Origin: Liolophura sinensis | Lineage: Eukaryota; Mollusca; Polyplacophora; Chitonida; Chitonidae | Length of the DNA: 64,000 bases | Assembly (NCBI RefSeq): GCF_032854445.1 | Contig: NC_088297.1 | Span: forward strand, 5,145,991-5,209,990 | Reading direction: 5' to 3' | Shown here: one piece after another, positions 1-64,000 of the stretch | How the letters are laid out: each line of letters starts with the position of its first letter | How positions within the stretch are numbered: position 1 is the stretch's first letter | Translations under genes and position numbers: made by a program | Notes under the pieces: generated by a model | Seen by the model: only the letters and a program-made list of their open reading frames with translations | What the model was told of the DNA's origin: nothing | Database searches by the model: none

Positions 1-1640
1 CTGTACTTCGTACAGGTGGACTAAACATTGAAGGCAGTGAAATGTGTTGACCAGATGGTCCCGTTTCCGAAGCAAAAGTTAGTGAAGTGTGCAATAAAAC
101 TGTCAGGGATAAGACTTCGTTAGGTATCGTGTGCATATAGTTGATACGGGACCTTAGCAGGTGGTCAGTGTGTGTCTATGCAATGCACTCACGATATAGG
201 TAAGCCACCTGTACCCTACGTAAAAACATTGGTTAAGTGTGCAAAAATACGACAAAAATTAATCGTGTGGGTGACAGATATGGAGCCGATTTCTGGAGAG
301 CTTGAAACCCCAATTCGAATACAAAGTGATTACAGGGAATCGATGCACTCTTTGACAAAAGCGAAGATTTGGCTCGTACGACGAAGCCCGGTGAATTAGA
401 GATCGCAGCTGATCCCAGCTTGATTTTTATTTAATTATTTATTTTGACCGGTGAATATTTCATTCATATGAAGGCGATCATGCAAAATTCTGGTCGGAGG
501 AAACCGGACAGCGCCCTGAGAAAACACAAGATTACCCACAGGCTGCTGGAAGACATTTAACCCAAGATTTACGGCGGTTACCTACGTCTTCTTCCTCGCT
601 GGTTGTCTCGCACCTAGTTGTATGTGTGTATGTGGGTGTGACTTAATGAGGCTTAACGGCTAACAACAGGGGCAACTGCCTGGACACCTGTGCAGAGCAA
701 CCATCTAAGAAACCAGGAATATTTATTAATTTAACTGAGGTTTTATTTTATTTACACTTCAGCAGCCAGCTTGCGTTTTAGTTGGAAGAAAGCCAGCATG
801 AGCTGGAGTGAGGTGTGGAACAACCTCCACGAACTTGGAGAAGTCTGATCCCAGTATCAAAAATCAATCATTCGTACTAATCCCTTCCCGCTGGACGAGG
901 CGTTACTTGGTCATTTTATATCTAAGCTATCCAGGAATCAAACGATGCGGGCAAAGTTTCTGGATTAGGGTTAACATTGGTCTGTGTATTTATCTAAGCG
1001 CCATCAATACCGACAAAACATCTGGACAGAGCAAATACGGGTGAAGTGTGGAGTACACTTAAACAGAAATTTGATCACAGTGCCGTAACTATAATACGAA
1101 CTGAGTGATGCCTGTCTTGGTCCACTTGAAAACAGCTTAAATTTTTCGTCGTAAGCAAGAGAACGCCTTTCACAAAAAAAGTCACGAAAAAAGTTACGAA
1201 AAATAGGACTTCGGACGTTTTATGAAAGTGGGCCCGGAAATACGTTGCTGTTTGGTCTGCAAATAAGGTATATCTATGCCGATTCCAAACAGCTATTTCA
1301 TATTTACTCAAATAAAAATTTGAAAAAACAATTTTTAAGCTTATTTTTGGGCCTTAGAAATTAAAATTTCGACAGCCTTACAAAAGACAAGACGTTTTCA
1401 TAGCTTCAACTTTCAGTACCAAACACAAAGCATTGTGATGAGATTTTTAGCCCGGGCGACACCCGTGTCAGTGTTTAGGTACCCTATCACTAATGTTCGC
1501 TGCGGGATGTTTTACCTTTAAGCAATTTGCATATGCTTATCATGCATCAACAAATTAAAATCTTGCTCCGTTTAAATGTCAAGAAATTGAAACCCAAAAC
1601 TGGCAATCTATAAACAGTGTAGATTTTTTTCACATTTTAA
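1..1640. other. Intergenic DNA without a recognisable gene
   Basis: I see no exon with credible splice sites and no known domain. A 75-codon frame at 172-399 has no recognisable similarity and no supporting structure. A diverged minus-strand SINE lies near 425-566 and is listed separately. The remainder is moderately AT-rich unique-looking sequence. Confidence 0.5.
425..566 (-). mobile_element. Diverged copy of the window's main tRNA-headed SINE (minus orientation)
   Basis: The strand reads an (ATTT)n start, then a decayed version of the conserved 3' module with GGTGAATATTTCATTCATATGAAGG, broken here as GGTGAATATTTC and CATATGAAGG, then GGAGGAAACCGGACAG and GGCTGCTGGAAGAC. These align in order with the intact copy at 33809-34077 read in reverse. 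It is much more mutated than most copies, so it is an old insertion. Confidence 0.6.
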
Positions 1641-1765
1641 CCAATTTCCAGGATTTCCAAAGAAATTCAAGGACATGCAATTTCCACGATTTCCAAGGTC
1701 TGAAAATTCCAATTTCAAATTCCATGACTTTCAAGAACTTTCCAGGGCGGCACGAACCCTGCATG
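1640..1765. mobile_element. Possible hAT-type nonautonomous element end
   Basis: The stretch is a run of short TTCCA/GGAA-rich words such as GGATTTCCAAAG and AATTCCATGACTTTC, and it finishes with GGCACGAACCCTG. Read in reverse this begins CAGGGTTCGTGCC and continues GTCATGGAATTTG, a style typical of hAT-related MITE termini in aquatic animals (from memory). I could not find a convincing partner terminus on the left, so this may be a one-ended fragment. Confidence 0.35.
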
Positions 1766-1845
1766 GGTCGGGCAACTCATCCAATAAAGTGTGCACACCC
1801 ATGTCAAGAACTGCGTGAGGTAACGGAGTGGACGCATTAACATAC

Positions 1846-2325
1846 AGTCTGGCAACTGATCCAATGAATTTGTAAATGAATAAATGTTATCCGGCAACTC
1901 AGCCAATGAATTGAGAACACTTGCATACAGTCTGACAACCGATCCAAGGAATTTGGGAATAAATACAAGTAATCCAGCAACTCTGCCAATGAACTGAGAA
2001 CACATACATACAGTCTGCCAACTGATCCAAGGAATTTGGGAATAAATACAAGTAATCCAGCAACTCCGCCAGTGAATTGAGAACACATACATACAGTCTG
2101 CCAACTGATCCAATGAATTTGTAAATGAATAAATGTAATCCGGCAACTGAGCCAATGAATTGAGAACACATACATACAGTCTGCCAACTGATCCAATGAA
2201 TTTGGGAATAAATACAAGTAATCCAGCAACTCCGCCAATGAATTGACAACACATACATACAGTCTGCCAACTGATCCAATGAATTTGTAAATGAATAAAT
2301 CTAATCTGGCAACTTTTTCCAAAAA
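1846..2325. repeat. 83-bp tandem repeat, about 5.7 copies (left flank of the satellite block)
   Basis: The word AGTCTG starts copies at about 1846, 1929, 2012, 2095, 2178 and 2261, an exact 83-bp spacing. Each 83-bp unit is itself two related halves (CTGGCAACTGATCCAATGAA and CCGGCAACTCAGCCAATGAA), so it is a dimer of the same roughly 40-bp monomer that makes up the neighbouring 40-bp array. Because stop codons are rare in the unit, all three minus-strand frames stay open across it. That is a by-product of the repeat, not evidence for a protein. Confidence 0.9.
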
Positions 2326-2596
2326 AAAAAGGAAAAGTAAATGAATAAATAAAAGGCAACTAAATCAATGAACCGTAAATGCACAAACAAGGTTAACAAA
2401 CTCGTCCAATGAATCTTGTGTAAATAAAAACGACAGTGTGTAAGTCAGGTGGCTGCTTCAATGAAAAGCAAATGAATAAAGTCAGGCCAATGAATGGTAT
2501 TTAAGGAAACAAATTTAAAATGTATCACAATGTCAGACAGCTTGTTTAATGTATTACGAAGCATATTACAAAAGGGGGGATAACCTGGCACAAACA

Positions 2597-4275
2597 GTCT
2601 AAAATCTCAGCCAATGAATGGTGAACAAACACTTAGTCTGGCAAACTCTAACAAAGAATGGTGAACAAATACTTAGTCTGGCAAACTCTAACAATGAATG
2701 GTGAACAAATACTTAGTCTGGCAAACTCTAACAATGACTGGTGAACAAATACTTAGTCTGGCAAACTCTAACAATGAATGGTGAACAATTACTTAATCTG
2801 GCAAACTCTAACAATGAATGGTGAACAATTACTTAGTCTGGCAAACTCTAACAATGAATGGTGAGCAAATACTTAGCCTGGCAAACTCTAACAATGAATG
2901 GTGAACAATTACTTAGTCTGGCAAACTCTAACAATGAATGGTGAACAATTACTTAATCTGGCAAATTCTAACAATGAATGGTGAACAATTACTTAATCTG
3001 GCAAACTCTAACGATGAATGGTGAACAATTACTTAGTCTGGCAAACTCTAACAATGAGTGGTGAACAAATACTTAGTCTGGCAAACTCTAACAATGAGTG
3101 GTGAACAAATACTTAGTCTGGCAAACTCTAACAATGAATGGTGAACAATTACTTAGTCTGGCAAACTCTAACAATGAGTGGTGAACAAATACTTAGTCCG
3201 GCAAACTCTAACAATGAATGGTGAACAATTACTTAATCTGGCAAACTCTAACAATGAATGGTGAACAAATACTTAATCTGACAAACTCTAACAATGAATG
3301 GTGAACAATTACTTAGTCTGGCAAACTCTAACAATGAATGGTGAACAATTACTTAATCTGGCAAACTCTAACAATGAATGGTGAACAATTACTTAGTCTG
3401 GCAAACTCTAACAATGAATGGTGAACAATTACTTAATCCGGCAAACTCTAACAATGAGTGGTGAACAAATACTTAGTCCGGCAAACTCTAACAATGAATG
3501 GTGAACAATTACTTAGTCTGGCAAACTCTAACAATGAATGGTGAACAATTACTTAGTCTGGCAAACTCTAACAATGAGTGGTGAACAAATACTTAGTCTG
3601 GCAAACTCTAACAATGAATGGTGAACAATTACTTAATCTGGCAAACTCTAACAATGAATGGTGAACAATTACTTAGCCTGGCAAACTCTAACAATGAATG
3701 GTGAACAATTACTTAATCTGGCAAACTCTAACAATGAATGGTGAACAATTACTTAATCCGGCAAACTCTAACAATGAATGGTGAACAATTACTTAGTCTG
3801 GCAAACTCTAACAATGAGTGGTGAACAAATACTTTGTCTGGCAAACTCTAACAATGAATGGTGAACAATTACTTAGTCTGGCAAACTCTAACAATGAATG
3901 GTGAACAATTACTTAATCCGGCAAACTCTAACAATGAATGGTGAACAATTACTTAATCTGGCAAACTCTAACAATGACTGGTGAACAAATACTTAGTATG
4001 GCAAACTCTAACAATGCATGGTGAACAATTACTTAGTTTGGCAAACTCTAACAATGAGTGGTGAACAAATACTTAGTCTGGCAAACTCTAACAATGAATG
4101 GTGAACAATTACTTAATGTGCCATACTCTAACAATGAATGGTGAACAATTACTTAGTCTGGCAAACTCAGCCAATGAACGGTGAACAATTACTTAATCCG
4201 GCAAACTCAGCCAATGAACGGTGAACAATTACTTAATCCGGCAAACTCAGCCAATGAACGGTGAACGAGCCAGCA
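2597..4275. repeat. 40-bp satellite-like tandem array, about 42 copies
   Basis: The unit begins GGCAAACTCTAACAATGAAT and continues GGTGAACAATTACTTAGTCT. From 2641 to about 4260 copies stay in perfect 40-bp register, with substitutions but no insertions or deletions. Recurrent variants (ACAAAT or ACAATT, GAATGG or GAGTGG, AGTCTG, AATCTG or AATCCG) are shared among distant copies, the sign of unequal exchange or conversion. The last three copies switch to CTCAGCCAATGAACGG, which resembles the flanking degenerate monomers. Confidence 0.95.
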
Positions 4276-5720
4276 TAAGAGTGAAGTCAGGCATTGCAGC
4301 TCATCCATTAAACTATTTACATATAAACAGAGCCAGGCAACTCATCCATATGAACTGTGTACACATAAGCAGAGTCTGGCAACTCATTCACTGAAGTGTT
4401 TACACAGAGTCTGGCAACTCATTACTGAACTGTGCACACATAAATAGATTCTGGTCATTCATTACTGAACTGTGAACACATAAATATAGTCTGGCAACTC
4501 ATTCATTGAACCCTGTACACATAAATAGAGTCTGGGCACTCATTACTGCAATGTGTACAAATAAATACAGTCTGCCAACTCATTTGTTGAATTGTGTACA
4601 CATAAATACAGTCTGGGCGCTCATTACTGAACTGTGTACACATGAAATTAGAGTCTGGCAACTCATCGATTGAACTGTGTACAAATAAATAACAGAAGGA
4701 CAAATGATCCGGTAAATTTGGTTAATTCAAGTGAATGAATAAAGCCAGTTAAGTAAACCAATAACTAATAAGAAAACAAAAAGTCAGGCAAATGATCCAA
4801 TAAAAAAGCAAATGTATGAATAAACTAAAGTCAGGCAACCCAACCCGAATCCAAAATAAAGGCAGCTTAACTCAATGAATTGCCTCAAAGTCTCAACTAA
4901 AGAACTTACTGTAAAATGTGTAAAAACAACCCCCCCCCCCCATCCACACACATCATGAAGTAAAGAATCATCCAATAAATCAAAAATAAACATGTAAATT
5001 ATGTCAGGAACTCAATGGTGTCAAAACAATGGTGAGCACAAAATCAGCCAAGCACCTGATCCAATCACGAAGGAATACAAGATGATAATGAATAAAAATT
5101 CATCCCAAAAAGTGCATTTCAGGCGGAAGTATGGGTAATAAAAAAAAAGTCATTTTGGTTCTAAAACTTACGTATTTCCAACAGCATAATATCCTTCATG
5201 TATCTTTAAAAAAAAATTCAAAGTGCTTTAGTAATATTAACAGACCTCTCAGAATCTAGCAAAATGAGTTAATGGGTCAATGTTGCAGTTTTAGGTCAAT
5301 CAGAGTACACAAAATCAAGTAACTCAACCAATAAACAGAGAACAAATAAACAAATAGTCAGTCAACTGCTCAAAAAATCGAAGAAATGTGGGCTGAATTC
5401 GTAAACTTCAACAGTCAACAGGTCCAATGAAAAGAAAATGATTCAAGTCAAGCTTTTTTCAGCCAATGAACTGCAAATGTGCAAATAAGCCTCATAAAAC
5501 TAATCATAAAAGTATGTAAATAAAGGCAATTAAATTAACTAGTGAACCATGCATGAAAAGTCAGCTCTCACAATGAAATGGTAAGACATCAATAAAGCCA
5601 GATAACTCGGTGAACTAACTATACAAAACTATTCAGTCAGGCTAGTCAGCTATAAATTGTAAAATACTTAAAAAGTCACCCAACTCGTCCAATGAATTGA
5701 TGAAGTTCAACATTTAAACT
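4276..5720. repeat. Degenerate right flank of the 40-bp satellite array
   Basis: From 4276 to about 4700, units of roughly 40 bp remain visible (CTGGCAACTCATTACTGAAC, ACACATAAATAGAGTCTGG). Beyond that, isolated monomer remnants such as GTCAGGCAACCCAA, CCAATGAATTG and AAATGAATAAAGTC recur at irregular spacing to about 5.7 kb, separated by insertions. This is the decayed edge of the same array. Confidence 0.75.
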
Positions 5721-6280
5721 TTGTTGTGTAAACCGGTGATTGGTAGACGGGCTTTCAGTGCGAGTCTAAACCAGAGACAAATCCCAGGAAACAACAACAA
5801 CGGTGGTTGAACTCTGAAACCTTTCCAAACATGAACGAACTTGACACTTATCGTTTGAGTGTTCGTTCGTTTCATTCTTTTAACCAAACCCAATGCAAGG
5901 GTTTATGGGGACGGTCCCTAAACTGAGTCAATGAAATATACAGTATTTAAATGATCATACCGTAAGTCAAGCACTTCAACCCATCAGGTTTTAATTGCAG
6001 AGCCAAAACTATTTAGGCTTTCACAAAAAGTCCTTTTTGTTATAAAATATTTCCAATCTAACACTTTCTAAGCTTTCGAGAATTTTCTACGCGCCAAGCT
6101 TTTTAACATTTCAGTTTATTTCAGATACTATTTTTTTTTTTCACTCAAAATTTCATTTTGGGGGGCAATTTTGTACAGATGTGAGAGAATCATTTTTCCA
6201 CTGCCATTTCCATTTTCAATTTATCTGATTTCACATTAGCTAACAGCTGGGATATACTGAAAATACAGTTATTGTATGAT
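5721..6280. other. Noncoding AT-rich interval
   Basis: I see no open frame of note, no splice-flanked exon and no clear repeat in this stretch. It separates the decayed satellite monomers from the dispersed repeat that begins at about 6290. Confidence 0.4.
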
Positions 6281-6289
6281 AAACGTGGT

Positions 6290-6530
6290 AACACAGCACT
6301 GTGAGTAATTCTAGACCAGTGACGTCTAATAAACTGCAACTAACGTCACTTCATTTTCTTTTACCTAATTCTGCGTAAGCAATGGTGTTGGGGGGAGGGG
6401 GGCATGTAAATTGCTACCATTTATGCATTTACATGAACAGTTAGCTTAAAACCCAAACTGACGTAAATTGACAAGAGGCCATTACTTCACCAGTTATGCG
6501 CAACCATTTGCCAGCTATCGCAGCTCTGGT
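6290..6530 (+). repeat. Unclassified dispersed repeat, family R1, copy 1
   Basis: It carries a series of words in fixed order: ACGTCTAATAAACTGCAA, ACCTAATTCTGCGTAAGC, ACGTAAATTGACAAGAGGCC, TTCACCAGTTATG, then GCTCTGGTTTT. The same order recurs at 17548-17640, 20150-20335, 25185-25305 and 30665-30930. No terminal inverted repeat, tRNA-like head or coding relic was recognised. Confidence 0.65.
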
Positions 6531-6715
6531 TTTTCTCTCTTAGCAGTACATCTTACTTGTATACAATGGAAAGTTTTAAATGCAATGCTATTTCTTAAAG
6601 AACTGTTTCTATCCCTACATTTTTCACTTCTTTTCTGTCAGTATCTTGCCGTGTTGATAATTCCCAGAGTCAGTGCAGTGTGACTAGATTGGTAAAATTA
6701 CACAGTACAAGCATA

Positions 6716-7050
6716 ATGACATCATAACACTGAGCTCAGAATGAAACGTCATGAAACAAAGGTTTCTTTGTCCACATCATAACACTGAGCTCAAAATGAA
6801 ACGTCATGAAACAAAGGTTTCTTTGTCCACATCATAACACTGAGCTCAAAATGAAACGTCATGAAACAAAGGTTTCTTTGTCCGCATCATAACACTGAGC
6901 TCAAAATGAAATGTCATGAAACAAAGGTTTCTTTGTCCACATCATAACACTGAGCTCAAAATGAAACGTCATGAAACAAAGGTTTCTTTGTCCACATCAT
7001 AACACTGAGCTCAAAATGAAACGTCATGCAACAAAGGTTTCTTTTTCCAC
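6716..7050. repeat. 55-bp tandem repeat, about 6 copies
   Basis: The unit contains ATCATAACACTGAGCTCAAA, ATGAAACGTCATGAAACAAA and GGTTTCTTTGTCC, and repeats at 55-bp spacing with a handful of substitutions. It lies between a dispersed repeat and a G-rich low-complexity tract near 7230-7310. Confidence 0.95.
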
Positions 7051-9320
7051 ATTCATGGCGTCTAGGTGTAAACTATCAACATGTAAAAACAGATGCAATA
7101 TCTATAAACTGTGCGAAGTAATGCTTTTATCACTGAAGGAAATTCCGATAGTTCACCTTTATATAAACAGGGGCATAGGAAGTGGAGCGGGGGGAGGAAT
7201 TCATGGCCCCCTACTTTCAAAAGTGTGTGTGTGTGTGGGGGGGGGGGGGGGTGCATCATATCTTTTGCCTCCCCCCACTCCCGACCCCCAACCCCACCCC
7301 CCACTTTTCAGGTTCCCGAAATTATAAATACATATAACACAAACTGGTCCCTTCGCCGAATAAAACATTACACTACTGCAAATATATTTTCTTGGTAAAC
7401 TAAACGTCGTAAACTGCAATTTTTCCAGTGCATATTACTATTAATATAGGGCCTACATGTTTTTTTCGTCCTTGGGCCTACATATTTACATAATTCTCCC
7501 ATGGAAGGGCAAATCATCTACAGTGTAATTTTAAAAAGTGGACTTATTTGTCTCCAAACACAATCTTTTTTTTTCTAATTTAGTGACTGTGTTTCAATGC
7601 AAAGACGTTGCAGTTCTATTCAGCCCAAAAAGCAGAATAATTAATATATTTGTACAATATATGCACTCATCGATGTTGAGTTATTTATTTCATTATGGTT
7701 TATCGTCATTCCAAGATCATTTCACTTAGGACGGGTTGCAAAATTCATCAGTGAAGGAAAGTAACCGTTGTAACCACCGACTTTGGCGCGTTACTGACAA
7801 TTCCCCTAAATCAGACGCACGCCTTTTTCTGAGCCAAAGGCCTGATCAAAAAGTGTATGTATACATGTGAATGACATTGATTTCAATCGAAAGCAAGCCG
7901 GTGCGAATACGCCGGCGAGTTTGCCACCAAGGCCCAGTAAAAACATGGATGTTTCTTTCCACCGATTCTCCCCCATACGAGTTAAATGCTTGTATTAGTC
8001 AATCTACACCAATCTTTCTCCGACATGCATAAATTTAATGTTGAATTCTGGATAAATTGTTACAATGTTCTTTGTTGACCCGTGGTTCTCCAGGTAAAAG
8101 TGCCAAGAATTGAACTAAACGTCTATCTCAATTTTTTCAGGCAGGCTTAGTCAATAACACTTCAATTTGCATATCTCAGATACGGCTGATCGTCGAAAAG
8201 ACGATAGAGCTCCTTCAGAGTTTCCGAGGCCTTGGCGGCAACTGGACCCTCGCCTTTTTTGCTGGGACTCTTGACCAACCCCCACCCCAACCCGCCTCCA
8301 AACTTTGAAAATGCTTCCTACTCAAATTTGTTGGCCTAAACAGCATGAAATGATATTACTCGGGGAGGTAAACGTACCGGCCGGTATGTTGCGTGACACA
8401 CTCGATGTTGTTTGAAAGGTCATCTCTATTTAATATGTATATTTGCACACGACCCGCATCTAACAGCGGAGCGGGATAAAGCGCATTGTATCACTGAGTC
8501 TACTCATACATATCACCATACTTTTCAAGTATTCACTTAGGCCTGAATGAAGTTTTACAGTGCATTTCAAGTATTAATGTAAACATATACTGAAATATTA
8601 CAAATTATTAAGTACGTAATTGATTCCACTTATTGTTTCGCAGTTTAATTTAATATTTTGTTATGTGATAGGCCATACGTAGGCCTATGCTCTTAGTCCA
8701 TGATATATCTCTCCATGTGTGCAAATCAGGTACCGTGAGCCAGGCCTCAGCCAAGGCCATCACTAAAAATATGTTCGTTGAAGCATAATAACCTGGCCAA
8801 CCGTCTGAAAAAAAGTCCTATTGTTGAAATTTAAAATATGCTTTTCTCTCCATGTTCATTTTCTTTATTATTTCTCATAAGCCAAAATAAAAAAAAAATA
8901 AAAGAGTTACCTAGGTAGTTCTTTTGTTTCAAAATTTTTTTTTTTTTTTTAAATTTCGGTAGCAACCAAAAGACCTTCTTTTTCTGATAAGGGTTGGGTT
9001 ATTTACACCTCACAAAGAATTCTGGAAGGATGACCCCATCTGCTCTAGTTAAATGCCTCACCTCTGCTAGCTATCAACAGGAACAGAGTTCCTATAATAC
9101 GTCCTTGTCATTAACATGCAGCATTTTATGTACAAAGTCTACAAGGGCTAAAAGGGTTAACGTAGATACCATTGCGTCATAATACCTACAGTGCAGGTCG
9201 CCGTGGAAGATAAATGTACTTAACGCTATGTGGGCATTATGAAACGGGCCCCAGTAGTTTAGCATGATTCGCTGTAAGGAGAAGGGAATAATTGTGGCTT
9301 AAAGTGCTTGAACAACACTG
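7050..9320. other. Noncoding interval with low-complexity tracts
   Basis: A (GT)n/G-run followed by C-rich sequence occupies about 7220-7310 and explains several overlapping open frames there. The remainder has no recognisable gene. One short minus-strand frame ending at 8162 is discussed as a weak finding. The segment near 9190-9270 (ATGAAACGGGCCCC) resembles termini of nonautonomous DNA elements but is too short to classify. Confidence 0.4.
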
Positions 9321-9324
9321 AATT

Positions 9325-9602
9325 GGAGTCTCTGTGGCCTAGCGGTTAGCGTGCTAGCGCAGCACGATGGCGTATGACAATGGAGCCTGTCAGCAATGCA
9401 ATCACCATGAGTTTGTCCAGCTCATGCTGGCTTCCTCTCTGGTCATAACAGCAGGTCATACCAGCAGGTCTGTCAGCAACCTGCGGATGGTAGTGAGTTC
9501 CCCCAGACTTTTCCCGGTTTGCTCTCACAATAATGCTGTCCGTCATCGTCGTATAAATGATATAATACTAAGAACGCTGTAAAAGTCAAATAAATAAACA
9601 AC
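9325..9602 (+). mobile_element. tRNA-headed SINE, full-length but diverged
   Basis: It starts with a tRNA-like head (TCTGTGGCCTAGCGGTTAGC), has CAGCAACCTGCGGATGGT in the body, and ends CAAATAAATAAACA. Order and length match the intact copy at 33809-34077. The 3' module is decayed (GTCATCGTCGTATAAATG), indicating an older copy. Confidence 0.85.
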
Positions 9603-9669
9603 AGTAACTGTATCTCAAGCCTACTTCTCATAGTATAAACTTATGATATAAGGTTAGAACCTCAAGACA

Positions 9670-9945
9670 CAGGACTTGCTGACAGTAAATGACAATCAGT
9701 GTCAGTAAATGGCAGTCAGTGTCAGTAAATGGCAATCAGTGTCAGTAAATGGCAATCATTCGGAGCAATGTTCCCGTGGCTATTTGTGCAGTGAAACATA
9801 AACACTTGTTGTAGCTCGCTTGAATACCACTTAACATACCAATGTGATCAGTGAGCACTAAAATGTACGAGTAAGCACTGAAATGTACCTGTAAAATGTA
9901 CCAGTAAGCACTAAAATGTACCAGTAAGCACTAAAATGTACCTTA
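9670..9945. repeat. Two short tandem repeats of about 20 bp
   Basis: Four copies of GTCAGTAAATGGCAATCAGT lie at about 9679-9759. About four copies of ACCAGTAAGCACTAAAATGT lie at about 9856-9942. They differ in sequence and are separated by roughly 100 bp of unique DNA. Confidence 0.85.
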
Positions 9946-10381
9946 TGCAAGTTAACTGGATGAAGTTTATCTCCCTGACACATTTACTTATATAAATCTG
10001 CATGGATATGTTTCCCAAATTCATTTATTTATTTACATGTGAAATACCCATCTCATTCTCCATTAGCCAGTATTCATAGCTTTGAACATTCAAGGGTTCG
10101 TAACAAGGACAAGGAGTTGATATATAACATGGAGCTAAACGGGCAAAATGCTGATTTGTTTTTTGTTTTTTTTACAGTACAATGAAATTATCATAATTGA
10201 AGGTTAAACACATTCTAATTACTTTTCCAGAAAAAACTTCTCACCTAAAAGCTATATTTTTCATTATTCATGCTAAAATGTTATTCAAGGCCTATATCTT
10301 GCCTGGGTTAAGTTTGGTTTGTTTTCACCTTCAATAGTCACTTGATTAAAGAGTGTGTTGATGACGGGCTCAGGGTGGTTA

Positions 10382-10652
10382 TGACATCCCTGCAGAGCTA
10401 TGACATCACAGCAGAGCTATGACATCACAGCAGAGCTATGACATCACTGCAGAGCTAGAAAATCACTGCAGAGCTAGGACATCACTTCAGAGCTACGACA
10501 TCACAGCAGAACTATGACATCACTGCAGAGAAATGACATCACAGCAGAGCTATGACATCAATGCAGAGCTACGACATCACAGCAGAGCTACGACATCACA
10601 GCAGAGCTACGACATCACTGCAGAGCTATGACATTACTGCAAAACTATGATT
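10382..10652. repeat. 19-bp tandem repeat, about 14 copies
   Basis: The unit is GAGCTATGACATCACAGCA with variants (ATCACTGCA, CTACGACATC). The core TGACATCA resembles a CRE/AP-1 half-site, but the repeat is most simply a minisatellite. Confidence 0.9.
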
Positions 10653-10789
10653 AGGAATAAATTAATTAACAGGAAGCAAAAATACAGTATTTTACCTGGT
10701 AGGCCTTATCATTAACCACTGCATAATGTTGTTCATCACAGGTAATAACATCTTACTAAGTCAGTCCATAGAATAACAACGGAGTAGAA

Positions 10790-11460
10790 CACCCTGCAGT
10801 ACTCAGTAGGGCACTGGAGTAGGACACCCTGCAGTACTCAGTAGGGCACTGGAGTAGGACACCCTGCAGTACTCAGTAGGGCACTGGAGTAGGACACCCT
10901 GCAGTACTCAGTAGGGCACTGGAGTAGGACACCCTGCAGTACTCAGTAGGGCACTGGAGTAGGACACTCTGCAGTACCCAGTAGGGCACTGGAGTACGAC
11001 ACCCTGCAGTACTCAGTAGGGCACTGGAGTAGGACACCCTGCAGTACTCAGTAGGACACCCTGCAGTACTCAGTAGGGCACTGGAGTAGGACACCCTGCA
11101 GTACTCAGTAGGACACTGGAGTAGGATACCCTGCAGTACTCAGTAGGGCCCTGGAGTAGGACACTCTGCAGTACTCAGTAGGGCCCTGGAGTAGGACACC
11201 AGGCAGTACTCAGCAGGGCACTGGAGTACAACACTCTACAGTACTCAGTAGGGCACTGGAGTAGGACACCCTGCAGTACTCAGTAGGGCACTGGAGTAGG
11301 ACACCCTGCAGTACTCAGTAGGGCACTGGAGTACGACACCCTGCAGTACTCAGTAGGGCACTGGAGTAGGACACCCTACAGTACTCAGTAGGACACTGGA
11401 GTTGGACACCCTGCAGTACTCAGTAGGGCACTGGAGTAGGACACTCTGCAGTACTCGATA
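10790..11460. repeat. 35-bp tandem repeat, about 19 copies
   Basis: The unit begins ACTGGAGTAGGACACCCTGC and continues AGTACTCAGTAGGGC. Some copies are shortened by about 16 bp (the GGGCACTGGAGTAGG part is missing near 11050). The 73-codon frame on the minus strand here is only a translation of the repeat. Confidence 0.95.
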
Positions 11461-11464
11461 TCAC

Positions 11465-12380
11465 ACGAGAAAAACGGTACTACTGTTTTCAGGTTGATCA
11501 ACTGATTTAACTCAGTTTATTGAAGTCCATTCACTGCTGTGACATTATCTACTTCAGACACTGTTTACATGAACCTGCGTATGTCATGTCTATGTATTAG
11601 ATTACATGGCTGTTCTTACCTTTATTAACTACCAGGCCTACATTTCACCTGAGATTAGCATAGTTCATTTCATACGTTTTGTACGATTTCATAGATCCAT
11701 CCATCTAGGGACATCTGAGAAATTTTGATTAAGTTTTATGAATTTCTAAAAGTTGAAAGTGTTGACTTCAAAAATCATTAAATGTGCTTCTAAAAGTGCA
11801 TTCTACTCATCCAGTTTTAGGTGGAATACTGTATATAACCTGCTGCGCTCTTAATTACCCCACTGTACACTGATTGTCTACCTGCAAGCCACACAGGTAA
11901 CTGTCTGAGTTACCTGTCTGAGTATTGTCCTATGCTGAACAGTTAGATGAGTCACATGACCCCAGGGCCTGTCTGACCCAGCTCCCATACTCAGCACTAG
12001 TAATGCACAGCTTTGCAGTCTGGCAGTTCGTGGAAAGCAGAGCTCTTGGCCTCTTATTACCGTTGATATTACATATCCCTGGAATCAGGTATGGTAATTC
12101 ATGCTGATTCTGCTCTCGTGAGCTTGCGTACGACATCATCAAGGGCCTAGCTGCCATGTTTACGCTGGTTTTGTTTTCATCTAGGAGTTGCACTCTCCAA
12201 AAGTCAGGTGTTTTTGTATTAAAAATTACCCGTTGTGCGTCATTGCACACTTGTTCTCGAGTCTGGATAATGAGATAGCTAAGAATGCGAAGCCCTGGAC
12301 CATGGTGGCACATTGTTTTGTTGACATCTTCAAACATGACATGGTTGTTCATATAGGAGCTTCCCAGTAATAGCTAGCAT
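11465..12380. other. Unassigned interval
   Basis: A 140-codon minus-strand frame spans 11930-12352, with no recognisable domain and no supporting splice structure. I regard it as probably chance. If the putative first exon at 12795-13024 is real, its first intron would run through here. Confidence 0.35.
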
Positions 12381-12394
12381 AGCCAAGGTGTTTA

Positions 12395-12586
12395 TTTATT
12401 TATTTATTTACTTGATTGGTGTTTTACACCGTACTCAAGAATATTTCACTTATACGACAGCGGTAAGCATTATGGAGCACAGCCCGGGGGAAGCTCACGA
12501 CCATCCGCAGACGTACGGCCAGAGAGGACGCCAGCATGAGCTGGACTTGAACTCATTGCGACCGTACTGGTCATTACGCTGCGCTA
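12395..12586 (-). mobile_element. tRNA-headed SINE with 14-bp target-site duplication
   Basis: The minus-oriented element runs from the (ATTT)n tail complement to GGTCATTACGCTGCGCTA. It is flanked by identical 14-bp copies of AGCCAAGGTGTTTA at 12381-12394 and 12587-12600, which prove the insertion. Part of the central region is deleted relative to the intact copy. Confidence 0.95.
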
Positions 12587-12794
12587 AGCCAAGGTGTTTA
12601 CAATGTCAATCTACCAAAGTAGGTAGCTCAAATCTAATCTATTGACAATGACTGTCTCCTATCTACTGCTATTCTATGATCAGATTTGAGGTCTAGATAA
12701 CCCATAAACGCTTATCGCAACAGCTCTGTAACAAAATAAACAGACGCTGAGTGTTAGATAGGAGCCAGTTTTCGTGCAGAGTTATCTACCTTAC

Positions 12795-13024
12795 CTGTCC
12801 GTGACACTTTCGTTTACAGTGGAATTTGCACCTGCGAGAAGTGGAGATCTTTCCGTTGCATCAATTTCACAGTCGTCCACGCAGATGGACGTACAGCGAT
12901 GACGAGACGCGCGTCTCTCTTCAGTGTGAAAACTTGAATCTCGAGATAAATTTCGGATCAGCGCACCAGCCATCACTTCGCTATGCCCGTGCTCTTGCCA
13001 CTGTAAAGCGACACCCCCGGACAT
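12795..13024 (-). CDS. Putative first coding exon of an unidentified gene (ERSPLL motif)
   Basis: A minus-strand frame opens with ATG at 13024 and runs 76 codons plus two bases to a strong donor, GACAG|GTAAGG. The local sequence is CpG-rich compared with its neighbours, and an inverted CCAAT box (ATTGG read on this strand) sits about 30 bp upstream of the ATG. The peptide is polar, contains serine and arginine clusters, and ends with ATERSPLLAG, which resembles acidic dileucine sorting motifs found near the N-terminus of lysosomal membrane proteins. No downstream exon was recognised to the left. It could instead be a chance frame. The sorting role is inferred only from the motif. Confidence 0.4.
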
Positions 13025-13139
13025 CCGGGGACTTTCCACGGGTTGTTTATGACCAATCAGAGACGAGACACTTCGTGCAGAGTTGCGAGTTGACAGTAGA
13101 GGTAAACAGTTTAAAGATTAAAAGAATTCAAAAGTGAAG

Positions 13140-14490
13140 TCTTTCGCGAAATGTGCTGGCAAATCTCGAGAAGTAAATTATGTCTAAAGCCGTGACGGAG
13201 AAGTATACATTCATGGATGACGTTAAAATAGTAGCCGACAACTTTTATAAGCAGAAGTTAACACACCGTAAGGATACATTAAGGACACGTGAAAAAGTAC
13301 GGGTACTATAAAAGGAAGAGCATGACTTTAAGGAGAATGAAGAAAGATAACCAAGGCAAACAGAGATAAAAAAAAAATGCCATCTTTATGGCATATGTTT
13401 ACTTTATGCATGATTTCCGTCAATGGTCGTGAATATTCGGAAGTTATGTCATTTATGAACATACTGAGAACTCGGAACGAGCTTAGCGCCCCCAATTCGG
13501 GCTCTCCCCACAACAAAGTTGTTTTGACAGCGGCTTTCGTCACAGCAGATTTCGTATTTAATTTCCGGACTGACCGCTAGGGCCTCTGGAAAACTAGTTT
13601 AAAGCCAAGCGTTTCATGTATCGTGAAAAATAATGGCTTCGTGCATTGTTTTTGGACGAGGCCACAAATGTCGACCATATCTTTTGTGGTTGTCCTGACC
13701 ATAAAGAGTGCTTGCGCCGACCATATGTTTCCTTGCTACCACGACCATAAAAAGCAAGCATAAAACATTATAGAATGTTTACAATGGCAGCCATGTTGAG
13801 GTAAGTTATATAACTATAATTGGCAACATGTATATTACCCATATATATACCCTTACCGGCAAACGGCCTCTGCTTATGACGCCTCTAACTCTAGACACCC
13901 AGTGGACAATACACAAACTTAGCTCAAAGATGGCTGCCATTGCAAACCATCTATAGACCCACATGGAATGTCACGTTTATGCTACTATTTTTATAGTCAC
14001 TGGTATGGCAACCATATTTTTTTATAATCACAGTGTATGTACCGGCACACTCTCCTTCAACATAAAAGTAATGCTAAAATTATATCAAATGTAGGGAGCT
14101 TTCTCTTTCTTTGTCAGTTATTGTTATACGTTCGGATTTGGATAAGTTGGTGAATGCAGATTATCGTAAGCACATTGGCTATATCCACGACATGGCTGAA
14201 ATATTTCCGATGTGGCGCTAAACTGTAATCATTCATTCGTTCATTCACATTGAAAAATCTAGATCGCCTGTTAAACGTCTCCAGACTTATATTCTCAGTC
14301 CCAAAATGTTCACTAAGACGGTGTGAATTTCACCTGGCGAATGTATACGCACATGCATAATTAGACCTATACAGGCCTATATATAAGTGAATTTGTCATT
14401 AAAAGTGTTCCTAGGAGACAGGGGATAACAAAATAGAATTTCTTATTTCAGTACATATCAGCAATTGTATATACATACTCAGCACACAAT
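13140..14490. other. Intergenic interval with one dispersed repeat
   Basis: I see no exon here. A repeat at about 13432-13610 shares ATTCGGAA, CCCAATTCG and TTAAAGCCA words in order with 18425-18580 and is listed as family R3. The rest is AT-rich unique-looking sequence. Confidence 0.4.
13432..13610 (+). repeat. Dispersed repeat, family R3, copy 1
   Basis: GAATATTCGGAAGTTATGTC, GCCCCCAATTCGGGCTCTCC and AGTTTAAAGCCA occur here in the same order as in the copy at 18425-18580. The two copies are roughly 70-75% similar by eye. No termini or coding relic were recognised. Confidence 0.55.
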
Positions 14491-14496
14491 ATATAT

Positions 14497-14733
14497 GTAT
14501 TCATTTATTTGATAGGGGTTAACGACTATTCAACGTAAAAGACGGCGGCCAGCAGTAGGGCAGTGAAAAGTTGGCCAGAGGTCAGGGAAAATCCAGAAGC
14601 ATTCGCAAGTTGCTGGCAGGCCTTCCCACGTAGCACACGTGAATTGGACGTGAATTCACAACAGCCGCACTGGGGAGAAGCTCCTAGATCATTGTACTGC
14701 GCTAGCACATAAACCACTTGTCCACGAAGGCCC
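14497..14733 (-). mobile_element. Diverged tRNA-headed SINE (minus orientation)
   Basis: It runs from CATTTATTTGATAGG through GGCGGCCAGCAGTAG, CGCAAGTTGCTGGCAGGCCT and GAGAAGCTCCTAGATCATTG to CCACGAAGGCCC, the complement of the tRNA-like head. It is about full length but heavily mutated. Confidence 0.8.
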
Positions 14734-15146
14734 CCTCTACATTCATGAACGTAAAATCGAATCCATAAGTATACTGCATATTCTCTTCTTTTTTAATTCA
14801 AGCCATATAACCTGGAAGCCATAGTTCTCATAAACACTGAGCTGACCTGATTCATGAATTGCTCACAGCCTTCTAAATACAGACCAGACAAATGATGACG
14901 TCACATGAAATTGGTCAACGTAAAACATTGTTTGAGAAAATTTCAACCTCCACAAAATTTAACTCACAAAATTGTTCATAACCGATACAAAGTGCATTTC
15001 GGCCAGTGGAGGATGCAGCTGTAATATACAGAACTGTCCAATCAGAGGAACCGTCACATGCGGTGCTGTGATTAAGACCAGTGAACGGTTTGGTGAGTAA
15101 TTTTCTGTCACGTAAATAGTGATCGTGGCCAATAGATCCACACTCC

Positions 15147-15335
15147 TCACGTCGTCAGCTCATCCAGCTGAGCTTTATTCTTGGCCACCCAATCGTCGAA
15201 TGACAAAGTTCCCTTGTGTAATTTTCTGGTGCCACGGACATCTCGGAATGGCCGACCAAATTTGTAAAAAGCAAACATGGCGGATATTTCTTTGGAGCCT
15301 TTGAAAGTAAAATGACTGTAGTCTTCCAACGTGAT
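15147..15335 (-). CDS. NMRAL1: NMRAL1 coding exon 6 (C-terminus and stop)
   Basis: The acceptor is CTTTTTCCAG. The exon encodes ITLEDYSHFTF through FDDWVAKNKAQLDELTT and stops with TGA at 15147-15149. EDY, MFAFYKFGRP and SFDDWVAKNK match the C-terminal helices of the family. A (TA)n tract and a small MITE begin about 60-115 bp upstream of the acceptor. Confidence 0.95.
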   Translation of the reverse strand: MTLEDYSHFTFKGSKEISAMFAFYKFGRPFRDVRGTRKLHKGTLSFDDWVAKNKAQLDELTT

Positions 15336-15385
15336 CTGGAAAAAGAAATAGTTAATAATAAGACAAGAAGAAAAAATACAACACT

Positions 15386-15455
<70 letters not shown>

Positions 15456-18400
15456 GGTGTCTCAGAAGTCGTGCACCATCCTGATTTTCATCTTTTGTTT
15501 TCTGTGTTTCAGATTTAATACTGATTTTTTCCCCCTCATTTACAGTTAATTATGGCTAACAAACTAACAGTACAAGAAAGAGTTGAATTGGTTTTTATGT
15601 TTGGAAGAGATGGAACAACACACCACTCTGTAGCTCAAGCATTCAACCTCAACCTGGATGGTGCACGACTTCTGGGACACCCTGCATATGTGTGTATTTA
15701 GATAAGAGCTATAGCCATAGTCCTGGAATTAAATGAGGTCTGCTTTGATGAAACTTCGTAACACCAATTTACAGTAACTTTTTATTTTTGGATATATTGT
15801 TGTCCTGGTTACCATGATATCAGTTGACTTCATTTACTGGAATGTTTACGAGAAATTACTTTACTAATATATACTAAAAATATATACACAAGAAAATCTT
15901 AAGAAAACAAAATTTTATACGGTATCAACACCTAGTATGGCTATAACACATAGGCACGCATAATCATGCTGCTTATTCGAACCGGATCTGTACCACTGCA
16001 ATAATACATGCCTAAATAAAAAACACCGATATTTCAAGGTGATTTCAATGTCGTTTCAGGCGATCTGTCGATGAGTGTTGGCATTCAATGTATGAATGAA
16101 AAAAATAAAAATAAAAAAAAAAACGCTTGCATTTTGCCATCTGTTTCCTTTTCTAGTTTGAATGGTGGGTTGTTTTTTTTTCAGAATGATCTTCGAAGAA
16201 AATGCAGGCGTTTCTTTATCTGAATGTAGCATAATAGTTAACCATCGTTTCTGGCGTTGGGAAAGGAGATTGATTTCTTGTCTTTACCGTAGGGCATTTT
16301 CCAACAGGCCTCTTTTTATGTTTCACTATAATTTATAGTTTTACGTCAGAATATGTTCCACTGTGGAAAAATTATATACACAAGTAGGAAAAAGCTTAAA
16401 ATAAAATAAAGCTTAAAAGTGACCAGGTTCAAAATGACGTCGATGGCTGCGGTTGCTAAGCAGCACTGATAGATACTGATAGAGACAAGCCCTGCATTCG
16501 ATAGTCCAGCATTGCCAACCGTCGTGTTGACGATTTACTCTGATTGAGGTTGGCTGACGTTGGAATCTAGGTTCTTACTGCTATGGTTCTGCTATGGAGT
16601 TAAACTTCAACATTATAGCTCATACCAAAATCATGATATCCTAATTGTGAAGGTCACCATCCTGCTCGCTTTTGATGTCGTGAACGCAGAACAACCTATA
16701 GATGTCATCATTCCAGTACCGTCTCTGGTTATATATTCCTTGACGGCTTTGAACTCTGGGTGGTTGGAAACTGGTGGTTTATTTCGTAAAAAGTTGGCAT
16801 AGAGCCAAATGCGCATCTGTTTTCGTGTCTGAGTATGATGCTATATGTGTGATTTATTTATTTATTTGATTGGTATTTTACGCAAGAGTATTTCACTTAT
16901 ACGACGGTATGCACATGTACACTTGTGTGCATGTGGATGGAACCCATATATGAATGGGTGGATGTGTATACACTGTATGTATATGTATGCGTATATACTT
17001 CGCAAACTCCTTACAGCCGAAGTGCCGCTCTAGCTGAATGTTAGAAAACAATTCTGACTGCGTATGCAAATAAGGCAACGATGACGTCCCAAACGGGCAC
17101 TGTACTATAGTTCTTGAAAAGACTTTGACTTCTTTTTCTTCGGTCATAAGAAACAATGTAACCAATGCGCTCGCTGCGGGTTCAAGTGAATAAATAAATG
17201 GAACATTCTACAATGTATCACGATTGCATAGGGTACCTGGGGATCACAAAAGACCTTAGGTGCCATGTGCTTGTTGAGGACGTGCACGTATTCCTGTACG
17301 GTCAGCTGATCTCCGCTCAGAGGCACGATCTTCCGGCGAAACACCTCTGCTTTCTTGAAGATCTTGTGCACACATTTGCCAATATCCTCCACAGCAATTC
17401 CGTGCAAGGGGACGTCACCCATTGGATATGCTGGTAAATATAGTTCCAGGTTGATATAGGTTGACTGATTAGTACATTAAATGCATGAATTCAGCTATAC
17501 AACCAAACAGATAGTAAACATGATTAATTTTATTATATATGATGAAAACACAGCATTGAGAATAGTTCTAAACCTGTCACGTCTAATAAACTGTAATTAA
17601 TATTCTTTTGCATATTTTAACCTAATTCTGCGTAAGATAAAGCTTTATGCTGATCCAACTCACCTATGGCAAAATGGCCGTCCCGCAGTTTGTGGGGTTT
17701 TATCATTGACAACAGATTGTCAAAAAAGTAAGGCAATCTGATAACCGTGTAGTTAATTTCTGTACAAATGGAAAAAAAATCGCTAAGTTCAAGCATCTTA
17801 TAAGTTGTGTTCATGTTCAACATCTCAACTCATTTAAATAATCCGAAGTTTATTATTAAAGCGGAAGAATGCGTGAAAATGAAGTACATGTAAGCACCAA
17901 TAGAAAGGCCAGTGCAGACCTTAGCTAAAATACTTTCACTTTCGTTTTCACTGAATGAAATCAGTTGTTTTGTTTGTAAGTTGGGCTTTCGGACGAAATG
18001 TCATCATATGTCTCCCGCTTTTTCCTGACCCTTATGTAAGTATTAAATTTCAGGTATTTGCATTTTTATCGCACACGCACACATTATACATGAGTAAAGT
18101 TCACAAGACTTGGACTCAGACATGAATATAGAGGGCGTAGTAAACTCTGTGTGACGTCATTAGCGACATACTTTATCAATTTGGTAAAAAGATCTCGTTT
18201 TGCAAATTGTTGACAGCATTTGATTCAGTTTTTCAGGTAAAGATTTCAATAACCTTACGACTGGTACAAAATGAAAGTTACCTGGTCTTTTCCTTTAAAG
18301 AAGACCTTCAAAAAAATAAAGGAAAAGGTACTGGATATTATAAAACAAAGAGTATTTTATATTCATATTTTATATTTCTTAATACCCTCTCTCTTTTATA

Positions 18401-21400
18401 CGTATTTGTTTTCTCAATGTTCGGTAATATTCGGAAATGTCGTCATCGATGGAAAAACACCGGGAGCGCAGGACCAGCATATATCGCTCCCAATTCGAGC
18501 TCTCTCCGCAACAGTGCTGACGTACCCACAGCTACTAAATTTCCGCTGATTCTGAGGGAAAAAGTAGCTTAAAGCCATTTCTACACCCCTGCATGAGAAG
18601 CTTTTTTGTAGTTTTATACGTTAGGCCACATTCTAAACCATATGAAGAAACAAAAAAAAGAGTGTACCCTTTATTCCGTAAACGTCCACAATGTATAACG
18701 GTAAAAATAATTACACATGGGGACAGGTCAAAACTTTTTTGAAAAATCATGATTCCGTTCATCAGCTGCCTTTTTTGCTCCAAAGCCCTGGGGTGAGAGA
18801 GTTTTCCGTAAACACGTGCATTGGAGAAGTAATACCTCAGTACGCAGATCAGGGATTTCAATTCAGGACAGCCTTCCATTCACCAAATATATGCAGTGTA
18901 CTTTCTAAAGTGTACTACATCAAAATGTATTTTCCAAAGCGTTTTCCTCAAAATGTATTTTCCAAAGCGTTTTGTCCAAAATGTATTTTCAAAGCGTTTC
19001 CCTCAAAATGTATTTTCCAAAGCGTTTTCCTCAAAATGTTTTTCCAAAGCGTTTTCTCCAAAATGTATTTTCAAAGCGTTTTCCTCAAAATGTGATTTCC
19101 AAAGCGTTTTTTCTCAAAATGTATTTTGCAAAGCGCATGTATTTCCCAACATTCATTTACCAAAATCTGTTCCCAAAATGTAATTCCTGAAGTGCATTTC
19201 TTTGCTTGGTTTTTTGGACAGAATACAGGCTCCCTGTGCATGCATTCACAAAGTTTTTAAACTGTATTTCCCAAAATGTATTTCCTGAAGTGTATTTATT
19301 TGCTTGTTATCCTTTTTTGGACAGGACAGGCTCCTGTGCATGCATTCACAAAGTGTAAAATGTGTTTCCCAAAACGTATTTCATGAAGTGTATTTCCCTA
19401 AACTATATTTCTTTACCTGGTTTCTTCTTTTTGAGGTATTCTTCGACTCTTCTTTTCGAATCGAACGGGTCACAACATTTGTCAATAACTGCCTTGGGGC
19501 TCTCTTGTCCGCTGTAGAGGATGTGCTGGACCCCACAGGCTATGGCACAGTCCACGGCGTTCTTACCCTGGGCGATTAAAGGATTAAAGGAGAAAAAAAG
19601 CAAAAATTACGTAAGCATCAGTATTTATTTATTTATTTGATTGGTGTTTCACGCCGTACTCAAGAATATTTCACTTATACGACGGCGCCCAGCATTATGG
19701 TGGGAGGAAACAGGGCAGAGCCCCGGGGGAAACCCAGGACCATCCGCAGGTTGCTTGCAGACCTTCCCACTTCGTAAGCATCAGTAGAAAGATCATTAAA
19801 AATTATATCTGAAAATACATATAGCTTCACCTTAAGAGTCAAATGTATTGAATGTATATATTCAATATATGCTATATTGGCCATTGGCCAGTGAGGTCAG
19901 AGCGACTTTTCTCTTGCAAAAAACAGGTATTTAATTTTAGGTTGGCTTTTTCCTGCAAAGGAACAAAAGTTTACAAAAGGGACAAAGTTTGCAAGAATTT
20001 TACCATAAAGCCTAACTTAAAAATCCACGCACGACTGCATTTAATTCGTGCAGTGTAAAACACATATATATAAAGCCATATGTATAACGGTATATTCGAG
20101 ATACAGATTTAGGGTAATTCTCTTTCTTCTTCTAAATGACGTCGAATACATTTCAGTCAACGTTTTTTACTAAATTCTGCTTAAGGTTATAAGTGGCTAT
20201 GCTAGTTAAGCATTTGTATAAAGCCCTCTACCTGACGTAAATTGATAAGAGGCCAGATTTCACCTGTAATATGTTCGACCATTCGCATATGCCAACTATC
20301 ACACTGTCGCCGATTCTCTGGTTTTATTGTGCATGAATTTGTCCTTTATATTTCTACTATAATTCATTCTTAAGAAGGTGAACATGTCGATACACCTGCG
20401 ATTTTGGCAAAAAATCCATAATCGCTTAACAAATGAAATATTCAGTTATTTACCAGGAATAGCTCAAATTATTGCCTTTCAATAAATACTCCCATCTGCA
20501 AAGTGTCGAAATGATTCTAGAGTTTGAAAAGATATGAATATATCCGCTTTATAAATGTTAGGTACTTCATTGCCAGCACTGCATGAAAGAGCCGTGGAAA
20601 TCCATCCTGCAGCAAGAAGGCACATAACACGGACGTGCACTCTAAGGATTCCTTCGTCGTCATATGACTGAAAAATTGTCAAGTACGACGTTAAACCCCA
20701 AGCACTCACTCACCCACTCACTCGAATAGATACGCCCTGCGAGCTTTGCTAGAAATATGCGGTATAGCCCAACTCTTTAATGAAGCGTGAAAATACATGC
20801 AAGACGCAACGCACCCAAAATCATGTTACTTTCACCGGCGTGTATGTAGGGAACAAAATTAACAGAAAGGTTATAGTGGCCAAACGAGGAAGTTTCCATT
20901 ACCCCATGGGTTGTAGGCTACTTTGTTCTTTTCCTTGCTTTCAGCTGTAACACCCTTTCGCGATAAAGAATTAATTATCCAAAGATGTAAATATAACATT
21001 CGACAAATCCTGACGACAGTATGAAGCAAAGTTAACTTACCTGTTGGGAGTCTCTTATGATATCGAAATGGTCCCAGTAGCTCGTAACGATGAAACAGCC
21101 ATATGCTCCTTTCAACAACTCCATTAATGATTCTGTATCTTCCAAATCACCTTCGACAATGGCATACCCTGTAGAGTAATAAAATGTCGGTCAAATCGAC
21201 CATTAGTGATTCTGTATCTTCCAAATCACCTTCGACAATGGCATACCCTGTAGAGTAATAAAATGTCGGTCAAATCGACCATTAATGATTCTGTATCTTC
21301 CAAGTCACCTTCGACAATGGCATACCCTGTAGAGTAATAAAATGTCGGTCAAATCGACCATTAATGATTCTGTATCTTCCAAGTCACCTTCGACAATGGC

Positions 21401-23710
21401 ATACCCTGTAGAGTAATAAAATATCGGTCAAATCGACCATTAATGATTCTGTATCTTCCAAGTCACCTTCGACAATGGCATACCCTGTAGAGTAATAAAA
21501 TGTCGGTCAAATCGACCATTAATAATTCTCTACCTTCCAAATCACCTTCGACAATGGCATAACCTGTAGAGTAATAAAATGTCGGTCAAATCGACCATTA
21601 ATGATTCTCTATCTTCCAAATCACCTTCGACAATGGCAAACCCTGTAGAGTAATAAAATGTCGGTCAAATCGACCATTAATGATTCTCTATCTTCCAAAT
21701 CACCTTCGACAATGGCTTACCCTGTAGAGTAATAAAATGTCGGTCAAATCGACCATTAATGATTCTGTATCTTCCAAGTCACCTTCGACAATGGCATACC
21801 CTGTAGAGTAATAAAATATCGGTCAAATCGACCATTAATGATTCTGTATCTTCCAAGTCACCTTCGACAATGGCATACCCTGTAGAGTAATAAAATGTCG
21901 GTCAAATCGACCATTAATAATTCTCTACCTTCCAAATCACCTTCGACAATGGCATAACCTGTAGAGTAATAAAATGTCGGTCAAATCGACCATTAATGAT
22001 TCTCTATCTTCCAAATCACCTTCGACAATGGCAAACCCTGTAGAGTAATAAAATGTCGGTCAAATCGACCATTAATGATTCTGTATCTTCCAAATCACCT
22101 TCGACAATGGCTTACCCTGTAGAGTAATAAAATGTCGGTCAAATCGACCATTAATGATTCTGTATCTTCTAAATCACCTTCGACAATGGCATACCCTGTA
22201 GAGTAATAAAATGTCGGTCAAATCGACCATTAATGATTCTGTATCTTCTAAATCACCTTCGACAATGGCATACCCTGTAGAGTAATAAAATGTCGGTCAA
22301 ATCGACCATTAATGATTCTCTATCTTCCAAATCACCTTCGACAATGGCATACCCTGTAGAGTAATAAAATGCCGGTCAAATCGACCATTAATGATTCTCT
22401 ATCTTCCAAATCACCTTCGATAATGGCATACCCTGTAGAGTAATAAAATATCGGTCAAATCGAGCATTATTGTTCTGTGGGACAAAGGTGACAGTACGGC
22501 CTGTACAACGTTTTACCAAATTTTCGTCCTCTACCGCGGTGACCCATATACCCATTACGCATGTGACGACAGGGGAAGGGTTGGGGGAGGAGTTGTGGGG
22601 GGGGGGGGGGGGGGGTTAGCACCTGGTTCGAACGACTTAGCCAGCAAACCGTTAACAATTTTTACAAGAAAACAAAAAAATTATAAAGAACTAAAATTTG
22701 TCACAGCCAATTATAGTTTTGGTCACTAGAAAACGCATAAAACGCACGTACGACTTCCGGCTACCACGGCTTCCGGGGGCTAAGCGGCCCCTGAACCTCC
22801 ATTACTGGACCGGGATATATATGGTATTTCCACTACTTTCATCCCCTACCACAAATCAAGTGTCACTCTGTCGCCTCTGAACGTTTGCTAGCCTGGTGAG
22901 TCGTGTGTGGAGCTCAAACAATAGCATTTTTTCTTGCTGAAAAGCGTCCAGAACGCCTCTCCAGCCCTATAGGATCTCCAAACTTGCCAGTATCAACCTC
23001 TTCTCCTGCCTTCTTCTTTGCCATAGGTTCATATACTTTGACGACTTTCTTCCGTTTTCAGCACGGCAGTTGTTCACAAAACAGCCTGATTTAAATTTGG
23101 TCATCGCGAATGGAAAAGACTGCATCATTCATTCCAAATTATCCAGTCACATTCTTTGTTTAAACCCAAATTAAGGGAATATCTCCTCAACCAAACCATT
23201 TGAAACTAATACTTGATATGTACTGGAAAGACAATTTACTTCACACTTTCGAAAATGTGCACTATGCTATTCAGCACTATTGTCTATTGATATACCAATA
23301 TTTCAATGGGATAGAACACATCCATTGGACTTTATTCCGGCCATCTTTGTACTTAAAATCAACACTTACTCGTTGTCTTGTTGTCTTCTAATTTATGGCG
23401 AATAAACAAACAAACTTCCGGGAACTTACAATATTATAGTCAACAAATGATCACACGTCACCAGTGAAATCCGGCCTCTTGTCAATATGCCTTAGTTAGG
23501 GCCTTATTCCAAATCTTCATGTATATTTTATAACCTACCTTCTTTTTTCAACTCCATAGCTTGGGCGCTGAAACCGTTCCTCGCCACGCCGACCGCCAGG
23601 AACGTCCGGTCCATAGCCAAGGCCCTCAAGACAGAACCCCCCTGACGCCCAGTGGCCCCGAACACCACCACCCTCTTCCTCCTGCCCTCTTTAGACGCTC
23701 CACAGCCCAT
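15147..23710 (-). CDS. NMRAL1: NmrA-like family domain-containing protein 1 (NADPH sensor), six coding exons, complete
   Basis: The family (vertebrate HSCARG/NMRAL1) has an atypical short-chain-dehydrogenase Rossmann fold that binds NADP(H) and senses cellular redox state. Coding exons, in transcript order, are 23710-23539, 21168-21041, 19567-19417, 17759-17664, 17430-17237 and 15335-15147. All have AG/GT borders and matching phases (1,0,1,1,0), giving 309 aa against 299 in human. Residues 14-17 (VVVF) precede the dinucleotide loop GATGRQG at 18-24. An arginine in VARN (R44) aligns with the human NADPH-binding arginine. FIVTSYWD and the C-terminal MFAFYKFGRPFRD also match the family. The chosen start has an A at -3 and a G at +4; an in-frame ATG 14 codons upstream (23752) is possible. 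With the downstream start the protein begins MGCGASK, a candidate N-myristoylation signal. Intron 1 holds the 79-bp acceptor array. Confidence 0.95.
15395..15452. repeat. (TA)n microsatellite, about 58 bp
   Basis: An uninterrupted TA dinucleotide run lies in the last NMRAL1 intron, immediately beside a MITE whose family targets TA. Confidence 0.98.
15451..15688 (+). mobile_element. MITE of the Tc1/mariner/IS630 type carrying a transposase N-terminus relic
   Basis: The ends are inverted repeats of about 29 bp with one mismatch: CAGGGTGTCTCAGAAGTCGT plus GCACCATCC on the left, and the complement of CAGGGTGTCCCAGAAGTCGT plus GCACCATCC on the right. Flanking TA bases fit the TA target of this superfamily. 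Inside, from 15553, a frame starts MANKLTVQERVELVFMFGRD and continues with SVAQAFNLN, resembling the helix-turn-helix start of such transposases. The rest of a transposase is absent. It is an internal-deletion derivative needing a transposase in trans. Confidence 0.85.
15860..16850. other. Part of NMRAL1 intron 5, nothing recognised
   Basis: AT-rich intronic sequence with poly-A/T tracts. An 80-codon frame at 16560-16802 has no recognisable similarity. Confidence 0.5.
16855..16915 (-). mobile_element. 3' fragment of the tRNA-headed SINE
   Basis: ATTTATTTATTTGATTGG, AGAGTATTTCACTTATACGA and CGGTATGCAC represent the tail and 3' module of the SINE with an internal deletion. It lies in NMRAL1 intron 5. 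Confidence 0.85.
17237..17430 (-). CDS. NMRAL1: NMRAL1 coding exon 5
   Basis: The acceptor is ATTTACCAG. The exon encodes AYPMGDVPLHGIAVEDIGK followed by a segment ending KHMAPKVFCDPQ, and ends CCCAG|GTACCC in phase 0. PMGDVPLHGIAVEDIG aligns with PTGDVPMDGMSVSDLG of human NMRAL1. The intron to exon 4 is only 233 bp. Confidence 0.95.
17548..17640 (+). repeat. Dispersed repeat, family R1, copy 2 (fragment)
   Basis: It contains AACACAGCATTGAGAATAG, CACGTCTAATAAACTGTAAT and ACCTAATTCTGCGTAAG in the same order as the copy at 6290-6530. It abuts NMRAL1 exon 4. Confidence 0.6.
17664..17759 (-). CDS. NMRAL1: NMRAL1 coding exon 4
   Basis: The acceptor is TTTGTACAG. The exon encodes EINYTVIRLPYFFDNLLSMI and KPHKLRDGHFAIG, ending CCATAG|GTGAGT. 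The exon is 96 bp with symmetric phase 1, so it could be skipped without a frameshift. The LPYFFDNLL segment aligns with LPCYFENLL of the human protein. Confidence 0.95.
18425..18580 (+). repeat. Dispersed repeat, family R3, copy 2
   Basis: AATATTCGGAAATGTCGTC, GCTCCCAATTCGAGCTCTCT and TAGCTTAAAGCCA match the copy at 13432-13610 in order. It lies in NMRAL1 intron 3 (between exons 3 and 4). Confidence 0.55.
18905..19145. repeat. 28-29-bp tandem repeat, about 8 copies
   Basis: The unit CAAAATGTATTTTCCAAAGC followed by GTTTTCCT repeats with small indels. Related words (AAATGTATTTCCTGAAGTG) continue as far as 19410, right up to NMRAL1 exon 3. Three overlapping plus-strand frames here are repeat translations. 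Confidence 0.9.
19417..19567 (-). CDS. NMRAL1: NMRAL1 coding exon 3
   Basis: It begins GGTAAGAACGCC after the acceptor CGCCCAG and ends AAACCAG|GTAAAG in phase 1. It encodes GKNAVDCAIACGVQHILYSG (aligning with the human segment ending in YVVYSG) and a lysine-rich EEYLKKKKPG. A SINE with target-site duplication sits 43 bp upstream of its acceptor (see 19624-19772). Confidence 0.95.
19624..19772 (-). mobile_element. 5'-truncated SINE with 14-bp target-site duplication, beside NMRAL1 exon 3
   Basis: The conserved 3' module is intact, but the tRNA head is missing. Identical flanks CGTAAGCATCAGTA at 19610-19623 and 19773-19786 define the insertion. On the gene's strand the element lies upstream of the exon 3 acceptor, and the flanking duplication comes within 43 bp of it. 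Confidence 0.95.
20150..20335 (+). repeat. Dispersed repeat, family R1, copy 3
   Basis: CTAAATTCTGCTTAAGG, GACGTAAATTGATAAGAGGC, TTTCACCTGTAATATG and TCTCTGGTTTTATTG follow the order of the copy at 6290-6530. It lies in NMRAL1 intron 2. Confidence 0.6.
20565..20725 (+). mobile_element. Second SINE family with (ACTC)n tail, 5'-truncated
   Basis: It contains AGCCGTGGAAATCCATCCTG, ATGACTGAAAAATTGTC and ACGACGTTAAACCCCAAGCA, then ACTCACTCACCCACTCACTC. The same 3' sequence and tail end the longer copy at 56785-57064. It lies in NMRAL1 intron 2. Confidence 0.8.
21041..21168 (-). CDS. NMRAL1: NMRAL1 coding exon 2 (its 5' part was amplified into the adjacent array)
   Basis: The acceptor is ACTCTACAG and the exon encodes YAIVEGDLEDTESLMELL and GAYGCFIVTSYWDHF, ending CAACAG|GTAAGT in phase 0. 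The first 47-48 bases of this exon together with 31-32 bases of upstream intron form the 79-bp unit that is repeated 16 more times upstream (21200-22475). Only this copy continues into the full exon and its donor. Confidence 0.95.
21121..22477 (-). repeat. 79-bp tandem array built from an NMRAL1 splice acceptor and exon start, 17 acceptor copies
   Basis: On the minus strand each unit reads ATTTTATTACTCTACAG, then the exon words GGTATGCCATTGTCGAAGG and TGATTTGGAAGATACAGAAT, then CATTAATGGTCGATTTGACC. Acceptor positions run from 21168 to 22432 in steps of exactly 79 bp (16 intervals), with no indels. The lowest copy (21121-21168) is part of the real exon 2. Copies 4-8 and 9-13 carry the same sequence of five variants, so a 395-bp block was itself duplicated. 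The right end decays at about 22477. Since 79 is not a multiple of 3, reading from an upstream acceptor into the next copy meets a TGA. Confidence 0.97.
22480..23538. other. Distal part of NMRAL1 intron 1
   Basis: A G-run near 22597-22614 is the only low-complexity feature. Short frames here (for example 22698-22880 and 22903-23094) show no recognisable similarity. No further exon with matching phase was seen. Confidence 0.5.
23539..23710 (-). CDS. NMRAL1: NMRAL1 coding exon 1 (dinucleotide-binding loop)
   Basis: It encodes residues 1-57 plus one base: the N-terminal MGCGASK, a basic stretch GRRKR, the first beta strand VVVF and the GATGRQGG loop. It ends AAAGAAG|GTAGGT in phase 1. The exon is GC-rich compared with flanking DNA. 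The start could alternatively be the in-frame ATG at 23752, which has a weaker initiation context. Confidence 0.93.
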
Positions 23711-23752
23711 TTCAATGTCACTCAGACAGACGTACCCTTCATCAGACTGCAT

Positions 23753-24428
23753 TACCTCACTTCCTTATAGATGTAACAGTCGACCCGACGTCTTACTCGA
23801 CACCGTCGACGATTCGCGGAAAATCATATTTTAACATGCAATAAATGGAATGAAATCAAAGGTACGCGTTTGCAACAACTGCGCCCTTCTTTGGCTGGTT
23901 ATTCCTGACAAAACTGGTGCATAATGAATGCTGTGTCCGTTTTCTGATGACGTCCTGAAACAAGGTTTAAATCATATAGGTATTATACGCACAACAGTGG
24001 CATGCGACCGGGTACACCGTTAAAGCCTTTCCTGTGGTCACTTTTTACTCGTTTATTGTGTAGTGACAGGCTGAAATGTTTCGCATGCAGTGTTTCCATA
24101 CCCTGTTTGTGACATGCTCCCGTGCTCCAGGGACCTGTAAGAGCCTAACACCTTCGGTTAAGCGGATTGTACGCTGAATCGCGAGAGCCGATAATCCCGG
24201 CCTTATTCCTCAGATGTTAAGCATTGAACTCAGGCGTAACACTTTCTGTCGATCTTTAGATTTACGACACAGCCCAATGGAGCGTTGAAGTAACAAAGCT
24301 GGATTTGTGTTCAGTAATATATGAAATTAGTGGGATTACGGCCTCGTAATATCGGGGTGTATAGAACCTATATTCGTAAAAGCTTTGTTGTTAAAGGAGT
24401 ACACTGAAAAAGACAAGTATTTAGAATT
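23753..24428. other. Upstream region of NMRAL1
   Basis: This is 5' to the NMRAL1 start on the minus strand and presumably contains its promoter and any 5' UTR. The 23760-23830 stretch is CpG-rich. No TATA box at a convincing position and no other gene were recognised. Confidence 0.4.
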
Positions 24429-24478
24429 TATTTATTTATTTATTTGATTGGTGTTTTAAGCCGTACTCAAGAATATTT
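24429..24478 (-). mobile_element. Short 3' fragment of the tRNA-headed SINE
   Basis: TTTATTTATTTGATTGGTG, TTTTAAGCCGTACTCAAGAA and TATT are the tail and outermost 3' module. The rest is absent, and an inverted-repeat element begins right after. Confidence 0.85.
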
Positions 24479-24489
24479 ATTTAACATTT

Positions 24490-24980
24490 AAATATCTCTT
24501 TGCAACAGATAATGATCGTGCTTAATGTTTAATTGTAACATGTTTAATATTTAAACACTTAAACATGTTTATTCAACAACTGATAATAAGACCGCTTTAT
24601 AATGTTGATCATATATATCACTCCATTTAAGCAATAAAACGGGTTTGCTACATAAATTATTGCATTTATACAATAAATGTGAGTGTTTAAAAATACTTCA
24701 TGTATTTATAAAATGAATCAATATATTTATGAAACATACGCGTGTATTTGAAATATAAGCACACCTTGAACATGTTAAAAGTAAGCAGTGTATTATAGTG
24801 TGTTCACGTGTTACCGTTCAAAATACTTCATGAACTGCCTAAAACGTGTAAGAGGGATCAAATTATAACCTTTGGAAACTTTGGAATTATTTTAACGCTC
24901 TGATTGGTATAGGCACAAGTCCGATATTGACTGAAAGGCATTAACTTGTTAACCACGTTTATTATCTGTTGCAAAGATAT
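24490..24980. mobile_element. Candidate palindromic MITE, about 490 bp
   Basis: The left end reads ATATCTCTTTGCAACAGATA followed by ATGATCGTG. The right end, complemented, reads ATATCTTTGCAACAGATAAT followed by AAACGTG. Similarity continues weakly inward (GCTTAATGTTTAATTG against GGTTAACAAGTTAATG). The interior is very AT-rich and noncoding. No clear target-site duplication was identified. Confidence 0.65.
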
Positions 24981-25184
24981 GACTGAATGACAAACATTTG
25001 TTTTGTTCAGTGTAGAACATGCGCTGACTAACTTACAGACTCAATCAAAGATGAACAGACTATATGGTTGTGACACTAAAGCAAGCTCTTCGGGATGGTG
25101 TTCTCAAAACCATCGTGTGATACGGTTAGTATACTGGAGAATAAATTCAGTCAGTCAGTCTAGACAAATTGGCGAAACAGCTTT

Positions 25185-25305
25185 ATCTTTAACCCTAAGT
25201 GAGGCAAACTCAGAAGAGGCCTTATTTCACCTTTTACGTTTGACCATTTGGTCTCATACTCCCTGCCGTCGCTGCTCTGGTTTTACTCTCTGTGCTATAC
25301 GTCTT
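25185..25305 (+). repeat. Dispersed repeat, family R1, copy 4 (fragment)
   Basis: AGAAGAGGCCTTATTTCACC, TTTTACGTTTGACCATTTGG and GCTGCTCTGGTTTTACTCTC match the 3' half of the family in order. Confidence 0.55.
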
Positions 25306-26120
25306 TAGTTATATTATCATCTATATCAATGATCAACTGCTTTGATCTATATACTCTTGTGTCCATGATACAAATTTGAAATACATCGTTTCCCCCCTCG
25401 TTTATCTATCCTCTACAAGCGTACCTGTTCATTGAGTGAACGTTTAAATACATACAAAATATATTACTGTTTTAACAGTTATAGTTCTAATGGCACCACA
25501 GAGGTAGCGTCGCGCTGAAGCTCACTTACAGATCACATATGCAAATAAGGTTGTGGCTGGTCGCTTTACTCAATGATCCATACATGAAGACGGCGCGAAC
25601 TCAAATCCGACACTTTCCTGTTTGAGGCTATACTTGGATGACTTATAAAGGTATGGAAAATATAAAGTGCCAGTAAATTGCTTAAGTCAGAGGTTTGTTT
25701 GTGTGTGCTCAGGATGGAATATTTCTCGACAAAACTTAATCAAACGCTTCATAAATGTATAGTATTATGTGGCTTAAGCACAACACCTTTACTTGAGCAA
25801 AATAACTCAAAAAGTTTCCTCAAACAGGACTCTAACGAATGTACTCTAACGTCATGTCAGGCCGGTGCTTACAAGACTCGCGGACTCGATGTAAGACAGG
25901 CTGATACACCGTTCCATGTTAATTTTCTACATGTTTCTGACACGTTCATAAGCAGGCTATTGTTCCCAGTGATATCCCTGCACCATGTGTGCTACCCCGA
26001 CACGAAGAGGCCGGGCCTATACGTCAAATTTCGAGCGCTCCCATAGCAACTACATGTACCGTATCGAGTGTGTGGAAACGATATTTTGCCGTATCACATG
26101 GGTAGGCACTTGATACGAGT

Positions 26121-26149
26121 TCTGATTGGAGGATATCTGACCAATCAGA
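26121..26149. promoter_or_regulatory. Inverted pair of CCAAT boxes
   Basis: TCTGATTGG at 26121-26129 and CCAATCAGA at 26141-26149 are perfect 9-bp inverted repeats with an 11-bp spacer. The core matches the NF-Y site on both strands. It lies about 240 bp downstream of the membrane-protein stop codon, so a regulatory role is speculative. Confidence 0.35.
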
Positions 26150-26280
26150 TCGGGTTCGAAATAACTTGCAGGATATAGTAGTCTCTTTGAAATTACTAGT
26201 GATGTCAACAATTTAGAATTAAACTGCACTACGAAAAAAGAAGAGTCACTTGAAATAAATTAAAAAAAAAATATATGAAC

Positions 26281-26286
26281 TTTATT
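26281..26286 (-). terminator. Polyadenylation signal of the membrane-protein gene
   Basis: AATAAA on the minus strand, about 105 bp after the stop codon at 26390, at a plausible distance for a short 3' UTR. Confidence 0.7.
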
Positions 26287-26389
26287 GCAGTTTTTATCAT
26301 TAAGGACAGTGTTAGTAATACAAAAAGCAGTCAATATTCTGAAGATTTTTCCAAATTTTGTGACGGCAGTTAACAATTAATAACCTGTA

Positions 26390-27510
26390 TTAATATCCTT
26401 GGACAAATGCATCTGTGAAACTTTTAATGTGTTGGCTTACAGTTCTTAACGGATTAAAGGAATGTTCACACGATGAGCAGCCGTGGTCACTGGTGGGGCC
26501 GCAGGTGAGGCACGCTGGGCACACTGGTATCGGGGGCAGTGGTGTCGGTGGGGCTCCGCGGAGCTTGATCTCGTATCGGTAGCTGAACCAGCTCACGAAA
26601 ATAATCAAAGTCAAAACTACCAGAAAGACGTCGATGAAAATTCGCTGATATTTCGACAGCCTCTGTATTAGTCTGTCATTGGCCGTTACGACCTTTTCCG
26701 GAAGTAGTGACCTCATTTTATCTAAAGCTAGGCTCAACTTCTGTTCGACCCCCCTCATCTGGCGTTTGACGTCAGAAGTACCGAGAGACATCGTCTGCTC
26801 CAGCTGGCTTTTGTACCTTTCTGCTCGCACATCGTACGGATTGAACATGGCTGTGGACTCAAGCGTGCTATTCGAGGCTTCCTTGTGAGGCTGCGCGGCT
26901 TTCCAATCCGCGAGGCTTGTTCCTCTACGAATATGACTCCAACTGGATTCGCTACGTGGGTTAGCAATGTGACTCCACCTGTTACCTGTCTGACTCCAAC
27001 TGACGGAAGCCGAGTTGCGTTCCGTCTCTGCGCGACTGGTCTCGCTTTCGAGTCCATTGTTCGGGCTGCCATTAGGCCTACGTGATTCGCAATGTTCCCT
27101 TTTCGTTGTCTGCTTTGGGTTTGTAGACCCAGTTTTGGCAGCTTCTCGGGATTTCTGTCCACCACTGGTTTTGCCCAAGCAATCACACTTGTACCACCCA
27201 GTGCGATTTAACTTGAAAAGTGAGAAACCTCTCTGGTCTTTGGGAAGCCTGTAGCGGCTAGTGCTATTGTCAGGTTTTCGAGGCTCCTTTCCAATTGTCT
27301 CCGTCTTCCCACGTGTCTTCCTCTGATCACTGATCGACACCACTTTCTGTCTCTCCTCTTCACTCATCCCTACGGCCGCGATCTGACTCCTCCTCGGGTC
27401 AAGAATCCGATCCTCGATTCTCGTCTGACTTATCTCCCTTGACGAATGGGACGTGCCAACGCTGCTTTGGCTCGGCGAGCCCCCGAGCTGACGAACGTCG
27501 AGTAACGATG
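26390..27510 (-). CDS. Membrane-protein gene, coding exon 2 (coiled coil, membrane helix, Cys-rich tail)
   Basis: The acceptor TTTACTTCCAG precedes CATCGTTACTC. The frame is open for 373 codons including the stop at 26390-26392. An internal ATG at 27367 (MSEEERQ) would be picked as a start by simple frame calling, but the open frame, the acceptor and the phase-matched upstream exon all argue that translation begins further upstream. Confidence 0.85.
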
Positions 27511-28831
27511 CTGGAAGTAAATGGCTGAATCATTGAACATGAAAGGAAATATGTAGAGAGAGTTAACTGAAAATATATTTGTTCACTTCATCTGTGGCTT
27601 TGCAGTGGTGGATAAACACTGGAGTTTACATGATCAATAAATTAAGCATCTTTACATTTTACTCTTTCGGTCAGTATGTCCTACGCAGTTTATTTTGCAG
27701 CTAAATTCTCTTTAAATGCCTATGACGAACCAATTAACTTACCAATATCCGGTACAATTTAACAGCAGATAATCGAACATCTTTATTGAGGATTCATTGT
27801 CCCGCAAAACCTTGTACCGTCCAGCCATATCTGGAGTTCAGGTCTGGCAGCAACCTGAGTTTCCTCCCACCATAATTCTGGCCGCCGTCGTATAAGTGAA
27901 ATATTCTTGAGTACGGCGTAAAACGCCAATCAAATGAATAAATCAAATATATCTGGTGTCCAGAAAATAAAACGTTTAAAATACAAGTACAGGAAATAGT
28001 AGCGATCGATTACCCCACTGCCTTCATACTACTCACAGCACATGCGCCACTCTAGTCCACGCTCGCTTTACAACACTGCCACCACTAAACAAGTTTGACC
28101 TTTGAATTCCGCGCGAGGCGTGGCCTACATACATGTGTCACAACCATAATGTCCTCGTGCGAACCTATAATCAGAGTTCTTCAATAAAATTATTTCAAGT
28201 GTCGGCTTCGGCCATGTTGTGCACACTTTACATTAAGAGAATACGTATGCACGAAGCATTTAATAACACAGGCAAAGGTTGAGACAATGTTTTTGTTTAT
28301 TTGTTGCCTTCTAACCGTGACCCCAGTGACCTTGACGTTTTTCTGCAAAAAATTAAATTTGGCAGTAGATGCAGAAATGTAAAGCAAGCGTGGAGAGCGG
28401 CTCATGAGCTGTACTGTAAGGAATTCTAATTCGCTTGTAGCTACATGACATGCGCTCAGACGTCTTCCGGGTCCATGTTGTGAGCAAGCCCACGTTCGGG
28501 AACCAATGAGCCAAAGAGGAGTAACTTCATCATTATTTTGTAGCGATGTGTGTTTGTCACTGATTTTTCAACATTTTCAATGATTACACATTTAGTCTCT
28601 CCATTGAGTAACGCGATATCAAATGAGATTCTGCGAGAGTATAAAGGAGCATAATTCCGTGTGAGATCGCCGTTTACCTTTCGACGTCTCGCCGGAAGGA
28701 GGTCCAGCCCAGGGCACTGCGCCGGTCAAGATGTTCTCTGCTAGCTCTATTTCCTCCTGCCGAGATCGCGATATTGGAATTCCCAAACCTCTCAAAGGTT
28801 CCAGGTATTTTCGCCAGGGACGCTCGTCCAT
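26390..28831 (-). CDS. Unrecognised single-pass transmembrane protein with coiled coil, two coding exons, 424 aa
   Basis: Coding exons are 28831-28678 and 27510-26390. The join TCGAAAG|GTAAAC to TTACTTCCAG is in phase and keeps one open frame. Residues 1-95 are polar and arginine-rich. Residues 100-280 are highly polar and low in hydrophobics, with repeated WSH and serine/asparagine runs. Residues 284-339 have coiled-coil character (RAERYKSQLEQT, GVEQKLSLALDKM). A hydrophobic helix at about 342-362 (IFIDVFLVVLTLIIFVSWF) is followed by basic residues, a proline-rich linker and five cysteines within 18 residues. The last residues are FVQGY. The layout, a long soluble N-terminus then coiled coil, membrane helix and about 60 residues beyond, suggests an organelle or nuclear-envelope membrane anchor, but that is only inference from shape. 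The upstream acceptor TTTTTCCAG, 5 bp before the ATG, implies a noncoding 5' exon. Confidence 0.8.
27815..27950 (+). mobile_element. 5'-truncated SINE in the membrane-protein intron
   Basis: CAGCAACCTGAGTTTCCTCC, CATAATTCTGGCCGCCGTCG and GAGTACGGCGTAAAACGCC precede CAATCAAATGAATAAATC. The tRNA head is absent. The element is antisense to the host gene. Confidence 0.9.
28678..28831 (-). CDS. Membrane-protein gene, coding exon 1
   Basis: The ATG (ACACCATGGAC, good initiation context) encodes MDERPWRKYLEPLRGLG and a glutamate-rich helix RQEEIELAENILTG, and ends ACGTCGAAAG|GTAAAC in phase 1. The exon begins 5 bp before the ATG after the acceptor TTTTTCCAG. No known domain was recognised. Confidence 0.78.
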
Positions 28832-28934
28832 GGTGTCTGGAAAAACGAGAGAGATTAGAATGTGGTAAATGACACATGCTTTTGATACAGTTCAGCCAAA
28901 TAATTAGCATGACAGATCAATATCAACATTACAT

Positions 28935-29850
28935 TACACAGTTCCACAAAGCACACGTAACTACCATGGCGAGGCTATCTGTCAATAGTACTTGTTCCAG
29001 TTCCACAAAGCGCACGTAACTACCATGCCGAGGCAAGTCTACAGTACTAGATTCAGTTCCACAAAGCACACGTAACTACGAAAGCGAGGCTATCTGTCAA
29101 TAGTACTTGGTCCAGTTCCACAAAGCGCACGTAACTACCATGGCGAGGCAAGTCTACAGTACTAGATTCAGTTCCACAAAGCACACGTAACTACGAAAGC
29201 GAGGCTATCTGTCAATAGTACTTGGTCCAGTTCCACAAAGCACACGTAACTACCATGGCGAGGCAATGTCTACAGTACTAGATCCAGTTCCACAAAGCAC
29301 ACGTTACTACCATGGCGAGGCAATGTCTACAGCACTAGATCCAGTTCCACAAAGCACACATAACTACCATGCCGAGGCAATGTCTACAGTACTTGGACCA
29401 GTTCCACAAAACAGGCGTAGCCACCAAAGCGAAGCTATCTGTTAACAGTACTTGGTCCAATTCCACAAAGCACACGTAACTACCATGGCGAGGCTATCTG
29501 TCAATAGTACTTGTTCCAGTTCCACAAAGCGCACGTAACTACCATGCCGAGGCAAGTCTACAGTACTAGATCCAGTTCCACAAAGCACACGTAACTACCA
29601 TGCCGAGGCAATGTCTACAGTACTTGGACCAGTTCCACAACACAGGCGTAGCCACCAAAGCGAGGCTATCTGTTAATAGTACTTGGTCCAATTCCACAAA
29701 GCACACGTAACTACCGTGGCGAGGCAATGTCTACAGTACTAGATCCAGTTCCACAAAGCACCCGTAACTACCATGGCGAGGCAATGTCTACAGTACTTGA
29801 CCCAGTTCCCAACAGTAAAGGTGACATTGTCGAGGCAATGTCTATATACA
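28935..29850. repeat. Two-type minisatellite, units of about 56-59 bp, about 15 copies
   Basis: All units start AGTTCCACAAAGC and contain ACGTAACTAC. Type A continues CATGGCGAGGCAATGTCTAC and AGTACTAGATCC. Type B continues GAAAGCGAGGCTATCTGTC and AATAGTACTTGGTCC. Types alternate in a partly regular order. It lies about 100 bp upstream of coding exon 1 of the membrane-protein gene, probably within its 5' intron. Confidence 0.93.
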
Positions 29851-30012
29851 TGTTGTACTCGACCGTGTCACACAAATCTACTCGTCTTAACAGAGATTCA
29901 TATATCAATCCTCAACTATTATGGAAGTTTCACGTGAGCAACTAATTTCCAAAAAGAATGTACTGTCCAAAACCCTAAAATAACTGGCAAACTATATAAA
30001 GTAAAACAATTA

Positions 30013-30144
30013 TTTATTTATTTATTTATTTCATCGGTGTTTTACGCCGTACTGAAGAATATTTCACTTATACGACAGCGGGAGGAAACCGGACAGAACC
30101 CGGACCACCCGCAGGTTGCTGGAAGACCTTCCCACTTGCGGCCG
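30013..30144 (-). mobile_element. 5'-truncated SINE with 13-bp target-site duplication
   Basis: The copy is flanked by AGTAAAACAATTA at 30000-30012 and 30145-30157. It retains the 3' module and an internal part; the CCAGCATTATGGT section is deleted. Confidence 0.95.
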
Positions 30145-30297
30145 AGTAAAACAATTAGGACGGATCTTTACGGTGTATCTAAATTCGTATACAAACCGCC
30201 AACCATATAATACTCCAGGGGCCAATTTGACAAAGTTGTCATAACGCAGTCCAACGCATAAATTTACTATGGTGTCGTTTTGCTTCAGTATGTATGT

Positions 30298-30520
30298 TCC
30301 CAGTGGTTAGCGTGCCAGCGCTTTGCAGTGACCTTGGAGAGCAAATAAGGATGGGGTGGACTTGAACTCACAGCGATCCCATTAGGGAGAGACCCGTGCG
30401 TGGGAAGGTCTGATAGCAACCTGCGGATGGTCGTGGGTTTCCCGAAGACTCCCATTATAATGTTGGCCGCCATCGTGTAAGTGAAATATTCTTGAGTATT
30501 ATAAATAAATAAATAAATAT
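30298..30520 (+). mobile_element. Rearranged SINE with an inverted middle segment
   Basis: The left part (CAGTGGTTAGCGTGCCAGCG) is the tRNA-like head in plus orientation. The middle (GGTGGACTTGAACTCACAGC, GATCCCATTAGGGAGAG) is in the opposite orientation. The right part (GGAAGGTCTGATAGCAACC through TATTCTTGAGTATT and AATAAATAAATA) is plus again. Either two insertions recombined or an internal inversion occurred. Confidence 0.85.
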
Positions 30521-30664
30521 AAAGGAAAATATGATACACAAAGAAAGGAAATACTCTTTCTACTGGAAGTGTTTTATATTGTATTCCTGCGTGTACCAGG
30601 ATTCTGCTGGTTTGCTCAGCATCCCCGAATCCTGGTCCTTTTGCAATGCTTTCATGTGTGTTAA

Positions 30665-30930
30665 TGTTTACATGACAATACAGCATTTTGAGATATTCCA
30701 GATCAGTGACGTCTGATAAATTTGCAATTAGCATCACTGTATGTCTTTTTTTTTTTTACTTGATTGTGCGTAAGCCATGGTGCTAGGGCGTGTAATTTGC
30801 TACTTTTTAAGCAATTACATGGACAGTTGGAATAAAACTCTAACAGGTAAATTGACAAGAAGCTGTATTTCACCAGTTACATGTGACAATTTACCAGCTA
30901 TCAAACACTGTCGTCGCTGCTCTGGATTGT
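30665..30930 (+). repeat. Dispersed repeat, family R1, copy 5 (longest)
   Basis: It carries the same ordered words as the copy at 6290-6530, for example CAGTGACGTCTGATAAAT, TGTGCGTAAGCCATGGTGCT, GTAAATTGACAAGAAGC, TTTCACCAGTTACATG and TCGCTGCTCTGG. Confidence 0.65.
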
Positions 30931-30959
30931 AAGTCGTTTACATTATTGAATAAACTTAC

Positions 30960-31779
30960 CTCTGTGTAAACAACTAACTATTACGCATAGTTCGTTGATT
31001 AAGACAGCTTCTGAAACGACTCGTCCTCAACGCGAAAACATACTTGATGTTAAAGCAAAGTCAACACGACGTCCTCTGTGTCACGCTGTGGTAACGTGAC
31101 GTGGCCAGCATTATGACGTTTCGAACATCGCTCTCGGCAATCATCGCTAGCGCCCGGTGAGTCCGAGACAATACTTGAGTATTTTGTAACGTTGTTTTTA
31201 AGTGACGTCATGTAGACCGAATGATCATGGTCAAGTGGCGTAAGTGCTAGTATCGATAGGAACAGCTGTATGCTGCCGAAAGCGCATGTTACATTAGTTT
31301 GGTATGCACTTATAAAGGTGAAAACGTGTACGTAGCAGGTCAGAAAGATATTTAGTTACTTACCAAAGGCCAGTGGTTTACTCCAGTCAGACAAGCCCCT
31401 ATACATCATGCATTACCCTGATCACCGTTATAAAGAGACATAATAATTACAGCGTTAAATACCAATTAATCAATGAGTAAATTATTTAATTTAGCGTTAC
31501 TGAAAATTCAGATATCATACTTCCACTTCCACCCCAAATTCCTGCCTTGCCATCAACACCCGCAAATCATTCATTCCGATGTACGCAAAGTGTCATAAAA
31601 TGCATCAAAAATAGAGCGCGCATCGGAGAAAAACTCAATTGTCAAGGGGAATAACTCTTGAGTGACAACGAACGACATTTACATACGCGGTTGTCTTTCC
31701 TGTTTCGCCGTAAATTCCCGATGATATTTCTTTACGTTCGTCCATTTCCGAGCACTTCCGGATACACCTCACAAGAAAG
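30960..31779. promoter_or_regulatory. Candidate divergent promoter region of the membrane-protein and clathrin light chain genes
   Basis: The two genes point away from each other here. On the minus strand two strong donors occur (CAGAG|GTAAGT ending at 30960, and TTTG|GTAAGT near 31373), suitable for a noncoding 5' exon of the membrane-protein gene. The 31050-31160 part is CpG-rich and includes GTGACGT. On the plus side an ETS-type site CACTTCCGG lies at 31753-31761, about 20 bp before the clathrin light chain ATG. The transcription starts are unknown and the shared-promoter reading is inference. Confidence 0.45.
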
Positions 31780-31930
31780 ATGGCTGACCTTAGTGAATTT
31801 GAGAGCGCTGAGCAACCCCAAGCCCCAACAGAAGATGACCCAGCCGCCGCTTTTCTGGCCAGAGAGCAGGATCAGTTGGCGGAGTTAGAAGGGGACAGTT
31901 TGGGGGCCGACAGTTCGCAGCCACCTGCAG
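31780..31930 (+). CDS. CLTA/CLTB-like: Clathrin light chain exon 1 (conserved N-terminal consensus)
   Basis: The ATG has a strong context (AAAGATGG). The exon encodes MADLSEFESAEQPQAPTEDD followed by PAAAFLAREQDQLAELEG, and ends CTGCAG|GTAACA in phase 1. The acidic TEDD patch just before PAAAFL corresponds to the regulatory acidic residues of vertebrate light chains. Confidence 0.96.
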
Positions 31931-34900
31931 GTAACAGGGTCTATTCGAGTTCACATGTCGGTGCCTGTTGAAATGCAGTGGCATCGGCGTGGATTCGTGG
32001 GTGGGGGCGTGTGGCATCGACAAAGCTGGTTGATTTCACCGATTAGCTCCAAAATTAAGTCAGATTTCACTAAAATTAGAAGCTATTGTGCTTTATTTGC
32101 ACATTTTATCTTCCGGGAAGACCTTCAGGATTGTAACTGTGAAAGAAATGGTAAAAGCCATTGGTAATAGACCTGATAAATTATGAAGTTATGGTGGATT
32201 GATTATGACAGATTGTTTATCGATCTCTGGTGGCCACAATAAAGTGGCCATCACCCCCTGTGATGTGGTCAGTTTTCTGTCTCGCTAGATTAGTCAGAAT
32301 TGAGTAATTTTGTTTAACTTTTAACTTTAGCCTCTCATTATCATATGATATTGTAGCTCTGCAAACATCTGTCTTAATTTCTCTGTCTTATTTTACTCCT
32401 AGTCCGCAAACTGAGCATGTTTCGCTATCTTTTGTTGAAGGCCAAATTTGTAATGTGTCAGTGATGTTATTGAGGTTTGTATGATCTTAACATTTCTCAA
32501 ACAGAGTCAGTATCTGTTAATATTTTGATTGCAAAATTTTAGAAAAAGCTTGTTAATAGAGCTTTATCATAAATGGCTTGCATAAATTACACCTGATTGT
32601 TGTTTTTTCAGATGATGGATTTGATCCCTTCGGTGCCGAGGCAGGGCCAGCTGAATCATCCGAGGACATTTTTGGGGACGGAGCTCAGGAACCTCAGGTC
32701 AGTTACTGATTGATGGAAGACCATCACCATGGCAACTGTCATGAGATTGAGGCTTTTGTAGCCCCAACTCCTTTTCTTATATTGGCCTAGCGTCGTTGGA
32801 GTCTCAACACTAACAGTATTAATTTCTTACTCAACAAAGGACCAGGCAGATCCCCGTTGTTATCGAACAAGTCTTGTGCAAATAAAGACACCAACCTAAA
32901 GACCTGCTTTCTACACCCACTGCACCTGCACGATAGGTCCCTGCTCGCTCTAGAATAGATTTATCATAGCCTTGAAGGCTTTCATGGCACACTCTCCTTG
33001 GCCCTGGCAGCCATGTTCCTAGTGCTCCATTATAAAGCAGGACATGCATGTAGCTGCTCAACATGGCATCCACGGCCGAGGAAGCCTTCATGGCTATAAT
33101 AAATCTATTCTAAAGCGAGTAGGGACATATAGTGGCGATTGGGGGGGGGGGGGGGGGGGTGCCGAAAGCAGGTCTTTAAGTTGGTGTCTTTTATTTGCAC
33201 AAGAGTTGTTTGATGACAAAGAGAATCGGCTTGGACCTTCATTGAGAAAGAAATTAATACTGTTAGCATTGAGGCTCCAACGACATTAGGCCAGGATAAG
33301 AAAAGGAGTTGGAGTCCTCCGGGGCTAGGGCTTCTGTTTTGTTTTTCACTGAACACGTTGAATATTTTGTTTGCTAAAGCACTTTGCTGTTAAGTGTAAA
33401 GAATACGTTTTGCAGATATTGTAACATCGTTTGCTTGTAAAGTTGCCTTGTAGGATCACTAAGTTTTTCAGTTTGATAGAGGCACAGATTATTGAATTGA
33501 TTAACCTAAAGCAAATTCTGTTTATTCGTTTTTTCCCCTGCCAACTCTCGTAATATTCTTGTAACAACTGAACCGTGACATATGACATCAGCACTGCACT
33601 GCAACCTGTGTTTATGTTCCCAGGCCGAGTTGCTTGTTCCCTGTGTGGTTTTGTCTTGTCTTTGACCAGCACCTGTGTGTTTTTTCCCCATGCATGTACC
33701 AACATGAGATTTATCAGCCAGTGACTTACAAGGTGTTATTATACAAGATTGGGAACATGGGTTTTTATATTGTTCAGCGTCAGTATCATCATCACTACAT
33801 GTGGTTTGAGGGGCCTCCGTGGCTCAGTAGGTTAGCGCGCTAGCGCAGCGTAATGACCCAGGAGTATCTCACCAATGCGGTCGCTGTAAGTTCAAGTCCA
33901 GCTCATGCTGGCTTCGTCTCCAGCCGTACGTGGGAAGGTCTGCCAGCAACCTGCGGATGGTTGTGGGTTTCCCCTGGACTCTGCTCGGTTTCCACCCACC
34001 ATAATGCTGGCCGTCGTCGTATAAGTGAAATATTCTTGAGTACAGCGTAAAACACCAATCAAATAAATAAGTAAATAACATGTGGTTTGCTTGTCACATA
34101 TTCTTCGCAAACAAAGAGCTGAACAAAATGGCAAATCACGTCAACTCAGCTACAAAAAATTGTTAGCATTTTAACGAGCAACTTTCAGAGCATTTCATGC
34201 ACATTTAAAATTTTTTTTTTTGGAGACAAAGGTACATTGGCTGAATTGGGCTTCACAAACAGTATAATTTTATCCGTCTACACAGACATGACACGATAAT
34301 GCCTTCAGAATATGCTAGAGTAAATGCCTTGCCAGCATGCAAAAAGGTTGGAGAATTAAAGTAGCATAATAACATATGGATACATAATTTACATAATCCA
34401 ATACCAAAACATGCACAATGTGTTTATAGCAGCCCCCAGCTGAAAAAAAGCTTGAAATTCAATTATTTGTATAATGACCCTCTTTGTCTGTGTACATTTC
34501 GCATTTTGGATGATGGTATTGGGGGGTAGATTAGATAAGTAGATGCAAGTGTCCCAAACAGATGAGCAGTTAGTTGTACGTGTGTTGTCCAGCAAATCCT
34601 TACCCCCTCTGTAGCCCGAGGTCCCGCTTCATGCTAGCCACCCCCTCCCGGTATTAGAAAATGTGCCACCACCACATCCGATGTCCAGCTGTCTTTTGGC
34701 CTCACAGGGAGTATTAGGAAGTGCAGCCCCTGATAGGAGTTTGACTTTTCTCACAAATCAATCCGTACTGTTTATTAGTTAGATTTTTTCATTGGAATAT
34801 GATGCTCTCTATACATATTCTTCAAGCTAACTATTAATCTTAACATAAAATAGAAAGTCACTGAGACTTTGGTGTCTGTGTCTTGTTCTCTTACACTGTA

Positions 34901-37900
34901 GTTGAAAATTATAGCAAGCTAGAGCAGATATTTGTGATTTTTGACCAAATGAAACTTGCCATGTGTCACATACATCTATTATTTGTTTTCCTCATAAAAT
35001 CTGTTATGTTCAAGTGAAAATGTATAAAAATGGCTAAATATTTCCCAGTTCACAAGTCCTGCTCTGTCGCGATGTATCCCCTGTTAAGTTTTGAGGTTAT
35101 GTCTCTGTGTTGCTTAATTAACTTACATGGGAAGGCCCATTGTGATATCTGCCATGAAATAGTTTACATTTAAGTCCAAGGTTTGGTTGATTACCCCAAA
35201 TTGTCCATTCCCTCTTTCTGCTACATTCCTATCATTCAATATCAAAACACTTTCAGGTTTACTGTATATCTTCATGTTGCTTGAATATGAACTGAATAAG
35301 TCTTCCTAAGTAAAACATAAAAAAAAACTGTGATTGTCTCTTTTTGTTACTCACAACATATGACAAAAGATCATTCAATATCAAAACACTTTCAGGTTTA
35401 CTGTATATCTTCATGTTGCTTGAATATGCACTGAATAAGTCTTCCTAAGTAAAATATAAAAAAAAACTGTGATTGTCTCTTTTTGTTACTCACAACACTG
35501 TGGTGAAATTCAGTTATTCTCTTTTACGACATCCCCATGGCCTGTGTTTTATACCAACGTGCTGCTTGAATTACCTAGCCGAGTAAATCCCTCAAAACCA
35601 TAAAACATGATGTCTCAGATAAGGCTGTTCTATCCACCCCCTCCTCGCTACCTCGATATCATCAGCTTTTCTTGACTTAATCAGGATGGCTTGAAGAACT
35701 TTCTTAGACCAGAAAAAATGTGATAATCCAATAACATCGTCCAGAATACAGTTTCTGCCAAGCCCTATGTTCCTACTTTCCCTTCATCAGGATCCTTTGT
35801 GACATTATTAAGGGGAGTTAATCCATGTGTTACTTGAATGTTTGAAGACTGACAGCTCATGACTCAAGTTACCTACATTGTCTGTCACCAATATGTGTGT
35901 CTCCATGCTGCTGCTGGCATGATTTCAGACTCTAGGTGGTGGTGGCAGCGGCGTCCTGCTCGATGGGTTTGGCGACAGTTCTGCAACCGATTTGTTAGGC
36001 AACCCTGCTGGTGGTGAACCGATGGGTGACAGCTTTGGTGTCCCTAATGACACTCTTGTGAGATTTGTGTGTTTACATCTAGCTTCTTCCTGCTTTTATA
36101 CACCTTTGATCACACGTGGACACTGTCATAAGCAATAAAAATGGTATATTTTCTATTTGAACAGTTTGAAAAGAAATTTACCGTAAAAATGATTGATTAC
36201 AGTTATTATATTTATCGTGGCGAGGATTACAGTGACTAGTTGTGACACCTGCTCATTTATATCCTCAACCACATTCCAGATTAAGAAGCACACCATCCCG
36301 AACATCAACTTCCCGCAGAGTGACCTAAAATATGTGTGATGTAACACGCTGACCCAAATGTTGTACGACAGTGTACAATACTGACCCAAATGTTGTACGA
36401 CAGTGTACAATACTGACCCAAATGTTGTACGACAGTGTACAATACTGACCCAAATGAATCAAACTACTTGTACGACAATGTACAATACTGACCCAAATGA
36501 ATCAAACTACTTGTACAACAGTGTATAATACTGACCCAAATGTTGTACGACAATGCACAATACTGACCCAAATGAATCAAACTACATGTACGACAATGTA
36601 CAATACTGACCCAAATGAATCAAACTACATGTGCGACAGTGTACAATACTGACCCAAATGAATCAAACTACTTGTACGACAGTGTACAATACTGACCCAA
36701 ATGAATCAAACTACATGTACAACAGTGTATAATACTGACCCAAATGTTGTACGACAATGTACAATACTGACCCAAATGAATCAAACTACTTGTACGACAG
36801 TGTACAATACTGACCCAAATGAATCAAACTGCATGTACGACAGTGTACAATACTGACCCAAATGAATCAAACTACTTGTACGACAATGCACAATACTGAC
36901 CCAAATAAAGCAAACTACATGTACGACAGTGTACAATACTGACCCAAATGAATCAAACTACATGTACGACAGTGTACAATACTGACTCAAATGAAGCAAA
37001 CTACATGTACGACAGTGTACAATACTGACCCAAATGAATCAAACCCAGTAATCCCTGCTTCAGGCTTCATGCAAGATCAGCTTCAGTGAAATAAACAAAT
37101 AAATAATTCATGCAAGATCATGGTTACAGGAATCAGTTTGAGAATCTGTAGATGAAATGTTTTAAGAGTACACGTACAGATATACACTTTCTTTGCTGTT
37201 GCAGCGTAAGTGAGATAGTACTGACAAGGAAAATTGACATGTAATGTATTGTGAAAGATACATGTAGTATTGACAAGGAAAATTTACATGTAATGTGTTG
37301 TGAAAGATAGTATTGACTAGGAAAATTTACATGTAATGTATTGTGAAAGATACATGTAGTATTGACAAGAAAAATTTACATGTAATGTGTTGTGAAAGAT
37401 AGTACTGACAAGGAAAATTTACATGTAATGTATTGTGAAAGATACATGTAGTATTGACAAGGAAAATTTACATGTCGTGTTGTGAAAGATAGTATTGACA
37501 AGGAAAATTTACATGTAATGTATTGTGAAAGATACATGTAGTATTGACAAGGAAAATTTACATGTAATGTGTTGTGAAAGATAGTATTGACTAGGAAAAT
37601 TTACATGTAATGTATTGTGAAAGATACATGAAGTATTGACAAGGAAAATTTACATGTAATGTATTGTGAAAGATACATGTAGTATTGACAAGGAAAATTT
37701 ACATGTAATGTGTTGTGAAAGATAGTACTGACAAGGAAAATTTACATGTAATGTATTGTGAAAGATAGCATTGACAAGGAAAATTTACATGTAATGTATT
37801 GTGAAAGATACCTGTAGTATTGACAAGGAAAATTTACATATGGTGTATTGTGAAAATGGCTTCAGGAGCCAGTTGTTAAAAACATTTACCGAATGGGATG

Positions 37901-40900
37901 TCAGCTGCCTTGTACAAACTGAAGTCTTCGATTTTGTTAATCTATTAGTATGAGACCTTAGAATCTTATCAGACTTCTATATTACGCTTCTAAACTACAC
38001 TTCTATATTACGCTTCTATAAACTACACTGTACCGGCTGTAAGTATGATATGTCCCACACCTTTGTTGTTCTGGTATGGCTGCCACAATTTCGGTCAACC
38101 CAAATGGTCTCGTTGTGCTCCCAAGCCCAGTCCCAAGTCCCAAGTCCCAAGTCCAGTGCAGAGTCACCTTTCCAGAACCCAAATCAGCCCCATTCTGCTC
38201 CCAAGCCAAGTCCCAAACCCAGTGCAGAGTCACCTTTCCAGAACCCAAATCAGCCCCATTCTGCTCCCAAGCCCAGTCCCGTCCCAAGTCCAGTGCAGAG
38301 TCACCTTTCCAGAATCCAAATCAGTCCCACTCTGCTCCTAAGCCCAGTTCCAAGTCCCCAAACACACCCATATCCTTGGTAAAATTGTTGGGAATTTTCA
38401 TCCCAATGCTGCTTGACCTCTGACCTTCTGGAAACCTTTCCTTGTTGGCATGCTAACAATGTTGTTGTTGTTTGTTTTTCTTTTGTTCGGACTCCATTAT
38501 GCTGCCTCGTTTTCAGACTGGAGGAGATGGCAACATGCTAGATGAGTTCGGAGACAATTCAGCGCCGAATTCATTCAGTGACCAGATAGGTGGAGAATCA
38601 AATGATACCCTTGTGAGAATTATTTGTGTATTTTATGTGTTAGTTTCTCCTGCATGTTCTGACTGGTGCTGATAACTTCTGAGGTAGTTGCTATTTGTAG
38701 AAAAACCCACTAAAATTCTATCTTCAGAAAAGCTTAATGTAGAGTTTGTGGCTTGACATCTCAGATATTTTGTGCAGTTATTGAGAGAGAGTCAACTTGA
38801 CTTTCCCCCAAGTCAGCAGATGAAAATTGTTTACATTCTCACTCGAGAACATCAAAAGATTCTGGGTAAGCACACCAGCATGGCAAAATGACCCAGGAGT
38901 CTCCCAGCAACATGGTCACTGTGAGTTCAAGTCCAGCTCATGCTGGCTTCCTCTCCAGCCGTAGGTGGGAAGATCTGCCATCAACCTAGTTGCTTGTTGG
39001 TTTCCCTCTGGCTGTGACCGGTTTCCTCCCTCCCTCCATAATGTTGGCCGCCGTCATATAAATGAAATATTCTTGAGTACGGCGTAAAACACTAATCAAA
39101 TACATGTGTAAATCAAAAACAACCGTGACTAATGAATCGGTCTCTGGTTGTGTGTTCAATCCTGGCTTTGGCTAGGAAGTTTATTGATTCCTTTGCTGAA
39201 GGGACTTTGGAGACAGTAAGGGGTTAATGATGCACACGTGGTTGTGTGCGTAGTCAAATATTAACTGAAGACCACTTGCCTTCCACCAGTATGGCTTGAA
39301 TGTCTATTAAAGTCACCTACGGGAAGGCCATTTTTGAAGGGTCACTTATTTCCTCCACCCACTGACAGCTTCGCATTGAGTACAGGCGTTAACAAAAACC
39401 AAATACATTAATGAATACCCTATTTCCTCAACCTCTTGGCACAAAAGCAACTTCCAGTGCAATTTATGCACATTTTGAATTTGATTTTGGAGACATTGAA
39501 CTACATTGGTTGGATTGGCCAGTTTCGGGGCTTTACAAAAAGTATAGTTTTATCGGTTAACACAGAGTAACGCTCTCAGAATTTGTGAAAATAAACACTG
39601 CGCAAACATGCGGAAAGGGTTGAAGAATTACAGTAAATCAAATTAAGAATTATGTATTTCCTAACGTGCTGTCATGTGACTTTACTTCACATCTGAGATC
39701 TTGTAGGTGTGGGAATGTTTTGTCTTTCACTCAGTTTTAAGAGCCCCTAATTTATTAAAGTGATGACCTCAAATTGATGCAAAGTCATCACAAGGAGAAC
39801 TTTATATTATGCAAGATATTCTTGAGTACGGTGTAAAGCACCAAGCAAATAAGTAAATTATATCATGCAAATATTCAGAATTTTTGACTAATAAATGATT
39901 GATTATTGTATTTTATCCCCTTTAATTTGTTTTATAATTATAATACAAATGAGATCTAATACATTTCACACCTGTGAAACACATTAATTGGCCGAATTTT
40001 TTTGGTCTTGAACCATGAAATGTTTTGATCCTTTCATTGACATTCTGTGAGTTGAAAATGTGATATTTAAACAAATGAATGGGTGATACTTTTGTACAAG
40101 CTTCTCAGGTACTTTAAATGTTAATAGCTGGGCTCTGAGAGCTAATGGGTAGTAACAGGATTACTGGCCGGTCTGTAATGTGGTGGCCGGCGGGGCCAGG
40201 AATGTGGCGGCCGGTCTGTAATGTGGGGGTCGGCCAGTCTGTAATGTGGCGGCCGGTCTGTAATGTGGGGGTCGGCCAGTCTGTAATGTGGTTGCGGCCG
40301 GTGTGTATTGTGGTGGCAGTCTTCATGCTTTAATATTAACTCACATGAGAAACACTCAGTCAAGTTTGCAGTTTATTTACTTTCATTAATAATGGTACTG
40401 GTAATTAAGTTTCTTCCTCCCCACTAGCAGATGTGGCAAGACTTGTGTTCACAAGTTGTAATTTATGAGCATTAAGACATGCAAAACATGGTAGTTAAAA
40501 TCACTCCTAGTCACAATGCTTTTAATAATCTGTTAGAAATATCAGTTAAACATGGACATTATTGGGAGAAAAAGAGTTCGTTGAATTTTTCTTTCTCATG
40601 TGTACTTTATGAAAGGTTTTGATTTTAAAATATACATGGGAAAGTTATGATTGTCGACTTTATGGCATTGGTTTTTGTTGTTTAAGTTTGCCAATGCAAG
40701 ACAAGTACAAAGACCCTGTAACACTCCAGTAAACACAACATACAATACATAGTAAACATCATAAAACGTATAAATATAAACAATAATAATAATAATAATG
40801 TGTACACAGGCTCCTTTACTATAAACTTTTTGTGTGATCGTTGTGAGTTCAAGTCCAGCTGATTCTGGCTTCCTCTCCAGCTGTAAGTGGGAAGGTCTGA

Positions 40901-43900
40901 CAGCAGTCTGCTGATGATTGTGGGTTTCCCTCGGGCTCTGCCCGGTTACCTCCCACCATAATGCTGGCCGTCTTCGTATAAGTGAAATATTCTTTAGTGC
41001 GGCGTAAAACACCAATCAAATTAATAAATATAAACTTTTTGGGTTGCCTCAAGTTTGTGTTTTTAACCTGGAGGTGACGGTTGCTTTTGTGAATGGGCTG
41101 TGGAATTGTCAATTAAGTGGTGTCCACAAATTGTCAATTAAGTGAATTCAGTGGTGTCCACAAAATGTTTCTGAGGATGGATACTCAGTATGAGTGGATC
41201 TAAGTTAATCTTTATTTTGTGACATTTCTGGTATCAGCTGATGTGATTTTTGTATACATTTGTCTGTATTATGTCATTAAATTTAAGTTTTTCAGGGTGT
41301 CACGTTTTATGCACAACTTGTCTTCAGAAATAAGATATTGCATCATGCATTGTAAAATGGTGAAGGACTTGCCACAAGCTCTAACATTTACCTGAGTAAA
41401 GATTTGTATATCAGGTAAAAAAATGTGATGACATTATCATGTATTAGTGATTTATAGCATGCCCTTTAGTACTTTGGAGTCGGCTGAGTGGTGAGTGGGC
41501 ACGCGCAGCACAGTGATGGAGCAGCCTCTCACCAATGTGAATCTAAATTCCTTTCTAGTGGCACGTGGGATGGTCTTCGGCAACATGCTAATGGTTGTTG
41601 GTTTTCCTTGATTTTCTCCACAATCATGCAGCCATCATATATTTATTTGATTGGTGTTTTACACCGTAGTCATTTCACTTGTACGACAGCGGCCAGGATT
41701 ATGGTGGGAGGAACCACGATCATCCGCAGGTTGCTGGCAGACCTTCCCACATACGGTCGGAGAGCAAGCCAGCATGAGGTGGACTTCAACTCACAGCGAC
41801 CGCATTGGTGAGAGGCTCCTGGGTCACAATGCATCTGATAAATAAGTGAATACTGTGATTGAAGAAGAGAAGTGTAGCATGCGTTGTTGTGTTGTTGACA
41901 GACTAACGGACCGACGGACACATACTCAGCCATCTCCCACGTAGACAGACAGAGAGCGGAGCCGGAGAAGATCAAGAAGTGGCGAGAAGAACAGACAAAG
42001 ATGCTGGAGAAGAAAGGTACGTGTTTGTCTGTAACTGATACAGCTGTCATTCATGGTTGTTAAGCAGAGCAAGAAAGGTCTCAAATAGAGATATAAATAC
42101 AGGCATACAGAACGATTTGCTAAGTATCAATTCCTGCGACAAATACACGTACCTTCTGATTTTCGTGTTTGTTTTTGAGCAGATGTGTGATTGTTTTTGA
42201 GCAGGTGTGTGATTGTTTTTGAGCAGGTGTGTGATTGTTTTTGAGCAGGTGTGTGATTGTTTTTGAGCAGATGTGCGATTATAACACTACCTGTAAAAGA
42301 CCTGAACGTTGACTTAGCACATCGAAATTTGCTCTTCTCAGACCTTTGACTTTGCCATGTATGTCTTACTAGCACATGTCTCATGAGATAATAAGCCTCA
42401 TATTCTAAGACCTCCACTTTTTGCTTTACTAGATACATTACAGCTCTGGCTAAAAGTCAAAACCAGGCAGCAGATTAGCAGTCTTTTAGAGAGTGTGTAG
42501 AGCACCTGTAGGGAGCTCCGTGACAGATAGTCACCTGCAGAGTCAGACATCCGTCCACTGTGACTAGCATTGCTAGGCCTACACGCTGGCTGTGGAAAAT
42601 TGATGACAGAAAATGTAGACATCAATAATTAAGGCTTATCTTGAAAATTTCGTTAACACACCAGTCAAATAAAAATAAAACACACCAGCTATTTCAGGTT
42701 ACTGGTTAAAAACACTTGCAACCACTTGTCATGCTTACACATGTCTGTCAACCGAAAGTAGCCTTCGGTGAAAAGCCTGCATCCCACAGATGCCTCATTC
42801 TGTCCTAAACATACCTGTTTTGGGTTTTTTTGTTTTTTCGATTTAAGGCAAACACCATCCTTACAATAATATAAATACATGATGTTATTTAGATGTATTT
42901 CTTGTATAAACACAACAAATGATAAGACGTGACTGAAGGATCACGCAAAGGTACGGCCCCATGAGACCATTTTGGGGTGATGTCCTAGGCGGGAGGTGTG
43001 CAGTATTGCACTTGATTTATTTACAAGAAAGTTGCGTTGGTTTGAAGTTCATGTGAAGCCGACTAGTGTTGTTATTTGCTATGGACATTGATGAAGTCAG
43101 TGACTGTTATTATTTATAGATGAGGAAGAAGAGAAGAAAAGAGAGGAATGGAGGTCACAGGCGAAGAAAGAGCTGGAAGATTGGTACAAACACAATGCAG
43201 AGCAACTTACCAAGACCAAGGAGAACAACAGGTAAAGATGATCAGACAACTTTGTAACTGCTGGCCTTGTAACTGACAGCTGAGTAACTGATGACTCTGT
43301 AACTGACAACTTTGAAACTGCTGACTTTGTAACTGACAACTATGTAACTGTCAACATTGTAACTGACAACTTTGAAACTGCTGACTTTGTAACTGACAAC
43401 TATGTAACTGTCAACATTGTAACTGACAACTTTGAAACTGCTGACTTTGTAACTGACAACTTTGTAATTGTCAGCTTTGTAAACTGCCAACAGAAGTGCT
43501 AAACTTAAATATCAGCAAAGAAATTCCAAAAAGTTGGTGACAGAATTAAAACTGAACTTACACATAAAAATGAGGCAAAGAAATTCACAAATGATCAAAA
43601 CTGGGTGTCCAGTGTTTTGTTGCAAATTACAGTGCATGAGGGCAAGGACAGAATAAAAAAAAGTCTGACATTTTTTAATCTCGCCTTATTGACTGAAATG
43701 TTTGAAAGGTTAAAAGAGTTGACCAGGGTTAAAGTTGTCATTTTCAGTCTTGGTTGCATTGTCTGTACATGTTTAGGGTTTTTTTGTGAAATCTTCATAT
43801 TGACTTACCAGTTTATTATGTAAATCACTTTAATATGTATCTTAATGTGTAAATCTCCTCTTGTGGGGCCATTTGATAGGTTCTCAAACCTTTTGTGTTT

Positions 43901-46900
43901 AACATGGATGTGGTGTACTATTTCTGCTCGGAATGAGTCCTGGCTGGTTTCCCGTCCCAGTCCATCAGGCCTGTTGTTCATATGACTTTAGGTCACTGAA
44001 ATGGGAAACCAGTCAGTAATGTATTTCTGTATCAGACAGTACATGTATTGATCGTTTTAACATACCTTCTGTCCACGGTAATATTTTTGTAAACACATAT
44101 AACAGGGTGCATATTACACAGGGATTGTAACAGGGATTGTACAAAGCAGGGATTGGATGTGTAACAGGGATTGTAGGGATGAGAAATGTTAGCCACTATA
44201 CTTATATTCGTGATTATGAGGTCATTGTAAGGTGCACATTATGGAGTGATACCGGAAGAGTCCATGTTGTGTTGAAAATCTGTATTGGACGCGATGCTTC
44301 AGGCATGCAGATTTCCAATACAACACGGATGACTACGATTGTACAATAGAACAAAACACTTCACAATGACCTATTTATTATATGGCTGGACCTGTCCAAG
44401 GACTTACAGCTCGTGCAAAAATAACGATTGAAGACACGTACGGATTCAGCCGTAGTGGACCCTCTGTTCTCGGTGGACAATGCACTCTGTATCCAGCGCT
44501 TGTATATTCCTAAGTCACTTTTGATCTTCACTTTAGTATTTTGTGGAATTTGCAAATCAACAAATAATGAAATTTATTCCCTCGTCCACATCGTCAGTGT
44601 TTACAGAAATGCAGAGAACAAACGATAACCACAGCAGTGCAAAGCCCAATGCTTTTAGCATATAGAGTTACCTCCCTTTGCTAACGTACGATATGAAAAA
44701 AATACAGCATCCTGGATCCAGTATAGCTCCAAGTACAGGATAGTCACATGGTACAATCCGGCTGATTTCATTGGACCACACTTTTAGCTGTATAATAAAT
44801 TGTTGTGATAAAAAGGATGTTCAGTTTAACTGTTCAATGAGAATTCCTGCCCTGACATCACAGGACAGAAAAATTCTTGAACTTGGCCTACAACACCAAT
44901 CAAAGAAACAAACTTAAAAGTTATATCTAACTGATGTCTAAACTTTTATTTCTGATGTTGTGATCATTTGGTGTAATATTATAACATCAAGTATTAGCAT
45001 GAGATATTTTTTGCACACATGGCCAATTGAACTGGCATTTCTCTCTGGCTGACTTACAGAAAATACCTAACTCGGGGGCCAGTTGCTGGAAATTCAAATA
45101 GCTGATACAAGTGTTAAACCTAGGATTTAAGCCAAATTCAACAGCCAACACAGTTGTCTAGTCAAAATACAACAGCAGCAGATTTAGTTCATATTTAATA
45201 TGTAGTTATGAAGTCCCGCTCATGCTGACTTCTTCTCCGGTCGTATGTGGGAAGGTCTGCTAGCAACCTGTGGATGGTCGTCGGTTTCCCCGGGCTCTAC
45301 CCGGTTTCCACCAACCATAACGCTGGCTGCCGTCGCATAAGTGAAATATTCCTGAGTACGGTGTAAAACACCAATCAAATAAATAAATAAATAAATAAAT
45401 ATGCAGTTATGCAATTATTTTTTGGCAAAAGTAAGTACAAAAGTTGTGGAATTATTTTGGCTAAGTACAAAATTGGAGACTTGGGTTAAAGTTTAATCTG
45501 CAGTTAAGTCTTCGAACTGTTTTGATCGACCGAACCCAGATGTCTAAATTCAGGAATAATGCAGAATGTAACCATTCAAATCAGTGTCATAAGTTCTTTA
45601 ACAAGCCTTTAAGGTTTATACTTGAGCACTGTTCAGCTGTCAGTTGTTCATCACTTTGCACCTTGCAGTCCTCAAATATTCATCACTTCTATTCATCACA
45701 TATTCATGACATATTCCTCACATATTCCTCACATATTCATCGCAATCACAGTTGATCATGATATATGTACATGCTAGTTTTCCTAACAATTTCTTACAGT
45801 TTTGTGTGATGTAGGAAATTAGGTAAATTACTAATATGTTTGTTTTGTGCTGGCTTCCATTGTTCCAGAAAAAATCAGGCGTAAGTGTGGTTTCTGTTGT
45901 CAATATTGTGCGTTTTCTTCTCTTGTCAAGAGTTCGACGTACACTGCACCTGTGTAATGGGAGTAGCTGTAGTTTCTGAAGGTGACGGCAACACAATCGG
46001 TCAATTGTTATCATTAGGTGTCGGATAAATTTACACCTTGGTTTTTTTTCTTCATTTTTGTTTAATGAAATAGATTGATAAGAAATAAAACAAAGTAGAC
46101 CAAAAATTGTTTAGATTTACAAGACACTTTTTTTTATCTTTATCTATTTTGTATCTTTTTTGTTTTTTTATCCAGATACATTTGTATTGTTGCATAGAAG
46201 CAGCTCTTCGGATCTTTACTCCCATTTAAAGCTAATAGATATATATGTCTGTATACTCCTGTTATATCTATATGGTGAATAAAATTAAATTTGTCTATTT
46301 TTTATCTTTTTTTTTGGCACAAAATAAGAACTAAATACTCATAGTTTGTAGACAGATGTCAAAATGTTGTTGATGTACTATAATACAGTTCAGTGTAGAA
46401 CACAAAAATTGTTCAGTTTCGCGTAGTCTTGCATGAATGTCACAGTAATAAGCATGATTGTACATATGTATATGGTGGGTAGTAAACACTGATGGTATGG
46501 TGGTGTTCTGCATGCATGGCTCTCCTTTAAAAATAGAAACATATTTTGGTCCATGTATCGGATTTGAACAAATGCTTAATGACCCAGGAGCCTCTCACCA
46601 ATGCGGTCGCTGTGAGTTCAAGTCCAGCTCATGCTGACTTCCTCTCCGGCCGTAAGCGGGAAGGTCTGCCAGCAACCTGCGGATGGTCATGGGTTTCCCC
46701 CGGGCTGTGCCCGGTTTCCACCCACCATAATGCTGGCCGCCGTCGTATAAGTGAAATATTCTTGAGTACGGCGTAACACGAATCAAAAAAAAAAAACCAA
46801 ATGTTTAATGCAGACGGTAATCGTAAGGGTGGTCTGACACAATTCTCACAAATGTTATCAAACATAGTAATTAAAACATCATGGAGGTTTGAGGTTCGAA

Positions 46901-47758
46901 TGAAAGTTTCAGTGAGGTTTATATAGGGCCCTGACAATCAGGGGCTTGATGACATTTTTATCTTTTCTTGCCAGATGATTTGGAAATGATGAGCTTTACT
47001 GCCAATGATTGCCATTAGCCGATCCTCTCCGGCCGTAAGTGGGAAGGTCTGCCAGCAACCTGCGGATGGTCGTGGGTTTCCCCCGGGCTGTGCCCGGTTT
47101 CCACCCACCATAATGCTGGCCGCCGTCATATAAGTGAAATATTCTTGAGTACGGCGTAAAACACCAATCAAAACAAAACAAACAAACATTAGCCGATCAA
47201 CATGATGTCATTAGTCAGATGGCATTGCTTTTATTGGCCGAAGAAATTATTGATGTCATTCAGTGTCATTAGGGGTCAGTGGCCAAATAGCATTCGTTTT
47301 ATTGGCCATTTGGCTCTGGTGTACTTAGCCAGATATTAGTAGCAGCAATGGCATAGAGCTGATTTGTGTAATACATTAAGTGTCCTCCGCCTGTTTTGAT
47401 CTTATTTTTGTTGGGTTAAAGATTTCACCTTTTCACAGGTGTGATGATGTAACTGAATGTTGTCCCACAGATATAGTATATGACGTGCACAAGTAAAAGT
47501 CATTTCTCTTCCACTTCTAACATTTCTGTACTGGTATCACCATTGACAGCAAGATTACCTCCCTTTGTTGTACTCTTCTACTGCAGAGCTGCCGAGGCTG
47601 CATTTGTGAAAGAGCGAGATGAGACAACCTCCGGACACAACTGGGAGAAAATCTGCCGACTTTGTGAATTTAATCCCAAGAACAGCAAAAACATGAAGGA
47701 CATTTCGCGTCTTCGGTCAATTCTGCTACAGTTAAAACAGACGCCATTAGAGCGTTAA
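31780..47758 (+). CDS. CLTA/CLTB-like: Clathrin light chain, seven coding exons, 286 aa, complete
   Basis: Light chains bind the clathrin heavy-chain hub on coated pits and vesicles and regulate assembly and actin linkage. Coding exons are 31780-31930, 32612-32697, 35929-36057, 38517-38612, 41902-42016, 43120-43231 and 47587-47758. All have AG/GT borders and consistent phases (1,0,0,0,1,2). Residues 18-33 (EDDPAAAFLAREQDQL) are the conserved N-terminal consensus that binds Hip1-type proteins. Residues about 155-225 (the EPEKIKKWREEQ, EEWRSQAKKELEDWYKH region) are the heavy-chain-binding helix. The C-terminus WEKICRLCEFNPKNSKNMKD to LLQLKQTPLER matches the family end. At 286 aa it is longer than the vertebrate chains (about 210-250). 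The extra length lies in the two homologous central exons 3 and 4. The introns are loaded with minisatellites and SINEs. Confidence 0.97.
32612..32697 (+). CDS. CLTA/CLTB-like: Clathrin light chain exon 2
   Basis: The acceptor is TGTTTTTTCAG. The exon encodes DDGFDPFGAEAGPAESSED followed by IFGDGAQEPQ, an acidic linker, and ends CCTCAG|GTCAGT in phase 0. Confidence 0.95.
32764..33313. repeat. Long inverted repeat, arms about 222 and 234 bp, spacer about 94 bp
   Basis: The left arm 32764-32985 (CAACTCCTTTTCTTAT, AACAGTATTAATTTCTTACT, CTTGTGCAAATAAAGACACC, TAGAATAGATTTATCATAGC) is complementary to the right arm 33080-33313 (GCTATAATAAATCTATTCTA, GGTGTCTTTTATTTGCACAA, AGAAATTAATACTGTTAGC, ATAAGAAAAGGAGTTGGAG). 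Identity looks around 85%. A G-run at about 33139-33158 interrupts the right arm. It lies in clathrin light chain intron 2. No transposase or target-site duplication was identified. Confidence 0.9.
33809..34077 (+). mobile_element. Intact full-length tRNA-headed SINE, 269 bp, 12-bp target-site duplication (reference copy)
   Basis: Flanks ACATGTGGTTTG occur at 33797-33808 and 34078-34089. The head has a pol III A box (TGGCTCAGTAGG) and a B box (GTTCAAGTCC) at tRNA-like spacing. The body contains GGGAAGGTCTGCCAGCAACC and CATAATGCTGGCCGTCGTCG. The 3' module has TAAGTGAAATATTCTTGAG, TACAGCGTAAAACACCAATC and an (AAAT)n tail. It lies in clathrin light chain intron 2, in sense orientation. It is the least truncated copy in the window. 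Confidence 0.97.
34185..34365 (+). repeat. Dispersed repeat, family R2, copy 1
   Basis: TTCATGCACATTTAAAATT, TTGGAGACAAAGGTACATTG, TTCACAAACAGTATAATTTT and AAAAAGGTTGGAGAATTAA occur in the order seen at 39450-39635 and, complemented, at 53825-54050. The family is about 180-225 bp. No termini were recognised. Confidence 0.7.
34366..35230. other. Clathrin light chain intron 2, nothing recognised
   Basis: AT-rich intronic sequence. A 68-codon minus-strand frame at 34389-34595 shows no recognisable similarity. Confidence 0.5.
35231..35505. repeat. 139-bp direct duplication, two copies
   Basis: ATCATTCAATATCAAAACAC begins copies at 35231 and 35370. They are almost identical through CTTTTTGTTACTCACAACA. 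It is a young tandem duplication in intron 2 of clathrin light chain. Confidence 0.95.
35929..36057 (+). CDS. CLTA/CLTB-like: Clathrin light chain exon 3 (paralogous to exon 4)
   Basis: The acceptor is GATTTCAG. The 129-bp exon encodes TLGGGGSGVLLDGFGDSSA through GGEPMGDSFGVPNDTL and ends ACTCTT|GTGAGA. The exon is phase 0 on both sides, so it can be included or skipped freely. The pattern T-GG-LLD-FGD-SA, then GGE and NDTL, recurs in exon 4. Confidence 0.93.
36340..37046. repeat. Minisatellite of 43-bp and 32-bp unit types, about 17 copies
   Basis: The 43-bp unit contains ACTGACCCAAATGAATCAAA and CTACTTGTACGACAGTGTAC. The 32-bp type lacks the ATCAAACTAC part (CAAATGTTGTACGACAGTG). Each unit carries the near-palindrome GTACGACAGTGTAC. 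It lies in clathrin light chain intron 3. Confidence 0.95.
37205..37850. repeat. Minisatellite of two alternating units, about 14 copies
   Basis: The unit is AGTATTGACAAGGAAAATTT followed by ACATGTAATGTATTGTGAAA and GATACATGT. Alternate copies read GTGTTGTGAAAGAT without ACATGT, giving a two-unit higher-order period. It lies in clathrin light chain intron 3. Confidence 0.95.
38105..38350. repeat. About 66-bp CA/CC-rich tandem repeat, 3-4 copies
   Basis: The unit includes CCAGTGCAGAGTCACCTTTC, CAGAACCCAAATCAGCCCC and ATTCTGCTCCCAAGCC. Because stops are rare on the plus strand, three overlapping frames are open. It is the third minisatellite in intron 3, ending about 170 bp before exon 4. Confidence 0.92.
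38517..38612 (+). CDS. CLTA/CLTB-like: Clathrin light chain exon 4 (paralogous to exon 3)
   Basis: The acceptor is CGTTTTCAG. The 96-bp exon encodes TGGDGNMLDEFGDNSAPN and SFSDQIGGESNDTL, and ends ACCCTT|GTGAGA. Both exon edges are phase 0. Similar start, middle and end residues and the identical donor context to exon 3 point to an old exon duplication. Confidence 0.93.
38870..39105 (+). mobile_element. tRNA-headed SINE, diverged, nearly full-length
   Basis: AATGACCCAGGAGTCTCCC, GTGAGTTCAAGTCCAGCTC, AATGTTGGCCGCCGTCATAT and GAGTACGGCGTAAAACAC match the reference copy. Only the first part of the tRNA head is lost. It lies in clathrin light chain intron 4. Confidence 0.9.
39121..39410 (+). mobile_element. 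Probable SINE of a third family
   Basis: GTGTTCAATCCTGGCTTTGG resembles a pol III B box. Downstream words TTTCCTCCACCCACTGACAG and CATTGAGTACAGGCGT resemble those of the element at 48745-49085. The head is not clear, so the class assignment is tentative. Confidence 0.45.
39450..39635 (+). repeat. Dispersed repeat, family R2, copy 2
   Basis: AATTTATGCACATTTTGAAT, TTGGAGACATTGAACTACAT, GGGCTTTACAAAAAGTATAG and AAAGGGTTGAAGAATTACAG match the copies at 34185-34365 and 53825-54050. Confidence 0.7.
39817..39858 (+). mobile_element. 3'-end fragment of the tRNA-headed SINE
   Basis: ATATTCTTGAGTACGGTGTA then AAGCACCAAGCAAATAAGT: only the outer 3' module and tail are present. Confidence 0.85.
40150..40320. 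repeat. G-rich imperfect tandem repeat
   Basis: Units built on GGCCGGTCTGTAATGTGG and GGTCGGCCAGTCTGTAATG repeat about seven times. It lies in clathrin light chain intron 4. Two frames on each strand are open only because of the repeat. Confidence 0.88.
40833..41032 (+). mobile_element. tRNA-headed SINE lacking the first part of the head
   Basis: GTTGTGAGTTCAAGTCCAGC, GGGAAGGTCTGACAGCAGTC, CATAATGCTGGCCGTCTTCG and GTGCGGCGTAAAACACCAAT precede AATTAATAAAT. It lies in clathrin light chain intron 4. Confidence 0.92.
41478..41640 (+). mobile_element. Diverged SINE, left member of an abutting opposite-orientation pair
   Basis: GCACGCGCAGCACAGTGATG, AGCCTCTCACCAATGTG and GGGATGGTCTTCGGCAACAT follow the SINE order but are heavily mutated. 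The copy ends at CAGCCATCATA, where the next, reversed copy begins. Confidence 0.75.
41641..41835 (-). mobile_element. SINE, right member of an abutting opposite-orientation pair
   Basis: TATTTATTTGATTGGTGTTT through CATCCGCAGGTTGCTGGCAG to GAGAGGCTCCTGGGTCAC. The 3' module has a short deletion (CCGTAGTCATTTCAC). It ends 67 bp before clathrin light chain exon 5. Confidence 0.92.
41902..42016 (+). CDS. CLTA/CLTB-like: Clathrin light chain exon 5 (start of heavy-chain-binding helix)
   Basis: The acceptor is GTTGTTGACAG. The exon encodes TNGPTDTYSAISHVDRQRAE then PEKIKKWREEQTKMLEKK, and ends AGAAAG|GTACGT in phase 1. The EPEKIKKWREEQ segment is the start of the coiled region in all light chains. 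Confidence 0.96.
42172..42275. repeat. 22-bp tandem repeat, 5 copies
   Basis: The unit is GTGATTGTTTTTGAGCAGGT plus GT, almost perfect. It lies in clathrin light chain intron 5. Confidence 0.95.
43120..43231 (+). CDS. CLTA/CLTB-like: Clathrin light chain exon 6 (heavy-chain-binding helix)
   Basis: The acceptor is TATTTATAG. The exon encodes DEEEEKKREEWRSQAKKELE then DWYKHNAEQLTKTKENN, and ends ACAACAG|GTAAAG in phase 2. ELEDWYKH matches the tryptophan-containing heavy-chain contact. A 15-bp tandem repeat begins about 8 bp beyond the donor. Confidence 0.96.
43239..43490. repeat. 15-bp tandem repeat with a 60-bp higher-order period
   Basis: The basic unit is AACTGACAACTTTGT. Four units with fixed differences (GACAACTTTGA, GCTGACTTTGT, GACAACTATGT, GTCAACATTGT) form a 60-bp block repeated twice. 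It starts about 8 bp beyond the donor of clathrin light chain exon 6. Confidence 0.93.
44871..44915 (+). mobile_element. Decayed 3' fragment of a SINE
   Basis: AAATTCTTGAACTTGGCCTA then CAACACCAATCAAAGAAAC resembles the outer 3' module and tail. Confidence 0.5.
45209..45402 (+). mobile_element. 5'-truncated SINE in clathrin light chain intron 6
   Basis: GCTCATGCTGACTTCTTCTC, GGTCTGCTAGCAACCTGTGG and CCTGAGTACGGTGTAAAACA end in (AAAT)n. The tRNA head is absent. Confidence 0.93.
45869..45880 (+). CDS. CLTA/CLTB-like: Candidate 12-nt microexon of clathrin light chain
   Basis: Within the 4.36-kb intron between exons 6 and 7, the acceptor GGCTTCCATTGTTCCAG is followed by AAAAAATCAGGC and then the consensus donor GTAAGT. 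Inclusion would keep the frame (phase 2 on both sides) and change NNR|AAE to NNR-KNQA-AAE. Vertebrate light chains insert neuron-specific exons at this same junction. No expression evidence is available here, so it is a hypothesis. Confidence 0.4.
46578..46800 (+). mobile_element. SINE lacking the first part of the head
   Basis: AATGACCCAGGAGCCTCTCA, GTGAGTTCAAGTCCAGCTC, GGTCTGCCAGCAACCTGCGG and TTGAGTACGGCGTAACACG end in an A-run instead of (AAAT)n. Confidence 0.95.
47025..47188 (+). mobile_element. 5'-truncated SINE with (AAAC)n tail
   Basis: CCTCTCCGGCCGTAAGTGG, GGTCTGCCAGCAACCTGCGG and GAGTACGGCGTAAAACACC are followed by AAAACAAAACAAACAAACA. Confidence 0.95.
47587..47758 (+). CDS. CLTA/CLTB-like: Clathrin light chain exon 7 (C-terminus and stop)
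   Basis: The acceptor is CTACTGCAG. The exon encodes AAEAAFVKERDETTSGHNWE, KICRLCEFNPKNSKNMKD and ISRLRSILLQLKQTPLER, then TAA at 47756-47758. The vertebrate neuron-specific insert enters exactly at the exon 6/7 junction. Confidence 0.97.
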
Positions 47759-48275
47759 TCATTAGGATGTAGCCCATCCAATCAGTGTACATTTTGTGTC
47801 TGTTGCAATATGCATGTATGAGCAGCTGTCATTGATCAGACATTAGTGACTACTCTAACTAGTGTACATTTGTACAACCTGATTTGATTGGTGCAGAATG
47901 GATTTGGATTGTAAATTTAGACAGCAATGATTAAAGCTAATTATATTCATTATATTATATTTGGAAAAAAAAAAAGCTGTCTAAGAATTTAATATAGGTT
48001 ATATTGCCCTCTTTTCAAAATGAGTTTTTGACTCTCAAAAAACCTGATTTCCTTTCGCGAACTAATGTATTTTATATATAACTGCACATGTATTTATGTT
48101 ATATTAATAGTAATGGCATGGATATCATGTCATGCCATTGAAGTCAATTAAATACTCCAGATTTGTGTTTCCCATTAGACCATAGCTAATACTGCTTCTC
48201 CTGTACATGTATATTTGTTTTGTGAAATATAAAGCATTTATTTCCAATAAATTGCCTAATAAACGCATGCAAATA
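47759..48275 (+). terminator. CLTA/CLTB-like: Clathrin light chain 3' UTR with two polyadenylation signals
   Basis: AATAAA occurs at 48246-48251 and again at 48258-48263, about 490 bp after the stop. A GT-rich stretch (CTGTGCTTATGTTGTCC, GGTGTTTTT) follows, as expected downstream of a cleavage site. Confidence 0.75.
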
Positions 48276-48744
48276 TGCTCTGTGCTTATGTTGTCCTAGC
48301 TTGTAAATTTGGTGTTTTTATAGGTGGCACGAAGGTTATTTACATAACGACTCAATGTAATTACCATTCCATTTTCGTAAGAAAAAAAATATCTGTAGCG
48401 TTTACAACTTTCGTTTTCGTCTTCAGACCTTGATGAAGCTTACAAGCAGCATTGGAGCAAAACACCTGTAGAATTTATTTCATAGCTCAAACAACGCCTT
48501 AAACTGTAATTTGTGTCATCTTGCATGAAGTTCCTGACCTGGAGGCTTTGTAGAGATAATGTAACTAAGATATGGTCAAATAGTCAGACCAGTAAGGGCA
48601 GAAGTTTTTTCTCGTCAAGCGTAGGAAATTTTTTATTCCATGTGAAAAATTTGTGCTTGTAATAAACTACGTGTTGTCACCAATGAATTCGATAGATTTC
48701 TTGATTTTCTTGAAAAAATTCAAATGCAAATGGAGGCATCTTGG
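48276..48744. other. Intergenic interval 3' of clathrin light chain
   Basis: No gene or repeat was recognised. A further AATAAA near 48661 could serve a minor transcript end. Confidence 0.4.
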
Positions 48745-49085
48745 TTTGGATTTCTCATGACCGAGTGGTTAAACTGCTTGCCATTCAACCACTGGGACTC
48801 TTGAGATGCAGGTTCAAAACCAGACTTAGACATCCTGGGAATTTGTGGATTCTCGCTCTCGCACTCTTTTTTTTTTTTGTGCCTTGGTGACAGAGACCGA
48901 GCAACAATGCATGGTGGACCATTTGCGTAGTCTTCACAATGAATGAAAACAACTTGCACCGACACGGTGTGCAAACCTGTATGTTACGTCTGTCTACCAC
49001 AGACACTAATTTCCTCCACCCTAAATACTGACAGCCACTGTATATAAGGGAAAAAGTCTTGAGTATGGCCAATAACAACTGTGAA
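48745..49085 (+). mobile_element. SINE of a third family with tRNA-Leu/Ser-like head
   Basis: The head has an A-box-like TGACCGAGTGGTTAAACTG and a B-box-like AGGTTCAAAACC, typical of class II tRNAs. The 3' part ends CCACTGTATATAAGGG and AAAAGTCTTGAGTATGGCC, which resembles the conserved module of the main SINE (TATAAGTGAAATATTCTTGAG). So the two families may share a central domain with different tRNA heads. Confidence 0.6.
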
Positions 49086-49218
49086 CAGGGCAACCATGTT
49101 GTTGTTTGAAGCATGGTTTTTTTAATCCAGATTCCTACTTCTAAAGGAATATCCGTCATATCCCAGAGGTACACAGTGCTTATATTCCACCCTGTTTGTA
49201 CAAAACATACAAATAAAT

Positions 49219-49376
49219 AGTATGTGGGAAGGTCTGCCAGCAACCTGCGGATGGTCGTGGGTGTCCCCCTGGGCTCTGCCCGGTTTCCTCCCACCATAAT
49301 GCTGACCGCTGTTGTATAAGTGAAATATTCTTGAGTACGGCGTAAAACACCAATCAAATAAATAACTAAATAAATA
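49219..49376 (+). mobile_element. 5'-truncated SINE
   Basis: TGTGGGAAGGTCTGCCAGC, CATAATGCTGACCGCTGTTG and GAGTACGGCGTAAAACACC end in CAAATAAATAACTAAATAAA. Confidence 0.95.
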
Positions 49377-49604
49377 TTAATAAATACATAATTCACACAA
49401 GATGTGGGTTCAGTCCCGTGCTCTTTTGTGTAGTCTTAGTTGGTTTCTTCAATCTCCTGTATACTGGCTGCTGTTGTGTATGTGGACAAGAAATGTCCCA
49501 CCAAATGCATTTGTTTGAAATGTATAAACGAATACCAGCAGCACTGTGGTGAGTATAACCCCTGGTGGGGGGGAATCTTCATGGGTGTTAATGATAGTTA
49601 TGTG

Positions 49605-50340
49605 GTTACCATGACAACTGCTCAAGTGGACAAATGTGTCCATCACAAATGAAAACTTTAAGTGGAACAGCTGGAATTATAGTCCCGACAAAATCATTTC
49701 TGTTTATATAGTATATATAAAGAAAATATCTACCCGGTTACCATGACAACCATGACACATCGTCCTCTGTGTATCTATGTATCCACCAAAAATTCAAATG
49801 TGGAAAACAGTTGGAGTTGTAGCCCAGACACGAAGTTGCATCTATTTATATAGTATATATCAGGTAAATGGCTACCTGGTTACCATGACGACCACGAGAA
49901 TGGATAACTGTGAGTCGTGATAGATCGTCATCTCTGTATCTACATGTATGTGTCCACCAAAAATTAAAACTCTATGTGGAAAACTCTTGCAGTTATAGCC
50001 CCGACACAAAATCATATCTATTTTGCATATAGTACGTACAGGGAAAATGGCAATCTGGTAACCATGACAACCAAGCAAATGGACAAATGTGAGTCACAAC
50101 ACATCATCATCTGTTTACGTATGCATCCACTGAAAATGAGAACTCTCCACGGAAAACAGCTGGACTTACAGCCCGGACACAAAATCATATCTATATGGTA
50201 TATACAGGGACACTTGCAATCTGGTAACTATGACAACCGTGAAAGTGAACAAATGTGAGTCGCAACACATTATCTGGTAACCATGACAACTGGGCAAATC
50301 CACCAAAAATTTAAACTCTATGTTGAAAACTGTTGGAGTT
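49605..50340. repeat. Degenerate tandem repeat of about 130-165 bp, about 5 copies
   Basis: Each copy has GGTTACCATGACAAC (or GGTAACCATGACAAC), a GACAAATG or TGTATC segment, CCACCAAAAATT, TGGAAAACAGTTGGAGTTG and AGTATATA(CA)GG. Spacing is irregular because of indels. Confidence 0.75.
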
Positions 50341-50397
50341 ATAGTCCGAGCATGAATATGGATGATCGGACGGACCCCCACCCCCCAACTGAAGTCA

Positions 50398-50490
50398 ATA
50401 AATTTATTTATTGATTTATTTGATTGGAGTAACATCCTATATTTCACTCATACGAAGGCAGTCATCATCATGGTGAGAGGAGACGAAGTC
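50398..50490 (-). mobile_element. Diverged 3' fragment of the main SINE
   Basis: TTATTTGATTGGAGTAACAT, TATTTCACTCATACGAAGGC and CATCATGGTGAGAGGAGA correspond to the tail and 3' module. Confidence 0.75.
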
Positions 50491-51784
50491 AACAGAGGAT
50501 TTTAGATAACGATAAAAACTGAACAAAGCAGAACTGAATTTTAGCTTTCAACTCGTAACAGTTTTATTTCAACTACTGATATTGCGATCATTTTGTACAA
50601 CGCTCTTAGACATTCTAGTTGGACTGGCCAGACATCACATAACCATGTTTTTCAGGTGTATGACACAGCACTATACAGTTCTATGTACACAGTTGGTTGC
50701 TGTCATGATTAATCAAAAACGTAACGCTTAGAATACAGCATGATTATACATAACTACAAGTATGCTGCAGAAAAACTAAACATGATTGTAACGATATACA
50801 ACAATGATGCAAAAAAAACAATGTGAACTTGATCGTTTTGGGGAAAACCTTTTCAAACAAGCACAAACTTGAAAAAGATGTGCTCGTGTGCAAGGGGTCA
50901 AAGGTCTTGAACTCTGGTCGCTTACCACAGAGTCAATGGGCCATGTTAGGACAGGACGTGAAAAAAAATTGTATGTCAAAAGCGTAGACGGACACAAACA
51001 AATAGCAAAAAGGTTTTCACAGCCCACAAAATTTCTCTGCTAATTTTTTTCATTTGAAAGGGGGGGGGGGTCAGTCAAGGGGCACAAATTACACCTCTGA
51101 CAACTGCCCCCCACCAACCCCCAAAAAACATGGCCCACAAAAATGAGACACAAACACCACATCTGCACATTCATGGCACAATTGTTTTTTGACAGAAATG
51201 CAGGAAATTTGCAGCACTGTTAAACTCATTTCTCTTCCAAAATTCTTTATATTCATACCGGCTGAATTGATTTCTCAATGTACATGTACAAGAAAAAATT
51301 ATCACAGTCTGTTCGTAACATGTTATGTGTGCACACCACACCACTACAATTATCTCTTGCTGAAGTTGCAAAATCTGACCAATCTTTCTGATGGTTACCA
51401 TGACAACATCCATATAAAAACTTGAGGAAAGCATAAATTTACATATTTACATGTCCAATCCAGTGGTCATAAAGCTCAACACGCTGGCACAAGATGCATT
51501 TTCTTTAACTTACCCTAAATGACCTAAACTTTAACCACAAAAGAGCTTTTTTTGGAGGCAAATAAATGTTATGAGATATTATTTTCAGTAATGAAACAAT
51601 TTTCCAGTGGAATATCACCTTGTGTTCCAAGTAACCCTCAAAACAACCTTATAAAATCTATAGAACTTTGATAATCATGAAAAATGGGCGAAATTTACGG
51701 TCAGTTAGGGTGCCCTTTCTTAGGTGTGACTTTTTCAAGAATATCTAGCACAAGTGTTAGTCCATTTCTTCAATGGAATTCTTT
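50491..51784. other. Noncoding interval between convergent genes
   Basis: No exon was recognised. On the minus strand an AATAAA at about 50563-50568 might end a very long TRAPPC9 3' UTR, but nothing demonstrates it. A G-run lies at about 51061. Confidence 0.4.
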
Positions 51785-52130
51785 AAACAGAATTACGGCT
51801 AAATCCTTAACACAGAATTACGGCATGACTTTAACATAGAATTACGGCTTGACCTTAACATAGAATTATGGTTTGACCTTAACACAGAATTACAGCTTGA
51901 CCGTATGGCAAAATTACGGCTTGACCTTAACATAGAATTACGGTTTGACCTTAACACAGAATTACGGCTTGACCTTAACACAGAATTACAGCTTGACCGT
52001 ATGGCAAAATTACGGCTTGACCTTAACATAGAATTACGGCTTGACCTTAACACAGAATTAGGGCTTGACCTTAACATAGAATTATGGCTTGACCATAAGA
52101 CAGAATTATGGCTTGATCTTAACATAGAAT
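51785..52130. repeat. 24-bp tandem repeat, about 14 copies
   Basis: The unit is GAATTACGGCTTGACCTTAA plus CATA, with variants CACA, TATGGC and ACAGC. Because 24 is a multiple of 3, frames on both strands read repetitive peptides (LDLNIELR on plus, MLRSSRNS on minus). Both are treated as noncoding. Confidence 0.95.
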
Positions 52131-52139
52131 ATAATGTTA

Positions 52140-53145
52140 TGTGGAATTACGGTCAGTGGTTAAGCTCCACACTGCACACACAAGACAGGGGTGTGGCTTA
52201 TGCAAATGACATAATCTTGTCACTCAATGCCAACTTGCTTCGTAGTCATTTCAAACTGACACAGGTAGAAATCTGACTGGCTGAAAACTGATTACATTCA
52301 GAGGACAATTTCACACAACTCATTCCTATCTGGCTGCACGCTAACAGAATTGACAGACTGAAAACGGATTGACCCACAGGCTACAGAGAATTTCAGTGCG
52401 TTATGTTTAACAAGTGATTAAAATAGCACTGGGAGAAGTATGAACGCAATAATGGCAACAGTAAAAACCAATAATCTGTCCCCTAAAGCTAAAGAACCAA
52501 TGACCAATACCAGTCACTACTGGTTTTCTCCGAAGCAGTTTAACACTGTACCCTATAACATTAGAGGGGACAATGCTTTGGCGTTCAGTCTAAGGAGATC
52601 ACGCAGTCTCTAGCTTCCGTGCCATCAACCAAAATGCGTACAGACACTCTTTGGTGCCACCCATCTACCTGTCCACGTAAATTCTGACAGCATAAGTAGT
52701 TCACATCAGACAAAAATGTAACGCTTCAGGGGTGTTTCTTCATAAAAAATGAAAAAAAAAAAACAATTTTCAAAAACAGAAAAATTTCACAGCTATATTA
52801 CCATAGTTGGACGCTTGAATGTTTCTGAACGCAGAGCTGGGAGCCTATTTTCAAGTGACAAATATTGATGAAATCTGTACATTTGATTAACATACACAAA
52901 GAATAGTTCATACTTTATTCACAAAGTAATATCATAATATATCCACATCAGTATAATGAGAGTTTATTCCACACCCCTGGGTTATGTACAGCGGACTAGG
53001 TTTTTTAAGTTACAATGATTTCGTCAACAGGAGACCAAAACAACATTAGCAGTAAGACATCATTGCTGATGGGTCTCTCACAAAACACTGAATTTCTCCC
53101 TTTGTACTACCCTGATCTTGGTGCCCCATCAAGATTCATATCACA
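52140..53145. other. Noncoding interval
   Basis: Unique-looking AT-rich sequence without recognisable exon or repeat. Confidence 0.4.
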
Positions 53146-53149
53146 TATC

Positions 53150-53722
53150 TGCTACATTAGCAGGAAATCAAGGCTACATAAGCAGGAAACCAAGGCTACG
53201 TTAGCAGGAAATCAAGGCTATGTTAGCAGGAAATCAAGGCTACTTTAACAGGAAACCAAGGCTACATTAGCAGGAAATCAAGGCTACATTAACAGGAAAC
53301 CAAGGCTACATTAGCAGGAAACCAAGGCTACATTAGCAGGAAATCAAGGATAGATTAGCAGGAAATCAAGGCTACATTAGCGGGAAATCAAGCAGGAAAT
53401 CAAGGCAATATTAGCAGGATATCAAGGCTACATACGCAGGAAACCAAGGCTACATTAGCAGGAAATCAAGGCTACATAAGCAGGAAACCAAGGCTACATT
53501 AACAGGAAACCAAGGCTACATTAGCAGGAAACCAAGGCTACATTAGCAGGAAATCAAGGCTACATTAATGGGAAATCAAGGCTACATTAGCAGGAAATCA
53601 TGGCTACATTAGCAGGAAACCAAGGCTACATTAGCAGGAAACCAAAGCTACATTAGCAGGAAACCAAGGCTACATTAGCAGGAAATCAAGGCTATATTAG
53701 CAGGAAATCAAGGCTACCATAA
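53150..53722. repeat. 22-bp tandem repeat, about 26 copies
   Basis: The unit is ACATTAGCAGGAAATCAAGG plus CT, with a common variant GAAACC. A few copies carry small deletions near 53390. Confidence 0.96.
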
Positions 53723-53824
53723 GATTATAGTTATAGATAGCAGCCTAAAAAGTTTGAACGTTTTAACTTTACACAGGCTGACAAACGAGAGCAGTTCGTT
53801 AATCTGTCTTCACACATACATAAT

Positions 53825-54050
53825 CACACTTCCTGTAATTCTTCAACCTTTTCGCATGTTTGCAAGGTGTATATTAAAGCATATTCTGAAGCCTTTATTC
53901 TGTGATGACTGAATTATACTCCTTGTGAAGCCCTGAAACTGGCCAATCCAATCAATGTAGTTTTGTCTCCAAAATCAAATTGGAAATATGCATAAATTGC
54001 GCTGAAAATGGTTCTTTCATATACAAAAAGGTTGAGCAATTAGGGTACTG
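53825..54050 (-). repeat. Dispersed repeat, family R2, copy 3
   Basis: Complementary to the copies at 34185-34365 and 39450-39635: TGTAATTCTTCAACCTTTTC, TGTTTGCAAGGTGTATATT, GCCCTGAAACTGGCCAATCC and AATATGCATAAATTGCGC in order. Confidence 0.7.
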
Positions 54051-54562
54051 TCATTTTTTTTTCTGAGTATTATTCTATTCATTATTCCGTGTACACATTC
54101 TGCTTGAACTGGGTGGGAAATCGCAAGGTACTTGTGCAACGAGTTTACTACAGATCCATCGTTGCTATTTTTGCTGCCATGGACTGGGATGCCCTTGGTT
54201 GTCCTTTTCTGTATGTTGGCTTCTGAACACACAACATTTTGAGGCTCAACAAACTAAAGTCCTGAAGGTAATGGAGCTAAATATCAATGACTTTTACGTT
54301 CAGACTTACATTCCACTGACCATTCCGAAAAAAGGCAATTTGGATTTTGAAATGTAATTCTGTTGATTTAGCTTAAAAAGAATTTGCTAATTTGCATGTA
54401 ATTCCAACTGCATGTTGGCCGCAGCTTGTGATTTCCTACCCAGCTAAAAAGAAGGTGTCTCTGAGGGCAGAGGGTGCACACTGCTGAATGTCTCCCGACG
54501 TCGTTGGAAAAAATAAACTACACCTTTCACTAAGGCCAACAATTAGTACTGCAGCTTCAGTT

Positions 54563-54770
54563 GTGTTTACTTATTTATTTATTTGATTGGTGTTTTACGC
54601 TGTGCTCAAAAATATTTAGCTTCTACGACAACAGCCAGCATTATTGTGGGAGGCAACCGGGCACACTCCGGCCTGGGAGGAAGCCAGCATGAACTGGGCT
54701 TTGAACTCTCAGTGACTGCATTCATGAGAGGCTCCTGGGTCACTGCACATTCTAACTAGCCGTGGAGGCC
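54563..54770 (-). mobile_element. SINE with internal deletion, near-complete head
   Basis: ACTTATTTATTTATTTGATT to GGAAGCCAGCATGAACTGGG to GAGAGGCTCCTGGGTCAC and CCGTGGAGGCC. The CATCCGCAGGTTGCTGG part is missing. Confidence 0.92.
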
Positions 54771-55011
54771 ACGCCTCGGTTGTAAAATCATTCCATAATG
54801 GAGCATGACTTTTTCCTACATGAAGGGATTTAATCAGAAATACGAATCTAAAGTGTGTAATTCTGCACTGGCAAAATGTCGCCTCACGTAAACCTAAAAC
54901 ACATGAATTTTCATGAATGGTATCGCTGACAAAAAATCGGATTGATCACCACAGCTTTTCATTTTGGTTGTTGTTGTAAATGCCTGTAACCTTGAAAGCA
55001 CATACACAGTC

Positions 55012-55350
55012 TCAAGTGTTCAGCTCTTGCTGTGAATTTTGAGAATGTTCTTCGGAATGCAATTCATTTTCCTTAGGAAAGCAAATGCTTCTCTCTTCCA
55101 AACATTGCACACTGCCCTTGACCTTTGACCCTGAAGGATCTGATGACCTTGGCCTTTCGTTGCTATGGTTACCACTGGTTTCACAAACAATTATTTTTGG
55201 TGCAGGAAGGAGAGTCCATCTGTCCGGTTTTCCCGCCAACTCACTTCCTGGATCACAGTTACCCATAATGCACCTGACTTCCAGCAAGTATTCTCCTCCC
55301 GTCAAGAAGACAAAATCACAGCTGTGCTTAAAACCATCCTCAGAGGCAAT
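55012..55350 (-). CDS. TRAPPC9: TRAPPC9 last exon and stop
   Basis: The acceptor is CTCGTTTCAG. The exon encodes IASEDGFKHSCDFVFLTGG and EYLLEVRCIMG, then the conserved W-LP-P-I-V segment (DRWTLLPAPKIIV). A variable tail from CETSGNHSNERPRSS to QNSQQELNT follows, with the stop at 55012-55014. The exon encodes 112 residues, about half of them in the tail. Confidence 0.93.
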   Translation of the reverse strand: MASEDGFKHSCDFVFLTGGEYLLEVRCIMGNCDPGSELAGKPDRWTLLPAPKIIVCETSGNHSNERPRSSDPSGSKVKGSVQCLEERSICFPKENELHSEEHSQNSQQELNT

Positions 55351-58300
55351 CTGAAACGAGACAAAACGAATATAGATTCAAATGAAAGAGTACTATTTCA
55401 TGATTTGTTCTAATGAATTTTTTCATGTCATGACAAACTAAATGTAGGTCACTATGCAGTAATCTTATCTCTCATTTATCCAAAGGTGAAAAAGTAAGAT
55501 GTTTTTTTTAATTGGTATTTCATATTATACTCAGAAATATTTCGCTTACACAGTGGCAGTCAGGTGGAGACTCCTGGTGATGCAACGGTGCATCCGACAG
55601 TGATACTCTTATACATATATGTCAAATGTAAATTGATTACTTCACTCTAGGTAGCTTAACCCCACAAACCTGTATGTTGGGACATCTTTTTTTTTTCTGA
55701 TCTTTATTACTCCTATCTATGTAACTGACAAATCTAGCAAAGGCATTTGCCACAAATCATCTGAACGGCTAGAAAGCCTTGAAATGATGTCTGTTGTCCG
55801 AACATTAGAGGTCATGCATGTATCCATTGATGAGGTATGACATTGAACCGTATCCTCTATCATTTAAATAAAAATGTCCAACTTCACAAATCACACCTCT
55901 GACAATGGAATAATGTTTGTTCCCATGGTAACAACTTTCTCTTCAGTGTTATATTCCCTGTATCCATTCCCGTTGTCTTGGTAACAGACAATATGCAGCA
56001 AGGCACCTTCCATAGTGGGGATATCTGAAAGGAGAAATCAGGGGTTACAGGGGTAATACAACAACTGAAAAGAGTCAACAACACATCCAGTATGGGTACA
56101 TGTAATCCTTGTATTCACCACAAAAGACTTCCTTTACAAGACACTACAAAACACATGTGGCCACCACCATACACACATAAAAACTGCTGGTCATCCTCTC
56201 CCTCTCCCATGCTCCTCTGTTCTCCTGAGCCCTCTACTGGCTAGCTTCCCACACTCAGGGTTATGGCCCTTTGGACTAACCACACATGCATAGCCCTCTA
56301 TTACAAGTGAGAGCAAGAAATAGGATTGACAACAACAACACAGACATAGCCTAATTCTTCGAACCTTTTCAACCGCCACTCCACCCAATCATCTGAAACA
56401 TTCTGAACTATCTATGGGGTGCAGAGAATATAATTTGCACAGTTTTGTGAAGCCTGCATCTTCAATGTCATGAATAAATCATTTCAGCATCATTTTCATG
56501 ATAACTGTGAACATAAATTCTGCCATAATGTGCCTTTGAGATCGAAAAGATTGAGGATTTACAGGAAATTTATTTACATTTAATGATATACGTATACATA
56601 GAAACCATGTATATTCCACAAAAAGAACATCATGATTTGGCAACAGCTGATGTGAAAAGAGCCTGTGTTGGACAATGTACGCATTGCATTGTACATCACA
56701 TGTTTCAAGGGTACATGAAATACTGCGCTCTTATTTCTTTATATAGAGTTTGGGATGTGGCCTAACATATAAAAGTAGTCCACTTCGGGAGCGGTAGTTC
56801 CAGGGTCAATTCTTGATCGAGTCACACCTAAGACCTTAAAAAGAGGAAGTTGTAACTTCCTCGCTTGGCGTCCAGCATGAAGGGGATAGTGCAACAACTG
56901 GTTGACCTGTATCAGTATAATGGCTTGGGTGGGGCGGCTTACTTGCCTTCAGTAATGCGTCTCAGTGAAGCAGCACTAGATAAAAGAGCGATGGAAATCC
57001 TTCCTGCAACAAGATGACTGAAAAATCATTAAGCAAGACGTTAAACCCCAAGCACTCACTCACTAACATATGAAAGTATAAAAAAACTTTTCAGCTTTCT
57101 TCTTAGGGCATAAAAAGAGCATTAAACTACAATTTTTCAAAGGCCCTAGCAGTCAGTCCGAAAATCACGTAGCCTGCTGTGGTGACCTCAACAGTGATAG
57201 CTGTCAAATCAACTTTGTTGGGGGAGGGGGGAGGAGAGGGGGAGGGGGGGGGAAGAGTCCAAGAATCAGGGGGCGCTAAGCTGTTTCTAACTTCTAGGCC
57301 ACTGAAGCGTGTATTCCCACTGTAGGTCCAGGTGAAGGACCAGCTGGGCGGGGGAGAGCTAAATCCAACCAATAACACCACAACAACATATACTGGTACA
57401 AAGATTTTATTCGACAGGAACAAAGTCCTGGGAGGAACAACTTAGCCCTGGGAAGGAACAACCTAGTCCTGGAAGGAACAACTTAGTCCTGGGAAGAACA
57501 CTTAGTCCTGGAAGGAATAACTTAGTCCTTGGAGGAACAACTTAGTCCTGGGAAGAACACTTAGTCCTGGAAGGAACAACTTAGTCCTTGGAGGAACAAC
57601 TTAGTCCTGGAAGGAACAACTTAGTCCTGGAAGGAACAACTTAGTCCTGGAAGGAACAACTTAGTCCTTGGAGGAACAACTTAGTCCTGGAAGGAACAAC
57701 TTAGTCCTGGGAGGAACAACTTAGTCCTGGAAGGAACAACTTAGTCTTTGGAGGAACAACTTAGTTCTGGGAGCACCTCAGACATATACATGCAGGTGCA
57801 CGTTACAGGATGAATATGGTACATACAGGTAAACAATGATCCTGTTTCAAGTGTTACCTGAGTCTGTTGTTAACTGGACGTCTAGGCTGACCAGTTCTCC
57901 CTGACTGACCTCAACACCACAAGATGGCTCATACGTTTTCGAGTTGAGCGTCACATCTGAAAGTAAACAGGTGAATGATACGACTGATTCTGTGTCTGAG
58001 GGCACCATTAAAACTATGTTCTTTGGGTATAACCTGAAAAGCAGACAACTGAGAATTGAGTGCTGGGAGAACTACCGACCACTGACAAGCACCTGAAAAA
58101 AATCTCATGATTTAAGGTATTGAGACAACTGAGAATTGAGTGCTGGGAGAACTACCGACCACTGACAAGCACCTGAAAAAATCTCACGACCTAGGGTAGC
58201 TCACCATAATTTACATCTATAGCTTCTGCACTGATTTTTTTACGATTTGTAATTTGCCTGATTACATTTGTGACATTCTGTTCTGAAGATGTGTGTTCTG

Positions 58301-61300
58301 CACACTGTGACGCTGCTGGTGCTGTACTGGGAACATTCATCATCTCTAAAAGGTCACAATATGTACCATTACACCCATACATGTATAAAAACATTTTGCA
58401 CTTAGACAAAAAAAGTGGCTCTGTGGACCCATTTTTTTATTTGAAATTTAAGACCATGCTTATTTTTCTAACTTTTCCAGTGAAGTAAAACCCATAGATC
58501 TCAGTCATATGTAGTCTAGCTGTGTAGGGCATATAGGAGTTAAAAGGGACGAATATGTGGACATTTTAAACGTTCCATAGGCAAAAAAGTATTTGGATTA
58601 CCCTTTTTTTCATTATTTCATGTTACTTTTTCTCACAACTAAAACTCCGAGTGTTGCAAGTTTAATGTAGCCAGATATGACAGGGCTATCTGTACGGCTG
58701 CCTCTATAGCAAACTCACCCCAGTGTAGAGGAGAGGCCTGGAGAATAGCAAGTTGGGCTGATGACCAAGGGAGGTAATCCAGTGAGGCATGGCCACTCAC
58801 ACTGAGTATTGGCTGGTCACATGTTAAGGTAATGTCATACTTACAACCAATTATACAACTGCACCAGTTACTATGTTAAAGAGTGCAGATAAACTGTTCT
58901 GGTTTCTTACAGGATCATCAACAATTTCAACTTTGCCATGCACAATGCACACTATCGTAATTCATTGACCTTTTCGACCAGGAGGTGAAATTTGCCACTT
59001 TTACTTTGAATGATCAAAACTTAAAACTGTGTCCCAATGATGGGCTGGGTGTTTTCTCGCTTCGACCGATGGCTATCACCACAGGAGTCCGAAGCACATG
59101 TCTGGCAAGATGAAAGTAGTCCAGCGGATACAGGCTTGAACAATTCCAGACAACACCTATATTTTTATCCACGAATAAAGACAAAGACAGTGTCGAGCCA
59201 CAGTTGTTCACAAAGCCGTAAGTTTCGAAACTGTCTCAAAGCAGGTTCTTGCCAAACTGACAAGCTAACAACTGCCGCTCCATCACTGAATACATTACAC
59301 ACGGGGAACAGTGTTGTCTGTTCACAGTCCCATAAAAAAATGTAAGATATCTGGGTGCAATGTGTTTCAGCGATAAAGACCTGACTGACAAAGTATCCGT
59401 CGTTAAGCTCCGTAAAATACAGGGGGAAGCCTCATGCATGTGGTGTTTTGTCATCCCATTTTATAAGTGTCCCTGTATTCCCGCCATTTCATTTCAGAAA
59501 CCATCAGTTATACATGTAAACATACTTGGACAAGGTTTCCTAAACTGACACATGCTCAAACCGCGTTCTCACATTATTATGACAGCCCATTGCCATGTCT
59601 GTACATCAGTAAATTTGCACTGAGCCCATATAGGTAGACGAGGACAATCTCCAGACATTCCCAATTTCATAAAATGGCGATCACAAACTCAACATGGACG
59701 GATTGAACATTGTGTTGGCATGTGTGGAAATGGATGTCCATTACCAGCTTCATATTACAACAATTGTAAACATTCTGTTAAGACAAGGATAAATCTATTC
59801 TTACTCACATTATTGGGGAACTCAGTGACTGGGTAAGTCTTACCGATAACTGACAGCTTACAGAATTCAACAACGATCAATTATTTTCAATGACCCGCCC
59901 CTTGGGGCAAAAAAGTCAACACAATTGTGAAATCTCCCCGCCAATCTAGACTAGCTGATGGAGGCTCAACATTTCACATGCCGTCACGTGCCTAGTGAAG
60001 AGCCTGTGTATTTTAATTTGGGCTGATTTTATTACTTAACCATTTCAGCAAAGCCATCATAAAGTCATCTGCTGATACAGGTGGATTACAAAGATATTCA
60101 CAAGACTTTTCTACATGTCATCTTTTTACCACGGGTGGACTTCAAAACCATTACCAAAACAGCGTGGTCGGATCGGGGACTGCTGTGATTGGCCGGTCTT
60201 ACAAACAATGTTGGAACTTTGAAGGCTATACCCAGAGCTGGGTGAAGTTGAGATTTGCATATCAATATAACTCGGCTGTTTATATTTGAACACACTGTCA
60301 GTTTTGGACTGATCCTTCCTCCCCAAAACTTCTACACAACGAATGATATTGTCAGATCATGAAAGCCTCCACTGGTGAGGTGAGAAGATGTAAACAAAGC
60401 GGGTGAAAACAGATTTTCTTATGAGAAGAAACATGTAATGCTGAGTTTAATTTCTGTATTTAAATCTGGAGCATCACAGTGGCTCATATTTAACAATGTT
60501 GTGTTCATCCTACTGAAAAAAGAACGCTTGTGTTGGACCGATTATGGTGGGTTGACTCTGATTACAGGCAACAGACAATTGATTTCACCTCATGCTGCAT
60601 CGGCTCACTTGTTACTGAGAACAACTAAGGTCGAGTAGAAATTTAGAGTCTCACTAACATCTTCGCTTGTTCAAAACTCTTACAGATGAGCTTAAATAAT
60701 AAATTAAGTTGTGTAATACGTTATTAAACAGTTTGGCATCCGGCATTGCCCACAGTGAACAAATGATAGTACACAAAAGACAACGTGACACGGGAAATCA
60801 TCTGAGTGAAGGGGACTACATTTTTGCCTCAGACTGATCACTCAAAGCCTACGCCATCCCTTCAGTGGCGAGAGTGTATCCACACACATCGCTGGCCAGT
60901 TGACACGTGCCGACTTTCTAAATTGTCTATAGTTATATGGGTGAGAACCATCAACCACCCTCTGAGCGCTAGTCAACTTATCTGCTCAGATTCCCCTACA
61001 GCCCCTGACCCTGGTTTGTCAACTTTCCCTCAAGCATTCCGACCACGAGTGCCGCTCAGCTGGTCGAAAAGGTGAATGAACTACAGTAAGTGGATCTTTA
61101 CTGACAGGAACTAGACATAAGGCATTTTCACTACAAGTGTTTAGAATAAATTTCATTTTGATTCTCGGCTGTAAACTTTTGTGGCTCTTGGGCCCTTTCT
61201 GGGGTTCACACAGCATTACGCACCAGTAACTATCATGGTTTGATTGATTGATTTGATTGGTGTTTTACGCCGTACTCGAGAATATTTCACTCATACGACG

Positions 61301-63622
61301 GCAGCCAGCATTATGGTGGGAGGAAACCGGGCAGAGCCCTGGGGAAACCCACGACCATCTGCAGGTTGCTGGCAGACCTTCCCACGAACGACTGGAGAGG
61401 AAGCCAGCATGAGCTGGACTTGAACTCACAGCGACCGCATTGGTGAGAGATTCCTGGGTCATTACGCTGCGCTGGCACGCTAACCAACTGAGGTAACTAT
61501 CGTGGTGATGCAATCCTATGTGCACATAAGCTGAGTGTGTTTTGTGAGACCATGGCAATGGTGCCTACATCAAACAGAAACCAGTTATTCTACCTGTTAT
61601 TAAACCTTGACACTAACAGAACACCATGTAACCTACACCTTTAGAATGCCAACAGCTTTTAGTGAAGTCCATATTTAAAGTCAAACGTCCCAGGTGATTT
61701 TCATGAAAGAAAATTAAACAGACCCAGTTTGAAAATTTCTAAATATTTCATTCCCTAAATTTTAAAGGATACAACTGTCCATTGTATGTCCACGTAGCTT
61801 GCTATGAGACTGCTGTGTTTCAGGGCCTCGCTGTCACTCAACAGGCTTGATCCCGCCCCTTCTGCATGGACTGGACCAACCAGATTTGTGGTATACAGGT
61901 CTTTACCCTGGAGATCCGGGAAGTTAATACGGCGCATCTTTACAGCAAACCTTGCAAAAAGTAAGAATAAAACTAAATCAACAAGCATGCTGGTAGTGTT
62001 TGCAATACAGTATATATCTCCTACTGGTTTGATTTATTTATTTATTTATTTGATTGGTGTTTTACGCCGTACTCAAGAATATTTCACTTATATGACGACG
62101 GCCGGCATTATGGTTGGTGGAAACCGGGCAGAGCCCGGGGGAAACCCACGACCACCCGCAGGTTGCTGCAAGATCTTCTCAGGTACGGCCAGAGAGGAAG
62201 CCAGCATGAGTTGGACTTGAACTCACAGCGACCGCATTGGTAAGAGACTCCTGGGTCATTAGCACGCTAACCAACTGAGCCATGGAGGCCTTCTCCGACT
62301 GGTTTGAGCCATCTTGATGGTAGCAAGTCAAAGTCCACAGTACAGTGTTTTTTAGTCTTTAGTCAGCTCAAAGTAGGCCCATTTTGTTGAAAATGGACCC
62401 AATGGACCAAGTCAATAGTGGTCTCCTTGAAATCATGTAACACTTCAAATTTAACCACCAAGATTGCAAAGAAATCTGGAAAACTCTTAAGTGTAAAACA
62501 AAACAAACATTGGCTATAATTCTGTCAAAACTAGCACTTGATCCGAAAGATACTTTTGGTCAAAAAATCTTTAAAAAAACTGATATGTGACAGACCGACA
62601 AACTGACAGACAAGATGTTAACCCATCGTTCTGTCTCGTACCAACAGGAGACTAACACTCTGGCTCTAGGATCACAAGGTCATCTAAGACTTTAATAACT
62701 CAGCCTTAGTGTTCATTTCTTAACAGTTTACCGCCGCTAATTAGTTACTAATGTCAGGAATTTTTATTTTAATACTTAGAGTTGTCTTAGGCTTCCATCA
62801 CAAAATTGCTTACACGAGAAGAAAACATAAAAACATGACACTATAGGTTGAAAAGAGCACATTTTTTTCAATCTGGTGTTGCCTGTTGCATAATTTTGCG
62901 ATTTTTCCTCGCCATACATGTACAGCCTGAAAATGGCAAAGCTGGTACAAATCCTGGAGTTGATCGCGTCCTCCATCTTTAACACCCTGTAATTTATGCT
63001 GGGGGTGTGTTGCTTCTCAGCTAATGAGAGTCGTTAAAACTGCCGGCTTGTTCCTGTAAACTTGGAACCTACGTCCAACATTCCGGCTTGCCAATCGTCA
63101 AGCAGAAAACGAACTGTACTGTTCTAGCGGAAATGTATGAACTGAACTTCAGCGGTTTCCGGCGGCAATTCTCCTCCTAACACAGAAGACTTCAGGGCTA
63201 GTTCTTAGGCAAAATGGAGTCGCCCACATTGGATTTTGGTGCTGACTTTATTCATAATTTATCAACTTGAGGTGTATATTATAATTTTTTATGGCATGCA
63301 CCTGCAAGGAAATACATACTCTTTTCAATTGTATTTGTTTGATATTCAAATTTTGGTCTCTTTTAAGTTCAATAACACACTGAGGAATTTTACCACAAGT
63401 TAAGTCTAAGGCTTTGCGATTCTGTGGCCTGAGCAACTGTCCCATCTACCTTCCCTGTTAGCACACCATAGATGTCATAACAGAGTTATCGTTACTCGAC
63501 ACTCTACTCACCTGCGCACTTGGTTTGGTTCTATCACAATGCTGTTGTCCACTCCATACCTAACCTCCATGTCATGACGACTCTCGTTTCTGCCATCCAA
63601 CACCAAGAAACACATTTCAGGG
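55012..63622 (-). CDS. TRAPPC9: TRAPPC9 (NIBP/Trs120 homologue), last six coding exons; 5' part outside the window
   Basis: TRAPPC9 is a large subunit of the TRAPP II tethering complex at the Golgi/endosome, a Rab activator. Coding exons, in transcript order, are 63622-63512, 61950-61773, 58812-58719, 57956-57858, 56024-55897 and 55350-55012. The phases agree at every junction (2,0,1,1,0). Segments align in order with the human C-terminus as I remember it: LVLDGRNESRHDMEVRYG with LLDVFNSTEHELTVSTRS, AILQASPLHWGD with LQLAPLQWDVL, CYQDNGNGYREYNTEEKV with PFQDHQNGVHNYDLHDTV, and FLTGGEYLLEVRC with LYTGDFFLHIRF. Beyond the conserved end, the last exon adds a hydrophilic tail of about 55 residues, rich in Ser, Glu and Asn. 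About 315 residues are encoded here. Confidence 0.93.
55503..55565 (-). mobile_element. Decayed SINE fragment in TRAPPC9 intron
   Basis: TTTTAATTGGTATTTCATAT, TATACTCAGAAATATTTCGC and ACACAGTGGCAGTCAGG are the mutated tail and 3' module. Confidence 0.75.
55897..56024 (-). CDS. TRAPPC9: TRAPPC9 exon
   Basis: The acceptor is TCTCCTTTCAG. The exon encodes DIPTMEGALLHIVCYQDNGN, GYREYNTEEKVVTMGTN and IIPLSE, and ends TCAGAG|GTGTGA in phase 0. The donor is weak but the join keeps alignment with the family. Confidence 0.92.
56785..57064 (+). mobile_element. Second SINE family with (ACTC)n tail, longer copy
   Basis: The start has GGTAGTTCCAGGGTCAATTC, which may be a B-box remnant. The middle has TGGTTGACCTGTATCAGTAT and GGCTTGGGTGGGGCGG. 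The end has GACGTTAAACCCCAAGCACT then ACTCACTAAC. The 3' part matches 20565-20725. It lies in a TRAPPC9 intron, antisense. Confidence 0.75.
57200..57260. repeat. G-rich/GA-rich low-complexity tract
   Basis: GGGGGAGGGGGGAGGAGAGG continuing GGGAGGGGGGGGGAAGAG, in a TRAPPC9 intron. Confidence 0.85.
57420..57778. repeat. 20-bp tandem repeat, about 18 copies
   Basis: The unit is CAACTTAGTCCTGGAAGGAA, with variants CCTTGGAGGAA and CCTGGGAAGAA that alternate in places. It lies in the TRAPPC9 intron just downstream of the exon at 57858-57956. Confidence 0.96.
57858..57956 (-). CDS. TRAPPC9: TRAPPC9 exon
   Basis: The acceptor is TTTACTTTCAG. The exon encodes DVTLNSKTYEPSCGVEVSQG then ELVSLDVQLTTDS, and ends GACTCAG|GTAACA in phase 1. 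A 20-bp tandem repeat begins about 80 bp downstream of this donor. Confidence 0.92.
58043..58195. repeat. 81-bp direct duplication
   Basis: GACAACTGAGAATTGAGTGC begins copies at 58043 and 58124, nearly identical through ACAAGCACCTGAAAAAA. It lies in a TRAPPC9 intron. Confidence 0.95.
58719..58812 (-). CDS. TRAPPC9: TRAPPC9 exon
   Basis: The acceptor is ATGTGACCAG. The exon encodes PILSVSGHASLDYLPWSSA and QLAILQASPLHW, and ends CACTGGG|GTGAGT in phase 1. SG-ASLDYL and ASPLHW align with SGEASVEGLL and LAPLQW of human TRAPPC9. Confidence 0.92.
58860..61225. other. TRAPPC9 intron, mostly unassigned
   Basis: Frames of 60-102 codons occur (for example 59037-59345) without recognisable similarity or splice support. 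No further TRAPPC9 exon fits between the two aligned neighbours. Confidence 0.5.
61239..61492 (-). mobile_element. Near full-length SINE with 13-bp target-site duplication
   Basis: Flanks are GTAACTATCATGG at 61226-61238 and GTAACTATCGTGG at 61493-61505 (one mismatch). The element runs from the tail complement to ACGCTAACCAACTGAG, including the tRNA head. It is in the same orientation as TRAPPC9. Confidence 0.95.
61773..61950 (-). CDS. TRAPPC9: TRAPPC9 exon
   Basis: The acceptor is CTTTTTGCAAG. The exon encodes FAVKMRRINFPDLQGKDL, a linker GPVHAEGAGSSLLSDSEA, then LKHSSLIASYVDIQWTV. The donor is taken as ACAGTT|GTATCC because this length matches the human alignment; the alternative ACA|GTTGTA would give two fewer intronic-frame choices and one residue less. 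Confidence 0.88.
62033..62292 (-). mobile_element. Near full-length SINE with 15-bp target-site duplication
   Basis: Flanks are CTCCTACTGGTTTGA at 62018-62032 and CTCCGACTGGTTTGA at 62293-62307 (one mismatch). The head ends with AACTGAGCCATGGAGGCC, the complement of GGCCTCCATGGCTCAGTT. Confidence 0.95.
62310..63510. other. TRAPPC9 intron, unassigned
   Basis: No exon fits the phases here. A 69-codon minus-strand frame at 62776-62985 has no supporting splice sites. Confidence 0.5.
63512..63622 (-). CDS. TRAPPC9: TRAPPC9 exon (first of six in window)
   Basis: The acceptor is TTCTGTTTCAG. The exon encodes PEMCFLVLDGRNESRHDMEV then RYGVDNSIVIEPNQVR, and ends GTGCGCAG|GTGAGT in phase 2. It is a beta-rich repeat typical of the ASPM/Ig-like C-terminal part of the family. 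Confidence 0.93.
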
Positions 63623-63848
63623 CTGAAACAGAAAAAACAAGGAGATACAATCAAAGATTGTCAGCATCACAGAACCCTCCCCCCGCCCCCCTCAAGCTTT
63701 TCTCCCCTCCTCCTCCCAGATTCCCACAAAACTCATGCATGCCTACTGAACTACTTGTATATTCAGAGGTTAATATACACAATTCTAAATGTTTGAGGGA
63801 CTAACAGATCTGTAGAATGAACCCATAAGTGTCTAACATACTTAATAT

Positions 63849-64000
63849 ACTTAATTTATTTATTTACTTGATTGGTGTTTTACGCCGTACTCAAGAATAT
63901 CTCACTTATACGATGGCGGCCAGCATTATGGTGGGTGGAAAAAGGGCAGAGCCCAGGGGAAACCCACGACCATTCGCAGGTTGCTGGTAGACCTTTCCAC
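63849..64000 (-). mobile_element. SINE truncated by the window edge
   Basis: ATTTATTTACTTGATTGGTG, CGCCGTACTCAAGAATATCT, GGCGGCCAGCATTATGGTGG and ATTCGCAGGTTGCTGG. It continues beyond 64000. It lies in a TRAPPC9 intron. Confidence 0.95.

Follow-up and report, generated by a model that had tools for sequence, protein, structure and literature searches.

How does a gene accommodate an intron that ends in a tandem series of seventeen 3' splice sites, each joined to the start of the same exon? This question is raised by a locus of the chiton Liolophura sinensis, analysed here within a stretch of 64,000 nucleotides (the window; RefSeq assembly GCF_032854445.1, contig NC_088297.1, positions 5,145,991 to 5,209,990). 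An earlier note on this DNA had assigned the locus to NMRAL1, and had suggested that copy number might tune the output of the gene or that the array might be tolerated through a strong preference for one acceptor.

The array straddles the intron 1/exon 2 boundary

The array and the exons of the reconstructed gene (positioned by visual inspection of open frames and GT/AG borders) are as follows:

21121..22463, minus strand: tandem array of 17 head-to-tail units of 79 bp (TRF, string search and unit comparison)
23539..23710, minus strand: coding part of exon 1, from MGCGAS (open frame; donor AAG/GTAGGT)
21041..21168, minus strand: exon 2, 128 nt, its first 48 nt being the exonic part of unit 1 (donor CAG/GTAAGT)
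19417..19567, minus strand: exon 3, 151 nt (reconstructed frame)
17664..17759, minus strand: exon 4, 96 nt (reconstructed frame)
17237..17430, minus strand: exon 5, 194 nt (reconstructed frame)
15147..15335, minus strand: exon 6 to the stop codon, 189 nt (reconstructed frame)

TRF reported the array at 21121-22478 (1.36 kb), with a period of 79, 17.2 copies, 96% matches, 0% indels and a score of 2485, and the 17-base acceptor string, sought across the whole window, occurs 17 times, with each of the 16 spacings exactly 79 bp. On the minus strand, where all the acceptors lie, the exonic part of each unit begins at 21168 + 79k. Read in that sense, a unit comprises 31 intronic bases ending ...ttattactctacag, which are the end of intron 1 with its pyrimidine-rich tract and CAG, followed by the 48 bases that begin exon 2; the intronic part also holds a TTGAC that we take to be branch-like. 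Judged on the reconstructed gene, the repeat units span the intron 1/exon 2 boundary, and the splice signal itself is repeated, as 17/17 units agree at every one of the final 17 intron bases, AG included. Downstream of exonic position 48 the units part company: unit 1 reads ..AATGGAGTT, whereas the others, the decoys, read ..AATGGTCGA. The earlier description of an acceptor plus exon start recurring in 79-bp steps without indels was thereby confirmed, as was, on the reconstructed gene, the position of 16 decoy acceptors upstream of the one adjoining the unique exon. The copies had also been called exact, which holds for their period but not for their sequence, since 12 of the 79 columns vary and 11 distinct unit sequences occur among the 17.

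The host is an NMRAL1-family gene

The six exons join into an intact open frame of 930 nt, encoding 309 aa, and the 16 extra units account for 1264 nt of the 2370 nt of intron 1. The NmrA family of Pfam (PF05368) covers residues 11-272 of the protein (E 8.5e-41), and its best match in the PDB is the structure of human HSCARG/NMRAL1 (2exx; E 3.6e-56, residues 11-304). The NmrA-like domain thus spans most of the protein, and by the Pfam and PDB matches together the gene belongs to the NMRAL1/HSCARG family, as the earlier note had supposed. The host differs in having an MGC-type N-terminus, the match to the human chain starting only at residue 11, after the MGC part; N-termini of this type also occur in Pomacea (MGCGAS) and Capitella (MGCKQS) proteins, and the motif is a possible myristoylation site. 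An in-frame ATG lies 42 nt further upstream (23711-23752, minus strand) and adds 14 residues, MQSDEGYVCLSDIE, ahead of MGCGAS. Because the database relative P0122 carries a similar extension, MQSSESFVSLSDIK, at that place, the true start may be this ATG, and the protein may begin 14 residues earlier with the MGC motif inside the chain.

P0122 keeps exon 1 (49/59 aa) and a further database relative, P0121, keeps exon 6 (59/63 aa), on account of which the gene looks maintained. P0121 starts with intron-like residues ahead of exon 6 and P0122 stops at the exon 1 border, so that both appear to be genomic in origin. The exon 6 counterpart of P0121 runs 73 residues beyond the place of the stop codon in the window (15147-15335, minus strand). 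The main protein search, which admitted proteins between 0.55 and 1.75 times as long as the query and for which 120 of 327 matches were listed, gave as its best listed match P0001, labelled Liolophura sinensis and 44% identical, which is probably a paralogue of the host gene from the same assembly. Two further protein searches gave one match each, and neither a near-identical protein across the exon 1-2 junction nor a decoy product was present among the matches listed. In a tree of the window protein and 23 of the 120 listed relatives the protein groups with Pomacea (support 92/87), although this places the gene only loosely because both sit on long branches.

One acceptor of seventeen preserves the reading frame

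Translation of all 17 choices of acceptor showed that the 309-aa frame remains intact through to exon 6 from unit 1 alone. Each of the decoys (units 2-17), when read through to exon 2, is prematurely stopped (16/16), and this upholds the earlier prediction that a 79-nt shift would turn every such choice into a nonsense message. The TGA that was expected in the next unit is encountered by 14 decoys, whose messages stop after 90 residues; it is not the stop used by units 8 and 13, in which the first complete exonic codon has changed from TAT to TAA, so that the message ends immediately, after 58 residues. The single base change responsible (21721 and 22116, minus strand) also creates a donor-like AGG/GTAAGC one base past the acceptor. 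Between the decoy stops and the exon 2/3 junction downstream of them lie 106-1291 nt, and by the 50-55-nt rule for nonsense-mediated decay all of the decoy messages should be targets, their stops being at least 106 nt from the junction.

What might single out unit 1 cannot be the strength of its acceptor, because the core is identical in all units. Unit 1 alone continues into the rest of exon 2, reaching after 128 nt a donor that scores 8.80 with a donor scoring matrix. No other GT between 21030 and 23545, and none of the other four donors of the gene (exon 1 scores 6.13), scores as high with this matrix, the best within the array being the AGG/GTAAGC of units 8 and 13 at 4.80. Since it is by this downstream context that unit 1 differs from the decoys, exon definition is the mechanism we would favour. 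On its own, exon definition need not exclude units 2 and 3, since the exons beginning at their acceptors would be just 207 and 286 nt long.

Turnover within the array and its probable origin

Ten of the 12 variable columns are exonic (10/48) and two intronic (2/31). Variation is organised in a higher-order repeat:

21358..22147, minus strand: block of 5 x 79 bp present twice, units 4-8 versus units 9-13 (unit comparison)

The paired units of the block have 0, 0, 0, 0 and 1 mismatches, units 14 and 15 are identical, and unit 17 differs from every other unit by 3-5 bases, all of which attest to turnover within the cluster. The ten exonic variable sites comprise 4 synonymous, 5 missense and 1 nonsense, out of 30, 104 and 10 possible changes; this split is, if anything, richer in synonymous changes, although ten sites make no strong test of neutrality, and across them we saw no clear sign of coding constraint on the exonic parts of the decoys. 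The lower variation of the intronic part leans toward constraint on the acceptor, a difference that is not significant (Fisher p 0.11).

At the upstream junction a short stretch resembles the end of the unit:

22465..22478, minus strand: intronic stretch of 14 bases, separated by a single base from the distal unit and aligning with 15 bases of the unit end

The match has one gap and one mismatch, and when the 16-base junction stretch was shuffled 20,000 times, 14 of the shuffles did as well at this register. It is the probable site of the founding duplication, or else the end of a decayed unit. Decayed units extending the array further were rejected. Shuffling the flanks gave matches to the unit as good as the real one in 50 of 300 cases upstream (300 nt) and in 79 of 300 downstream (251 nt), so that the flanks do not exceed chance except in the bases of the upstream junction.

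A tolerated minisatellite as the preferred explanation

We consider it likely, with a probability of roughly three in four, that the array is a mirage-type minisatellite, a kind known from lancelets in which an intron-exon boundary is tandemly duplicated (PMC3087553, PMC3902484), and that it has grown by slippage or unequal exchange and is tolerated through splicing to unit 1 and decay of the decoy messages. The founding event, the splice choice and the decay are steps that we infer, whereas the array, the reconstructed gene structure, the frame outcomes and the block repeat can be read directly from the sequence. In the simplest account a 79-bp segment across the intron 1/exon 2 boundary would have been duplicated between a pair of short imperfect repeats spaced by 79 bp. 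The array may then have expanded to 17 units by slippage or unequal exchange, modes that the copying of the five-unit block suggests, leaving the 16 upstream units as what would now be part of intron 1. In most transcripts exon 1 would be spliced to the unit 1 acceptor by exon definition, because only unit 1 precedes the unique remainder of exon 2 and, 128 nt on, the best donor. Messages from the upstream acceptors would carry an early stop and would probably be removed by nonsense-mediated decay. Tolerance of the array presumably follows from this preference for the one acceptor that leads into the unique part of exon 2.

It is improbable, in our judgement, that the array works instead as a splice rheostat or microexon reservoir whose decoys draw a measurable share of splicing. 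If it did, a length-variable minisatellite would set the amount or form of the NMRAL1-like protein in each animal (NMRAL1 is a redox sensor in humans), and the decoy share would yield nonsense messages in proportion to copy number, or in-frame GYAIVE insertions. A copy-number rheostat, in which a steady share of splicing is lost to nonsense-yielding decoys and allele length sets the output of the gene, would draw on the 17-base core common to 16/16 decoys and on stops placed well upstream of the exon 2/3 junction, and it accords with the length changes described for lancelet mirages (PMC3087553). Even choice among 16 equal decoys, however, should forfeit most of the output, and lancelet mirages reportedly do not interfere with regular splicing, as RT-PCR on the globins suggests (PMC3087553, PMC3902484), so that this form of the idea seems unlikely. 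Insertion of microexons is a more speculative variant. All 17 units carry a donor-like sequence 18 nt past the acceptor (AAG/GTGATT in 12, AAG/GTGACT in 5). Its scores, 4.56 or 3.88 with the same matrix, are close to the 4.27 of the exon 3 donor and exceed the 0.14 of the donor of exon 5. The 18-nt exon that a decoy would contribute is in frame and, for 14/16, open, adding GYAIVE or a one-residue variant to a frame of 315 aa; that a cryptic donor in each unit would make in-frame microexons of these 14 decoys is a new point. The units might on this basis be a store of GYAIVE-like hexapeptides or a nascent intron, an intermediate of intron gain. But 18-nt exons splice poorly as a rule, the donor-like bases belong to the coding sequence of exon 2 and are present in unit 1 too, and use of unit 2 would leave an intron of only 61 nt. 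Even with the intron-gain model proposed for the lancelet globins (PMC3087553) as a precedent, we regard such use as very doubtful.

Two further readings concern the sequence and the gene themselves. An array inflated in assembly, or absent from the animal, has a parallel in a lancelet globin mirage that was apparently misassembled in a genome draft (PMC3087553), and the HiFi coverage behind the assembly, published under the name Liolophura japonica, is 14x (PMC11068029). The HiFi reads nevertheless average 8,347 bp by the same source, far longer than the 1.36-kb array, which makes assembly error unlikely, and in a genome search that scored the best candidates the locus matched at one place; we therefore think an artefact scarcely credible. 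The genome searched has 609,464,459 bases in 632 contigs and the published assembly 609,495,693 bp in 632 scaffolds (PMC11068029), Liolophura japonica and Liolophura sinensis being separate taxa in the taxonomy. The same paper names RNA-seq samples from digestive gland, foot, gill and other sources (SAMN35319765-SAMN35319769). That the host is a decaying gene copy whose first intron no longer matters would fit the lack of a near-identical protein among the database matches listed and the diverged relative P0001 (44%), probably encoded in the same assembly. Six exons with GT/AG borders in one open frame, together with the counterparts of exons 1 and 6 in P0122 and P0121, speak against decay, and we hold this to be a slim prospect.

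Genomic setting

Tandem arrays detected by TRF make up 17.4% of the window, against 12.0% of 200 kb sampled as 20 preset 10-kb stretches of the same genome. Such arrays are thus ordinary here, and what stands out is the straddling of an exon boundary, an overlap examined for this array alone. Other large minisatellites were found by TRF at 2612-4266, 28939-29809, 36349-37855 and 53151-53717. A search with a SINE-like dispersed repeat of about 150 bp at 19600-19800 gave 24 matches across the 64 kb of the window. One is the query, and the remaining 23 share 67-96% identity with it over 43-153 bp. The frame at 31714-31971 (plus strand; DPAAAFLAREQ...) resembles the N-terminus of clathrin light chain. 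Pfam gave no match for this frame, nor for any of four window frames other than that of the host gene. When all three plus-strand frames from 31.6 to 41.5 kb were scanned with Pfam, the sole match fell below the cut-off, and Rfam had no match over the window at gathering thresholds.

Comparison with the mirages of lancelets

The earlier note knew of no described case exactly like this one, a view that does not survive comparison with the mirage minisatellites of lancelets, which show the same arrangement (PMC3087553). These have been described in the globin genes BflGb6/BflGb9 and in Adh3, the latter known to us via PMC3087553, with troponin C and PGBD5 added by PMC3902484. The chiton array has the structure of a mirage: like BflGb6, it duplicates the 3' end of an intron together with the 5' part of exon 2 (PMC3087553), and, as in the lancelet clusters, AG signals are present in many units and the units are homogenised within the cluster (PMC3087553, PMC3902484). 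It differs in dimensions, BflGb6 having 6 and 3 units of 150-160 bp on two haplotypes versus 17 units of 79 bp (PMC3087553), and in its host, a mollusc rather than a cephalochordate, where it is known from one assembly sequence. In the model of Rogers (cited in PMC3087553) introns are gained through duplicated segments bearing AG and GT; the chiton unit likewise has an acceptor followed at 18 nt by a donor-like sequence, although we saw no sign in the array of any unit pair being used as a new intron.

What is new is therefore a mollusc instance, with 17 units, of a kind already known from lancelets. All of the mirages found in our literature search, which was thin on subscription journals, are from lancelets; that it turned up the same arrangement nowhere else does not imply that none is in print. 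In lancelets they have been proposed as raw material for new introns, and the 17-unit mollusc case suggests that mirages can arise in other minisatellite-rich genomes. The array also provides a natural test of 3' splice-site choice, in which 17 acceptors share one 17-base core and differ in position and downstream context, and public RNA reads of this species exist (PMC11068029).
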